IMG/VR virus record: IMGVR_UViG_3300009481_000016
Location: 1-52,772 of that record
Length of the DNA: 52,772 nucleotides
Source of the DNA: a virus
Direction: 5' to 3' (one strand)
Position 1 is the first letter of the stretch, and the number at the start of each line of letters is the position of its first letter. The notes under the pieces were generated by a model, which was given only the letters and a program-made list of their open reading frames with translations, was not told the DNA's origin and searched no databases. Positions 1 to 52,772 of the stretch are shown piece by piece. Position numbers and translations under genes: made by a program.

Positions 1-60
1 CGTGCCTATCCAGTACCCGATACGGATGGTTTAGAATCATGCTACAACTGGCATCCCGGT

Positions 61-912
61 ATGAAGAAAAACATCATACTACGGGTAAGTAAATCATCAT
101 TAGGAGATTTCACCTTTTGCTCTCAACAGTATTACATTGGTCGAATTGTTGGTATGAAAGAGCCACAAAATGATAACATGTTGCGTGGAACAAATGTTCA
201 CGATTCTGTTGAAGCATTTTACAATAATATGAATGCGGAATACTTGAAAGGTTTGGATAAAGAAAAGATTGATACCTATTTCAAGAACTGTTTACCGACC
301 CCTGATGTGGAATACAACTTAGATGAAGATTTACACCTTGACCGCTATAAGGAAATAGAAGTAGATAGGTGTTTGAATTCGGAGGTTGATAATTTCCTCC
401 CCACAGGTAATGAAAAGTCAATCAACCATGTGGCTACCATTGATGTTGATGGCAAACCTGCAATGATTCACTTCATAGGAATTATTGATAGGATTTTTAC
501 TAACCCGGATGGGTCGCTTCACATCCACGAATTGAAAACAGGAATGTGGAAAAACACCCCAACTAAATTTACGAGTATGCGTAAGGAAATGGCATTTTAT
601 GTTTGGCTATTGAGTAAAGCCGAGCCTTCATCACGAATCACCCATTGGGGGTGGGACCATACGAAGGGAACGCCAGATGATGGTGGAACTGCATTTAGAT
701 TTGTCGAGCCAGTTAGAACAAAAGAGATTGGTTTAATGTTGGCTGATTTACAATCACTGGTGAGGGCGCACAGGCGTTACAAAGGTGATGGGGATGGCTC
801 AATGTTCCCTCTTTTACCACCGGGCGCACAATATCGTATTTGTGACCCGTGGTGTGGGGTGAAGGAATTTTGCCCTCGTTACCAAACACATTTGGGGGTT
901 GAAGAGGAATGA
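61..912 (+). CDS. PD-(D/E)XK nuclease, Cas4/RecB-AddB-like with Fe-S cysteines
   Basis: This is probably a DNA exonuclease acting in replication-linked end processing or recombination. Counting from the ATG at 61, His47 lies in RGTNVHDSVEAFY, Asp143 in the strand before the core, and Glu157-x-Lys159 in HELKTG, the order expected for RecB-family nucleases. A conserved-looking MAFYVWLL helix follows. Cys20 near the N-terminus and Cys261, Cys265 and Cys271 near the C-terminus match the split four-cysteine Fe-S arrangement of Cas4 and AddB. The length of 283 residues suits a single-domain Cas4-like protein. The reading frame stays open to the left edge of the window and no Shine-Dalgarno sequence precedes this ATG, so the true start may lie upstream. 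The stop overlaps the next start (ATGA). No cas genes are near, so a CRISPR role is not suggested. Confidence 0.82.
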   Translation: MKKNIILRVSKSSLGDFTFCSQQYYIGRIVGMKEPQNDNMLRGTNVHDSVEAFYNNMNAEYLKGLDKEKIDTYFKNCLPTPDVEYNLDEDLHLDRYKEIEVDRCLNSEVDNFLPTGNEKSINHVATIDVDGKPAMIHFIGIIDRIFTNPDGSLHIHELKTGMWKNTPTKFTSMRKEMAFYVWLLSKAEPSSRITHWGWDHTKGTPDDGGTAFRFVEPVRTKEIGLMLADLQSLVRAHRRYKGDGDGSMFPLLPPGAQYRICDPWCGVKEFCPRYQTHLGVEEE

Positions 913-2807
913 AATATATTAGTACATTTAGCGGTATTGAAGCCGCATCAGTAGCATGGCATCCACTGGGTTTTGAGCCTGTGGTCTTTGCTGATTTTGA
1001 CGAGTTTCCATCGGCGGTAATCGCACATCATTTTCCCGAAATACCTAATTTGGGAGATGTAACAAAGGTGAATTGGAATGAATATGAAAAGAAAGCAGAA
1101 CTTGTTGTTGGGGGAAGCCCCTGTCAGTCTTTCTCCGTTGCGGGGCAAAGACTTGGAATGGATGACCCACGTGGTAACTTGGCCTTACACTTCCTCGGAA
1201 TTGTTAGGTCAATTCAGCCTAGATGGTTCTTATTTGAGAATGTCCCGGGATTACTGTCTTCTGACGGAGGAAGGGATTTTGCAGCCTTCCTTGCGGAAGT
1301 GGAAAAATGCGGGTATGGGTTCGCCTACCGAATTCTTGACGCTCAATTCTTCGGAATCCCCCAAAGACGCCGTAGACTGTTCGTTGTCGGATGTGCTGAT
1401 GGAGATTGGCGAAGTGCCGCAGCGGTTCTTTTTGAGCAAGAAAGCCTGTGCAGGGATTCTAAGACGGGCGAAGAAACGGGAGAAAGTATTACCCCCGTTG
1501 TTGGAGATAGCGTTGAATCAGAAAGCAAACGAAGATTAGACAAAGGGATAATCCATTGTTCTGATGTTGGGCCAACTATGACGAGTTCAGGGCCACCTTA
1601 TTCAAGAACAGGGAATCAAGGCGTTGAACATGAAGCCGTAGTGGTTCAAGAAAGCGAAGAAAAACCAATTGCTTTTGACTGGCGTGAATTGAGAGGAACT
1701 AGGCCGTCAGAAGAAAATACGGACCCAGTACATACCAAAGACGGTTTGTGCGTCACACAGCCACGAATAACACCCGATAAGGCAGACACTTTAACCGCTA
1801 GTTACGGAACGAAATGGAATGGTAATGCTGCCGCCGATAGTGGTTCTTTGTTTGTAGGAGAGCCAGTACAAACCCCCCTCCACGACCCCTCTCCACCACT
1901 TGACGCCAGTTATGGAAAAGGCACAGGTGAACGGGCAGGGATTGAAAGGCAAATCGTAGCGACACCAATACACGACAAAGCCACTAGGCATCAAGGCGGT
2001 GGGCCGAAAGATGATGGTGCGACTAATATGCTTGGTATAGGTAAAGAGGAACAGTCGATGTTCACCCTTGATACCGCATGTAATCACGCTGTATTTCAAG
2101 AGTCACAAACTGGTATGGTTGAAAGTAGTTATGGTAATTATTCTGAATGTGACAAAGCAGGTGTGTTGCGAGCATCTGGTGGTCAAATGGGGGGTGGTTC
2201 TGAAACACTCGTAAGGTCAGAAACTAAGCGGGTTGGTGTTGATATTTGGAATCACAAAATAACCGGCGAAACCGCCTCCACTATGGGGTCAAATACTGGT
2301 ACTGCTATTGATAATGGCCCGATGGTTGCTGAACCAATCGGTTTCTCTCACACACAGGGATTAGACGCCCAACCATCCACTGACGCATTCCCCACACTTC
2401 GTGCCGAAGGAGGGGGTCATGCCGTGATGGAATCGGCAGGTGTTGTGTCTAAGGGTAATGGTGAGGTGTGGGAAACAAAAGAACAGCACATGAGCCTCAC
2501 CAGTGGTGGGGGTCAGGCGGGTCAGGGCTACCCTGCGGTTCGTCAATCAACAGAAACACAACACGCAGTACGCCGCCTCACACCCACTGAATGTGAACGA
2601 TTGCAGGGTTTCCCTGATGGTTGGACCCTCATACCATACAAAGGTAAGGATGCGCCCCAAACGCATCGATATAAGGCTCTAGGTAACAGTATGGCTGTGC
2701 CAGTCATGGGTTGGTTAGGCCAAAGGATTCAAGCCGTTGATACCATGCTCAATGAAATGGATGAACGGCCATCGGCCCAAGCAACAAAACAGACTTCTCT
2801 TTGGTGA
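909..2807 (+). CDS. DNA (cytosine-5) methyltransferase with long repetitive recognition region
   Basis: It transfers a methyl group from S-adenosylmethionine to cytosine C5 in DNA. Motif I is at the N-terminus (YISTFSGIEAAS). The catalytic Cys72 sits in GGSPCQSFSVAG, motif VI is FENVPG at about residues 109-114 and motif VIII is QRRRR at 152-156. Motifs IX and X come only near the C-terminus (RLTPTECERLQGFPDGW and ALGNSMAVPV). Between them lie about 390 residues, far longer than the target-recognition domain of a simple C5 enzyme. That stretch is built from degenerate units with a TLTASxG or TLRAEGGG core. Similar long variable regions occur in other phage C5 enzymes. The likely job is to protect viral DNA from host restriction. 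The gene overlaps the nuclease stop by 4 bases and is followed after 3 bases by a second methyltransferase. Confidence 0.92.
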   Translation: MKYISTFSGIEAASVAWHPLGFEPVVFADFDEFPSAVIAHHFPEIPNLGDVTKVNWNEYEKKAELVVGGSPCQSFSVAGQRLGMDDPRGNLALHFLGIVRSIQPRWFLFENVPGLLSSDGGRDFAAFLAEVEKCGYGFAYRILDAQFFGIPQRRRRLFVVGCADGDWRSAAAVLFEQESLCRDSKTGEETGESITPVVGDSVESESKRRLDKGIIHCSDVGPTMTSSGPPYSRTGNQGVEHEAVVVQESEEKPIAFDWRELRGTRPSEENTDPVHTKDGLCVTQPRITPDKADTLTASYGTKWNGNAAADSGSLFVGEPVQTPLHDPSPPLDASYGKGTGERAGIERQIVATPIHDKATRHQGGGPKDDGATNMLGIGKEEQSMFTLDTACNHAVFQESQTGMVESSYGNYSECDKAGVLRASGGQMGGGSETLVRSETKRVGVDIWNHKITGETASTMGSNTGTAIDNGPMVAEPIGFSHTQGLDAQPSTDAFPTLRAEGGGHAVMESAGVVSKGNGEVWETKEQHMSLTSGGGQAGQGYPAVRQSTETQHAVRRLTPTECERLQGFPDGWTLIPYKGKDAPQTHRYKALGNSMAVPVMGWLGQRIQAVDTMLNEMDERPSAQATKQTSLW

Positions 2808-2810
2808 TGA

Positions 2811-3944
2811 ATGATGAGAGATACAAGTAAGGATTTCACGCATAGTGAAGATGTTACCGTTCTAGTCGGTGATTGTGTTGAGAGTATGAAGGCATTACCC
2901 GATGCCAGTGTGCATTGTTGCATCACCAGCCCGCCCTATTGGGGGTTGAGGGATTATGGAACTGCATCATGGGAGGGTGGCGATACTAAATGTGAACACA
3001 CTATTTCTATGCCTAAAAAATACAATGACCCAAAAAGGGGGCAAAAGTATTCACGGCCTGAAATCGGACATAGAGGCGGTGATGCTTCGGGTTGTTTTCT
3101 ATGCGGGGCCAAGCGCACCGATTCTCAACTCGGTCTTGAATCCACCCCTGAAGAATATGTTGAAAATATGGTATTGGTGTTTCGTGAAGTAAAAAGGGTG
3201 TTGCGGGATGATGGAACTTTATGGTTAAATCTTGGTGATAGTTATATGGGTGGTGGTGGCAACTACAATAAAACAGGTATTTCACAAGCAGGTGGTCAGC
3301 ACCTTACAAATGTCAGAAATCGCAAAGATTTTATTAGAAAATCTGGCGTAAAGCCAAAAGATTTAGTTGGCATTCCGTGGCGAGTCGCCCTTGCCCTTCA
3401 AGCCGATGGTTGGTATTTGCGACAGGACATTATCTGGCACAAACCAAACCCAATGCCTGAATCGGTCACAGACCGTTGCACAAAAACCCATGAGTATATT
3501 TTTCTCTTGACTAAAAATAATAAGTATTATTATGACAATGAAGCCATCAAAGAAAAGGGTGTTATTGCAGGTGGTACAAAAGCGGCAAAAGGTAGTCAAG
3601 AACGATTTGATATGAATGGTGTTAATTCAAGGCCACCCGAATACAAAACATATAGTGGAATGAGGAATAAACGCTCGGTTTGGACCGTAACCACAAAGCC
3701 GTTTAGGGGCGCACACTTCGCTGTATTCCCGCCCGATTTGATTGAACCCTGTGTGTTGGCTGGAACATTAGCCGGTGGCACAGTGCTCGACCCCTTTGGT
3801 GGTTCCGGCACTACCGCCGCAGTAGCGTTGAAACATAACCGCAAAGCCATCTTATGTGAATTGAATGAGGAATATGCTCGCATCATGCCCAAGCGCATTG
3901 AATCCATAAGCGGGCTATCCAATACCCAACAAACATTATTTTGA
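2811..3944 (+). CDS. DNA amino-methyltransferase, SPPY (N4-cytosine or N6-adenine) type
   Basis: It methylates an exocyclic amino group in DNA. The catalytic motif TSPPYWGL is at about residues 39-46, near the N-terminus. The cofactor-binding motif DPFGGSGTT begins at about residue 327, near the C-terminus, giving the beta-type order (motif IV before motif I). SPPY is usual for N4-cytosine enzymes but is also found in adenine enzymes, so the modified base is not settled. A small Cys cluster (a Cys at about 64, then CFLC near 96-99) may bind zinc, as in many phage homologues. The length of 377 residues is normal. The start follows GGTGATGA, a good ribosome binding site, and a second in-frame ATG at 2814 is equally plausible. 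It works beside the C5 enzyme in the modification block. Confidence 0.92.
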   Translation: MMRDTSKDFTHSEDVTVLVGDCVESMKALPDASVHCCITSPPYWGLRDYGTASWEGGDTKCEHTISMPKKYNDPKRGQKYSRPEIGHRGGDASGCFLCGAKRTDSQLGLESTPEEYVENMVLVFREVKRVLRDDGTLWLNLGDSYMGGGGNYNKTGISQAGGQHLTNVRNRKDFIRKSGVKPKDLVGIPWRVALALQADGWYLRQDIIWHKPNPMPESVTDRCTKTHEYIFLLTKNNKYYYDNEAIKEKGVIAGGTKAAKGSQERFDMNGVNSRPPEYKTYSGMRNKRSVWTVTTKPFRGAHFAVFPPDLIEPCVLAGTLAGGTVLDPFGGSGTTAAVALKHNRKAILCELNEEYARIMPKRIESISGLSNTQQTLF

Positions 3945-3953
3945 GGAATTATC

Positions 3954-5018
3954 ATGGCGCATTTATTCAGACATTTCCCCCGTGAAATGGATATGAGAAA
4001 GCGCAAAGTGGTACACGATATGGATGGGTTACAACACTATGTTAAGGCCACAAATGGGGCAGACAATCTCACTACTACGGTGTATGGATTTAGAGAATTG
4101 AAACCAAACGGTCACAGGGGAGAATACTCAACTGCAATCATACCACACTTCGTCATGGATTTGGATTATGAACGGGCTTTAACTGGTGGTAAGACCGCTA
4201 AAGAGGCAGGTAATAAATGCCTTCAAGAAACCCATGCCCTTCACCAACATTTACTTTCAAACGACTGGAAACACGCCATGTTTTTTACTGGTGGTGGGGT
4301 TCATATTTGGGTCAACCTTAGCCGCACATATCACCCCGAAGGTTCGGAAATGTCAGACCTTCTAGTATCGGGTCGCCGGATGATTGACGGGTGGGTTAAA
4401 GAATGGGATTTGACAACTCTCGACCCGGTTGTTTCATTCCGACCAGACCGTCATATTCGCATTCCCAACACCTACAATTTCAAGCGGGGGTTGTGGGGTA
4501 TGCCACTTACCACAAATGACCTAGAGAATGGTTGGGATTCAATAATAAAAAAGGCGAATATACCCCATGATGGTATGGTTTTGTATGGAACTCAAGGGTT
4601 AGAACTGAACGTAATAAAGCGTAACCCCTCCAAACCATTTAGTGCCGAACCTGTTGAGGTAATCGCTGAACGAATAAACAACATCACTGTCCTACCCTGT
4701 ATCGGGGCGGCCAGTTGCGTGAAGGGCAGCAACCCCCCACACGAGGCTCGTACCTTTTTGGTGATGTTCTTACAGGATAGGTTGCGTAATTTTGCCAGAC
4801 CCCCCCGTTCATCACCAATATCACCCGACAGTATTGAAGAAACAATACATTCTTTTATCAAAAAATTAGACTGGGCTGACTACAAAGAATCAGAAACTAC
4901 CAAGTATGTAAATCATAGTGTAAACCAGTATTATCGTACCCCTTCGTGCCGCACACTTTATGAGCGTGGCTACTGTATAGGGCGTTGTTCTTTTTATGAT
5001 GGCAGTGGGGGTGCATAA
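3954..5018 (+). CDS. Archaeo-eukaryotic primase fused to a PriL-like Fe-S domain
   Basis: This probably synthesises primers for viral DNA replication. The first about 200 residues carry the AEP signature: FVMDLDYE with Asp69 and Asp71, FFTGGGVHIWV with His117, and DPVVSFRPDRHIRIPNT with Asp157 and Arg168. The C-terminal about 110 residues resemble the Fe-S domain of the archaeal/eukaryotic primase large subunit. They hold Cys249 in CI, an HEAR segment at 263-266, then TPSCRTL (Cys332), GYC (Cys341) and Cys345. In cellular archaea these two parts are separate proteins, PriS and PriL; single-chain fusions are known from archaeal mobile elements. GAGG lies a suitable distance upstream of the ATG. 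The stop runs into a hairpin that may end transcription. The catalytic half is clear; the large-subunit match is by pattern only. Confidence 0.82.
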   Translation: MAHLFRHFPREMDMRKRKVVHDMDGLQHYVKATNGADNLTTTVYGFRELKPNGHRGEYSTAIIPHFVMDLDYERALTGGKTAKEAGNKCLQETHALHQHLLSNDWKHAMFFTGGGVHIWVNLSRTYHPEGSEMSDLLVSGRRMIDGWVKEWDLTTLDPVVSFRPDRHIRIPNTYNFKRGLWGMPLTTNDLENGWDSIIKKANIPHDGMVLYGTQGLELNVIKRNPSKPFSAEPVEVIAERINNITVLPCIGAASCVKGSNPPHEARTFLVMFLQDRLRNFARPPRSSPISPDSIEETIHSFIKKLDWADYKESETTKYVNHSVNQYYRTPSCRTLYERGYCIGRCSFYDGSGGA

Positions 5019-5055
5019 ACCAATTGATTTTTGCATTTTTTAATTGGTTTTTACA
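5018..5055 (+). terminator. Hairpin with T-rich flank after the primase gene
   Basis: A perfect 8-bp inverted repeat, AACCAATT at 5018-5025 and AATTGGTT at 5042-5049, encloses a T-rich loop of 16 bases. More T residues follow. It lies directly at the primase stop codon, in one of the few non-coding gaps of the left half (5019-5096). It could end or attenuate transcription of the first four genes. The stem is AT-rich and weak, and archaeal termination depends mostly on T-runs, so the call is tentative. Confidence 0.4.
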
Positions 5056-5096
5056 TTTTAAGGAAATAGATTATTCAATTGAAAAATGGTGATACA

Positions 5097-5405
5097 ATGA
5101 GTGAAGATATTGAAAAAATAAGGGCTAAGAAAATAGCAGAATTGAATGAAAAAATGACAGATGTGAGTGATGATTTAGATGATATTCGTGCGCTTCAAAA
5201 TGAATTTACTTGGGCCGATTTTGGTTTTGATGAACCCGAATGGGGGTTCCGTGAAAGTCAAGATGTACCAGAAGCATTTGAGGTATGTCAACGAGGGCAA
5301 ACTGTGGCTTTAACACAAGACCCACGATGGGGTATGCTCGTTACAGATTTACTCAATCGAGCAAGACTTGAAGAATTGATTATGGGGGTGGATAAGGATG
5401 AGTGA
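5097..5405 (+). CDS. Small acidic protein of unknown function
   Basis: I do not recognise this 102-residue protein. It starts with a charged helix (EDIEKIRAKKIAELNEKM) that recalls the N-terminal helix of PDCD5-type DNA-binding proteins, but the rest does not match that family, so no assignment is made. The middle is acidic and contains an aromatic cluster (FTWADFGFDEPEWGF). The ATG at 5097 is chosen because GGTGAT lies just upstream; a TTG at 5079 is in frame but has no better signal. The stop overlaps the start of the XPF-like nuclease by 8 bases, suggesting coupled translation and perhaps a partner role. Confidence 0.7.
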   Translation: MSEDIEKIRAKKIAELNEKMTDVSDDLDDIRALQNEFTWADFGFDEPEWGFRESQDVPEAFEVCQRGQTVALTQDPRWGMLVTDLLNRARLEELIMGVDKDE

Positions 5406-6105
5406 AAAAATACTATTTATAGACAACCGAGAGCGTTCTGGTCTTGAAGAGGGTGTAAAAAAACATTCTGACAAATGCAAAATAAAATGGGAAATAAGAC
5501 AAAACATGATTACTGATTATTCATACGGCCATGTTGGTATTGAAGCGAAAAGTATTGATGATTATTTCCAATCCTTACATTCAGGTCACCTTACCCACCA
5601 GTTAGATAATATGGATGATAATTACAATCATGTTATTTTAGTCATTCATGGTAAAGTGGAGAGTTATGTTAGTAAAATGCGTAGGCGGGGTAATCGCACC
5701 CCCTTTGCTGCTATTGAAGCACAATTCATTGGCTCTTTGGCTCGATTTGATGTTGATTATGATATGACTATTATGCACTTTCCTACGGCTTCATCGGCAG
5801 CACGATGGATAGTCAAGCGGTGTGAAAAAGATGGTACATTAGGCGGGGGCAAAACCTTCCGTACTTTGCGGCGAACTACCAGTGAAGATTTACGCATAGA
5901 TGCGCTAAGGGCCATCGGTTGCAGTGAAGCAATAGCCAAGCGTTTGATTTCCCAATTCGGTTCAATAATGGAAATTGGCAGTGCTTCAATAAAGGAACTT
6001 ATGGCCCTTGAAGGGGTTGGAAAAATACGAGCACAACAAATTTCAAAGGCTCTCAATAGTGAGTCACCTGTGATAAAAGAACGAGTTAGATTAACCAACG
6101 CCTAA
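5398..6105 (+). CDS. XPF/ERCC4-family structure-specific nuclease with (HhH)2 domain
   Basis: It probably cuts branched DNA such as flaps, forks or recombination intermediates. The ERCC4 nuclease core is at residues 5-130: FIDNRER (Asp9, Arg11, Glu12), then ITDYSYG (Asp40) and EAKSIDD (Glu49, Lys51, Asp55). The last reproduces the ERKx3D motif with Arg changed to Ala. SGHLTHQLDNM is also typical. The C-terminal about 65 residues contain two helix-hairpin-helix motifs, RIDALRAIGCSEAIAKRLI and ELMALEGVGKIRAQQIS, which bind DNA in this family. At 235 residues it matches the short archaeal XPF form without a helicase domain. This family is eukaryotic and archaeal and is a main reason for suspecting an archaeal host. 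It overlaps the preceding small gene. Confidence 0.88.
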   Translation: MSEKILFIDNRERSGLEEGVKKHSDKCKIKWEIRQNMITDYSYGHVGIEAKSIDDYFQSLHSGHLTHQLDNMDDNYNHVILVIHGKVESYVSKMRRRGNRTPFAAIEAQFIGSLARFDVDYDMTIMHFPTASSAARWIVKRCEKDGTLGGGKTFRTLRRTTSEDLRIDALRAIGCSEAIAKRLISQFGSIMEIGSASIKELMALEGVGKIRAQQISKALNSESPVIKERVRLTNA

Positions 6106-6158
6106 ATGATTAAAGGATGAACCCCCCACGCATAAAATCCCGAAGAGAGTGAAAGAAC

Positions 6159-7709
6159 ATGACACCGGCATTAAGTGATAATTTGAGTGAAATAATGAAC
6201 ACTCAACGCCAGTGGGATGATTATATGGTGGTTAATAGTAATGAACCCGGTTCAAGGTTTATTCGTGGTTATATTGAGCGTTTCAATACGGTTTCTTTCT
6301 TCAATGAATATGCTGGTTTACTTTCCTTTTTTTATGTCATGGGTCAGATTTGTGCGCCTTTTATCCGCATCCCTATACATGGAACTTTTTTGGATTGTAG
6401 GGTTCACACATTTTGGATTCAACAATCCAGAACAGGTAAATCCATTGCTTGGGAATTTACTGACCGTTTGTTAGAAGCGTTAGGTGTTGATACTGAATCT
6501 TTCACCGCTGGGTCCGATGCTAAGTTAATAGGAACTGTTGATTCACAACCAGTATTGGATGATAACGGGCGACCAACTGGTGAAATGAATCATGTTATTG
6601 TTGAAGGGCTTTTGAACGGCTACAAGACACTACTCTTCGATGAAGGCTCAATACTATTGAATGATGCCAAGTCACACTTTTCAGATAAAATACTTTACCT
6701 TCAACAAGCAATGGCCCCTCTTGGTTCTAGGACCAATGTTCTTGTTAAACACCTAGTGGGTGGAACAGTGCATACACCATCTGGTGTTTCACTTTGGATG
6801 ACATCATTCCCCCCAAAAGACATCATGGCACATGTTCTTGATAAGGGTTTTTTCCAAAGAGTTTTCTTATTTCAAAATGACATTAATGCTGAACAAAGAC
6901 AAACAGTCAGTGAACATCGTATGGGTGGTGTTTACATACCTGTTTCTGATGAAGTTATGGATTATGATGTACTCGCTGCTTATTTACAGGAATCTGTCGA
7001 TTTAGTTAAAGAGAGATTGTGGGATGCTATGGAACTAGAACCCGAAACAGTAACCATCAACACACCAGCAACAGAAGATGGTGGGGGCGGGGTCGTTGAG
7101 AGGGTCATAACTCGTGAGGAAATGTGGAATCAACTAAGTGATAGGGAACGTGAGGAAGCGGCCATGCGTCATGCTCAAGAAATTTTCACCGTTTCACCCG
7201 GTTACCATGCTGCACTACTCAATGCTACTGACGACTACTATGGTCTTGTCACTGGTATAGCGAGTGAAAATGTTAGGGAAACGGCTCTTTCTTTTGTGCC
7301 AAACATTGAGAACTATACAGTCATTTTTTCTAATTTAATTGCAGTAGTGATGCGTTCCCCTGTCATAACCGAAGAACATATAATGATGGCAACTGAAATC
7401 ATTTTTGACAACCTTCACAATCTTACCATCTGGCTTGAGCAGAAGCAAAATGTGAAGGACCGAAAGAGAATTACTGCGGAACGAGGGGCATGGATGGGCG
7501 CATTCAAACAATGTCAGAAGTTTGTTAATGAAGCAACTGGTGTTGAAACAGTCAAGCAACAGGATTTATTAGATATTTATGCTGCTCAACAATGTATTGC
7601 TAATATAACAGCCCAACGGCGGTTTTCAGCCCTTCGTAATGGGGGTCAGGTCACCATTACTAAACAGGGAAAGGGTGGCCGCAATTTTGTGTCTTTATCG
7701 TGGGGGTGA
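6159..7709 (+). CDS. P-loop ATPase, probable replicative helicase
   Basis: It probably uses ATP to unwind or load onto DNA beside the primase. The Walker A motif is QQSRTGKS at residues 88-95, with Gln in place of the usual first Gly. Walker B is LLFDEGS with Asp161 and Glu162. A later GFFQRVFLF segment may hold the arginine finger, and SLWMTSFPP may be the sensor strand. The order resembles the DUF3987-like/primase-associated helicase group, but this is not certain. The C-terminal about 150 residues are helical and may form a winged-helix DNA-binding part. It follows the XPF-like gene after 53 non-coding bases and has only a weak ribosome binding site. It could instead be another AAA-type replication ATPase. 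Confidence 0.65.
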   Translation: MTPALSDNLSEIMNTQRQWDDYMVVNSNEPGSRFIRGYIERFNTVSFFNEYAGLLSFFYVMGQICAPFIRIPIHGTFLDCRVHTFWIQQSRTGKSIAWEFTDRLLEALGVDTESFTAGSDAKLIGTVDSQPVLDDNGRPTGEMNHVIVEGLLNGYKTLLFDEGSILLNDAKSHFSDKILYLQQAMAPLGSRTNVLVKHLVGGTVHTPSGVSLWMTSFPPKDIMAHVLDKGFFQRVFLFQNDINAEQRQTVSEHRMGGVYIPVSDEVMDYDVLAAYLQESVDLVKERLWDAMELEPETVTINTPATEDGGGGVVERVITREEMWNQLSDREREEAAMRHAQEIFTVSPGYHAALLNATDDYYGLVTGIASENVRETALSFVPNIENYTVIFSNLIAVVMRSPVITEEHIMMATEIIFDNLHNLTIWLEQKQNVKDRKRITAERGAWMGAFKQCQKFVNEATGVETVKQQDLLDIYAAQQCIANITAQRRFSALRNGGQVTITKQGKGGRNFVSLSWG

Positions 7710-7713
7710 ATAA

Positions 7714-8274
7714 GTGAAAGGGGTGTCGGTTTTATTTGATAGTCAATTTGATGATGGCTGGCGTAGTGATATGGATATTATGCTAATTGCTACATGGGAT
7801 GGCACGAAACATGAAATATATACTGATATTGGAATGAGGAATAAAATATCAAAATGCACAATGCACGATATTGGAGATTTTGACTACAAGACTTGTCACG
7901 AACTGGTAGGTCATAATTTACATGGCGAATTCAAAAACTTATCCTTTGATATACTCAAAGAGGTAAAAAGGGCGAGTGCTGATATACTTCAAAACGAAGG
8001 TAAGCGATTCAACCTTTATGACCTTGCTCGTTGGAATCGTTGTTGGTCTCCTATGCAAATCATATCTAGTCACATCCACCGTTATCTTTTGTTCAAGAGG
8101 GGAGGTTACACCAAAGTAATTCGTTGGGCTATGGTTGATGCAAAACTGTGTTTTGATTTATACCACAAAATAAAGAAAACAAAAAGGGTAAAATTCTTCG
8201 ATGTTAAAACTGGTAAACACCCCTTTGCTGAAGTATCTTGGGGTATTGGTGACGAAGGAGGGGAAGAGGAATGA
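7714..8274 (+). CDS. Probable DnaQ/RNase H-fold 3'-5' exonuclease-like protein
   Basis: It may proofread or trim DNA ends, but the active site looks altered. The pattern of the PolB-type/DnaQ exonuclease fold can be traced: VLFDSQ at 6-11 in the place of the usual FDxET, LVGHNLHGEFKNLSFD at 64-79 for motif II (Asn68, Asp79), RFNLYDLARWN at 98-108, and IRWAMVDAKLCFDLYHK at 136-152 for motif III (Asp142). The motif I glutamate appears as Gln11, so activity may be lost or the alignment wrong. The start is GTG, supported by a strong GGGGGTGAATAA ribosome binding site in the end of the upstream gene. The stop overlaps a small membrane protein gene (ATGA). Confidence 0.5.
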   Translation: MKGVSVLFDSQFDDGWRSDMDIMLIATWDGTKHEIYTDIGMRNKISKCTMHDIGDFDYKTCHELVGHNLHGEFKNLSFDILKEVKRASADILQNEGKRFNLYDLARWNRCWSPMQIISSHIHRYLLFKRGGYTKVIRWAMVDAKLCFDLYHKIKKTKRVKFFDVKTGKHPFAEVSWGIGDEGGEEE

Positions 8275-8417
8275 TGGAATACATGGTGGCGACTACTCTC
8301 ATATTGACAATTTTAGAATGTGTTTTTTGGGGTTTTGTGGTGTGGCAAGTATTACAAGCCAAAAACGGTAAAACTGGCCCATACATTGGTGATGAAGGAG
8401 GAAAGAAAAATGACTGA
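8271..8417 (+). CDS. 48-residue single-pass membrane protein
   Basis: A short reading frame fits exactly between its neighbours. It starts ATGATG at 8271, overlapping the upstream stop, and its own stop at 8415-8417 overlaps the next gene start by 8 bases. GGAGGGGAAGAGG lies just upstream. The protein has a hydrophobic stretch at about residues 5-27 (VATTLILTILECVFWGFVVW) and a short charged tail (PYIGDEGGKKND). One membrane helix is expected. Position and overlaps on both sides favour a real gene. The role is unknown; a small membrane factor in replication-site tethering or host takeover is possible but unsupported. Confidence 0.6.
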   Translation: MMEYMVATTLILTILECVFWGFVVWQVLQAKNGKTGPYIGDEGGKKND

Positions 8418-8664
8418 ATTAATAATTAGGGCGGGGCGAAGGAATACGAGATTAGCAACTAAACTATATTCTCTTTTATTAGAAGAGGGGCCATTGACCG
8501 CCGATGAAATCCGAACTAGGCTTAAAGAAAAATATCCAAAACTAAAATTCCTCAATGTTTCTGGTAATCAAATTGGTCAGGTTTTACGCAAATCAGTCTT
8601 TGAAAAGGCCGAGTGGTGTAGTAACTGTTGGTCGTGGAATGCTATACCACAAACAACCGACTAA
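8410..8664 (+). CDS. Winged-helix DNA-binding protein, probable regulator
   Basis: This 84-residue protein has a helix-turn-helix pattern: ATKLYSLLLEEGPLTADEI (first helices), RTRLKEKYPKL, then NVSGNQIGQVLRKS as the likely recognition helix, and an aromatic wing with EWCSNCWSW. Basic residues at the N-terminus (RAGRRNTR) could contact DNA. A transcription factor role for the early or late genes is inferred. The ATG at 8410 is chosen because GGAGGA precedes it; an upstream in-frame start at 8320 lies inside the 48-residue gene and has no signal. It is the last plus-strand gene, and its stop overlaps the last minus-strand stop. Confidence 0.65.
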   Translation: MTELIIRAGRRNTRLATKLYSLLLEEGPLTADEIRTRLKEKYPKLKFLNVSGNQIGQVLRKSVFEKAEWCSNCWSWNAIPQTTD

Positions 8665-9071
8665 CGATTTCGAGAGGGTCTTTCACCACCAGCACCTAAC
8701 TGGCGGCGCATGGCTGGCCTAGCACCTGACCCACTACCACGAATCTTAGAACGCTTGTATTTAGCCGCAGTACGCTTAGATTGGTTCTTACGGGATTGAC
8801 CCCACACCCTGCGTTTTCCCTGTCGTTCAGCACGACCTTCTAATGGATTCTTACTGTAACCACGGAACTTACCCTTTTCCATTGCCTGTTTCATATCAGG
8901 GTGTCCTACCTCTCTACAACCCCAACAACCCGGCACATCCCCTTCACTCTCTTTAATATCCGCCTCACTCAAAAGAGAGCCACAAGAACGGCATTTTACT
9001 TTACTGGCTTTCAAGACGGCGAATCCAATACTAGCGGCTCGCTTTTCAACTTCGGCCTTGCCTTTCGCCAC
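8661..9071 (-). CDS. Small zinc-ribbon protein with very basic tail
   Basis: This 136-residue protein has CRSC and CWGC pairs at about residues 27-30 and 49-52, a probable zinc ribbon. A long Arg/Lys-rich C-terminal half follows (RAERQGKRRVWGQ, then RTAAKYKRSKIRGSG), which could bind DNA or RNA. The start is GTG and overlaps the end of the upstream frame by 61 bases, unusually long for this genome. GTGA lies a few bases upstream of the start as a weak ribosome binding site. It is the last gene of the minus-strand block and its stop overlaps the plus-strand stop. Function is unknown; packaging of nucleic acid or regulation is possible. Confidence 0.6.
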   Translation of the reverse strand: MAKGKAEVEKRAASIGFAVLKASKVKCRSCGSLLSEADIKESEGDVPGCWGCREVGHPDMKQAMEKGKFRGYSKNPLEGRAERQGKRRVWGQSRKNQSKRTAAKYKRSKIRGSGSGARPAMRRQLGAGGERPSRNR

Positions 9072-9217
9072 AAAGCGTCACACGTAGGGCATTCCCATAA
9101 AAAGATGCGGTCTCTACTACCAGCATAAAAGCCATTTATACGCACAGCCAGTACCGACACACCACATTCCGGGCAATCCTGTTCAACCTTAGCACGATAA
9201 GACTGGACCAATATCAA
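9011..9217 (-). CDS. Small zinc-ribbon protein
   Basis: This 68-residue protein carries CPEC and CPTC pairs at about residues 15-18 and 43-46, with a hydrophobic strand (VSVLAVRINGFYAG) and IFLWECP between them, a typical zinc ribbon. It starts with TTG at 9217, or the second TTG at 9211. Both lie just after GGGG in the end of the fibre gene, and the first overlaps that gene's TGA stop. Its 3' end overlaps the next zinc-ribbon gene by 61 bases. No function is recognised. Confidence 0.6.
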   Translation of the reverse strand: MILVQSYRAKVEQDCPECGVSVLAVRINGFYAGSRDRIFLWECPTCDALWRKARPKLKSEPLVLDSPS

Positions 9218-10365
9218 TACCCCGCATGTGTGTAAGATACACGTATGTCACCAGAACCTAGTGGCCCTAGAGGGGCAGATACAGTAGCAGCCAAATTAGT
9301 GAAGGTTAGTGTTTTACCACTAACGGCGTAGTGCGGCCCTTCCTTAAGGGGACACATTGTAGCACCCGAAGCAGCAAACCAAGTAGCAGTAATCAGATGT
9401 ACTGTATTCACCGTTTCTGTTGCCAATGGGGTGTATGTAAGAGTAAGCGCACCTGCGCCTGTATAAGATAGCGTTTCTTTGGCTTGGCGGTGTACTGGTG
9501 TTAATTGATAAGCCCCTCCAGACCCCGCACCAACGGCCTTATCTCCCTGAAAGAACAAATGGGTCTGACCTGTTCCATGTGGATAGTCAGAATCGGTGTT
9601 AAAACCAGCAGGGTTACGAGCATAAACCAAACCGAGTTTATCCACGGGTAAATTCCCCGCAGTGAGGGCAGGGGTGAGGGAATAGTCGTTTAGTGGGTCT
9701 GTGGCGTTACCTGCGCTATTGTATAAGCCAGTTAGAGGAATTGGCCCACCACGGATGAATTGTCGCTTATCTTCACAGTTTGACACAACTAATGGAGAAC
9801 CATAGGCTACACGAACAGCCCCTAGAATACAAGATTGTTTTATCAAATGGGATGAAGGCATTTGGGGGAAAAGACCAGTGCTAGTATCAACAACTGTTCC
9901 ACACACTAATCCTATATTGTTTAGTGAACTTGTCAGTTCAGGGTCTACAATAACGAGAACCCAACATTCTTGATTTACACCAGTAGGTAATACCATTCCA
10001 CCTGCATTGAATCGAGCGTTATAGCGAGCCGATGTATCAATGTTAAAGGCAGACGCATTGCCCACCGAGTAAAAGACCCCATCAAGGCAAGCCACCCCTA
10101 CATCCACGAAAATTGAGTTAGTCGCCCCACCAGTATTTTTACGAACACAAGCATTACCACTAATTGGGTTATTTCGGTCTGTACCACCAGAATCTTTTGA
10201 GTAGTCAGTAAGGGTAATAGGAACAACACCATTGTAAATACTGTTCTCAAGGAAATTGGTTAAAGAGGCTGTGGATAGCACATCACTATCCCGAAGGCCA
10301 TCAGATTGCCATGTGGCCCCTGTACCTGTCTTTTCGTGTGCTTCGTTAATACCTGTCGTTCCCAT
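9214..10365 (-). CDS. Probable tail fibre or baseplate-attached protein
   Basis: The 383-residue protein is rich in Gly, Thr, Ser and Val and looks beta-structured. A middle part resembles domains of marine phage fibre/baseplate proteins: FVDVGVACLDGVFYSVGN, WVLVIVDPEL, and CEDKRQFIRGG. Its C-terminal about 90 residues (ETLSYTGAGALTLTYTP and GSGDIRVSYTHAGY) look like a separate beta-sandwich. It begins at a TAATG overlap with the upstream zinc-ribbon gene, preceded by GAGGGGATGG. The place next to the giant tail-tip genes supports a structural role. Direct receptor binding is a guess. Confidence 0.6.
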   Translation of the reverse strand: MGTTGINEAHEKTGTGATWQSDGLRDSDVLSTASLTNFLENSIYNGVVPITLTDYSKDSGGTDRNNPISGNACVRKNTGGATNSIFVDVGVACLDGVFYSVGNASAFNIDTSARYNARFNAGGMVLPTGVNQECWVLVIVDPELTSSLNNIGLVCGTVVDTSTGLFPQMPSSHLIKQSCILGAVRVAYGSPLVVSNCEDKRQFIRGGPIPLTGLYNSAGNATDPLNDYSLTPALTAGNLPVDKLGLVYARNPAGFNTDSDYPHGTGQTHLFFQGDKAVGAGSGGAYQLTPVHRQAKETLSYTGAGALTLTYTPLATETVNTVHLITATWFAASGATMCPLKEGPHYAVSGKTLTFTNLAATVSAPLGPLGSGDIRVSYTHAGY

Positions 10366-10931
10366 TAAGCCATCCCCTCATCCATTCCACCTTTACGGCT
10401 ATATGCCCTGTATGCTGTTGAAGCGGCATTAACCAAAGGTTCAGGCCAACCATGTTCACCGATTATTGTTTCCAAGCGTTGTAAGAACTCATCACAAGTA
10501 ATACTCATCACATCATTTGTAATCCCTTGTTTCATTGGCCCTTCGGGTATCAAACTAATAAAAATGCGTTTTGCTTCGTCACAACCCGGATTGGCCCTGT
10601 CTTGCATGAACGCCCCAAGAGCATCTGCCAAGTTTTCTTTACCTTGCATGACAGGTGAAATCACCATATCCATACCTTCGGTTTCTCCAACCTGCCAATC
10701 ATCCGGGTTATGTTCGGCCCATTCACCCGTTCCCGCCGGTCCATCGAAGTTAATGTCGCAATCGTGGCACATATAGGGTTGTTTGAAATCGGTTGCATAG
10801 CCAACTGATGAGGTCCATTGGTTTTCATCGGGGTCATATTGCGCCCCGCATTGAGGACAGGCTGTGCCTTTCACCCCTCTTTCACTACCTAAGCCTTTCA
10901 AAATACCCCAAGCCTGTTGAAATGCACTCAT
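10365..10931 (-). CDS. Zinc-ribbon protein with FxQAWxxLK N-terminal tag
   Basis: The 188-residue protein starts MSAFQQAWGILK and has CPQC and CHDC pairs (about residues 25-28 and 54-57), a probable zinc ribbon with an acidic, Trp-rich surround. The C-terminal half is helical and shows no known motif. The N-terminal motif is nearly the same as that of the gene ending at 11272 (MNAFEQAWLFLK), so the two look like paralogues or share a binding tag. The second of two ATG codons, at 10931, is chosen because of its spacing to GAGG and its match to the paralogue. Confidence 0.6.
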   Translation of the reverse strand: MSAFQQAWGILKGLGSERGVKGTACPQCGAQYDPDENQWTSSVGYATDFKQPYMCHDCDINFDGPAGTGEWAEHNPDDWQVGETEGMDMVISPVMQGKENLADALGAFMQDRANPGCDEAKRIFISLIPEGPMKQGITNDVMSITCDEFLQRLETIIGEHGWPEPLVNAASTAYRAYSRKGGMDEGMA

Positions 10932-11272
10932 CATCTAACCTCCATCACTATATCAATTCTAATCTCATTGGTACTATTTTTTGAGATTGGGAGGAAAGAG
11001 GCTCGATAAGCAGGGGTATCAAGGGGTGTTGCGCCATGAATGACCAACTCTTTAATTTGATTAGCAGAAATTAATTGTGTATCAAACAAACCACTAACGG
11101 ATATGGACCGGTCGTCTAAACGCTGCACAGTCGGTGTAACTGAAAAGGCTACGTTACCTGCACCACCGTCACGGCTCGTTGCTTCACCACCAGTAGTACC
11201 AAGACTCATTTGAGTTATTAGTGTTTGAAGGTGCGCCACCAATTCCGCTTTTACCCCATCTAATACTGGCAT
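10931..11272 (-). CDS. Small virion-associated protein, tail type
   Basis: The 113-residue protein has a pattern seen in small structural proteins of tailed viruses: a first helix (LDGVKAELVAHLQTLITQ), a variable Gly/Thr-rich part, then beta strands ending with AYRASFLPISKNSTNEIRI and DIVMEVR. Such proteins are often linked to tail or fibre assembly. It starts in a TAATG overlap after GAGGGG and sits between two zinc-ribbon paralogues. The family is not identified with certainty. Confidence 0.55.
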   Translation of the reverse strand: MPVLDGVKAELVAHLQTLITQMSLGTTGGEATSRDGGAGNVAFSVTPTVQRLDDRSISVSGLFDTQLISANQIKELVIHGATPLDTPAYRASFLPISKNSTNEIRIDIVMEVR

Positions 11273-11658
11273 TAACTCAACCCCTCTCTATCAATATCTA
11301 ATTCATCGGTATCATAGGGCCACGGTACAATATCAAATAGTGGTTCCGCAGGTGTACTTGTGATTTCATCTATTCCTGTTAGAGCATCACCTATTGCGGG
11401 GTCATTAAATAAATCTTCAAAACCGTGTCTAGCCAATTTCTCTCGTTCTTCTGTGGTTTCGTTATTTCGGTCTTGTCTCCAAGCCATTTCATTCATCCAA
11501 CAACCACGACAAAGGAGAGAACCACCGCCGCCCTCACCACCCCATGCAAGACGACCTATTTTCCCACCACCACCGCAACCGTCACAAATGTCACCATAAC
11601 CTTCATCATCGGGTAATTCAGTTTTGAGGAAAAGCCAAGCCTGTTCAAATGCGTTCAT
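11272..11658 (-). CDS. Zinc-ribbon protein with FxQAWxxLK N-terminal tag
   Basis: The 128-residue protein starts MNAFEQAWLFLK and has CDGCGGGGK and CRGC pairs at about residues 25-28 and 51-54, with a Gly-rich loop between. The rest is acidic and helical (ETTEEREKLARHGFEDL). A good ribosome binding site, GGGTGAAATA, precedes the ATG. It is a probable paralogue of the gene at 10365-10931. The role is unknown; a small adaptor to a shared partner is one possibility. Confidence 0.6.
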   Translation of the reverse strand: MNAFEQAWLFLKTELPDDEGYGDICDGCGGGGKIGRLAWGGEGGGGSLLCRGCWMNEMAWRQDRNNETTEEREKLARHGFEDLFNDPAIGDALTGIDEITSTPAEPLFDIVPWPYDTDELDIDREGLS

Positions 11659-14600
11659 TATTTCACCCTGTAAAACATTGATTTTGAATTTCCTATTGGG
11701 TCGGCTCTTGCAGATGTGGCCCGCAATTCATCATTATCTGGTATGGCGACAAGGTTATTTGCTTTGAGAGTAACGGTTGTGGAGGTTACAGAAAGCACAA
11801 AACCCACTAATAAATTAGCACTGGTAAATACTGCATCATGGGGAGAGAACCGTAAGGTAGCATCTATCTCATCCACTGCTAAAGAGGTTGTAGTGGTGGC
11901 ACTAATAGCACCATTCTTTAGAACACCTGTTCGGCCACCACTCACACCAATAGCACCTAATTGTTTAGTGGTAGGAGAACCACGCCAAGAACCACCAATG
12001 AGGAATCTGGTATTATTTACTATACGAGTCATAACACGACTAGCCGCCTTGATTCGTATAGGTGCTGAAAATACCAATTCTTTTCTCTCTTTTGTTCGTG
12101 TTGAATCTTCATCTATTGTACTAGATACTGACGACTGTAAATCAGCCAAAAGACCTTCAATACCTTTCTCATACTGGCCTATTACTAAGTTACTCAATCC
12201 CTTTGTATAATCGTGGTGAGCCTCAAATACTGCAAACTCACCTTTAATGCGTTCCATAACAAAATCAACATTTATTATTTCACCGGGTTGTATATCATTT
12301 GATTTTAATAACCCTTCAACTCTAATCAAAGCCGCACCTTGACCGGTTCGGATTAGAATACCTTTAGCCATACGCAGGGCTAAATTAGCCTCTCTCAATC
12401 CGGGGATGGTTTCACGGGCAGTTCTGGTTACACCCTCCCCATCACCTTTACCCCCCATTTTCTTTTTCTTTTCCTCATCTTGAACAAAACCTTTTACGGT
12501 TTCATTTTCGGCTATCTTATCTCCCTCGATAATGACTTCATTAGCCATTTCTAACATACCACTCACTTCTATTAATTGCGGGCCACTACTTGAGCCTATA
12601 TTCCTATCACGCCCAATAAATACATTAGGAGAATAAAGCAGTAAACCACTTTCATTCAATAATAATTGGTAGCCATCCATTTGTGACAAACCACGCAAAA
12701 TATCTAAAATACCAATGCCACGAGCCGCCCGACTAATGAAAATACTACTATGTTCAATAGTCGATTTCAAAGAGGGGTGGGCTGAAAGGTATGAGGAAAG
12801 AGAACTTGTGGTACTACGTTGTAAAGCAGAATAAGTAGAATATACACCACTATCAAGTCGTTTTTGTTCTCGTGCTGGTCTATATGGTTGTAAATCCATA
12901 CCGGGTATTAAACTACCTAAATCCTTCATCATCATTAGTGCAGCATCGGTAGTACGAACCCCTATTGCAGTAATGTGACTTACTCTTACTGGTTCATTAG
13001 TATTAATTCCAGATTTTGCTATTGTTTCTCCACTTAAATTTCTAAATTTCAAATTGGTAGTAGTTAATTTCCCATCTCCAAAACTACTAATACCACCTAT
13101 ACGCAACCTCTTACCGTCACTATCAATAAGATATGGAGGAAACGATGATTCAGTAATATTTATACCATCAATATAAACATCAGACAAACCACCCGTTCCT
13201 TTACCTTTTATGTATGATAAAACACCACTATTTTGTCCGTTACTTAACATGAAACGCTGTGGTGTAGCCATGAAAAAGTCATTAGGATTATAATGACCCA
13301 AACCACGATAGTTAATATTCGGCTTCAAAACTTCACTATTATCACTATTCGTTCCACACCATTTATTAGCCAATGTCAAACTAACAGATACAGAATTATC
13401 TATAAATGATGGCAATATAACAAGAGAATGTGTTGGTGGATTCAAATTAGCATTTGTGCTATCTATTGTTGCGTTTGCGTTATTACCAAATCGTATTTCA
13501 CGGCCTTCAAGGTCACCAGTTGATAGACAATCACCTGTGCGGGTTCCTGTTGTGAAGGTCGTTTCCGTTCTAGCAGTGTAAGGAATTTGACCCGATAAGC
13601 CAATAATAATTAAATTACCAGAAGCAGGGAAATTGGTGGCATCTTCAACCACTAAACTCGTACCACTATCAAATTTAATCGTCCCCCTAGAACCTAAAAT
13701 ACCCATGCTATAATTTGGTTGTTTAGATACTGCAATACCACTTCGTTCTCTTCTGTTATATGGGTCTAAAACCAAAGTGGCATTGTCAGCATATACTGTT
13801 TCTGTTTGTGATAATGTTTCACCACCGCCGGGATGTGTGCTTTGAGAATATCGGGCATCAATAAGTGAATGTATTTTTCCTTCGTTATCTTTTCTTGAGG
13901 CATCGGCTTTGAAATGTTGAAGCATATTTGCACTTGGTATTAGATGCCAAGTAATATCTCGTTCATTAGCATCGGGCCACTCTATGGTTGGTGATGTATC
14001 GTGGGTTGAAGTGATGGGGAGAATGTTTCCAATGCTCTTGGCGGTAGTTGTTTCAAACATCCCATATCGCTTATCACGGGTAAATGGTTGGTGTTTGAAA
14101 TTTGCTTCTGTCAAACTACTAAAAGCCCCTAATAACCAACCGTCTTGATTTAGGACAGACCCATCAACATCGTTTTTTGTTGTGTAGCCAAATGCCTTCA
14201 ATGGTCTAACCATTCTCATAATATAATCAGCACTCTTTCTTACAGGTTGGGCATTTTGTGTCAATCCACTAGCATTGTTTTTTAGTGAGGCTCGACTCGC
14301 ATCAATATCATCTGGTCTCTCAAGCCATGTTTTACGGAGAATATATACACCACCCCACGGTGGTAAATCACCACAACCACGAACAGCCCAATGGTCTTGA
14401 ACACCCACACCTTTGAACTCTTTACTTGTATCAGATAATACTGCTGCACCTAAATTATTGTCACGATTCAAAGACCATTGTGGTTTTAAAAGTCGTTGAT
14501 TTGGTTCACTTTGCCCACCATAAGTTTCATCGGGATTAGCCGCCGTAGTAGTAATAGAACCTATTGATGCACCATATTTGGTCCATTTTGTTTGTTGTAC

Positions 14601-17600
14601 CCAAGACGGTAATACAGGGAATTGTTGCCCTATTGCTAAATCACTATGAAGGGAAACTGCTTTTGTGCTCGTTACCTCATAATCAGTTGCCTTGCCTTCA
14701 TCCCGTTCCGTTTTTGTTTCAACGACTAAACCGAGTCTTGGTGATAAATCAGATTGAACCTGCCGATGGTCAGATATTTCAGAAAGAGGAATCGGCATGG
14801 TCCCTCGCTCGGATGCACCACTTTGATTCTTCATAGCGAGATTTTGGCCCCATCCGTGGGCAGGGAAATGTTGGTTATCCCCCGAATTAACAAAATGGTC
14901 CACTGGGTGGGCGTTTAAGTGAAGATTATTTCCTCTTTGATGTATGAATTCATTACCAACAGAAGCCCCAAATGAGCCACTTTGTGTTTGCGCCTCTACT
15001 GAATTAGCGGCCAATGTTTTATCCCCTGAATGATGATTCAATCCAATGATTGGGTCTGAACCAGTATTCACAGATTTGGCATGTAAAAACTTAGCACTAC
15101 TACCAGTAGTTGTAGTAAATTCTGTTCTTCGTGAATCAACCAATCCAGCAGGTAAAGCGGTTGGCTTAACCACACCTAAATCAGAATGTTTCAGAACCCT
15201 CCCAATACCTAATTCTTTTTCCCCTTCGGCCCAAGCAACATTAGAAAGCCGTTCCATTCCCTCACCGCTTGTATGCTCACTAACAACCATACCAATAGGA
15301 ACGCTTCGTTCAACACCACCATAGGCAACAGGCCAACGCCAATCAGCACCTAGAGTGATAGTTGGTATGTCTTGAACGCTATCGTGTTTACCACCATCAA
15401 AACGAGCAGATTTTTGTATTTTTTGTTGAGTAGAGAGTATTTCATTGGGGTCACCACTTAGCATATTAAGGGCATCACTACCAGTTTTGAATCCCCAAGC
15501 CCTTACTGGTAGTCTGCGACTTACATCTATCGCTACCATTGCGTTTTCTGGTGTCGTTACTTCGTGCCAAATATAGTTATTAGTTGAATCTTTATCGAGT
15601 ATTCTTCGTGATACAGTTTTTCGGGGATTTAGCCCATCCCCAATACCTTCCCCACGACTCATTCTCTTTACTGCACCATGTTTCACAAAGTGTTGTCGCA
15701 ATTCAAGGGTTCCACAAGGCTCACGAAGGCCACTATGACCCATGAGAACCGCACTGGCGGCCCTCTCACCCCAATTAGCACCATGACCCCCTGCATTAAG
15801 CGCATTATACCCATAGTTTTGCATCCATTGGAACGCATACAATCTTTCAAAGGGTAAAGCAGTGCGAACAGAACCCGCCACTAATGAATTAGATGAAGCA
15901 TTACGCAGTAATAGACCACGAACTGCTGGATATGCTACTGCATTTGGCATTCCCGCTTCACGATAGCGAAACGACATAAAATGCTCACGACTTGTGCCGA
16001 ATAGTGCAGGGTGGCTATATTCCGCTAACCAAGTGGATAGGAAAGCATCGGGTGTCGCACCCGAATTAGTATTAGTTGATTTGAGTAGTGCCAAATCGTT
16101 GTTAGTTGATAGTTGTGTAAAATGCGCTGTATCTATTGCGGGATTTTCAACAATTGGTATGGGAATAGCCGCCGCATTAACCATTTCAACATCATGGGCA
16201 AAAAGAGGGGGGACAGTTGCTAATTCAGTAGCAACACGGGGTTGATACCAACCTCCTTGATGCCCAAGTAATGTATAGGTATGTGGTGTGGCCCCGCTAC
16301 CCGCTAAATCATATTGAAGCCAAGCAGGGTTTGGGCGACCACCCATCAATAAATACTGATTGAGGAAAAAACCATTGATAGCGAACTCTTCACCTGCATT
16401 ATGACGTGTATTTACTGTTCTAGCAGAAGCAGCAGTAATAGCGATTGGCCCACTATGAGCAACATTACCATACGGCCCCATACTCGTATCTTTACCATGA
16501 CTACTACTTACGAAATGCGTTTGTTCAGAAGCACCTTCAACCTTCGTGTGTTCTTGACCGGGTGCAAACAATACATCAAAAGATGTTTCAGGGCTATCGT
16601 CATAAAATTTCCTATGATTTGGTAGCCCATTCCTACTAATTTCACCAAGAGGAAAACCATCAGATGAAAACGAGCCAGTATTGTAGGTTTCTGTTTTGGC
16701 TTCTAAAGTGTCTAAATAGTATAATGTGCTACTTGGTGAGTCGGTCCCCCCATTATATGCTGATTGGAAACCCCAGTGCTTGTTCTCCGTTTCAGCCTCA
16801 AACATGAGGGAATAAGCCGAGCCATGAGAACGATGCAATTGTCGTCTTAATGATTTAGGTGTGCCACGCATGGTGAAGGGGGTAATGAAGTGGTGGCCCT
16901 GCCTTCCAAATCGTATGCGGTGATGTGGGTGCATAAAAGAGGCATCAACCCCATTTTGTGCATCTAATAATACTGAACCTCGTTCCACATGGTCATTAAG
17001 ACGATGAGCAGAAAATAAACGAGTTGAACCACTTGGCACAGCACCCGCATTGGCGTTGGGGGATAAGCCAAATTGAGTAGCGAGTTTATCATGTAAAATC
17101 CTAACAGGGTGGAAATACAACACCCTATCGTGAGTGTCGAATTGTGTAGCACCACCAGCGGCAGTATCATTGGGGTCAGTATTGGCTTCTATTGAGCCGG
17201 GTGTGTTAGGATATGGTTCAGTTAAGCCACCCATCCCCCAAGTCATATTACGCCATGCTTGTACCCTATCATGGCCGCTACGCACAAGGATATTACCCGG
17301 TATCTCATCCTGTGATGGTAGTTGTATTTCCATATTTGGTTCAATACCGCTTCCGGGTGTTGATGGCAATATTGTTTCAGTACCATCGGTAGGATTTATC
17401 CGTGTTTTATTAAAATTATAATCCTTTATGACTGTTCCAAATGGTGACCCGCCTTGTAATACCAATTCTTGACCAGTATCATCCACGACTGATAAATCAT
17501 CCCAAACTCTCTCTTCATTTGATATATGTAAATTACCTACTGTTTCAGTATTGACGGCTCTTACAGTACGAAATGGCCTAGTAACATAACCTTGAGAGCC

Positions 17601-20039
17601 AGTAGTGGAAGTGCTTGAAGTCGATATGGTTGTTGCTTCGCTTTTTAGGCCATGTTTCACCACGACTTTGTTAGCGATAGCGTCTGAATTTGTTAAATTA
17701 GTAATTGTATGATGATTACCCGTTGTGGCATCTTTTAACTCTCCAAACTTACTATTCAATTTATGACCGTTTTCAAGAGCCACCTGCCATTTATTAATTT
17801 GAGAGGCTTTGTATAGTGTTTCTCCGTTTTCTAATGAAGTTACATAGCCAGTAATTGAACCAATAGCCGCTTCAAGTGTTATTACATTACAGGCACGATA
17901 AGCGGCTGTGGTTGTTGGTATTGTTTTCAATAATGTGTCACGAGTAATGTTCATCCTACTATAACGATTACCACCTGCTGTTGATGCTGTTGGTGTCGAT
18001 ACATTACCTACTGTGGCATATTTTTCCCCATTACTATCTAAGAATAATGATGAGTTGCCTTTTAGAACATTATTGTAATCTGCTAAAGTACCCGCACCAC
18101 CAAATGCTTCGGCATCCCCTATTTCTTTAGTGCCACCAATAGAAGCCATAACAATAGGTATATTCTCGTCTAAATGTGTTTGGGTATAATCAATGCCTGT
18201 TCCCGCAGTATAATTAACCCGTTGAATATATACATAATCACCATCAAAATAGTTTTGTAAGGTTCCAGCACTAAAGGTAATCGTATCGGGTCCCGTTGTT
18301 CTGGTAGTAATGATACCCATACTGTTACCATCTTTGTCAGTAGCAGTATCACCAGAAACAGCAATAAGTGAAGTTGGGTCTTGTCTAACAGTTATTGCTG
18401 TTGTAGTTCCAGACGCATAATCACCATTTATTTGCACTTCAATTTTTTCCATTAATGGCCCCATAGTAGTTAGTGCAGTTGTTTGAGTATCGGCTATTGA
18501 TGATACGACACCAATAGGTGTACCTTTTGCGTTGTATAGTGTATCTCCTTTTGAAAAATTGTTTTTTGCGGTCGTTGAAGGTGCTACAACATTAATGGTT
18601 GTTCCACCAGTAAGAGTTGCATTACTACTAACAAAGCAATCAGTTTGATATGGCCCCATCTTATCCATTTTTGTTCCAAATTCGGGTTTCTTAATGAAAA
18701 GGTCGTCTTTTTCTTCGGTTGTTAATAATGCGTTTTGGCCGGTCCATTGGAAGGGGTCGGCTTCTGTTGAACCCATGATAGATGGGCCGTCAAATGGCAT
18801 ATCTGGTGGTGGGGCGGTTGGTAAATCACAGGAATTAAGACCTTCAACAGAAAACCTACTATAACCATGCCCAGTGGAATGAGCCGAAGGTTGCGCCCCC
18901 CGTGAATCATAACCTAAACTGGGTAGCCCCAAATTACCCCCATCCATAGGTTTAGCGGTCATATACCATACTGGTAGTGGCGCACCCAATCCTTGAACAA
19001 TAGGGCCGCCATTAGCAGTACCCCAATAGCCACCACCCGTAGGGGTGGGTGTTTCCCAAGACACGATAACGGTGTGTTGTTCTTCACCATCGTTTTGTAC
19101 TGCAAATGTTCCACCTTCTGCGAAATTCGCTGTTGGACCAGCAGAATTCACGACATTTGTTATGTTAAAAGAAACAATATTATGGTTAGAAAGACTAGCA
19201 TCGTTATTTTCTCTTTTAATCTCCCAACCATCATAAGTTAGTGTATAATTCCCACCCGTTATTGTACCGTTTTGTGGTAAATCAGTAGGGCTACGATTAT
19301 AGGTGTAAAATCTGCCATCAAAACGCCCCCCTCTAACACTATCACCTATTGTTAAAGCACATTCATTTGTTGATTGAAGATAAACATACACACCATTTAT
19401 TTCTAAAACTTTACCAATATATGTGTTTTCAGTATAAAGTGAATCATTGGGTTTAACATGAGCCGATATATCAGTTCCAACATTAATTACTCTAGTGCTA
19501 CCTTTAGCATGGTCAGCAGAAATAGCACTACTGGTAATACCTGCTGCGGCATAATGTAACTTATTATGATTAATAGTAGTATAAGAGGTAGCACCACTCA
19601 TTTTTACATATTTGGCACGAAGAAAACGCTCTCGACTAGAATGTAATCCCCTTTGCCATACTCTACTTGAGTTGATAGTTGCCGCTATTAGTCGTGAAGC
19701 CTCTTCTGTTCCAAGATTATAGGTTTTGTTAGTTCCCGCATTTGTCGAGGCTTCTGCGGCTCTTTTCAAGTCAATTATTTTGACACCTATTCTCCCGTAA
19801 TGTGCGAAAGCAGTTGCCGCCGCAGTAGTATCTCCCGCTAATGGTGTTCTAATAAGAAAGTGCATTCCTTGAGAAGTGCTACCCCCCGCCCAAACAGTAT
19901 CAGTGGCATCATCATATTCGGTATCGGGATATGTGAAAAACATACTGAAATAGCCGCTTGGTGGTCGGGCATTATCAGTTCCTAATGTTTGAACATTGGC
20001 GGGGTATTCACGCTTAGGGAATGTCTTAATTTCCGCCAT
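11658..20039 (-). CDS. Giant tail-tip protein with C-terminal hub-like (gpD/VgrG-type) domain
   Basis: At about 2793 residues this is the largest gene of the window. The last about 400 residues (nt about 11900-12750) follow the pattern of baseplate hub proteins: GYQLLLNESGLLLYSP, LIEVSGMLEMANEVIIEGD, a TARETIPGL stretch, a helix LREANLALRMAKGIL, then LKSNDIQPGEIINVDFVM. The rest is beta-rich and Gly/Asn/Thr-rich, with no recognised enzyme motif. Several short units of the type GDTLYNAKGTPIGVV recur, probably small beta modules. The ATG at 20039 (MAEIKTFPKREYP) is preferred to a GTG at 20054, since it directly follows the upstream stop. It probably forms part of the tail tip that closes the tube and meets the host surface. 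Confidence 0.7.
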   Translation of the reverse strand: MAEIKTFPKREYPANVQTLGTDNARPPSGYFSMFFTYPDTEYDDATDTVWAGGSTSQGMHFLIRTPLAGDTTAAATAFAHYGRIGVKIIDLKRAAEASTNAGTNKTYNLGTEEASRLIAATINSSRVWQRGLHSSRERFLRAKYVKMSGATSYTTINHNKLHYAAAGITSSAISADHAKGSTRVINVGTDISAHVKPNDSLYTENTYIGKVLEINGVYVYLQSTNECALTIGDSVRGGRFDGRFYTYNRSPTDLPQNGTITGGNYTLTYDGWEIKRENNDASLSNHNIVSFNITNVVNSAGPTANFAEGGTFAVQNDGEEQHTVIVSWETPTPTGGGYWGTANGGPIVQGLGAPLPVWYMTAKPMDGGNLGLPSLGYDSRGAQPSAHSTGHGYSRFSVEGLNSCDLPTAPPPDMPFDGPSIMGSTEADPFQWTGQNALLTTEEKDDLFIKKPEFGTKMDKMGPYQTDCFVSSNATLTGGTTINVVAPSTTAKNNFSKGDTLYNAKGTPIGVVSSIADTQTTALTTMGPLMEKIEVQINGDYASGTTTAITVRQDPTSLIAVSGDTATDKDGNSMGIITTRTTGPDTITFSAGTLQNYFDGDYVYIQRVNYTAGTGIDYTQTHLDENIPIVMASIGGTKEIGDAEAFGGAGTLADYNNVLKGNSSLFLDSNGEKYATVGNVSTPTASTAGGNRYSRMNITRDTLLKTIPTTTAAYRACNVITLEAAIGSITGYVTSLENGETLYKASQINKWQVALENGHKLNSKFGELKDATTGNHHTITNLTNSDAIANKVVVKHGLKSEATTISTSSTSTTGSQGYVTRPFRTVRAVNTETVGNLHISNEERVWDDLSVVDDTGQELVLQGGSPFGTVIKDYNFNKTRINPTDGTETILPSTPGSGIEPNMEIQLPSQDEIPGNILVRSGHDRVQAWRNMTWGMGGLTEPYPNTPGSIEANTDPNDTAAGGATQFDTHDRVLYFHPVRILHDKLATQFGLSPNANAGAVPSGSTRLFSAHRLNDHVERGSVLLDAQNGVDASFMHPHHRIRFGRQGHHFITPFTMRGTPKSLRRQLHRSHGSAYSLMFEAETENKHWGFQSAYNGGTDSPSSTLYYLDTLEAKTETYNTGSFSSDGFPLGEISRNGLPNHRKFYDDSPETSFDVLFAPGQEHTKVEGASEQTHFVSSSHGKDTSMGPYGNVAHSGPIAITAASARTVNTRHNAGEEFAINGFFLNQYLLMGGRPNPAWLQYDLAGSGATPHTYTLLGHQGGWYQPRVATELATVPPLFAHDVEMVNAAAIPIPIVENPAIDTAHFTQLSTNNDLALLKSTNTNSGATPDAFLSTWLAEYSHPALFGTSREHFMSFRYREAGMPNAVAYPAVRGLLLRNASSNSLVAGSVRTALPFERLYAFQWMQNYGYNALNAGGHGANWGERAASAVLMGHSGLREPCGTLELRQHFVKHGAVKRMSRGEGIGDGLNPRKTVSRRILDKDSTNNYIWHEVTTPENAMVAIDVSRRLPVRAWGFKTGSDALNMLSGDPNEILSTQQKIQKSARFDGGKHDSVQDIPTITLGADWRWPVAYGGVERSVPIGMVVSEHTSGEGMERLSNVAWAEGEKELGIGRVLKHSDLGVVKPTALPAGLVDSRRTEFTTTTGSSAKFLHAKSVNTGSDPIIGLNHHSGDKTLAANSVEAQTQSGSFGASVGNEFIHQRGNNLHLNAHPVDHFVNSGDNQHFPAHGWGQNLAMKNQSGASERGTMPIPLSEISDHRQVQSDLSPRLGLVVETKTERDEGKATDYEVTSTKAVSLHSDLAIGQQFPVLPSWVQQTKWTKYGASIGSITTTAANPDETYGGQSEPNQRLLKPQWSLNRDNNLGAAVLSDTSKEFKGVGVQDHWAVRGCGDLPPWGGVYILRKTWLERPDDIDASRASLKNNASGLTQNAQPVRKSADYIMRMVRPLKAFGYTTKNDVDGSVLNQDGWLLGAFSSLTEANFKHQPFTRDKRYGMFETTTAKSIGNILPITSTHDTSPTIEWPDANERDITWHLIPSANMLQHFKADASRKDNEGKIHSLIDARYSQSTHPGGGETLSQTETVYADNATLVLDPYNRRERSGIAVSKQPNYSMGILGSRGTIKFDSGTSLVVEDATNFPASGNLIIIGLSGQIPYTARTETTFTTGTRTGDCLSTGDLEGREIRFGNNANATIDSTNANLNPPTHSLVILPSFIDNSVSVSLTLANKWCGTNSDNSEVLKPNINYRGLGHYNPNDFFMATPQRFMLSNGQNSGVLSYIKGKGTGGLSDVYIDGINITESSFPPYLIDSDGKRLRIGGISSFGDGKLTTTNLKFRNLSGETIAKSGINTNEPVRVSHITAIGVRTTDAALMMMKDLGSLIPGMDLQPYRPAREQKRLDSGVYSTYSALQRSTTSSLSSYLSAHPSLKSTIEHSSIFISRAARGIGILDILRGLSQMDGYQLLLNESGLLLYSPNVFIGRDRNIGSSSGPQLIEVSGMLEMANEVIIEGDKIAENETVKGFVQDEEKKKKMGGKGDGEGVTRTARETIPGLREANLALRMAKGILIRTGQGAALIRVEGLLKSNDIQPGEIINVDFVMERIKGEFAVFEAHHDYTKGLSNLVIGQYEKGIEGLLADLQSSVSSTIDEDSTRTKERKELVFSAPIRIKAASRVMTRIVNNTRFLIGGSWRGSPTTKQLGAIGVSGGRTGVLKNGAISATTTTSLAVDEIDATLRFSPHDAVFTSANLLVGFVLSVTSTTVTLKANNLVAIPDNDELRATSARADPIGNSKSMFYRVK

Positions 20040-20040
20040 A

Positions 20041-23000
20041 TTAATCCCACACACTCCTTGCGTTGAATAGTGTTGTCACTTCTGATGGCGATAATACTTT
20101 ATTCCACAGGGCAACTTCACTTAGCCGACCAAGAAAATATGTAGGGTCATAAGGATTGGAAATAGTAGTACCGTAAAAATAAGTAGCAGGTGGGCCGTAA
20201 GTATGTAAACCCAATCCAATCAATACCATATTTTTATCACGCCCAAATAGTGAAGTAGCGGTATGCGCCCCTATCTTAGTCAAGGCTTGATTATTTGCCA
20301 AAGCCGTTTCTATTGGTGATTCAAATGTGATGCTTGTAGCGTTCATAGATTTTATTTTTCCGTAAAAATTACCACTTGTGGGTAATATTTGTTGAACACT
20401 ATCTCCAATTGAAAAATAAGATAATGGGCTAACAGTATCAACTGCAACAGTATCGGTACTACCCACAGCGTATGTGCCAGCAGATGGGTGATTTATTAGT
20501 GGATAAGTACCGGGTGCTAATGGGTAGCCAATACCAATATTGATATGTGGTAAATGTGGCCCTACGGTTCCACCCCTGTATGTTGCATCATCAGTCAAAG
20601 CAATTAATGGGTTGGGTGTTGGTGTTAGTGTTTTAGCCACGGCATTGATATAACAGGTTGGCCCCGCCGCATTACTATAAGTGAATACAACATGATACCA
20701 TGCGTCTTTAGCCACAGTACCACTACTCACAGATTCAGCATGAAACGCATTTCCAGCACTATCAGTAAAATGACCTATTACCTTAAATTCGTAAGTAGTC
20801 ATTGCTATTTGCTTACTGACAATAGAAACGCCCCACGGAAACCCATTATGGTCGATTCCATGTAATACTGGCCCTGTTCCATAAGCATCTTGACTTACTG
20901 CGGGCCAAGCACCAACAATATTTGGGTGCATGAAAAAGGAAATAGACCAAGCCGCATTAGCACCTTTCATTTCATTTAAGACATTCACAAGTGGTTTTAT
21001 TTTTGGGGTAACGGGGTTATTTTTCTCTATTTCATGGGCAGCAATATAATCAGTACCACTAAAGATAACTGCCCCCGATTCACCATCTAAAACAATAGGG
21101 CCATTCGCTGCCGTTATGCGTTGAGCAGATGCCTCCCAATCACTGTAAACCAATAATTTACTACCATGTAGTTTTTCTATGGGCAGTTTTACATGTTGAT
21201 AGTTTGCATAGTCACCAGTATAGTCGGCCAAATCTCCTAATCTAATATAAAATTGTGTTTCTTGAGATAGTAAATGACTATTTTCGGGCGTTGTTCCAGT
21301 ATTGGTAAGGATTTGCCTATGGTGTAGCCCACGATAGGTATTTTCCTTTACAGTATCAGCATTTTTTAAGTTGGAAAAGTCTAATATTGCGGCTGATGTT
21401 TGAACCTCTTGGAGATTTTGAAAACCACTATATCCAGATGGCCCCTTTGCGTAATGATGAGTGTAAAAGTCACTATAATCATTAGCGGTTCCATCACTAA
21501 TATCGAAGGTGACCCCTGTGTGACCCCCACCAAAAAATAGTATTCCATGAGCATCTATTAGAGGGTGTATTAATTTGATTTCAACTTGTTTGTATGAACC
21601 ATCAGAATTAACAAACAAATCTTTCCATTTATTACTCAATTGATTCAATGGTTGAACATCAGCAAGTGCGGCACAAGCCCCTGTTCCAGAAACCTTACAA
21701 TCAGTTCCCCCTTGACCCCCCGCTACCCATCTAAAAGTACCATAATCAGTATTATTAACCAATATAGTTGCCCTATCGCTTGCTGATAAATTTCTATCAA
21801 TTCTCCTAATAATATCTAATGCTTTGCGTTCAACCCACAAAGTGCTTTGAGTTTCGGGGTCATAACTTGGTAGTGTGTTGCCGTATGAATTTTTGGGGTT
21901 GAGAACAGTATTGAATGTAATCTCTTGACCTATTCCACTATAAGTGCGTAGTTCATCACCTGCATTTTCAACTAAACCATGAACACCACCTTGAAAGGTG
22001 GTAATTGGTATGTGAGTTTCCCCATCCATTCCAATCGGCAATGGGGCAGGGAATGAACCTGCTTGATATGACCTGCTATTTGTGGCTAAAAGCCCACCAT
22101 GACCCACCGCTTGAATTGGCCGATATGGATAGGGGCTATGATTACTAAACCATACTGCAAAATTACGACCAGTAGCACCGGGTATGGTGCTATGAATAAC
22201 TATACTCGTGCCACTTTCCCCATCCCTACTCTCTACACCTTTACCTGCAAATGCTCTTATGTAACCCATGTGTGAACCCGTATCTGTTGAAGAAACGGTA
22301 TGAGTACCCGCACTTTCACTAAACAAAAGGGGCGCATCAAAAGCACTACCGCCGTTTTCGTTTTTCGCCAAAGGGTGACTGGCTTGATTAATAGTGCGTA
22401 TTAGTTCATTTACTGCTGTATTGAAATCCGAAACTGACCCCTTACTAGCAATATCTCCCAATTTTATTCGTTGTGGGCGAACATACCAAAGGTCCCCACT
22501 ACCTTTCTTACCTTGTAGTGCATAATAACTAGCCCTACATTCTATTGGTGGTAATAAGGGTAAATCATCGTTCCCGTACAAATAATTACCGGGGTCAAAA
22601 GAGAACCCTTCCATTGATGGGCCGTTGTGGATAAGAATAGTGGTATCATCATCGGGGTCAATACAAATAGAAGTTAATGGGTTTCCAATACGAAGCCCAA
22701 GAGCCTTTTCTATTGGGGCTATGAAGGCTTGGGCCATAGTGCTTGCAGAAGTGCTTACAGCCACAGTAGCACCAGTAATTGCGGCTACTGTACCAACCCC
22801 TGCGGAGGCATCATCTGTAAGCCAACTACCCAAAGTAACAGGAAGCCCAACAATTAGTTTATTTCTTAAATCTGCTTCTGATAGTGTGTTGTTATCCCAA
22901 TCTTGATATTGGTCAAAATACATTTTATAGACATTGCTATTTTGTTCTAAATGTGAAATATGAAGTCTAATACCACGTTGTGAAATTATACCTTCCCCCA

Positions 23001-25194
23001 CAGTTACCAAAAAACCACCATCAGGTATGGTCCATTTAGAGGGTAAGGTTGTGGCTACATCAGAAAAACTACTTTCGGTAGTAAAAGGTAAGAAACTATC
23101 TACTTCAATATAAGCATCACTACCACCTAATGTACCAGTTACAACTTCTGTTTCACCCCCTGCATAAGTATAAGCAGTAAGGTATGTGGTCGCATTTTCT
23201 CGCATACACCTTATCCATGCCTTACCACTAACAGTAGCCCAATCATTTACAGTTAAAGCCGACACTATATTTTTTAGCCCCCAGTCAATAGACCAGCGAT
23301 TTTCATAGTTTTGCATTTGAGGGCGATTAATGGCGGTCATTGTGCAATCTAATGATAATTCCATAGATTGTGACGAAGGGAGGGGGGTGCGGTTATCCGT
23401 ACTGGTTGCTAAACGCTTTTCAATATCAAAAAACATGGATGGGAAAAGGGGTATTTCCACTAACGCACGAGTTGAAGCATAATATGTGGATGTTTGACGG
23501 TCATTTCTCACCGAAGCATTACCAGACCCAACAACCTTGTCTTTCCATACTGGTAAAAACGGGTGTTCGGTTCGTGAAGGGTTGATGTCTATACCACCCT
23601 GCCCCAATCCCCCCATTGACAGGGTTACTGATGGGCTTCCTAAGTCACCAATTTCTTTTAGGGGATAACCTTCTGATAAATTGAAATCTCGTTGAGATGT
23701 TCGGTCTGAAATATCCATCAGTTGGGAACGCCCTCTCACTATAACGCCACCCTCCATTTCACCACTATTTGGTGTTATTTCTTCTATTCGCCCTTTCATA
23801 AGCATTAGTTCAATAGTGCATTTATGATATTGGGTATCTGAATCTTGTTTTGTTAATAAAGTGGTCAAAGTGTTGGCTCTTTGCTTATTTTTTGGATGAA
23901 TGAGCAATAAATGATTATTACCTTCAATTATATTATCAATAATATCAAACTGTTCTAAAACTACTGGTTGTTGGCTCGCATAAGTATCATCTACTATTGC
24001 TACCCCCTCACCTTGAACGGATATTGAAAGTAAATTGTAAGCAGATTTACTATCGGTGATTGGTGACCTAGTATTGGGTTGTGCAATCGGTGGCCCGTAG
24101 CCTTCGTACCTATCCCCCATTCCCGCTATTGAATTTTGAATTACTGTATGAGCGCAATTTTCAATATTAATGAAAGGAGAACTGGTAGTATCACCACTAG
24201 GATTCATTTGAAGCATGTGTGATTTTATAGGTCTTTGGAGGTTTGTTGTGGGTATTGATATGATACCACCGGGAGAATGTATTGTAAGTGGGGTCCATGT
24301 GTTATCAACTGCACCCGCATAGGGATAGCGCAACCAATCTATCAATGGCCTATATTCGGGGCTACCGGTTGGGTCCTCTATGTAAATGGTGTTAGCATCC
24401 GGAACTGTGCGTTCCACCACCAACCACCCACGACTACTACTTTGATTAATCGCTTGAACATCATTTTCAGTTGTTGCATGAGAGTTAGAACCTCCTACCC
24501 CTGCCCCAAAAGCACTACTTTTCCAACCCGCCACCACTTCCCCAGTGGTATCAATAGCATTGTAATATACTAGAATTTTTGGTGGTCCACCCGCCGCTAT
24601 AAGGTCGCTTGGGCTTTCAATAATAGCAATACGACTCTCTTTTTCTGGTGTCAAATGATGCACATAATCTTCATTTGTTGGTTTTTGGGGGTCAGTAAAA
24701 TCGAATAAGGCTTCTTGGCTTACATCTAAATTTTTAAGGGCAAAAAGACGCACATCTTCTACTGCTATTGCTACAATTGTGTTTTTACCCGATGATAAAA
24801 CATTAGCCGACCCATCGTGATATGAATATCCACCCTGTGCCATAATACTACTAACTTTATCACCACTACCAGTAGCAGTTAAAGTACCAATACTTGAACT
24901 GGTTTGAATATCATTAATTTCGCCTTGATAAACAGTTTGTGTGATATTAACTTTTTCATTTTTCGCTATTAATGATTCAATAGTTGTATCTTCATAAGAA
25001 CTCTCAAATCTGTCAGTTAGTCCTTGAATTGTACGAGTAATTGATTCATTTTTTGGGCTTGGCATTTTCTTTAAGAAAAAATGCCCACTGACACGATTGT
25101 AAGTGGTTAAACCACACATGCCCGGAAAATCATCACTAGGTTCTAACAAATCGTTAGATATTGGCACATATCCTTCTGATGGTTCTTCTGGCAT
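20041..25194 (-). CDS. Giant tail-tip protein with C-terminal LamG domain
   Basis: The 1717-residue protein is beta-rich. Its last about 350 residues (nt about 20050-21150) contain a concanavalin-like/LamG domain: GESGAVIFSGTDYI, WSISFFMHPN, AWYHVVFTYSNAAGPTCYI, and the typical ending FLGRLSEVALWNKVLSPSEV. Such domains often bind sugars, so contact with host glycans is inferred. A VSPLSYFSIGDSVQQI unit inside the LamG region resembles small beta modules in the neighbouring giant gene. The N-terminal about 1000 residues are unrecognised. It starts after GGGGTC, 2 bases after the upstream stop, and its own stop is almost at the next start. Confidence 0.68.
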   Translation of the reverse strand: MPEEPSEGYVPISNDLLEPSDDFPGMCGLTTYNRVSGHFFLKKMPSPKNESITRTIQGLTDRFESSYEDTTIESLIAKNEKVNITQTVYQGEINDIQTSSSIGTLTATGSGDKVSSIMAQGGYSYHDGSANVLSSGKNTIVAIAVEDVRLFALKNLDVSQEALFDFTDPQKPTNEDYVHHLTPEKESRIAIIESPSDLIAAGGPPKILVYYNAIDTTGEVVAGWKSSAFGAGVGGSNSHATTENDVQAINQSSSRGWLVVERTVPDANTIYIEDPTGSPEYRPLIDWLRYPYAGAVDNTWTPLTIHSPGGIISIPTTNLQRPIKSHMLQMNPSGDTTSSPFINIENCAHTVIQNSIAGMGDRYEGYGPPIAQPNTRSPITDSKSAYNLLSISVQGEGVAIVDDTYASQQPVVLEQFDIIDNIIEGNNHLLLIHPKNKQRANTLTTLLTKQDSDTQYHKCTIELMLMKGRIEEITPNSGEMEGGVIVRGRSQLMDISDRTSQRDFNLSEGYPLKEIGDLGSPSVTLSMGGLGQGGIDINPSRTEHPFLPVWKDKVVGSGNASVRNDRQTSTYYASTRALVEIPLFPSMFFDIEKRLATSTDNRTPLPSSQSMELSLDCTMTAINRPQMQNYENRWSIDWGLKNIVSALTVNDWATVSGKAWIRCMRENATTYLTAYTYAGGETEVVTGTLGGSDAYIEVDSFLPFTTESSFSDVATTLPSKWTIPDGGFLVTVGEGIISQRGIRLHISHLEQNSNVYKMYFDQYQDWDNNTLSEADLRNKLIVGLPVTLGSWLTDDASAGVGTVAAITGATVAVSTSASTMAQAFIAPIEKALGLRIGNPLTSICIDPDDDTTILIHNGPSMEGFSFDPGNYLYGNDDLPLLPPIECRASYYALQGKKGSGDLWYVRPQRIKLGDIASKGSVSDFNTAVNELIRTINQASHPLAKNENGGSAFDAPLLFSESAGTHTVSSTDTGSHMGYIRAFAGKGVESRDGESGTSIVIHSTIPGATGRNFAVWFSNHSPYPYRPIQAVGHGGLLATNSRSYQAGSFPAPLPIGMDGETHIPITTFQGGVHGLVENAGDELRTYSGIGQEITFNTVLNPKNSYGNTLPSYDPETQSTLWVERKALDIIRRIDRNLSASDRATILVNNTDYGTFRWVAGGQGGTDCKVSGTGACAALADVQPLNQLSNKWKDLFVNSDGSYKQVEIKLIHPLIDAHGILFFGGGHTGVTFDISDGTANDYSDFYTHHYAKGPSGYSGFQNLQEVQTSAAILDFSNLKNADTVKENTYRGLHHRQILTNTGTTPENSHLLSQETQFYIRLGDLADYTGDYANYQHVKLPIEKLHGSKLLVYSDWEASAQRITAANGPIVLDGESGAVIFSGTDYIAAHEIEKNNPVTPKIKPLVNVLNEMKGANAAWSISFFMHPNIVGAWPAVSQDAYGTGPVLHGIDHNGFPWGVSIVSKQIAMTTYEFKVIGHFTDSAGNAFHAESVSSGTVAKDAWYHVVFTYSNAAGPTCYINAVAKTLTPTPNPLIALTDDATYRGGTVGPHLPHINIGIGYPLAPGTYPLINHPSAGTYAVGSTDTVAVDTVSPLSYFSIGDSVQQILPTSGNFYGKIKSMNATSITFESPIETALANNQALTKIGAHTATSLFGRDKNMVLIGLGLHTYGPPATYFYGTTISNPYDPTYFLGRLSEVALWNKVLSPSEVTTLFNARSVWD

Positions 25195-25196
25195 TT

Positions 25197-28100
25197 TTAG
25201 ACCCCGTATTTATCTTCAAACCATTGTTGCATATCATCATCTTGTGCATCTGTTAATAGTTGTGGCATCCCTATAATTTCGTGAACAATGAAACCCGGTG
25301 GTGCTAATTCATTAATGTCGCTTGTAACACCAGTTCCGTCAACAACTTCACAAAAAAAGTCAACCCCCCCTTGCCTATTTGCGCCAGTGTTTAGATATTT
25401 ATGGCCCGAAGCCAATGTTATACCATATTTTTCAGCCATTTGACCCTCAATCAAATCCCTTTCTGCATTGGTTAGTTGTCTATTATATTGTAATACTTCA
25501 CCGATATAGCCATCTAATTTGTAAGTTGTGGGGGTATAACCCACACAATAAGGTTGAGATGTTGCCAATTTATGGTAGTTGACGGTTGCAGTACCCGCCG
25601 ATGCACCATTAATTCTTAATTCACAAGAGGCCGCACCACCAACCCCATTACCACCCGAAATAGTAGCGGTTAAAACTACTGGTGTATCTACCACAGAAGT
25701 ACCCGTTGCTGCTTGTATTGCTTGCCAAGCAGAACCATCACCTATCCAAAATTCCCATTGGTTGTTTGAACCAGTCATATCGCTGTATAAATTCCATCCT
25801 TTGTATGTAGCATTATTACGATTACTTACTATTCCTTCATAAGTAGCATTATCAGCACTTGTTGTCGTTACTACAATAACAGTAATATCATTAGTATTCA
25901 AATCTGCATCATAAGCCCTTTCCAAAAAGTCATTACCATCAAACTGAATTGCTGGTTTATTATTAAAAATACTAGATGGGGAACGGATAGTTGGCCGGTC
26001 TGTTCCCGCTGATGGTCCAAAATCGTGATTATTGCCACTTCTATCCACCCAATCAGCCAATGCTAATCCATCAAATGATGGATTATTAAAGTGATTAGCG
26101 TCTAAATGTAATACTAAACCCGAACTTGGTAAAAGCCCACCATAATCAAATTGAACAGGTGCAGTGGGGGTCCACCCAGCCACCGCTGCTGCACTACCCC
26201 CGGTATTTTGTTGATTTCGCCATTTCCAAGTGGCATTAGTGCCGTGGTCTATTCGTAGTGAAACAAGAGCCGGAATACCTGCTGTTGGTCTTTGTGTGGT
26301 TGGACCTGCAAAGGCCGCCGTACCACCCGTAGCGGTTAATTTTGGATTCGGGGTCACGGCGTGACCATCATCCAACAATAATTTGAAGTTATCATTAATT
26401 TCACTACGCATTAAAGTCAAAGGGGTACTGGCTGTATAAGTGGGTGTTATGACATAATAAAAGGTCCAATCACCGTCAGCCATATTTGCCCCTGTGGAGG
26501 GATATAATAGTGTTAAGTGTTCAGAAGCAAAGGGGGCGGCTACTACGCCCGAAACATCTGGTATTCTACCAAAAGTCAATGGCCCATTGACACCATGCCC
26601 ATTAACCCAACCCGACCCACCATAGTATTGTTTTCCAGATAAATAGTTAGGAATAGTTGTGGTTGCGTGAACAGTCGGATTACCACCCGGCCATACCATC
26701 GGCCCTGTTGGTGGTGTTAGGGCTTCGGAGGTGGAAACGGCAACCAAACCTGCTCGATTGTTAGCATTACCACAATTTTGTTTCCAACGCCATCCATCAC
26801 CCCACCCATATAGGGCATAATTTGTTGATGAAGCCACAATACCCGTTGCTTTGTTGGTCCACCAAAAAACATAATCATCATTTGATACAACATTTGACCC
26901 GTTGTATTTTTTGATGGTTGTTTTATCATTTGCATCAAACCATAAAGCCACTAAGTGGTCTAAGGGTGGCTCATAAGAACCGGCAGACCCCGAAACACCC
27001 GATGTTTGTGTTTGTGTATTAGTATTAAAACGAGATTTAGTAGCAATAAAATAGGCATCATTCCCATTACCAGTAATATCACTAAATCGTTGGTTTTGTG
27101 TTAGTCTGGCCCTTGTCATTTGGCCCGTTGGTCTTGTTTCTGTCTTTCCGGGGTCGATTACTAAATCCCCATTACCGAGAGTAAACCATACAGGGGTATT
27201 GTCAGGGTGACCAAATAGAAATCCCTGTGTATTTGGGTCATTATTTGAGGCTAATAAGGTACTTTGAACAACTACACATGGTGGCCTACCAAGTGACCCA
27301 TTACCATTAAAATCAATAGCCACAATTCTCATTCTTTCAATGGGATTTACCATTGGGTCAAGGTCAACACCCCCTTCGGGCGAACTATCATGGTAGCCAA
27401 AGGAACTTACAGTACCACCAGTCATTGGGTCTGTTCCACTCACGTTTATTATAGCATTCAAATTAGAAACAGGAATACCGTCTGAATGATAAGTGGATTT
27501 TGTCACTTCGGCTTGAATATCAAGAATACCACTAGCCCACCATGTTTGTAATTGTAATTCTTCAACAGGTATTGATAATATATGCGAAGCCAACAATTCT
27601 AAAGCAGCAGGTCGTTCTATCACACCACCCATAACACTACTAGGAAAATCTCGTATTGCGAAATACCCATAATCATAACCAGCGGCTAGAGTAAGCGGGT
27701 GACCACCAGCAGGGTTTACAGGCGCAGTTACTTCTATGGTAGTGAAATCATATCCTATACACACCATAGGTAGGGGCATTAGCCCCTCATTCTCTCTCCC
27801 CACCCCATCCTTACCTTGATGGGGGTGGGCGGGGTTGCGATTATTAAAAAAATACAAATCGGGTATATCATCTTCATCTTCAAAATTCCATAAACCAACC
27901 GCATCTGGTAAAACTGTAAACGGTTGCATTTTTGGCTCAATAATCCCCCGACTTACCCTAACGCTCTCTATTACACCACGAAACTCTCCACCTTGACCAC
28001 CAATAAATAAATCAGATGAGCCAGAACGTATAATTCGTTCTTCACCACCAAAATCCATATCTGCAACCAAATCAGTATTAATATACACTTTCATTCGTTT

Positions 28101-28619
28101 TCCTGTAAATTGAGCATTAACATATAATAATTCACGAGATGGTAAATCAAGGTCATGTGGCTTACTTTCTCCTGTTGCATAAGACCCCCAATTAGTATTC
28201 GTAACATTGGGGAAATTGTATGCCGATACCACCCTTTCAGCAGCCAAACTACCTTTTGAAGTAGTTGTATATAAATCAAATGTAACAGGACCGGGTTTGT
28301 GCGGCTCTCCTACTTTAAGCGTAAAACAATTGGGTTTATGGAGAATAACACCACCCTTATCAGGTATGAAAAATGATTCGATTGTAAATGGGCCGATTAT
28401 ATTATTAATGCTATTTCCTTCATTTGGTATGTGCCGTTTACCTATTTTGGTTTCATTACTTTCATAGGATGATACTTTATTACTACCACCTGTTTTTTCA
28501 CTATGTGAAGCATTAAATAAATCCACACCGCTTTCACGAAACGCACCAGTAGGAACTACTAAACCATCAGTATAGCCATTTAGCCTCACGGCTTTAGAAT
28601 AAACACTATGTATTGGCAT
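25197..28619 (-). CDS. Tail-tip protein with multiple LamG-like domains
   Basis: The about 1140-residue protein has a LamG-like domain near its N-terminus (nt about 27900-28580: AVRLNGYTDGLVVPTG, GPFTIESFFIP, FRGVIESVRVSRG). A second is in the middle (nt about 26370-26980: HLVALWFDANDKTTIKKYNG). A third, best preserved, is at the C-terminus (nt about 25200-26150: GLVLHLDANHF, PAIQFDGNDFLERAY, LDGYIGEVLQYNRQLTNAE). This suggests multivalent sugar binding at the tail tip. The ATG at 28619 is preferred because GGGGAT lies 7 bases upstream; a TTG at 28625 overlaps the upstream stop. Part of the coupled chain of tail-tip genes. Confidence 0.72.
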   Translation of the reverse strand: MPIHSVYSKAVRLNGYTDGLVVPTGAFRESGVDLFNASHSEKTGGSNKVSSYESNETKIGKRHIPNEGNSINNIIGPFTIESFFIPDKGGVILHKPNCFTLKVGEPHKPGPVTFDLYTTTSKGSLAAERVVSAYNFPNVTNTNWGSYATGESKPHDLDLPSRELLYVNAQFTGKRMKVYINTDLVADMDFGGEERIIRSGSSDLFIGGQGGEFRGVIESVRVSRGIIEPKMQPFTVLPDAVGLWNFEDEDDIPDLYFFNNRNPAHPHQGKDGVGRENEGLMPLPMVCIGYDFTTIEVTAPVNPAGGHPLTLAAGYDYGYFAIRDFPSSVMGGVIERPAALELLASHILSIPVEELQLQTWWASGILDIQAEVTKSTYHSDGIPVSNLNAIINVSGTDPMTGGTVSSFGYHDSSPEGGVDLDPMVNPIERMRIVAIDFNGNGSLGRPPCVVVQSTLLASNNDPNTQGFLFGHPDNTPVWFTLGNGDLVIDPGKTETRPTGQMTRARLTQNQRFSDITGNGNDAYFIATKSRFNTNTQTQTSGVSGSAGSYEPPLDHLVALWFDANDKTTIKKYNGSNVVSNDDYVFWWTNKATGIVASSTNYALYGWGDGWRWKQNCGNANNRAGLVAVSTSEALTPPTGPMVWPGGNPTVHATTTIPNYLSGKQYYGGSGWVNGHGVNGPLTFGRIPDVSGVVAAPFASEHLTLLYPSTGANMADGDWTFYYVITPTYTASTPLTLMRSEINDNFKLLLDDGHAVTPNPKLTATGGTAAFAGPTTQRPTAGIPALVSLRIDHGTNATWKWRNQQNTGGSAAAVAGWTPTAPVQFDYGGLLPSSGLVLHLDANHFNNPSFDGLALADWVDRSGNNHDFGPSAGTDRPTIRSPSSIFNNKPAIQFDGNDFLERAYDADLNTNDITVIVVTTTSADNATYEGIVSNRNNATYKGWNLYSDMTGSNNQWEFWIGDGSAWQAIQAATGTSVVDTPVVLTATISGGNGVGGAASCELRINGASAGTATVNYHKLATSQPYCVGYTPTTYKLDGYIGEVLQYNRQLTNAERDLIEGQMAEKYGITLASGHKYLNTGANRQGGVDFFCEVVDGTGVTSDINELAPPGFIVHEIIGMPQLLTDAQDDDMQQWFEDKYGV

Positions 28620-28621
28620 AT

Positions 28622-29884
28622 TCAAATCCCCAGTAGTTGTTCACAAGCAGCGAAAGTGAGATTGTAAAGCCAAACAGAATCACCCGCTTCATAACTTGGA
28701 TTGAAAGTTTGAACTACCCCCGGAATGGCTATCCCCTGTCTAAAAAATGGGTTTGGCCTAACACTTTCACCACCTATTACATCAATTGGGTCAAATGATG
28801 TAGTGTTTTTTTCCGCAGCGTAATCAGTTCCCGGTCCAGAAGGTAAAATAAATTGCCTTAATATTTCATTTGCACCACCAGTAGCGGTTACCATAGATTC
28901 GTAAGGTATTCGTATTCCAACAATATATTTTTTAACGGCATCGGATTGTGATATGCGTAAAAAGGTAGATACATCTAATGATGATAGTGAATCCGGCATC
29001 TCTATTAAATCACCCGTAAATGATTGGGTTGATAACATACCCCCACCGGGTGAAGCATTTATGGTCATATTAATAAGGTCTTGAATTTTATCCCCTTTGC
29101 TCATTTTAGTTCCCGAAACACCATCAGTAAAGGCGGTTGTTGTGTAAAATGAACTAGCCCAATTTTGTGTTGTGCTTACACCAATTGCGCCTGTTTTCAC
29201 TATTGGTGTATTACCATCACTATCTTTAGTAGTATTTGTTAAAGTTATCTTTTCGTTTGTTAAAGCGGGTATTGATTGGTCTGTTGAACTATTCAAATTA
29301 TTCCCAGTAGTTTGAGTTATAGTGAAAATACTAGAAATAGCAGTTGTAACAGTATTTACTTTTACATTACCTCCCGTTAGGGCGGTGTTAATTGCAGTAG
29401 CAATATCACCTGTATTGTTTATTGTTCCACTAATATCAACTGGAACAATGCTTTTTGTCGCCACAGTTGGTGATAAAGAGCCAGTAGCATAAAACTGCAA
29501 TGTGATGTTTTCACCCAACCCTGCCGTCATTTGACCTGCTGATTTGAAAACTATTTGTTTACCCCCCAAAGCCGTCACCATTGCAGCAATATTAGCATTA
29601 CCCGCTTCGTCTTGTTGTTGTGTGAACCACGAAGAAAATAAACCAGTAGGGCGTGATAAATCAAAATGTGCTACTGCCCCCGTTGAACCACTAACACTAT
29701 CATCATCTCTTAAAATCCCATCAACAGTAATATTCAATGTGTTTGTATTCAAGTCAAGACCTGCCCTTACACCATAAATCGGTATAGGCCATACCGCCAC
29801 CCCTCTTGTAACTTGAAATGCTATATTACTTGCTTCTAGTTCTATAATTCCACCGTCTTTTCGTATTAATTGAATTTTTGGCAT
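28622..29884 (-). CDS. Baseplate or distal tail protein
   Basis: The 420-residue protein follows the tape measure gene, where distal tail or baseplate proteins are expected. Its N-terminus, MPKIQLIRKDGGIIELEASN, and the segment LNTNTLNITVDGILRDDD look like a beta-barrel tail protein. The middle is Thr/Ile-rich with possible adhesin-type strands, and the C-terminus ends QTFNPSYEAGDSVWLYNLTF. No family was identified with certainty. The ATG at 29884 follows GGGGTG at a good distance; a TTG at 29890 overlaps the upstream stop. Confidence 0.6.
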   Translation of the reverse strand: MPKIQLIRKDGGIIELEASNIAFQVTRGVAVWPIPIYGVRAGLDLNTNTLNITVDGILRDDDSVSGSTGAVAHFDLSRPTGLFSSWFTQQQDEAGNANIAAMVTALGGKQIVFKSAGQMTAGLGENITLQFYATGSLSPTVATKSIVPVDISGTINNTGDIATAINTALTGGNVKVNTVTTAISSIFTITQTTGNNLNSSTDQSIPALTNEKITLTNTTKDSDGNTPIVKTGAIGVSTTQNWASSFYTTTAFTDGVSGTKMSKGDKIQDLINMTINASPGGGMLSTQSFTGDLIEMPDSLSSLDVSTFLRISQSDAVKKYIVGIRIPYESMVTATGGANEILRQFILPSGPGTDYAAEKNTTSFDPIDVIGGESVRPNPFFRQGIAIPGVVQTFNPSYEAGDSVWLYNLTFAACEQLLGI

Positions 29885-29886
29885 AC

Positions 29887-31431
29887 TCAAACACCCCTAC
29901 TAAAACCACTACCACGAGAACGGCTCTTGAATACTCTTCCTACTTCCTCACCAACTAATCGGGCTATTTTTCGTGGGTCGCCATTAGCACCAGTCACATT
30001 GATATTTACGGTTGTTTCACCACCACCAGTACCAGCACCATTAACAGTAACAGGGATGGTGCGGCCATCAGGTAGTGGAACAACTGCTTCTGTTCCATGT
30101 AGTGTCATAGGATAACCAGTTGAAGGACCAGATGCGATACCCCCTCTAGCCATTCCGGGGGCATCATCACCACCGAAACCGAAGAAACCACCAATACCAT
30201 CAACAACCCACATAACAGCATCTATTAATGGTTGGATATAATCTAAAAGATTGTCTATCATTTCACTACCATAGGTCCATATTCTTGAAAATGCGTCTTG
30301 AATTGCGGTCCAAACACCAAAAATTATTTCTTTGGCCTTTTTGGTATCGCCACTTAATACCGCTACAATTGCTCTAATAACACCAACAACAGTAGTTAGA
30401 ACTATTCCAATGAAGGTTAAGACCATTTTGAATCCACTCATAAATGCCTTCGCTAAGGGTTTAATATACGGCCAAATCCATTTAATAACTTTAATAACTA
30501 ATGCAATTATTTCTCCCGTAGCCATTGCTACTGAACCCACAAGTTCCCCTATCACACTTATTGCATAAACAAGAAAATCAATCATTCCAGAATCTTCAAG
30601 GTAAGCAACAAAATCAGCCCACAAATCAGTTAATATGGTTATGAATTCTTCCACATCACTAGCACCAAAGGCTTCCATAATGGAATTCAAAGCAGACATA
30701 AAACCGTCATAAATATCAGTAAAGGCTGTAATTATTGTTTCAACTATCCCTGCCTCAACAAAAGCACCCAATAAAAGACCTATTGAATCATAAACGGACC
30801 CATAAAACCTGAAATAGAAATTCATTATTTCAGTAAGGGTAGGTATAACATCCATTCCAATACCCGCAGCATCGAGTTCGGGCAATACAATATCATTAAA
30901 GGCTGCTTTTATATCGTCAATGGCTATTTGTAAGCCAGCAAATATTTCCCCAATAATAGCCAAATCTTCTAACCATTTCCTTAAAGAGCCACCACCCTCA
31001 TCAAAGGCAGCGGTAAATAGCATTAGACCCCCTACTACTGCAAAAATCAAACCTATAATTGGCAATATACTACTTAACATTCCCATAAATAAGTATTTTG
31101 TTGCACCAAGAACCTTTGTTAATGGCATAAATACCTTTGTTAAAAGACCAGTTGAAGCACCAACAACGGCCATTGAGCCACTTAATTTCTTTGTTGCTTC
31201 ACTAGCCTCTTCTGCACCCTCTCCCACATCTCCACCAACATCACCAAAAGTAGAACTGATACTTTTTAATGCCATATCCCATTTCATATATGTTGTATAA
31301 AGTGGCCCTAATGCTTTCATTAATATTCGGTGTTTATCGGGTAAGACTGTAAGAATATCTGAATACTGTTGGAGAGTTTTTACCGTATTAACAGTATCAA
31401 GAGCCATCCCTGCGGTCTTTTCACTAGCCAT
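29887..31431 (-). CDS. Tail tape measure protein
   Basis: It sets tail length and is ejected with the DNA. Evidence: the position directly after the chaperone frameshift pair; hydrophobic helices at about 115-145 (MLSSILPIIGLIFAVVGGL) and 280-380; and the typical C-terminal pattern ARGGIASGPSTGYPMTLHGT followed by EAVVPLPDGRTIPV. At 514 residues it is short for the family. With the usual 0.15 nm per residue the tail would be roughly 75-80 nm, an inference from the family rule. The start overlaps the chaperone stop by 8 bases. Confidence 0.87.
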   Translation of the reverse strand: MASEKTAGMALDTVNTVKTLQQYSDILTVLPDKHRILMKALGPLYTTYMKWDMALKSISSTFGDVGGDVGEGAEEASEATKKLSGSMAVVGASTGLLTKVFMPLTKVLGATKYLFMGMLSSILPIIGLIFAVVGGLMLFTAAFDEGGGSLRKWLEDLAIIGEIFAGLQIAIDDIKAAFNDIVLPELDAAGIGMDVIPTLTEIMNFYFRFYGSVYDSIGLLLGAFVEAGIVETIITAFTDIYDGFMSALNSIMEAFGASDVEEFITILTDLWADFVAYLEDSGMIDFLVYAISVIGELVGSVAMATGEIIALVIKVIKWIWPYIKPLAKAFMSGFKMVLTFIGIVLTTVVGVIRAIVAVLSGDTKKAKEIIFGVWTAIQDAFSRIWTYGSEMIDNLLDYIQPLIDAVMWVVDGIGGFFGFGGDDAPGMARGGIASGPSTGYPMTLHGTEAVVPLPDGRTIPVTVNGAGTGGGETTVNINVTGANGDPRKIARLVGEEVGRVFKSRSRGSGFSRGV

Positions 31432-31762
31432 CGTCTTTCAGCCTCGCATTCATTCGTTCAAAGAAATCAGTATCACTTGTAGTTCGAACAGCCCTACCCT
31501 TTGTGTTACCGAAACCCTGTTCACGCTTTACTTTATTTATAGATTCGGCTTCAATCTCCTTAAAAACAGACAAAGTAAAATAATCCAACATTACCCGTTC
31601 AGGTGTTAAATTATCCCATGAATGGGGTGGGCATTTGAAAAATTGACCTAGAAAAAAGGTGGGTAAGGCGTGTGCCAGTATTGGTATTTTTTCAATACCA
31701 ACACTCAAATCACCCTCTCCGTCCCAAGTCATAAAACTACGAACATCATCAAGGGTTATACC
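31424..31762 (-). CDS. Tail assembly chaperone, downstream part reached by -1 frameshift (GT-type)
   Basis: This is the C-terminal extension of the frameshift product, comparable to lambda T in gpGT. The frame is open upstream of its first ATG (31732) back across the slippery site, reading GITLDDVRSFMTWDGEGDLS. This supports expression mainly by frameshift, though independent initiation is possible. The sequence LTPERVMLDYFTLSVFKEIEAE is helical, as expected. It lies between the G-like gene and the tape measure, where such pairs sit in siphoviruses and myoviruses. The fusion would be about 233 residues. Confidence 0.75.
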   Translation of the reverse strand, partial: GITLDDVRSFMTWDGEGDLSVGIEKIPILAHALPTFFLGQFFKCPPHSWDNLTPERVMLDYFTLSVFKEIEAESINKVKREQGFGNTKGRAVRTTSDTDFFERMNARLKDDG

Positions 31763-32124
31763 AAAGGGCCAGCAACACCGCCAGCCAATCCCTGCATCAA
31801 TGAATCAAACGAAGGTAATAATGATTGAATCGCCTCTCCTACTTCTGGTTTGAGATTCAGTAGTTCTGACTTACTCAAAATAGGGTCAGTGCGCTCAATA
31901 CAAGTGCTGTAAACAAATTCCCAATATCCACCAAAATCAATATTAGGGGCCATATCCCCTTTACTATTAGGTGTAATACTAACAAATCGTGTTAAAGCAT
32001 TTTGTCGTTCAATCCAAGAAAGGGGTTTAATCCATAAGGCTAGTTCCCCGAAGGGGGTATCAACTGTATGCCTAATTGCATCATTTCCTACTACTAAGTC
32101 ACTCGCTTTCGCTTTCTCCGTCAT
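31756..32124 (-). CDS. Tail assembly chaperone, upstream part (G-type)
   Basis: The about 122-residue protein is expected to coat the tape measure protein during tail assembly and to be absent from the mature virion. Segments such as LALWIKPLSWIERQNALTRF and the helical C-terminus (KPEVGEAIQSLLPSFDSLMQ) suit this family. A slippery heptamer is close to its stop and its neighbour is the tape measure, so the call rests mainly on context. The ATG at 32124 is chosen because GGTGAT lies just upstream; earlier in-frame starts at 32136 and 32130 overlap the preceding SAP-domain gene more deeply. Confidence 0.75.
   Translation of the reverse strand: MTEKAKASDLVVGNDAIRHTVDTPFGELALWIKPLSWIERQNALTRFVSITPNSKGDMAPNIDFGGYWEFVYSTCIERTDPILSKSELLNLKPEVGEAIQSLLPSFDSLMQGLAGGVAGPLV
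31762..31768 (-). promoter_or_regulatory. Programmed -1 ribosomal frameshift slippery site
   Basis: On the minus strand the heptamer is C CCT TTG in the zero frame, a canonical X XXY YYZ site. It is two codons before the TAA stop of the G-like gene (31756-31758). Slipping back by one base continues into the downstream open frame. The location at the end of the first chaperone gene is exactly where tail chaperone frameshifts occur. Confidence 0.72.
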
Positions 32125-32476
32125 TTTCATCACCATCAGTTATTGGTTCGGTTTCTTCACTTTCTTCAACTGATTCATCATCGGCAATTAATCGAGCAAC
32201 AATTTCTGCTTTTGTTCCACTTACTGTTAGCCCACGCTGACTACACAAAACCTGTAAATCGGTTTTGGTTGTATCTTCGTAAGTCGTTGGTTCTGTGTTA
32301 GCAACGACTGGTGTTTCTGGTGTTGAAGGAGGTGGGGCGGGTGTTTCAATGTTATTGTGAACGGTAATACCACTAGCCGATAGGCCAGCCCCCTCCACAA
32401 TACCTTTGTCTGTTATCATCCAATTAAGTAATTCTCGCCTTCCGGCAATCGTTACGAACCCTGTTAGCCTTACCAT
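32099..32476 (-). CDS. SAP-domain protein of the tail gene cluster
   Basis: The about 125-residue protein ends with a SAP motif, DLQVLCSQRGLTVSGTKAEIVARLI, followed by a strongly acidic tail (SEETEPITDGDENDG). The N-terminal part, VRLTGFVTIAGRRELLNWMI, looks like a small beta/alpha domain. A Pro/Thr-rich linker joins the two. SAP modules bind DNA in cellular proteins; in viral structural clusters their role is unclear. The ATG at 32476 has a GGTTGAT signal; one at 32494 is also in frame. The gene lies between the tail tube and the chaperones. Confidence 0.62.
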   Translation of the reverse strand: MVRLTGFVTIAGRRELLNWMITDKGIVEGAGLSASGITVHNNIETPAPPPSTPETPVVANTEPTTYEDTTKTDLQVLCSQRGLTVSGTKAEIVARLIADDESVEESEETEPITDGDENDGESESE

Positions 32477-32587
32477 TGTTATCAACCCTATCATCCATTA
32501 CTATTAGTTATTGTGATTATGACTTAAATTTTCCTTTGTTGCCTAAAAAGTCTTTTTCTTACTATTGGGTCATTTATGATAAAACAC
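32477..32587 (-). promoter_or_regulatory. Largest gap in the late region, possible promoter
   Basis: This is the longest non-coding interval of the minus-strand block. Read on the minus strand it holds GGAAAATTTAAG at about 32523-32534, which resembles an archaeal BRE/TATA element about 50 bases before the SAP-domain start. That could drive the chaperone and tape measure genes separately from the head genes. The evidence is composition and spacing only. Confidence 0.25.
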
Positions 32588-34873
32588 CTACAAAGTGAAA
32601 TAAGGATTGGTTTCGGTTACTTTAACATGTCTTAATGCAATATGAACATCAGCGGTTACTGGCCCTTTATCATCAGGTAATGGGTGTTCAGCCTTTACTA
32701 CTGTATAATCTTCAATAGTAATCGCTGCATTCTGTCTTGTTGCATGGGAACCGGGTTTTGTTAATGTCAAGGTAATATCATTACTATTGGTGTGGTGTTT
32801 ACGTTGTCGCAATTCATCAAACCAACGAGTATCTTCAACTAAAGCAGAAAAACTAAGTTCATAATCACGGGCCGCTTCTGTTATTTCAGCCGCATATTGT
32901 GTTGATGCTTCGGCAACTTGGTCGGCAGCAGCATAAGAACCATCAGTACCCCGAACATACCATCTAGCCTCATTATTATTATTTATTTTCAAATCAATAT
33001 TGGTAGCACGAAGTATGCTTGCGCCAAATGCTTCAAATGAAACATGTTGGAATAAATAAGGCTTTTCACCATTAACTGCAATACCCGAAACCCTACGATT
33101 TACTTGTGTATTAGCGGTATTTTCAAACATACGATGTGGTGTAATGAATTTTTCAGTTGTATCTGTAAACATACGACCCGCTTCATAATCACCTTTCACT
33201 TTTAGTTCCCCTTCACTATCTGCTACACAATTAAGATTTCCAACTTTACAACCAGAATAAACTCTCATCATTTGTTCAGCACCCGGTGTTACATCGGTTT
33301 GTCGGAATGATTGTTCAATAGTAAAAGAGGGTAAGTAAGAATACCCGAAGAAATTGTGGGCTACACCATATTTTAATTCAAAGGTGCTATCAAGTATCGC
33401 AGGGCTTCCTCTCTCCCATGCTATGCTGTTTGTGCTATCCCATGTGTATTGCATCCTTTCAACACCACATGAAGCGGCTGTGTGTTCAAATAAGAATGGT
33501 TCTTCAACATACACATATTCTGCATCTCCACCATCGGATGTCCCAACACCAATTACCCTGCGTATCTCGTGTTTGTTGAGTGTTGGTAATTCTGCATCTG
33601 CACCGGGGATTTGAACTGTGTCCTTATCCACGATTTGAATATAATCACCTATTGCGAATTTAGCGGCATTTGTAGCACCCAAATCAATTCTAATATCACC
33701 TGCTGAAATATCCGTATCAATTTTAGCCAATACATAAACTGAACGATTCGCTACTATTGCAGTTGCTACTGCACCTGCGGTAATGTCAACACAACTTGAA
33801 ATGGCTGTGGTTGCACCCGCACCCGCACCATAATATCCGTATTGTACACCACCTGTATCACTTTGCTCAAGAACCTTAAAAACACCAGTTGAGCCGATAT
33901 TTTCGAAAATATCATTATAATTAGATGTATTGATATTCACTACACCATTACCAGCAGCAGATGTACCGCTACCAATAGTGGTTTTACCACCAATCAAACA
34001 ATCTGCATTGATAGCAATATCTGTTCCACCACCACCCGCTATACCCGTTGCTGTTGATGGTGCAGTAATTACTGTCACATCTTCAACTTGTGATATATCA
34101 CCCACTTGTTGTGCATAAAATGCCGCAGTAGCGGGTTTTATGTTAAGAGGTGGTGCTGATAAAATAGTATCTGCGGCAGTAACATTCGAAAACTCGCCTA
34201 AACCAAGAGCAGTGTGACCACCAAGAGCATATTTGAAAAAGCGTAAACTGTGGGCATTCGTGTCAAACGCCCCACCACTAAGGGTTTCTTTACCGCTAGT
34301 CAAAACATTAACATCACGCCCCATCCCAACAATGTGTTGTTTCCTTACATCTATTTCTGATTCGGGTAGTGAAAATGAGTTAAGTAATCCTAAGAATTGG
34401 TCTGCTTTGATACGCTCATCCGTTCCGGGGTTACAAGACGCATCAAAAGTAGGAACACGAAGGTTATCAATAAGGAAATACTTGTCACTTGTTCCTACTA
34501 CCGCTGCACCTACTGTTGCTAATCGTGGTTGAATAGTAATAGTATCAGCGTCATTAGCAGTAATATAAAAGGTGCGTTTTGTTGAAGAATAATCATCAAG
34601 TAGATGGTTACCAGCCGCATCATAAAATCGCAAAGTTGCCCCAACAAGCATATTTTTAGGGACCATCATATTACCAGCCGTATCAACCCAATACATTCCT
34701 TCGCCCACATGAATTGTGGATGTGTTTGTGGTTGGGCCTACTTGAGTCGTTTTCCATCCATCGGTGGCTGTTGTTCCATCGACCCATGTTCCTGTTCCGT
34801 GGCCGATAAGACCAGTCTCTTTAGCCAATGATACTTCGGCCAAATCTCCTTTGTAAACTAAATTCGTTGCCAT
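32588..34873 (-). CDS. Probable major tail tube protein, enlarged
   Basis: This probably builds the tail tube through which DNA passes. The place between tail completion and chaperone genes is where tube genes lie. The segment VRKQHIVGMGRDVNVLTSGKETLSGG-type (about residue 175-200), YSGCKVGNLNCVADSEGELKVKG and a C-terminal beta part match the style of tube proteins. At about 761 residues it is three to four times longer than usual, so extra domains are inserted, probably on the outside of the tube. No sheath gene was found beside it. The ATG at 34873 is preferred to one at 34882 because GATGAG lies at a better distance. Confidence 0.6.
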   Translation of the reverse strand: MATNLVYKGDLAEVSLAKETGLIGHGTGTWVDGTTATDGWKTTQVGPTTNTSTIHVGEGMYWVDTAGNMMVPKNMLVGATLRFYDAAGNHLLDDYSSTKRTFYITANDADTITIQPRLATVGAAVVGTSDKYFLIDNLRVPTFDASCNPGTDERIKADQFLGLLNSFSLPESEIDVRKQHIVGMGRDVNVLTSGKETLSGGAFDTNAHSLRFFKYALGGHTALGLGEFSNVTAADTILSAPPLNIKPATAAFYAQQVGDISQVEDVTVITAPSTATGIAGGGGTDIAINADCLIGGKTTIGSGTSAAGNGVVNINTSNYNDIFENIGSTGVFKVLEQSDTGGVQYGYYGAGAGATTAISSCVDITAGAVATAIVANRSVYVLAKIDTDISAGDIRIDLGATNAAKFAIGDYIQIVDKDTVQIPGADAELPTLNKHEIRRVIGVGTSDGGDAEYVYVEEPFLFEHTAASCGVERMQYTWDSTNSIAWERGSPAILDSTFELKYGVAHNFFGYSYLPSFTIEQSFRQTDVTPGAEQMMRVYSGCKVGNLNCVADSEGELKVKGDYEAGRMFTDTTEKFITPHRMFENTANTQVNRRVSGIAVNGEKPYLFQHVSFEAFGASILRATNIDLKINNNNEARWYVRGTDGSYAAADQVAEASTQYAAEITEAARDYELSFSALVEDTRWFDELRQRKHHTNSNDITLTLTKPGSHATRQNAAITIEDYTVVKAEHPLPDDKGPVTADVHIALRHVKVTETNPYFTL

Positions 34874-34883
34874 ATTTCTCATC

Positions 34884-35315
34884 TCAAATTATTTCTAATG
34901 GTTGTGCGAAAGTCACTACCTCCACCTGCATAGTATAACGGAACAACCTCTTGCTACGGTCTGACAAATCGGTTCTCGTTTTGAAGATTGCCCTGTCAAA
35001 GTTACTACCATCACCTTTTCGGTTCTTATGGATGATGCGCCGTACCTCATCTCTTAGGTCACTTAAACGCTCACGCCCCTTGACTGTTCGCATATCAATT
35101 GTTAAATTAACATGTTCATTTACGAAATCAAAAAGTAGTTCTGGTTGGGCTTCATTGTGGGCTGTTTCAAAAATTCTGATTATGTCGTGGTCTTGAAGTC
35201 TGGTCCTTTTTCCCTCTCCTACATCTAATGTAGCAATATCTAAAATAGATGGTTTAGGTGATATATTCCAACCAGTGTCTATTAAAGACTGGATTGCCGA
35301 AATTGCATCAACCAT
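34884..35315 (-). CDS. Probable tail completion or terminator protein
   Basis: The 143-residue protein has the size and place of a tail terminator/completion protein: just before the tail tube gene and after the head-tail connectors. The pattern LRDEVRRIIHKNRK then SDRSKRLFRYTMQVEVVTFAQ, a long helix followed by beta strands with paired aromatics, is typical of such proteins. It would cap the tail tube and help join the head. No exact family was assigned. Confidence 0.58.
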   Translation of the reverse strand: MVDAISAIQSLIDTGWNISPKPSILDIATLDVGEGKRTRLQDHDIIRIFETAHNEAQPELLFDFVNEHVNLTIDMRTVKGRERLSDLRDEVRRIIHKNRKGDGSNFDRAIFKTRTDLSDRSKRLFRYTMQVEVVTFAQPLEII

Positions 35316-35321
35316 TTATCA

Positions 35322-35585
35322 TCAACTCACTAATTCGGCTTCCGCTTGCTCAACATCACTAGCGAAAGGACTTGATATTTTATGACTTTTCATTATGTTG
35401 GCTAATTCTTCATCATTTAACCCACCATATTCATCAGCATTATTTTTCTCAAAAATTAATAGCCGTTCTAAATGGTTTGGCTCTAATGATATTTGCCGCT
35501 GTTGCGCTAACAATAAATTCTTAACAAGTCGTGATTTCTTTTCCCAAAATTTAATAATTTGTGGATGTGGTACTGTGGCTTTCAT
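35322..35585 (-). CDS. Small protein of head-tail joining region
   Basis: The 87-residue protein is mostly helical and charged: IIKFWEKKSRLVKNLLLAQQ at the N-terminus and GLNDEELANIMKSHKISSPF later. I do not recognise a family. It starts with an ATGA overlap at the stop of the zinc-ribbon gene, with GGTGATGATGT upstream. The position between connector and tail completion genes suggests a structural or assembly role. Confidence 0.55.
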   Translation of the reverse strand: MKATVPHPQIIKFWEKKSRLVKNLLLAQQRQISLEPNHLERLLIFEKNNADEYGGLNDEELANIMKSHKISSPFASDVEQAEAELVS

Positions 35586-35764
35586 ACATCATCACCCCTC
35601 ATTGCGTCTATACCTGCACCTGTGGCTTTGTCTTTAACATCACATACACGACAAAGATGCTTTCCCGAAAGATTGCTCGCAATAACACCATACGACCCAC
35701 AACCTTCACAATTATCAATCATTTTACCCGATGCGGTCCACCGGCGTTCTTTTTTAATTTCCAT
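35582..35764 (-). CDS. 60-residue zinc-ribbon protein
   Basis: Two Cys pairs, CEGC and CRVC (residues about 19-22 and 38-41), with a short hydrophobic hairpin between (YGVIASNLSGKHL), indicate a zinc ribbon. The N-terminus is basic (EIKKERRW). The start is 1 base after the connector stop. It is one of several such small proteins in the structural block. Role unknown. Confidence 0.6.
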   Translation of the reverse strand: MEIKKERRWTASGKMIDNCEGCGSYGVIASNLSGKHLCRVCDVKDKATGAGIDAMRGDDV

Positions 35765-35765
35765 C

Positions 35766-37637
35766 TTAACCGCCCATACCTGCTACAATTATACTTTCTT
35801 GGAATGGCACTAATAGTTTTTGTACTTCGGCTTCTAATTTTTGGTGTTTATTACTTAAATCAACATTTTGTGTTCCTTCGGGGAATAATACAGAATAATC
35901 ATCTGACATAATTATATCCATAACTACCAATTTAGTACAAGCCTCACTGATAGATTTTTCGACATACCGTTCACCATAAATATAAGCCATTCTCAAAGAA
36001 TGGTTCTCAAAGAATGGGTATTCATTGTTGAATAAAATCATGCCATTTTCTTCAATGGACCACCATGATTTTTGCCGTTCTTCATCATTAATATCACACT
36101 TGAAACGAATTTGTAAAATTTCAGCATTTGCGGCATTCGTAATGTTTTGGTCAGAATCAAGAATAGCAATGGCTACATTAGTAGTAAAACTATTCACCAT
36201 ATCAGTTACTATGGTGAAAATATTACCAACTCTTGAGCACAAAGCGACCCTATTAGTTGTACCATCAGACAAATAAACAACACTATGACCATTGACAAAG
36301 GTTGAACCATCTGCCACTACAAATCCTGTTATTGTCGTGACGGTAGCAATTGTAAATGTAGCATTAGCACCACCTGTTGAAACTGTAATTGTGTCTCCTG
36401 TTGTATATCCCGTACCAGCCGCATTAATCGCAAGAACAGTAATGACACCACCCACCTGTGTAACATCTACTGTTAGCCCTGTGCCTGTGCCACCAGTTGT
36501 GGCTACGCCCGTTCCTGTTGAATACCCTGTTCCACCACCCACAAGAGTTATTGTAGCAGGGCTACCAACAAGTTCTGAAACAGTTGAAGAAACTGCCGTG
36601 TGGAGATTTCCAACGTAAGTCAAACCAGTATTGTGTGTCACCGCTATTGTTGCGTTTTGCCCCCCTTCTGTGCTACGCATTGACGATATTTCCACTACAC
36701 CATCACCCGCATCACTATTACCGACCGCCAAAAATTCGTGATGCACATTAAGAGCAGCGGTTGAACTTGTGGGTGTTTCTGATGTTAATGAACCAATAGC
36801 AATAGCCGCTTTGTTAAATTCGGGGTCCAAATTAATTAAAGCGGCTAAATTATCAGCAGTTGATTTATGGTCAAATTCGGCTCGCCAATTGGTACTGGCT
36901 GACCCATCCGTTAAAGTAGCCGTTCCATTAGCACCGGGGCAAAGAATAACACTTTCACCCGATAATAACGTATGGTCACTAACTTTCAACCCAACACGAG
37001 CACAAGCCATCTCCCTGTAATAGTCACCCTGCCATGCACCCATTTTCAAAACCTGTTGAATAGCACCATGCTTAACGAACACAGCACCTACATAATCTGT
37101 ATAGTATCGGCGTCTAAAAGGCTTAAAAGTAGTGAAATTGAGATATTCTTCGGCAACAATACGGGGTCTCCAAGCATGCCTAGTAACAGTATCGATGTAA
37201 TCCTGTCTATTACGAATAAGAGTTTTAACATGACTTTTTTTAATTCCTCGTTCATTACTATTAGTAAATACACTTTGATTTTGCACATAAGCACTGTTGG
37301 CTGTGGTGAAAGACCCACTACCAGTACATACTAGGTATATTTGCCCACTAGAACCTACTGATGCGATAGAAGCAATAGTGTATGTAGTGCCAAGAGCAGT
37401 AACATCATCATAAACTAAAATAGTATCTGCTACCTCAAACCCCCATCTTCGGTAGTTAGCACCCGTGATAGGGAATTTAATGCTACCACCATCAATGACA
37501 CTGTTACCCGCCAATGCTACTGGGTCTGGTAAAGGTAGTTGTAAATATTCAGATACTAATTCAGTTGTGGTATAAATTAAATCATCAGGATAAAGGGGTT
37601 GACTTGGCCTATGACCCGGTGTAAATGTGCGTGGCAT
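35766..37637 (-). CDS. Head-tail connector (adaptor) with inserted beta domains
   Basis: The protein of 623 residues probably joins portal to tail. Near residue 135-170, KKSHVKTLIRNRQDYIDTVT then RHAWRPRIVAEEYLNF follows the pattern of connector/adaptor proteins, and the C-terminal about 120 residues (RMAYIYGERYVEKSISEACT) complete it. Between them are large insertions. One has GGGTGYSTGTGVATTGGTGT and INAAGTGYTTGDTITV repeats (nt about 36290-36580), a beta module common in viral structural proteins. The usual adaptor is about 100-200 residues, so insertions probably decorate the neck. The start follows AGGTGGTTTA. Confidence 0.6.
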   Translation of the reverse strand: MPRTFTPGHRPSQPLYPDDLIYTTTELVSEYLQLPLPDPVALAGNSVIDGGSIKFPITGANYRRWGFEVADTILVYDDVTALGTTYTIASIASVGSSGQIYLVCTGSGSFTTANSAYVQNQSVFTNSNERGIKKSHVKTLIRNRQDYIDTVTRHAWRPRIVAEEYLNFTTFKPFRRRYYTDYVGAVFVKHGAIQQVLKMGAWQGDYYREMACARVGLKVSDHTLLSGESVILCPGANGTATLTDGSASTNWRAEFDHKSTADNLAALINLDPEFNKAAIAIGSLTSETPTSSTAALNVHHEFLAVGNSDAGDGVVEISSMRSTEGGQNATIAVTHNTGLTYVGNLHTAVSSTVSELVGSPATITLVGGGTGYSTGTGVATTGGTGTGLTVDVTQVGGVITVLAINAAGTGYTTGDTITVSTGGANATFTIATVTTITGFVVADGSTFVNGHSVVYLSDGTTNRVALCSRVGNIFTIVTDMVNSFTTNVAIAILDSDQNITNAANAEILQIRFKCDINDEERQKSWWSIEENGMILFNNEYPFFENHSLRMAYIYGERYVEKSISEACTKLVVMDIIMSDDYSVLFPEGTQNVDLSNKHQKLEAEVQKLLVPFQESIIVAGMGG

Positions 37638-37969
37638 TAAACCACCTTCCTACCCACGGAATGGTGACCTAAATTATAATCCATTGGACCAGAACATACT
37701 GCACATTTAGGGGTCCAACAAAAATGCAAAGTGCCGCAACTTAAACATCTAGTACCCGAACCAATATTTTGAATATTTTTTCGCTCGTTGCCTTTGATGC
37801 GGATTCGTTTTGTTGTACTATCTTTCATATTCTCTTTTGAAAACGGGCTTTCAGTTTCCTTTACAGAAGATTTGCGCTTATTGGCAATTTCCGCCATACG
37901 CACTTTACGGCGTTTTTCAATGTCAAGCATTTCGCTTAAATCAATGGTTTCTATTTCCATTTGACCCAT
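37637..37969 (-). CDS. Zinc-binding protein with basic N-terminus
   Basis: The 110-residue protein has five cysteines in the pattern CLSCGTLHFCWTPKCAVC near the C-terminus (about residues 75-92), which suits a zinc finger or ribbon. The N-terminal half is Lys/Arg-rich and helical (LDIEKRRKVRMAEIANKRK). It starts after GAGGTGACAACAC, a strong ribosome binding site, and its stop overlaps the connector start by one base. The family is unknown. Confidence 0.6.
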   Translation of the reverse strand: MGQMEIETIDLSEMLDIEKRRKVRMAEIANKRKSSVKETESPFSKENMKDSTTKRIRIKGNERKNIQNIGSGTRCLSCGTLHFCWTPKCAVCSGPMDYNLGHHSVGRKVV

Positions 37970-37996
37970 GTGTTGTCACCTCGTAAGGCGACAACC

Positions 37997-38359
37997 TCAA
38001 GCCCTGCTGCCAGTAATGATTAATTCCACACTTAGAAGTGAAAGGTCTGTTGTGGCGGCACATTCTACTAATGGGGCTTGTAAGGCATTAGCCGCAATAT
38101 CAGCAGTTGGGGTTTGGTCGTTTAGAGCATTACCACTTTCGTACACCTTTAATGTCTTGTTGGTTGCATCATATCGAATGATGTGACCTGCGCTATCCAT
38201 ACCTGTCACTAGAACTGAATCCGGATTTGCGATATAGGTTGTTGCGTCAAATGCTTCTCCACCTGTTGGATATGATGCGTCAAAAGCCACACTTACGAAT
38301 GCGGTGATTTTACTACCACTTACACTGTTTCTTTTCGTGTTAGTTACTGTCAATGCCAT
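37997..38359 (-). CDS. Small structural protein, probable capsid decoration type
   Basis: The about 120-residue protein has the pattern of small beta proteins found near the capsid gene of marine tailed viruses: VSGSKITAFVSVAFDASYPT, GGEAFDATTYIANPDSVLV and LSVELIITGSRA. Function is inferred from that pattern and from position. The ATG at 38359 has GGAG ten bases upstream; an ATG at 38368 is too close to it. Confidence 0.55.
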   Translation of the reverse strand: MALTVTNTKRNSVSGSKITAFVSVAFDASYPTGGEAFDATTYIANPDSVLVTGMDSAGHIIRYDATNKTLKVYESGNALNDQTPTADIAANALQAPLVECAATTDLSLLSVELIITGSRA

Positions 38360-38404
38360 GTTACTCATTTCTCCGGTTGTCGTTGTTATTTAATAGTGTT
38401 ACCC

Positions 38405-38944
38405 TCAATCATATACTATAACTACGAATAGTGAACCTGTACCAGCGGTCCAAGCACTGGTTGTTGCGACCTTTATTTGCACCGTTCCGCATACCAATCC
38501 AGTCCACGGGGTGGGGTCGTCTAACGCCACACCATTTACCGTACCTCCACCATTAACCACCAAATGATTTGCGTTTGCCGCTGTTCCATCACTGGTAGCA
38601 CCACCTTCACTTGTTTGATAGTGATATGGTAGCCCTGATGTGGATTTAAAATTAAGAGCAGTAATAGCCGTATGATAAGGATAAAGAGCAGGTGAAGTAT
38701 GCCCATCAGTCAAATCTGCTGCAAGTAATTGAAAAGAGCCAGTATTTGTTCCCACCGCAACATCACAACGGGTAGCATCCACATAGATATTGTGAACCTT
38801 ACCATTTAACTGCACATCAGCCGTTGCCGATGTGTTACCTGCCAAATCTGCTTGAGTAAACTCATAAACTAAACGATTTACACGAGTACGAGAACCATAG
38901 CGGCCTTCGCCGTCATTGATGCTGTTTGCGGTTATAGCCATCAT
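38405..38944 (-). CDS. Structural protein of head region, beta-rich
   Basis: The 179-residue protein is rich in Thr, Ala and Gly, begins with short basic segments (YGSRTRVNRLVYEFTQAD), and ends with WTGLVCGTVQIKVAT and SLFVVIVYD strands. A capsid decoration or head completion role is possible from its place between the major capsid and connector genes. The start overlaps the upstream stop (ATGA); two adjacent ATG codons, 38944 and 38941, are both possible after GGTGATGA. No family recognised. Confidence 0.55.
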   Translation of the reverse strand: MMAITANSINDGEGRYGSRTRVNRLVYEFTQADLAGNTSATADVQLNGKVHNIYVDATRCDVAVGTNTGSFQLLAADLTDGHTSPALYPYHTAITALNFKSTSGLPYHYQTSEGGATSDGTAANANHLVVNGGGTVNGVALDDPTPWTGLVCGTVQIKVATTSAWTAGTGSLFVVIVYD

Positions 38945-39360
38945 TCATCACCTTCGGCTGAAAGTGCCTCGGCACGAGCCGTAAGGGATGCTCTTGTGGC
39001 GGTTCGAACTACGGTTTCGCCCCGTTCTCTAAACCATTTCATCATTTCCCCACGGGTCCATTCGGGGTCAAAGAGTATTTCTTCAACTTCTGGTTCCTCT
39101 TCAACCACTGGTTCCTCTTCGATTGGTAGTTCCTCTTCAACCACTTCTGGTTCCTCTTCAATAACATCAAGCATTTCTTTGTTAGATGGTGTTGATTTAA
39201 GACCTTGAACATCCCATTGAGGGAAACCCGGTTCTTTGAATTGTACTGCTAACTCATGTGGTATATCATCTCGTTCCATACCACGAGAAAATCCGTAAGT
39301 GCTACCCTCGTGTTGAAATTCAACATAAGGGCGAGTTCCAATATATTTCACTATTGTCAT
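38941..39360 (-). CDS. Acidic-linker protein with C-terminal HeH/SAP-like motif
   Basis: The 139-residue protein has three parts. A beta N-terminus (VKYIGTRPYVEFQHEGSTY) is followed by a Glu/Pro-rich repeat (EEEPEVVEEELPIEEEP, about 65-95). A C-terminal helical unit, WTRGEMMKWFRERGETVVRT then ATRASLTARAEAL, has the spacing of a HeH/SAP fold. Proteins with such a tail occur among small head-tail genes of tailed viruses. The strong GGAGAGTGAGAAT signal supports the start. Exact role unknown. Confidence 0.55.
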   Translation of the reverse strand: MTIVKYIGTRPYVEFQHEGSTYGFSRGMERDDIPHELAVQFKEPGFPQWDVQGLKSTPSNKEMLDVIEEEPEVVEEELPIEEEPVVEEEPEVEEILFDPEWTRGEMMKWFRERGETVVRTATRASLTARAEALSAEGDE

Positions 39361-39382
39361 ATTCTCACTCTCCTATACCGAC

Positions 39383-39754
39383 TCAACGGTAAAGGATTGT
39401 GAGTCGGTGAGTATCACCAGCAGTGCCAGATGCTACTGTGAATTGCACTTCACCTGATACAATGGTTGGGATGGTTGGTTCCTCAAAGCCACCTGATAGG
39501 TTCTGAATACCGAGAATTGCGTATGCACTTGAACCATTTACACCAGTAATTGTGGTGTCGTCAAAGTTTAGTTTTGTTAGTGTGCTTGCCGAAGTTACAA
39601 TCAAATCCACAATCAATAGATTCAATCCACCTTCTGCTGCGTTGCTACCAATTGGTGATTGAAGCCATGCTGTGCTTGCAGGGTCACTACCTGCCCACAT
39701 TCTGGTATCTAATACTACTGCGCTTGTTCCTTGCGTAATGTTTGCTGTTGCCAT
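39383..39754 (-). CDS. Small beta-rich protein next to the capsid gene, possible decoration protein
   Basis: The 123-residue protein lies directly downstream of the major capsid gene and has a near-perfect ribosome binding site (GGAGATGATG), as does the capsid gene itself, suggesting high expression. Its sequence is beta-rich (LNLLIVDLIVTSASTLTKLN and EVQFTVASGTAGDTHRLTIL). A decoration or cement protein is the most likely role, based on place and expression signal rather than on a recognised family. Confidence 0.55.
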   Translation of the reverse strand: MATANITQGTSAVVLDTRMWAGSDPASTAWLQSPIGSNAAEGGLNLLIVDLIVTSASTLTKLNFDDTTITGVNGSSAYAILGIQNLSGGFEEPTIPTIVSGEVQFTVASGTAGDTHRLTILYR

Positions 39755-39787
39755 TTTTCATCATCTCCTATTTTTAATTCCTCATAT

Positions 39788-40939
39788 TCAACTCAAGTCA
39801 CGAATCTTCCCACTTGCCTTAAAGAAAGTGCAAGCCAATTCTCCCATTGTATGGAATAATCCCATTTGACCTAGACGGTTGATACCGAATGGGTCACCTG
39901 TTTCAATTCCGGACTCGTGGTAAAGTGTAGGTTTTGCTGTTGTGAACCATAGATAATCAGTATCTAGGAAATACATACGACTTGAACCACCGCTTTCCTT
40001 GTGAACATCCTTTGATGGAATGATTGGTACACCGTTGTAGGTTGCTACTACGAATCCACCTTGAAGGCCCGGAACACCCTTTACGCCATTGACGCCGGGT
40101 GTTACACGCTTCATTTCAACGAATCGCTGTTGTGGCTGCAAGAGTTGTTGAATGGTCTCAATGGTATCATATCCAGTAAGGATAACCTTTGGCTGACCAC
40201 CAGCCTCCCATACTTGTCGGAACATTCCATCAAGTGTATTGAGAGTTAATGCTCTTTCTGCGCCTGTTGCACCTGCATCCACCTGTGCGTCATACCATGA
40301 AGCACTACCACTGCTGGCACGAGTTAGGTTGTAGATGTTGTGGTCTGTAAGTGCGCTTACATCACCGAATGCCGCTGTTTCCACGAAAGACGAGGAAGTA
40401 ATGCGGTCAAGTGATTCAAAGTCGTTACCTGCTGGTGTATCAATGTCTGAAAGCAACATTTGGTTAATACCTTCACTGTGTGCCTTTGCCATTTCCATCT
40501 TCATAACTGCTCTTGCATCTCCAAGACCATCATCCTTGTCTGCCAAGAACATTGCTGTTTCTGACAAGTCAAAGGTGTTAGCGACTGTCTTTGGCTTGGT
40601 GCTGACATGAGCAAAGGTTGGCTTGGTTGTTTCTGGTAGTGTTGCATTTTCACCAACACCAGTTAGCGCACCCGGCTTTGCGGTTACGACTCTCCAACCA
40701 CTCTTTTCCCACGGTTTCTTAGGTAGAATGCTAAAAGCATTAAACTCTTGATTAAGTTGGGACCAGACCTTTCGGCCAAAAATTGCTTGGTAAGTTCCTC
40801 CTGTGCTGCTCATCAAAGGCGCATCTGCCTTCAATAAGTCTGTTCCTGAATACGCCCATGCGTTCTGGCCTGTGCCAGCCCCATAGTAAAGGCGTTCCAT
40901 ATCTTCAATTGTACGAATATATCCTGTGCTACCACTCAT
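39788..40939 (-). CDS. Major capsid protein, HK97 fold
   Basis: It forms the head shell. At 383 residues it has the HK97-family pattern: GRKVWSQLNQEFNAFSILPK and GWRVVTAKPG near residues 55-90, TFDLSETAMFLADKDD, a long helix DARAVMKMEMAKAHSEGINQ (E-loop/spine region), QPKVILTGYDTIETI and GVPIIPSKDVHKES (P and A domains). The place directly after protease is canonical. There is no long N-terminal scaffold region; the protease gene carries a coiled coil that may serve instead. GGAGATGATTAA precedes the ATG, one of the best ribosome binding sites of the window. Confidence 0.88.
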   Translation of the reverse strand: MSGSTGYIRTIEDMERLYYGAGTGQNAWAYSGTDLLKADAPLMSSTGGTYQAIFGRKVWSQLNQEFNAFSILPKKPWEKSGWRVVTAKPGALTGVGENATLPETTKPTFAHVSTKPKTVANTFDLSETAMFLADKDDGLGDARAVMKMEMAKAHSEGINQMLLSDIDTPAGNDFESLDRITSSSFVETAAFGDVSALTDHNIYNLTRASSGSASWYDAQVDAGATGAERALTLNTLDGMFRQVWEAGGQPKVILTGYDTIETIQQLLQPQQRFVEMKRVTPGVNGVKGVPGLQGGFVVATYNGVPIIPSKDVHKESGGSSRMYFLDTDYLWFTTAKPTLYHESGIETGDPFGINRLGQMGLFHTMGELACTFFKASGKIRDLS

Positions 40940-40953
40940 TTAATCATCTCCTA

Positions 40954-42282
40954 TTATTCTATGTTCCCCTGCAAGGCTCTTTGGCCTAATTCTTCTAATG
41001 CTTTCCAACCATCGATTCCATTACCTAAAGCGGCAAATTCATCGTGGGTTGGAACTCTTACATCCGATTGTGCTGGAACTGGAACTGCGGATTTTTGTAT
41101 TTCCGCATTATCTGTGCGTAGTGATTCAATTTCAGCCTTTAGTGCTGCAATTTGTGAGCCGTGGTCGTTTTCCTTTTGAATTGCCAACGCCTGTTGGGTT
41201 TCTGCTTCATAGCGGTCATTCCATTCTTTCTCAACAAGTGCCTTTACTGCCTCTTCATCACGAATAGCAGAATAAGCACCGTAACCACGCTCAAGAGATT
41301 GTGGTGAAAGGTCAAGACCTTGCTTGATAACTTGTCGGTTACCTTGTGGTGCAGGGTTTTTCATACCTGCAACTTGCGGTTGCTTGATTACATACTTGTT
41401 AGATTTTGCATTAGGCAACTTTGGTGCAGAAGCGAGTGTTGCATCTTCACCACTACCAATCAAGTCGCCTTGACCACGGTGATTAAAGCCATGTGAACCA
41501 TCAACACCAACCATGTAAGATTTTCCAAGACCAAAGTGGTCTCGTACTGAATTCAAATCAACACCCTGTTCATGTGCAAATTTTTCCAAACTGTCGATGT
41601 AAGCAATTGCCGCTTTCTCATCAACATTCGTCTTTTCCACATGCGTAGTAGTTGGTTGTTCCTCCACTGCATCGTTTTCTTCCAATTTCTTTGTTATACG
41701 TGATAAAGCATCACGCACTTCGCTTAGGGTTTCTGTTCCATTTGTCATATCATCATCATCCATTTTTAGTAGTGTATATTGTGATTCGGGGTTAATACCC
41801 TTTTTGCACAGGGTAATCTCATGTAGTTCCATATCTGTAATTTCACGGTGTGAACCGTGTTCAGGTGTAGTCTTATTAATTCTGAAAAGTGCTTGACCAC
41901 CGATGGAAAATGCTCGTAATTCGCCACTGCGAACCTGTTTTTGCACTTCACGGGCCTTTTCAATGTCATTGCGAATTTTACAAACAACGAATAAACCGTG
42001 GTCGTCAACTTCTGATTTCCAAACTCGCCCTTCACTATCACTATAACTAGGGAGAACTTCACCAACTTGAATCCCACTGTGTGCTAATTGCACATTGCGG
42101 TATGCTTGATTCTCCATGAAGCCATTAAATGCCTTTTTGAGTGCAGATACAGGGATTCTATCTCCCTGCTTATCCACCATATCAACACTAGCATAGCCCG
42201 CTATTACCAAATCTCCATTATTATCTGACTTCAAAATAAAATCAGAACCAACGGCAGACCAAATAGCAGTAGCGGCTGTCAT
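40954..42282 (-). CDS. Prohead protease (HK97 type) fused to scaffold-like coiled coil
   Basis: The 442-residue protein probably matures the capsid and may guide its assembly. Numbered from the ATG at 42282, the catalytic candidates are His68 in NVQLAHSGIQVGEV, Ser126 in LRAFSIGG and Glu155 in LHEITL, the same order and spacing as in HK97 gp4. Residues from about 180 on have a disordered stretch and then a coiled coil (QQALAIQKENDHGSQIAALK). Such a tail is common in scaffolds. ATG 42282 (MTAATAIW) has GAG upstream; the frame is open further to 42393 but this would overlap the upstream gene and starts with an unlikely Cys/His-rich tract. Confidence 0.85.
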   Translation of the reverse strand: MTAATAIWSAVGSDFILKSDNNGDLVIAGYASVDMVDKQGDRIPVSALKKAFNGFMENQAYRNVQLAHSGIQVGEVLPSYSDSEGRVWKSEVDDHGLFVVCKIRNDIEKAREVQKQVRSGELRAFSIGGQALFRINKTTPEHGSHREITDMELHEITLCKKGINPESQYTLLKMDDDDMTNGTETLSEVRDALSRITKKLEENDAVEEQPTTTHVEKTNVDEKAAIAYIDSLEKFAHEQGVDLNSVRDHFGLGKSYMVGVDGSHGFNHRGQGDLIGSGEDATLASAPKLPNAKSNKYVIKQPQVAGMKNPAPQGNRQVIKQGLDLSPQSLERGYGAYSAIRDEEAVKALVEKEWNDRYEAETQQALAIQKENDHGSQIAALKAEIESLRTDNAEIQKSAVPVPAQSDVRVPTHDEFAALGNGIDGWKALEELGQRALQGNIE

Positions 42283-42316
42283 TGTTTCGCTCAATTTTAT
42301 GTTTTTATATTTAATA

Positions 42317-45300
42317 CTACTGTTGAGGGCTTGCCCCTTCAGGTGGCATTGGAGGCATCGGTGGTGGTGTCGGTTCTTCCTTAACAGGCACATTCACTTC
42401 TGCCTCTTCCTTTTCCTCTTGTGGTGTTTTCACAGGAAAACGCAAAGTTGCGTTAGAGCCTTCAATTTCAATCTCACCTTCAATTCCTTCACCCTCTTCA
42501 TCAATTGTTTCTATTTTGATATGTTGTGGTTGTGGTGGCATACTACCATCTTGGGTTCGATATGGGTCAAACATTGGTGTTGCCTCTTCATCGGTTAGTT
42601 GTGTAGGGCCACGAGGCGCAGTAAGCATATCCATCATTCCAGACCACCCTCCACTTTGAACACTTCCAGTTACACGAGCAAGCGGGCTACCCATATTTTC
42701 AATTATTTCATCATCAATTGCTTCATTGACAGACCACAAACCCTCTTCGGTTCGTTCTAAACCATATTCACCACCAAATTCTGTTAGCATTTCTTCTGTA
42801 AGGCCACTTATTTTGGCTTTCAATTCCGCTGGTGTGAGTGATTCATTCATATCTGTCAATAATTTACGGGCATTAATTAGTAAATGTTGAGAATTAGATT
42901 CGTTACCTGCTGTATCTAATAATGCGGCACGAGTAAACACCATACTAGACTTAGTAGTAATAGTAGGTGGATAAAGACCCACTTGTGGTATATCGTACTT
43001 TAACAAATGTGTAGCAACTGGCCCCCACAACCCCACCTGCATTTTAGCATGAATAGCCAGTGGGCTATCTGGTATTATATTTTCAATGTTTAGGATTTCC
43101 CCATTCCAAGAGCCTTTTACTAATAAGGGGGTGGTGTGACCAACATATTCCAATACAATATTACCATTGCGTGATGAAACATTGGGTATTGGGCCATTTA
43201 TTTTAGTTATATCATCACCGTTTGGTGAAAACAATACCCAACGATGGTGTGTTTCTTTACCTTTAATGAAAGCCGAATTAGCATCACGAAGCCATGTTTG
43301 GTTTGTTTCAATAGAATCTATATTTTTTTGTAAGCCATCTCTATCGGTAAATTTACAATCAATAGGCATAGGGAATGAAACACCTTCATCAGTTTCATAC
43401 ATTGTTCGCAATATTTGTAGCCTATCTTCTAATGGTTCCATGTGTATATCATCCCCCTTATGAACCAATAAGTCGATAGCCCTGAAATGTTTATCTTTCA
43501 AAACACCATCAAAAACACAATCACCATCCTGTTTACGAATACTATCACGAACCTCACCGGGTAAACTAATGTCTTTACCTCGTGCGTTATGGGCCTTTAT
43601 GTGACCACCTTGTTTAGTGATGTAAAGGCGTTTACCTTCTGGTTTACTTTGAACCACCCAATCTCCACTAAATCCTTTCAAATCATCCACTGAACTCAAA
43701 TCATATATTGTGTGGGCAGGTTGTACTATTTTTTCAAAGACCCCGGTTGGTTCATAATCATCCGATTTCCATAAGTCACCACTTAAAATTGGTGTATGGC
43801 CCCTCTCATTTGTAGCAAAAAGAGCAGGTATATCATTAATTTTAGGTTGCATTTGATGGTCTATGATGATAGGGTTTACTTTTTTGAGATGATTTTCGTG
43901 AACTGTTCGTTGTAATGTTTCAAATGGTTTGTCTTTTACATCAAATTGTATTCCTTGTTCATCATTATTCCATTTATACGCAAGTGTAGCGGGCATTTTA
44001 TGGCCCCAAGCATCCATATCTCCAGATAAATATACTGGTGGTGTTGTCGCCATAGAATTTGGATGAACTGGCCCAACTGGTACTTCTTGACTAACTAAAC
44101 CGTCACCAACAAACTGTGGTGCAATTGTTTGATGATTTGTATTCCCTCTCATCATCTGATAGTTGGCTGCTTGTGCTAACTGTTGCACATTACCACGAGC
44201 AATCGTATTTGCTCTAACATCAGTTGGGTCTATCGGGGTGAATAAGTTAGAGCCATACTTTTCCATTAGTGGTATTGACATATCTCTCATCATCCTACCT
44301 ATATTTTCATCACTATTTTCATAATGGTCGTTATGATAACTATGATATTCTTCATCTCCTGTGTGTCTTTCAGAACTTGAACCACCACGGGGCCAACCCA
44401 TATCAGTATGGGCGTTTATCACACGACCCAATGGATGAAGAGTAAGTGCTTCTGATGGTAAAATCATCCTACTACCATTACCCTTTATTTCGCTTGGGTG
44501 AACTTGGTGGTGATTCGCCACAGACGACCAAAGACCCCTGCGCCGATTAAGAGAACGCACCCGTGGGTGGTCAGAATCAGATTCCCAACCAGTAGCGATT
44601 GCAGAACGATGTGGGTGGTTCAAAATCCTTTCATCATTTGCGGTTTGAGGGAAAAAGGTTGAACCGCTACTGTGAAAACCATCACCACTATCACTTAATG
44701 GATGTTCTTTATTGTTCACCATCCCCATCAATTCATCACCAAGCCAACCACTAAAAGCCGCTGGATATGATTGTTTCAATACTTCGACCAGCGAACTACC
44801 ATCTCGCCCCACACCCCCTCCATGTTGAAAGGGTTGCCAGTGATGATGTGTATGAGATGGTAATATCTCTTCATTATCATTAATATATGGAGATTTATAA
44901 TGACCCAAACCCGATGGTGGTAATTCTCCCGACACTGGCCCGTGTCTATCAGAAGGTCTTTTCCACCAATTTAATAATGGCATAAATCTTTCAAACCAAT
45001 TGCGCTTTGCCCTCCCCCATGAAATTCCAGTTTCGGGCGCAAAATCATTCATAATTTTTCTAGCATTGCCCTCTTGAGCATTTTCTGTTTGACCTAATTT
45101 TTTCAACATATCCATAAAAGATTCTCTTTGCTCAAAAGAATTCCATTCTAAACCAAATAAATTAGATAGTAAACCCATTTTTTCCCAATCTTGCATTTTA
45201 TACTCTTTATACTCATCATCACCCAAAAAAGAATGCCTACCCTCTCGGTCGTCTTTGTATAATTGATGTTGGGTTTCGTGGGGTCTGCCCATTAATGCTT

Positions 45301-45784
45301 CAAATTCTTGTGGCATTATTCCCAATCGTTCATTATTAGCCATTTGTTCAAGAACATTTCGACTATCCCATAAATGTTCAATGAAGTGTGGTTCACCCCA
45401 TTGACTACCATGTAATAATGGCATCGTGGGTAGTTCTCTTGAAAAGGGATGCCTCTTTCCAAACGCATTGTTTTCATCTGCTTGGGGCCAGTCTTGAGCA
45501 TAAGTTGTCGCAAACTTACGTTGCCCTGCTAAAAAATCATCATAGGCATCTGGTAAACTTAAATTGGTAACTGGTGATGGGTTATCTATATTCCTCATTG
45601 AATATGATGATGGATTTTCCATATTCATCATACCAAGTAAAGCGGTATCTTCCTTTTCAATCTCTTGACCACTTTCATAAAAATCCGCAAATGCCTTCAA
45701 ATAAATATTAGAATCAAATGGGTGATTCGTCACCAATGACTGAAAAGCATCGGTTCTTATTCTAATGAATTCTTCTTTATCCAT
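42317..45784 (-). CDS. Large head-region protein with nucleotidyltransferase/DNA-ligase-like domain
   Basis: The 1155-residue protein lies between the portal-side genes and the protease. Residues about 690-900 resemble the adenylation domain of ATP-dependent DNA/RNA ligases. Motif I is SKPEGKRLYI with Lys714 and KxEGxR in place of KxDGxR. DCVFDGVLKDKHF with Asp759 stands for motif III and AIDLLVHKG for IIIa, followed by MEPLEDRLQILRTM. A candidate motif IV is NSAFIKGK (Lys841), with HRWVLFS after it; these are weak. The N-terminal about 600 residues are His/Asn/Ser/Gly-rich with no known domain, and the C-terminus is acidic and Pro-rich (PPMPPMPPEGASPQQ). Starts after GGGGTGATAAA. Context suggests a virion or packaging protein; whether the ligase-like part is active is unknown. 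Confidence 0.6.
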   Translation of the reverse strand: MDKEEFIRIRTDAFQSLVTNHPFDSNIYLKAFADFYESGQEIEKEDTALLGMMNMENPSSYSMRNIDNPSPVTNLSLPDAYDDFLAGQRKFATTYAQDWPQADENNAFGKRHPFSRELPTMPLLHGSQWGEPHFIEHLWDSRNVLEQMANNERLGIMPQEFEALMGRPHETQHQLYKDDREGRHSFLGDDEYKEYKMQDWEKMGLLSNLFGLEWNSFEQRESFMDMLKKLGQTENAQEGNARKIMNDFAPETGISWGRAKRNWFERFMPLLNWWKRPSDRHGPVSGELPPSGLGHYKSPYINDNEEILPSHTHHHWQPFQHGGGVGRDGSSLVEVLKQSYPAAFSGWLGDELMGMVNNKEHPLSDSGDGFHSSGSTFFPQTANDERILNHPHRSAIATGWESDSDHPRVRSLNRRRGLWSSVANHHQVHPSEIKGNGSRMILPSEALTLHPLGRVINAHTDMGWPRGGSSSERHTGDEEYHSYHNDHYENSDENIGRMMRDMSIPLMEKYGSNLFTPIDPTDVRANTIARGNVQQLAQAANYQMMRGNTNHQTIAPQFVGDGLVSQEVPVGPVHPNSMATTPPVYLSGDMDAWGHKMPATLAYKWNNDEQGIQFDVKDKPFETLQRTVHENHLKKVNPIIIDHQMQPKINDIPALFATNERGHTPILSGDLWKSDDYEPTGVFEKIVQPAHTIYDLSSVDDLKGFSGDWVVQSKPEGKRLYITKQGGHIKAHNARGKDISLPGEVRDSIRKQDGDCVFDGVLKDKHFRAIDLLVHKGDDIHMEPLEDRLQILRTMYETDEGVSFPMPIDCKFTDRDGLQKNIDSIETNQTWLRDANSAFIKGKETHHRWVLFSPNGDDITKINGPIPNVSSRNGNIVLEYVGHTTPLLVKGSWNGEILNIENIIPDSPLAIHAKMQVGLWGPVATHLLKYDIPQVGLYPPTITTKSSMVFTRAALLDTAGNESNSQHLLINARKLLTDMNESLTPAELKAKISGLTEEMLTEFGGEYGLERTEEGLWSVNEAIDDEIIENMGSPLARVTGSVQSGGWSGMMDMLTAPRGPTQLTDEEATPMFDPYRTQDGSMPPQPQHIKIETIDEEGEGIEGEIEIEGSNATLRFPVKTPQEEKEEAEVNVPVKEEPTPPPMPPMPPEGASPQQ

Positions 45785-45795
45785 TTTATCACCCC

Positions 45796-46608
45796 TTAAG
45801 AGAGGCGACCCGCTATATTTTCTATTTGGCTGGCTATTTCCTCTATAAGCCCAACATTGCCGTAATTACCACTTTTCTTTATTTGTGCAAGGCGTTCTTC
45901 CATTGGTGCTATATTCCAATTACCATCTGCTCGATTGCCACCATCGTTTAGGTGCATGTGCAAACTACTACTCTTTTCATCATAGCCTGTTTGTGATACT
46001 GATGGTATTTGGGCCTTTTCAGATATGAACGTGTTTTTTCGTGAAGGGGCATCAGTATAATTAGGTAGCACTTGATTGGTGCTATAACCCCTTGATTCAA
46101 CTGGAATGCCGCCACCGTGGTCGTAAAATTCCGGTACTGATGATTTGTCAGTTGGCTCTTGCTCATACTTGACTACGATACCTTTGCTCTCTAGGAACTC
46201 GGTTGTCTTATCCATCTTCGTTTTAATGTCTGATGGCTTACAACTCGGACAGTATGCCGACCCGCTATCATCTGCGGCTTCGTGGTGCAAACCCTCATAA
46301 TTCCTAATTTCCGCAGAACAACCTTCCTTAGAACAAATCCGTTCTTCCTTCCCAAAGTTAGGCTTATCATCGTCACCCTCTTTGGGCTTGTTATGCTTCT
46401 GTTTCTTGGATTTGGGTAGTTTTGGTTTTTTCTCATCACCCTTGTTAGGTTTGAAAGAACTCGCATCTGGTCCACAAACACATGGATTCGGGGGGCAATC
46501 ATTAGAACAATATGTATTTTTTTGAATTACTGCACTTTCCAGTTCTTTTACTATTTGTAATAGTTCTCCTTCAAGAGTCTGTGCTGGGTCTTTCCATGTT
46601 GGTTGCAT
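45796..46608 (-). CDS. Cys-rich protein with Lys/Pro linker and amphipathic C-terminus
   Basis: The 270-residue protein has two Cys clusters: YCSNDCPPNPCVCGPD (about residues 33-48), and CSKEGC with CPSC (about 93-124), which may bind zinc. A Lys-rich linker (KPKLPKSKKQKHNKPKEGDD) lies between. The C-terminal part has helical segments (MEERLAQIKKSGNYGNVGLI). It starts after GGTGATAACAA. No family is recognised. Placed between the coiled-coil gene and the ligase-like gene, it may belong to the portal-adjacent structural set. Confidence 0.55.
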   Translation of the reverse strand: MQPTWKDPAQTLEGELLQIVKELESAVIQKNTYCSNDCPPNPCVCGPDASSFKPNKGDEKKPKLPKSKKQKHNKPKEGDDDKPNFGKEERICSKEGCSAEIRNYEGLHHEAADDSGSAYCPSCKPSDIKTKMDKTTEFLESKGIVVKYEQEPTDKSSVPEFYDHGGGIPVESRGYSTNQVLPNYTDAPSRKNTFISEKAQIPSVSQTGYDEKSSSLHMHLNDGGNRADGNWNIAPMEERLAQIKKSGNYGNVGLIEEIASQIENIAGRLS

Positions 46609-46614
46609 TTGTTA

Positions 46615-46971
46615 TCACCTATACTTTAATGAAGAGGGGGTTTGATTAGGGGATGGCATTGCCTTTTCCATCTCTTTCCACTCATGTAGTGTTTCACTGG
46701 GGCTTTTAACAATTGACGAATCAGTATTAAAACCAGAAGTAAATGTTGTTTCATCAATTTCACGCTGCAATGGGTCGAATACCTCTTCTGCCATTGGTGT
46801 TACGGCACGAAGCCACCCTGCCTTTTTCATCATGGTTTCAGGGTCATCCATTGCTTTGAGTAATGATGTATTATGTGATTCTAATGTATCTATTCGCTGA
46901 CGGAGAGTGCGTATCTCTTCGACCATCTCTTTGAGTAAGTCTGCTGTTGCTTCACCAATATCGTCAGTCAT
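46615..46971 (-). CDS. Coiled-coil protein of unknown function
   Basis: The about 118-residue protein starts MTDDIGEATADL and has a coiled-coil stretch ADLLKEMVEEIRTLRQRIDT then LESHNTSLLKAM (about residues 10-42). A GWLRAVTPMAEEVFDPLQRE segment and a polar tail follow. The start at 46971 lies 2 bases after the upstream stop; an alternative frame to 47031 would overlap more. Role unknown; assembly or scaffolding is possible from position near the portal. Confidence 0.55.
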   Translation of the reverse strand: MTDDIGEATADLLKEMVEEIRTLRQRIDTLESHNTSLLKAMDDPETMMKKAGWLRAVTPMAEEVFDPLQREIDETTFTSGFNTDSSIVKSPSETLHEWKEMEKAMPSPNQTPSSLKYR

Positions 46972-46972
46972 A

Positions 46973-47578
46973 TCACATAGCCCCCATTCCGGGTGGCATT
47001 CCACCCATTGGTCCGGGTGAAGGCGCACCACCGGGTGGCATACCCATTGGACCGGGTGCTGGCATATTTTGAAGGCCCATCAATTCGGGTGGCAAACCAC
47101 CCATTTCATCACCACCGATAGGATGATTTGTCATACTCGCATCCATATTACGAACTGCACCCACCCCTTTTCGCAGTTGTTCAATAGCATCTCTAAAACT
47201 TTGTAGTAATTCTTGATGTACTTCAACAGGCATATCGTCTAAATTGTCACCATAACGAGTTTGCCCGATTGTTCCAACATGGGCGGTAATATCAATTGCC
47301 ATTTCAGATAAGCGTTGTTCCAAATCTGAACACATCTCTTCTGTTGAAGAATAGACTTTGGGGCTATTTGTTAAAGCATCCATTTCTTGAAGTGTAGGAC
47401 CACCAGACATTTCAGCACTTGGTGGTGGTGTAAGTGGTGCTGGTGGTGTAACTTGAGCCGGCATATTGGCTAATTGCCCACCTTCACCAGTTGCATCGTC
47501 AGCCTTTCTTAGTAAATTATGTTGAAAATCAATAACCTGCATACGGCCCGCAATATTAGGTTCAGACCAATATGTCAT
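46973..47578 (-). CDS. Helical protein with Pro/Gly/Met-rich tail
   Basis: The about 201-residue protein has a Pro-rich N-terminal part (QVTPPAPLTPPPSAEM), a central helical domain (STEEMCSDLEQRLSEMAIDI and VHQELLQSFRDAIEQLRKGV), and a tail of Pro, Gly and Met (PMGMPPGGAPSPGPMGGMPP). Not recognised. The tail composition resembles disordered scaffold-like or interaction regions. The ATG at 47578 follows AGTGAT; a GTG at 47587 overlaps the upstream stop as GTGA and is a less likely start. Confidence 0.55.
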   Translation of the reverse strand: MTYWSEPNIAGRMQVIDFQHNLLRKADDATGEGGQLANMPAQVTPPAPLTPPPSAEMSGGPTLQEMDALTNSPKVYSSTEEMCSDLEQRLSEMAIDITAHVGTIGQTRYGDNLDDMPVEVHQELLQSFRDAIEQLRKGVGAVRNMDASMTNHPIGGDEMGGLPPELMGLQNMPAPGPMGMPPGGAPSPGPMGGMPPGMGAM

Positions 47579-47583
47579 TAATA

Positions 47584-47958
47584 TCACTCACTTTGGGGTC
47601 TCCAAATAGTTGAGGAACGGCCCATGCGTGAAATACCAAGAACAACTGCCCCTTCGGTTCCATCATAATCGCTCACAGTATTGTTGTGTTGTGAAATGTT
47701 ACCCATAGGCAATCCCTCACCAACTACCCCTTCACTATCACTTTTTGTAATGCTCGCTGTTTGTTCAAATGATTGTACTAAATTCAAATCTTTTTTGAGA
47801 GCAGAAAGGGCATTTTCAGCATCTTCAATGTGCTTACTAACATCTTCTGTATTCTTATGAACCAGTGCATTTTGCATTGCCTCTAGGCTCGCTAAAGCCC
47901 TACGAGCCATAGGTTCCATTTTTTCCAATAATCCAAAATCAAGAAAGCCGTCTGTCAT
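47584..47958 (-). CDS. Small helical protein downstream of portal
   Basis: The about 124-residue protein is helical at its N-terminus (PMARRALASLEAMQNALVHK and KHIEDAENALSALKKDLNLV) and polar after that, ending GISRMGRSSTIWRPQSE. No family is recognised. The ATG at 47958 has GGGGTGGTTAAG upstream. A 40-base gap separates it from the portal stop. A portal-associated or head assembly role is inferred from position. Confidence 0.55.
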   Translation of the reverse strand: MTDGFLDFGLLEKMEPMARRALASLEAMQNALVHKNTEDVSKHIEDAENALSALKKDLNLVQSFEQTASITKSDSEGVVGEGLPMGNISQHNNTVSDYDGTEGAVVLGISRMGRSSTIWRPQSE

Positions 47959-48007
47959 CTTAACCACCCCTTCCGAAAGCCTCCCATTTATTCAAGGTTC
48001 CCCTTTA

Positions 48008-49786
48008 TTATAACCCATATCTCCGATTCATATTATTTATGCGCTCATCCACATTCTTTTCTGAAACACTTGCTTTGTCCCTTTTATCCTGTTCTGTTTG
48101 GCTCATGTGGTGCTCACCATCAAAGCGACTAACATCTTTAGGTGATTTGCCCCCACTTCGCCTACTATTGATATTTAATTGTGAATCACCCTCCATGCGT
48201 AAAGGTGGTAAATCAGTATCAAGTGTAGTCATAAGAGCAGCGGGTACTGGAACTGACCCATGTATGGGGTCTGATGTGGTACGCTTCAATATATTAGCCA
48301 TTGACGGGGGTATATTATCCCACATTGCTTTTTGAACTGGTGCAGGTGCTACTGCCCCTTCGGGTGGCATCGGTGGTGCGGGCGGTGCTTCCTTGTAATC
48401 GAAGTGCAAATAGCCATCATCATCACGGAGGGATGCTTCATAGCCCGATTGTTTCATTTGCATCATGTTCCTAATCGCCATTTCATCACGGCGCATAGTC
48501 ATAATTTCATCTTCCTCTTCATGTGGTTGTAAAGACATATTCCATTCAGTAATTTGTAAGGCTTGTATTAATAATGGTAGTAGTTTATCGTTGTATAAAT
48601 TTTGACTAGCGGCTAAAGCACGATTAGTCACCACGATTTGCATACCTTCATTGTTAAGACCTCCACCAGATACATCATTCATAAACACATTTGATACACC
48701 AAAGAATGATGAAATACGCTGTCTAATGTCGTCTTTAATAGGGATATATTGTAGTTCTTCAAGTGTGTCCATCATACGAACATACTCAAGGCCACCACGC
48801 CCACTCTCCGTTTCAACACCAACAGTAGGGATATACTGCGGGTCACGCTCAAGGTGTTCCTGTATGTTTCGTGCTGTTCTCTCCACCGTTTCAAGGTTGG
48901 ATGATTTGATAACCATAACCCCTCTTGGCATCCTACGCTTTTGATATGCAGCATAGACATAATTATCCATAGCAATTAATGTATTCACTTGACGCCATAA
49001 TGTGGCTACTGGTGACCGCCCATACAATTTAGATGGTGACCATTTACTGATATGAATAACCTCACCTTCGGTATAGACTTGACCTGCACCTACACCCGCC
49101 AAATTCATAAATTGAATAGGTATTACTGGTAATCCAGTTTTAGGGCATGTTTCATCAGGGTCACTGGTTCGGAATGAACGGTCAAGTAAACTTGTATATT
49201 GTTTACCTCCACGAATACCCCTCTTATCAGCAACAATACGCATAAAAATTGGGTCAGCACGAGTTATCTCTTTGATGCGATAGAATTTTGGTTTGCCCGT
49301 AGCAGGGTCTACAAAGTATTCTTTTGTTAGGATAATATAAGCATCATCAACGATATTCAAATCCATCTCAATTTCACGTAAAACTTCAAGGAATGATTGC
49401 CCCATACGGTTATCACTTTCAAGTAGTGCCTTTGCATACTCTAATTGCCCTTTATCCGCAGGGCGTGTTTCAGAACCGCACTTTTCACATTCTTTTATTT
49501 CTTTATTGTATGTTTCTTCACATTCACGACATTTCGCCACAAATTTCGGTTCCCATTTCCAACCTTTTCGGAATGTTTCAGTAGCCAAATGATTGAGAAT
49601 TGAACGCAATACTAAACATTCATACGCAGCCGCATAAAGAGCAGGGATGGTAATTCCTTGTAATAGTGGTGGTTCTTGAACACCAGAAGTAAACAACGGC
49701 ATTTCAGGTGTTGGGGTGCTATGTCGCTCCATATCGACCCCAAGAGCCGCAAAAAGACGGTCAATTCGTTTCTTTTCAGTAGTCAT
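48008..49786 (-). CDS. Portal protein with inserted zinc ribbon
   Basis: The 592-residue protein forms the ring at one head vertex through which DNA enters and leaves. Family signs: SILNHLATETFRKGW, FLEVLREIEMDLNIVDDAYI, VIHISKWSPSKLYGRSPVAT, LWRQVNTLIAMDNYVYAAYQ and RISSFFGVSNVFMNDVS. An unusual insert at residues 86-103 has Cys86, Cys89, Cys100 and Cys103 (CxxC-x10-CxxC), a zinc ribbon in the early part of the wing. The C-terminal about 180 residues are polar with PPAPPMPPEGAVAPAP. The start has a full-length ribosome binding site (GGAGGTGAT). Confidence 0.88.
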   Translation of the reverse strand: MTTEKKRIDRLFAALGVDMERHSTPTPEMPLFTSGVQEPPLLQGITIPALYAAAYECLVLRSILNHLATETFRKGWKWEPKFVAKCRECEETYNKEIKECEKCGSETRPADKGQLEYAKALLESDNRMGQSFLEVLREIEMDLNIVDDAYIILTKEYFVDPATGKPKFYRIKEITRADPIFMRIVADKRGIRGGKQYTSLLDRSFRTSDPDETCPKTGLPVIPIQFMNLAGVGAGQVYTEGEVIHISKWSPSKLYGRSPVATLWRQVNTLIAMDNYVYAAYQKRRMPRGVMVIKSSNLETVERTARNIQEHLERDPQYIPTVGVETESGRGGLEYVRMMDTLEELQYIPIKDDIRQRISSFFGVSNVFMNDVSGGGLNNEGMQIVVTNRALAASQNLYNDKLLPLLIQALQITEWNMSLQPHEEEDEIMTMRRDEMAIRNMMQMKQSGYEASLRDDDGYLHFDYKEAPPAPPMPPEGAVAPAPVQKAMWDNIPPSMANILKRTTSDPIHGSVPVPAALMTTLDTDLPPLRMEGDSQLNINSRRSGGKSPKDVSRFDGEHHMSQTEQDKRDKASVSEKNVDERINNMNRRYGL

Positions 49787-51023
49787 TAATAATCACCTCC
49801 TTCCATTTTTCTATTTCCTCTTCTGATACATTCCATTTTTTTAGAAGTAATGGTTGTTTTTTAAGTGATGATTGTTGATATGCCATAATCCTACCAGCAT
49901 TTTCATTTTTCTTAATAGCAGAAATTAGAATACATACTTCGGATTCTTTTTCCCCTAAAAATGGCATAGCCAGTTGAGAGGCTTTAAGAACTGCTTTTTC
50001 ACCCTCAAACACAAACTGCCGACCCTCCCATGTTATATTTTCCACACCCAATTCCTTTTTTAGAATAGTGGTATAATCACCGGCTCTTTTAGTATTAAAT
50101 GGTAATAAAATTCGTGGCTGGCCTAAACTACCAATTTCCACCGAACCACCGACTTCCCACAAACTACCAATAAATGGGCCGACCGCTTTGAGGAATATTG
50201 GTGGTTTATTAGTACCATAATAAAGGGTTCTATCATCAGACTTTTTACCTTGACCCACCACTTTCACATCATACAAAAACCCATACGATTTAATCAAAGA
50301 ACCTAACTCTTTGGTATTGGCACAAACGCCATAAGAAGTCAAAGTTAGCGCATTCATATCACCGTGTTTTCGTATGGTATCATAAGTAGTTGAAAGAATG
50401 TTTCTTTCACGGCGACTTAGACGTTGTTCAGCATTTAGCCTAATGTTCCATTGTTCCCATACTTTTTCAATATTATCACCCCTCTTCAAAGCCGCTAGTG
50501 TTTGCCTTAATGGTAATTCTAATCTGTTGGGATAAGAACGTAATAAATTAAAATCATTATCACGAAGTTGCAGTAATGACCAATCCTTATCATCCCACCA
50601 ATCAAATGTTTTCATTATTGCATTTTGTTCATTTTTTAACATATCGACTACTTGGGGTATTAATGACTCTTCACCACCCTCTTTCAATAATTCAATTAAA
50701 TCCCCACCATTAATACCAAAACTATCCATAAAAAAGGATTTACCAACATACGCTACATCGGTCAATTCTGTTCCCGGTTGCTCATCTGGTATTGATTCAT
50801 TTTCATTGCCTTGTAATCCTTGAATATCTCCATCAGGTGCAAGGGATTGTTCTTGTTTTGGCTTTTCAAGGGCTTGTTGTATTTGCTCTATGGTTTCCTT
50901 TGAACCTTCTAAATTTTGGTCTAAACCTTCATTTGTTGATGGTTGTTTAATACCACTATCTAGCACTTTATGGATAGCATCTTCAATGCTTCGTATTTGT
51001 GGGTCCCAGTGTATTTCTATCAT
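49776..51023 (-). CDS. Protein between TerL and portal with possible degenerate LAGLIDADG-like domain
   Basis: The about 415-residue protein starts MIEIHWDPQIRSIEDA at an ATGA overlap with the TerL stop. Residues about 40-90 are polar and Gln/Glu-rich. The central part is helical (LELPLRQTLAALKRGDNIEK). Toward the C-terminus, VGPFIGSLWEVGGSVEIG, RILLPFNTKRAGDYTTILKK and FEGEKAVLKASQLAMPFLGE follow the order of a single LAGLIDADG homing endonuclease domain. The catalytic acidic residue of the LAGLIDADG helix reads Gly here, so it is not expected to cut. This is a tentative fold idea; it may be a repurposed DNA-binding protein. It overlaps portal by 11 bases. Confidence 0.5.
   Translation of the reverse strand: MIEIHWDPQIRSIEDAIHKVLDSGIKQPSTNEGLDQNLEGSKETIEQIQQALEKPKQEQSLAPDGDIQGLQGNENESIPDEQPGTELTDVAYVGKSFFMDSFGINGGDLIELLKEGGEESLIPQVVDMLKNEQNAIMKTFDWWDDKDWSLLQLRDNDFNLLRSYPNRLELPLRQTLAALKRGDNIEKVWEQWNIRLNAEQRLSRRERNILSTTYDTIRKHGDMNALTLTSYGVCANTKELGSLIKSYGFLYDVKVVGQGKKSDDRTLYYGTNKPPIFLKAVGPFIGSLWEVGGSVEIGSLGQPRILLPFNTKRAGDYTTILKKELGVENITWEGRQFVFEGEKAVLKASQLAMPFLGEKESEVCILISAIKKNENAGRIMAYQQSSLKKQPLLLKKWNVSEEEIEKWKEVIINDY
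49792..49802 (-). promoter_or_regulatory. Full-length Shine-Dalgarno sequence of the portal gene
   Basis: On the minus strand AAGGAGGTGAT stands 5 bases before the portal ATG. It matches the complement of the usual 16S rRNA 3' end (CACCUCC). It lies inside the upstream reading frame, which ends at 49776, so portal translation may be coupled to that gene yet strongly initiated on its own. It sets the start of the portal gene. Confidence 0.75.
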
Positions 51024-52456
51024 GCGTCTGCCCACCCTAATCTCTTGGCCCATGATGAACCATCAAGAACTACTATATTGTCTTTATATTCCTTAGTCGC
51101 TTGTACTGCCAAAGCCAAAGCGATTACACTATCGTCATGTTTACCCAATGATTCCATTCTCCCGTTTGGTAACATAGTAAACATAGATAGTTCGGATAAT
51201 AAAATATCTATTAGTCTAAGAGTAGCACCTTCATCCTTTTGAGGGATAATCAAATGCCGTTGTTCAAAGTGCAATTGAAGTGCATGGATAACTGCCTCTT
51301 TACGCATACGACTCATAGTAAAGGGTTTGATAGGTAAATCACTAATCTCCTTCAATACTTGATGGAATGCCTGTGCGAAATTGTTTGTTTCCAATTCAAC
51401 AATAACTGGATTGTACCTAGCACTTAACTCTATGATTTTATCAATTTGAGAGTTAAAATCCATACCCTTTTCACGGTGCATCCACACTATCCGCTTATGT
51501 CGGTTTTCATCCATAGCGATAACTACCATACAAGTATAATCGGCTTTTCGGTCAGGGCTAATAGCGGGGTCCCAACCAATGTAGTAGTTCTCTTCAACAT
51601 CATCATCACCTTTTTGTGAATCAAACTCAAAGGCATAATCAGCATTTTTACACGGGTCGGTCATTTCGTTAGGGAATAAACTAGATTCACTCGCTATTGG
51701 TTTACATAGATATTCACGAGTAAATGCAATAGAAGTCATTTCATTACGGCGAGAGTGTAGTGCTTCTAGTGACCACCGATTAGGCCATAGGGGTTCACCA
51801 GTAGCCTCACTAATAGCGGGGTATTCCCTCACTTCATACCCACTTAATGATTTCAATTCACTATACAAATCAGTATAGGAGAACGGCGTTCCAACAATAC
51901 ACAGTTGCGCTGTGTGGTGAAGCACAGGTAATAGAGCAGTATAGAACCATTGAGCAATAGAAGCCAATTGAGTATCGGCTTCACTAGATAATATATCGTC
52001 AAGCACCACAATATCAGGGTGCGCCCCACGAACCGATTTACCAACAGACATAGCAGTAATTGATGATTTATTGGTCATTTTGAACTTTTGTTTCGCCCAA
52101 CCTCTTTTTGGTTTCAAATGCGAAAGAACGGGGCTACTCATAATTAACTCATCCATTTTTGCCATGTGGTCAATAGATTGGTGCTGACTATGTGAAAAGA
52201 ATAATACTTCTGTGCCGGGATTGTACGCCATTTTCCATAGCAAATAACAACGGTAAAAGACTGATTTACCGTGGTCACGAGATGCTATTACACAGGTTTT
52301 ATTATTTTTTTCCGACATTTCATACCATTCGTTGTGAAAATGAGCCAATTCGTATTTTTCATTTACACTACAAACATCTTCAAAAAAGTATCTGAAATCA
52401 CGGCGACCCATCTCCCAATCAACCTTACTGGCAAGGTTGAGTACAGATTCGCTCAC
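51020..52456 (-). CDS. terL: Terminase large subunit
   Basis: The about 478-residue motor packages DNA into the head and cuts it. Numbered from the GTG at 52456: Walker A ASRDHGKS at 58-65, Walker B IVVLDD at 149-154, and coupling motif VGTPFS near 188-193. The RNase H-like nuclease has acidic residues at Asp296 (GWDPAISP), Glu354 (VIVELETN) and Asp441/442 (KHDDSV). All are in the usual order. The GTG at 52456 overlaps the upstream stop (GTGA) with AAGGTGG upstream; a further in-frame GTG at 52477 is possible. It begins the structural set, with portal two genes later. Confidence 0.93.
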   Translation of the reverse strand: MSESVLNLASKVDWEMGRRDFRYFFEDVCSVNEKYELAHFHNEWYEMSEKNNKTCVIASRDHGKSVFYRCYLLWKMAYNPGTEVLFFSHSQHQSIDHMAKMDELIMSSPVLSHLKPKRGWAKQKFKMTNKSSITAMSVGKSVRGAHPDIVVLDDILSSEADTQLASIAQWFYTALLPVLHHTAQLCIVGTPFSYTDLYSELKSLSGYEVREYPAISEATGEPLWPNRWSLEALHSRRNEMTSIAFTREYLCKPIASESSLFPNEMTDPCKNADYAFEFDSQKGDDDVEENYYIGWDPAISPDRKADYTCMVVIAMDENRHKRIVWMHREKGMDFNSQIDKIIELSARYNPVIVELETNNFAQAFHQVLKEISDLPIKPFTMSRMRKEAVIHALQLHFEQRHLIIPQKDEGATLRLIDILLSELSMFTMLPNGRMESLGKHDDSVIALALAVQATKEYKDNIVVLDGSSWAKRLGWADA

Positions 52457-52772
52457 GATACGCCACCTTCCGCCCACCCACCGGGCAGAAGGCTATAATC
52501 AGAAGCACCTTCCTGTGGTGGCTTCGTGTCTTTAATTAAACCAAAAGGTAGTAGTGATACATCATCATCTGCACTTAATTCAAAGTCTTCACCTAACCAG
52601 TTGGTAAGGTTCTCTCTAGCAGCACCTTCAGGTTCCTTCTTTTTAGCAGGGTCATATATGGAATGGTCAGGTGGTGTAGCCGCAGGTGCAGGTGGTGTAG
52701 CCGCAGGTGCAGGTGGTGTAGCCGCAGGTGCAGGTGGTGTAGCCGCAGGTGCAGGTGCAGGTGTAGCCGCAG
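52453..52772 (-). CDS. Partial protein upstream of TerL with AATPPAP repeats
   Basis: The N-terminal part is outside the window. The visible part starts with Ala/Thr/Pro repeats (AATPPAP, four copies), followed by DHSIYDPAKKKEPEGAAREN and LTNWLGEDFELSADDDVSLL and ends GGWAEGGVS. Its position just before TerL fits a small terminase subunit, but no DNA-binding motif is visible in this part. The stop overlaps the TerL start (GTGA). Expression would be coupled to TerL. The gene would run off the right edge of the window. Confidence 0.55.
   Translation of the reverse strand, partial: AATPAPAPAATPPAPAATPPAPAATPPAPAATPPDHSIYDPAKKKEPEGAARENLTNWLGEDFELSADDDVSLLPFGLIKDTKPPQEGASDYSLLPGGWAEGGVS
52670..52772. 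repeat. 21-bp tandem repeat (minisatellite)
   Basis: Four identical copies of a 21-bp unit (GGTGGTGTAGCCGCAGGTGC plus A) run from 52670 to 52753, with a partial, slightly shortened copy to the window end. On the minus strand the unit encodes the heptapeptide AATPPAP, a flexible linker in the partial gene upstream of TerL. The perfect copies suggest recent expansion or slippage. As the window ends inside the repeat, the true copy number is not known, and an assembly could also break at this point. Confidence 0.92.

Follow-up and report, generated by a model that had tools for sequence, protein, structure and literature searches.

A probable single-chain primase combining a PriS-like catalytic domain and a PriL-type Fe-S-type domain in magrovirus-like marine viruses

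Introduction

In cellular primases, PriS elongates the primer and the C-terminal domain of PriL binds the first nucleotide and permits initiation (PMC5700102). The archaeal enzyme is a heterodimer in which these two domains reside on two proteins, together with a PriL N-terminal domain (PriL-NTD) and a PriS zinc motif. Whether the Fe-S domain suffices for primer initiation is still debated for the cellular enzyme.

Single-chain arrangements have been described in several settings. In the primase of Nanoarchaeum equitans, reported in 2008, one chain joins the N-terminal region of PriS and the C-terminal region of PriL (PMC2643942). PolpTN2, encoded by the Thermococcus plasmid pTN2, is a longer PriS-/PriL-like fusion with primase activity and has no PriS zinc motif (PMC3973330). 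Its PriS-like domain is fused with a PriL-like domain that has four Cys, and the protein of 922–923 aa also contains PriCT-1, both PriL domains and a winged helix but no catalytic His (PMC3973330, PMC5862659). Among haloviruses, the Druskaviridae encode HCTV-16 gp99 and HVTV-1 gp100 (PHROG 9660); GenBank calls HCTV-16 gp99 a 'DNA primase' and adds in a note that its N-terminal region is the small subunit and its C-terminal region the large subunit. The single-chain PriS/PriL arrangement is thus not new, having already been recorded in druskavirids and N. equitans.

Magroviruses are distantly akin to Druskaviridae and have Poseidoniales as hosts; their published genomes are 90–110 kb long, with opposed modules, a B-family DNA polymerase (PolB) and an archaeo-eukaryotic primase (PMC12999244, PMC10768690). 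The PolBs of haloviruses and magroviruses are related (PMC7544198). Here we analyse a gene in the IMG/VR record IMGVR_UViG_3300009481_000016, which is probably a fragment of a virus genome. The whole record of 52,772 nt is called the window, and coordinates refer to it. We propose, with a probability of about 0.9, that the virus is a magrovirus-like tailed virus of archaea and that the gene encodes its replicative primase, with an AEP domain and a PriL Fe-S-type domain joined by a flexible linker on one chain.

Results

Gene and family conservation

The first-pass annotation had described a single-chain primase of 354 residues, and the ORF list and translation of the window confirmed that its reading frame is intact and uninterrupted (Table 1). 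Each of the marine full-length copies that we read was also a single uninterrupted ORF, of 352–367 aa. A first search of viral contigs returned six homologous loci and a profile search 36; a wider profile raised the count to 76 distinct loci in IMG/VR. No relative was found in the cellular genome contigs scanned with the family. One homologue, L072 (IMGVR_UViG_2825974508_000009), lies on a contig whose name does not follow the usual form of metagenome identifiers; it may come from a single-cell or isolate genome and might thus offer a link to a host.

Residue conservation was assessed in an alignment of 40 viral primase sequences that included the druskavirid homologues. D69, D71, H117 and D157 were invariant (40/40), which bore out the catalytic AEP motifs claimed for the N-terminal half, and the four cysteines named in advance as cluster ligands (C249, C332, C341 and C345) proved to be exactly those present in all 40 sequences. 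A fifth cysteine, C255, which the first-pass annotation had not named, was invariant within the marine set but absent from the druskavirid proteins. The other residues common to all 40 sequences were R166, R169, N260, H263, R266, W307, D309 and Y327. For the gene, pN was 0.18–0.36 against a saturated pS of 0.76–0.90, which indicates strong purifying selection on the protein. The conservation signal is far beyond chance.

Table 1. Position in the window of the primase gene, its domains and motifs, and neighbouring genes.
Feature	Position (nt)	Strand	Basis or remark
PD-(D/E)XK (RecB/Cas4-like) nuclease, conserved neighbour	61..912	+	PF12705, 4.3e-15; synteny in relatives
Two DNA methyltransferases, C5 type with large insertion, then N4/N6 type	909-3944	+	Between nuclease and primase
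Single-chain AEP primase gene, 354 aa	3954..5018	+	ORF; homologues at 76 IMG/VR loci
AEP (PriS-like) catalytic domain, residues about 1-215	3954..4598	+	PriS fold match; NCBIfam PriS
Motif I, D69-x-D71 (HFVMDLD)	4158..4166	+	Invariant 40/40
Motif II, H117 (FTGGGVHIWV)	4302..4304	+	Invariant 40/40
Motif III, D157 (LDPVVSFRPDRHIRIPN)	4422..4424	+	Invariant 40/40, with R166 and R169
Variable linker, about residues 216-240	4599..4673	+	Relatives differ in its length by up to 19 residues
PriL C-terminal Fe-S-type domain, residues about 245-350	4686..5003	+	PF04104; NCBIfam PriL; PriL-CTD/PriX structure match
C249, first predicted cluster ligand	4698..4700	+	Invariant 40/40
C255, extra Cys	4716..4718	+	34/40, marine set only; V in druskavirids
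N260-P-x-H263-x-x-R266, predicted initiating-nucleotide site	4731..4751	+	Invariant 40/40; position comparable to PriL Arg
C332, second predicted ligand	4947..4949	+	Invariant 40/40
C341, third predicted ligand	4974..4976	+	Invariant 40/40
C345, fourth predicted ligand	4986..4988	+	Invariant 40/40; low local model confidence
ERCC4-type nuclease with helix-hairpin-helix, conserved neighbour	5398..6105	+	PF02732, 1.3e-16; synteny in relatives
516-aa protein	6159-7709	+	No Pfam match; P-loop-like QQSRTGKS, Walker-B-like TLLFDEG

N-terminal AEP half

The N-terminal half resembled PriS in both sequence and predicted fold. Scanned member by member, NCBIfam PriS models matched 18 of the 40 family members (best E 5.5e-5). 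The whole-protein AlphaFold2 model (pLDDT 78.9) gave Pyrococcus horikoshii PriS 1v33 as its top VIA match (Z 13.7, rmsd 3.5, 186 aligned positions, model residues 2–204), and model residues 2–214 fitted archaeal and human PriS with Z of about 13. The DxD, H and D catalytic residues, together with the AEP catalytic fold, place this half in the AEP superfamily. It contains a single Cys (C89) and hence no PriS zinc-binding motif; the same absence in PolpTN2 indicates that the motif does not define the superfamily. We class this half as a PriS-like AEP and not as cellular PriS.

Other AEP enzymes also appeared in these searches. LigD polymerase domains and a CRISPR-associated PrimPol were among the Foldseek matches, the profile's weak PDB sequence match was again a CRISPR-associated PrimPol, and nuclease genes lie close by, as might be expected if the protein served repair or defence, as a primase-polymerase of the NHEJ or CRISPR-associated PrimPol type, and were not the viral replicative primase. 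We consider that identity very improbable, given that VIA ranked PriS first, that PriL Fe-S domains typically belong to initiating primases, and that the gene sits with PolB, clamp-loader and nuclease genes in relatives and with PCNA in a druskavirid.

Linker and C-terminal half

The two halves are separated by a linker in which residues 227–236 had pLDDT below 50 in the whole-protein model. Beyond it, the primase has only a domain of ~105 aa, and no PriL-NTD was found in the protein. NCBIfam PriL models matched 14 of the 40 members (best E 1e-6), the window protein itself only weakly (E 0.037, residues 231–274). Pfam PF04104 (PriL) matched 14 of 28 members (best 1.1e-5), and in a close relative, L009, the match exceeded the curated cut-off over residues 247–347 with all four Cys inside. 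Searched alone as a single sequence, the window protein had no match in Pfam, PDB or the phage collection, so that its homology was recognized through profiles and through other members of the family.

Since VIA, run on the whole model, listed matches to the AEP half only, the C-terminal domain was predicted and searched by itself (pLDDT 82.6, pTM 0.77, with pLDDT below 50 in the C345 region). The top four VIA matches were the C-terminal domain of Xenopus PriL (PriL-CTD; Z 6.0), Sulfolobus solfataricus PriX (twice, Z up to 5.9) and the yeast PriL-CTD (p58C; Z 5.0); the next-best chain, an unrelated one, had Z 3.5, and all others were at or below that value. Foldseek E-values for the C-domain matches were above 0.1. 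Modest as Z values of 5–6 are, they concur with the sequence families, and the two together make the PriL assignment secure. A zinc-finger family, which had been named in advance as the competing identity for this part of the protein, offered no competitor, its best match being to one member at E 0.48. The earlier reading of a single chain with PriS-like and PriL-like parts is thus supported.

The spacing of the four cysteines was 82-8-3 in the marine primase and 65-8-8 in druskavirids. The corresponding values are 81-8-44 in Gerdarchaeota ePriL, as derived from C252, C334, C343 and C388 (PMC12770985), and 80-16-39 in yeast PriL, as derived from published residue numbers (PMC2852410). That the last interval is short agrees with the description of archaeal PriL as largely devoid of the small C-terminal subdomain (PMC2852410). 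Judged from sequence, the four predicted ligands would bind a 4Fe-4S cluster. H263 follows the first Cys, C249, by 14 residues and R266 follows it by 17; in yeast PriL, R355, which is essential for initiation (PMC5700102), lies 19 residues past C336. By position, R266 may correspond to yeast R355.

PriX being among the best structural matches, and the last Cys (C345) being poorly modelled, we also considered that the C-domain might be a PriCT/PriX-like helical initiation domain with zinc-binding or structural cysteines, in which case the protein would be a general mobile-element PrimPol and no PriS-PriL fusion. PriCT, PriX and the PriL Fe-S domain are, moreover, thought to be related (PMC5862659). 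Sequence profiles, however, name PriL and not PriCT in many members, and the first two cysteine intervals match those of a cellular PriL. PriX replaces the Fe-S domain without needing a cluster (PMC5700102), so that a set of four invariant cysteines points to PriL. We regard the PriCT/PriX-like identity as highly unlikely and retain the PriL Fe-S-type assignment.

Separate primase subunits

The window and nine related contigs were searched for separate primase subunits. In these ten records the fused gene was the sole match to PF04104, and PF01896 had no match, so that no separate PriS was detected. As the contigs are possibly incomplete, the absence of separate PriS and PriL is suggestive only; a separate PriL-NTD may have diverged too far to be detected or may be missing from incomplete contigs.

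PriL-NTD holds PriS and PriL together in cells, and its lack here raises the question of whether the protein is a partial primase that needs a host or viral PriL-NTD partner; several neighbouring genes, such as that for the 516-aa protein, have no assigned function. However, a covalent tether links the two modules in every full-length homologue, so that no bridging subunit is needed, and a paper title in the reference list of PMC12770985 calls the N. equitans enzyme monomeric. A need for such a partner therefore appears unlikely to us, although less so than either of the two other identities considered above, and we favour a single chain that would be sufficient by itself for primer synthesis.

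Gene neighbourhood and virus

Up to about 8.7 kb, the window is a plus-strand replication and repair block that encodes, in order, the PD-(D/E)XK nuclease, the C5 and N4/N6 DNA methyltransferases, the primase, a small ORF, the ERCC4 nuclease and the 516-aa protein. PolB was present in six of the nine related contigs; one relative, L002, has a clamp-loader gene and a weak clamp-like match, both upstream of PolB. In a druskavirid, the primase homologue adjoins PCNA. A search for MCM in the ten records found none. The 516-aa protein is a candidate replicative helicase. It was 55–71% identical in 5/5 relatives checked. The AAA protein of HCTV-16 was considered as its counterpart, and the comparison gave no match. 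By best BLAST match, L002 has the first methyltransferase only, L003 and L018 the second only, and L020 and L004 neither; this patchy presence among relatives gives the pair the look of a swapping cassette.

Most of the window to the right of ~8.7 kb is a minus-strand tailed-virus module with genes for an SU10-like major capsid protein, an S78 protease, a portal and a terminase. Among 50,697 phage records, the capsid protein matched archaeal viruses only (eight druskavirid and three methanogen-associated). Related contigs reach 93–108 kb. Opposed modules, PolB in relatives, the length of the related contigs and a capsid protein nearest to those of druskavirids agree with what has been published on magroviruses. 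The virus is probably a marine tailed virus of archaea; it looks magrovirus-like and may belong to the Magrovirales. The primase also supports an archaeal host for the contig, as the first-pass annotation had hinted. That annotation contrasted the fused protein with the two proteins of cellular archaea, to which N. equitans is a published exception (PMC2643942).

Comparison with known single-chain primases

The druskavirid proteins share the domain order, catalytic residues and four Cys of the marine primase, and HVTV-1 gp100 (L039:2162-3310, minus strand) aligned end to end with the marine family (E 3.5e-10). They differ in their length of 382–383 aa, their cysteine spacing and their lack of C255, and identity is about 23%. 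The N. equitans enzyme, likened here by its published description, follows the same plan of a PriS N-terminal and a PriL C-terminal region but is cellular. The window protein is of this N. equitans/druskavirid type, with an AEP domain and a PriL-CTD on one chain and no PriL-NTD.

The AEP regions of PolpTN2 and the marine primase matched by profile with a probability of 91.7%; when the PriL half was compared with the single PolpTN2 sequence, the cysteines were not convincingly aligned. The layout of the PolpTN2 family is not that of the window protein, which has 354 aa versus 922 and no PriCT-1, full PriL or winged helix past the AEP domain. These precedents (HCTV-16 gp99, N. equitans and PolpTN2) make the marine set a known kind of enzyme. 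The addition to them is the marine set, which is abundant and very compact and has neither PriL-NTD nor the PriS zinc motif.

Discussion

The domain assignments allow us to outline how the protein would most likely work. In the AEP domain, D69, D71 and D157 would bind the template and the incoming nucleotide. The Fe-S-type domain tethered to it would carry a cluster on C249, C332, C341 and C345 and, around H263 and R266, hold the first nucleotide, the one at the 5' terminus. By offering this nucleotide to the AEP site intramolecularly, it would allow a dinucleotide to form; the short primer would then be extended and presumably handed to the viral PolB.

It is conceivable, although on balance doubtful, that the magrovirus and druskavirus primases are minimal, self-sufficient enzymes from a common viral ancestor that never had a PriL-NTD. 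Their coupling of initiation to elongation would then be separate from, or earlier than, that of the cellular heterodimer.

With at least 76 loci, compact single-chain primases of the archaeal type occur widely among marine viruses and reach beyond one nanoarchaeon and a few haloviruses. At 352–367 residues, these proteins are small enough to serve as models in which to ask if initiation needs no more than a tethered Fe-S domain.

Annotation of the druskavirid primase is uneven. It carries its name in HVTV-2 and HCTV-16, is still a 'hypothetical protein' in HVTV-1, HCTV-1 and HCTV-5, and has a function-less label in PHROG 9660. In BFVD, the model m4f3a6b1bbee3 had near full-length matches of 312–348 aa in other viruses, among them the DNA primase of Salinibacter phage M8CC-19 and, from an uncultured archaeal virus, a protein labelled 'DNA primase large subunit'. 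As far as predicted structures can indicate, compact primase fusions may extend to bacterial phages.
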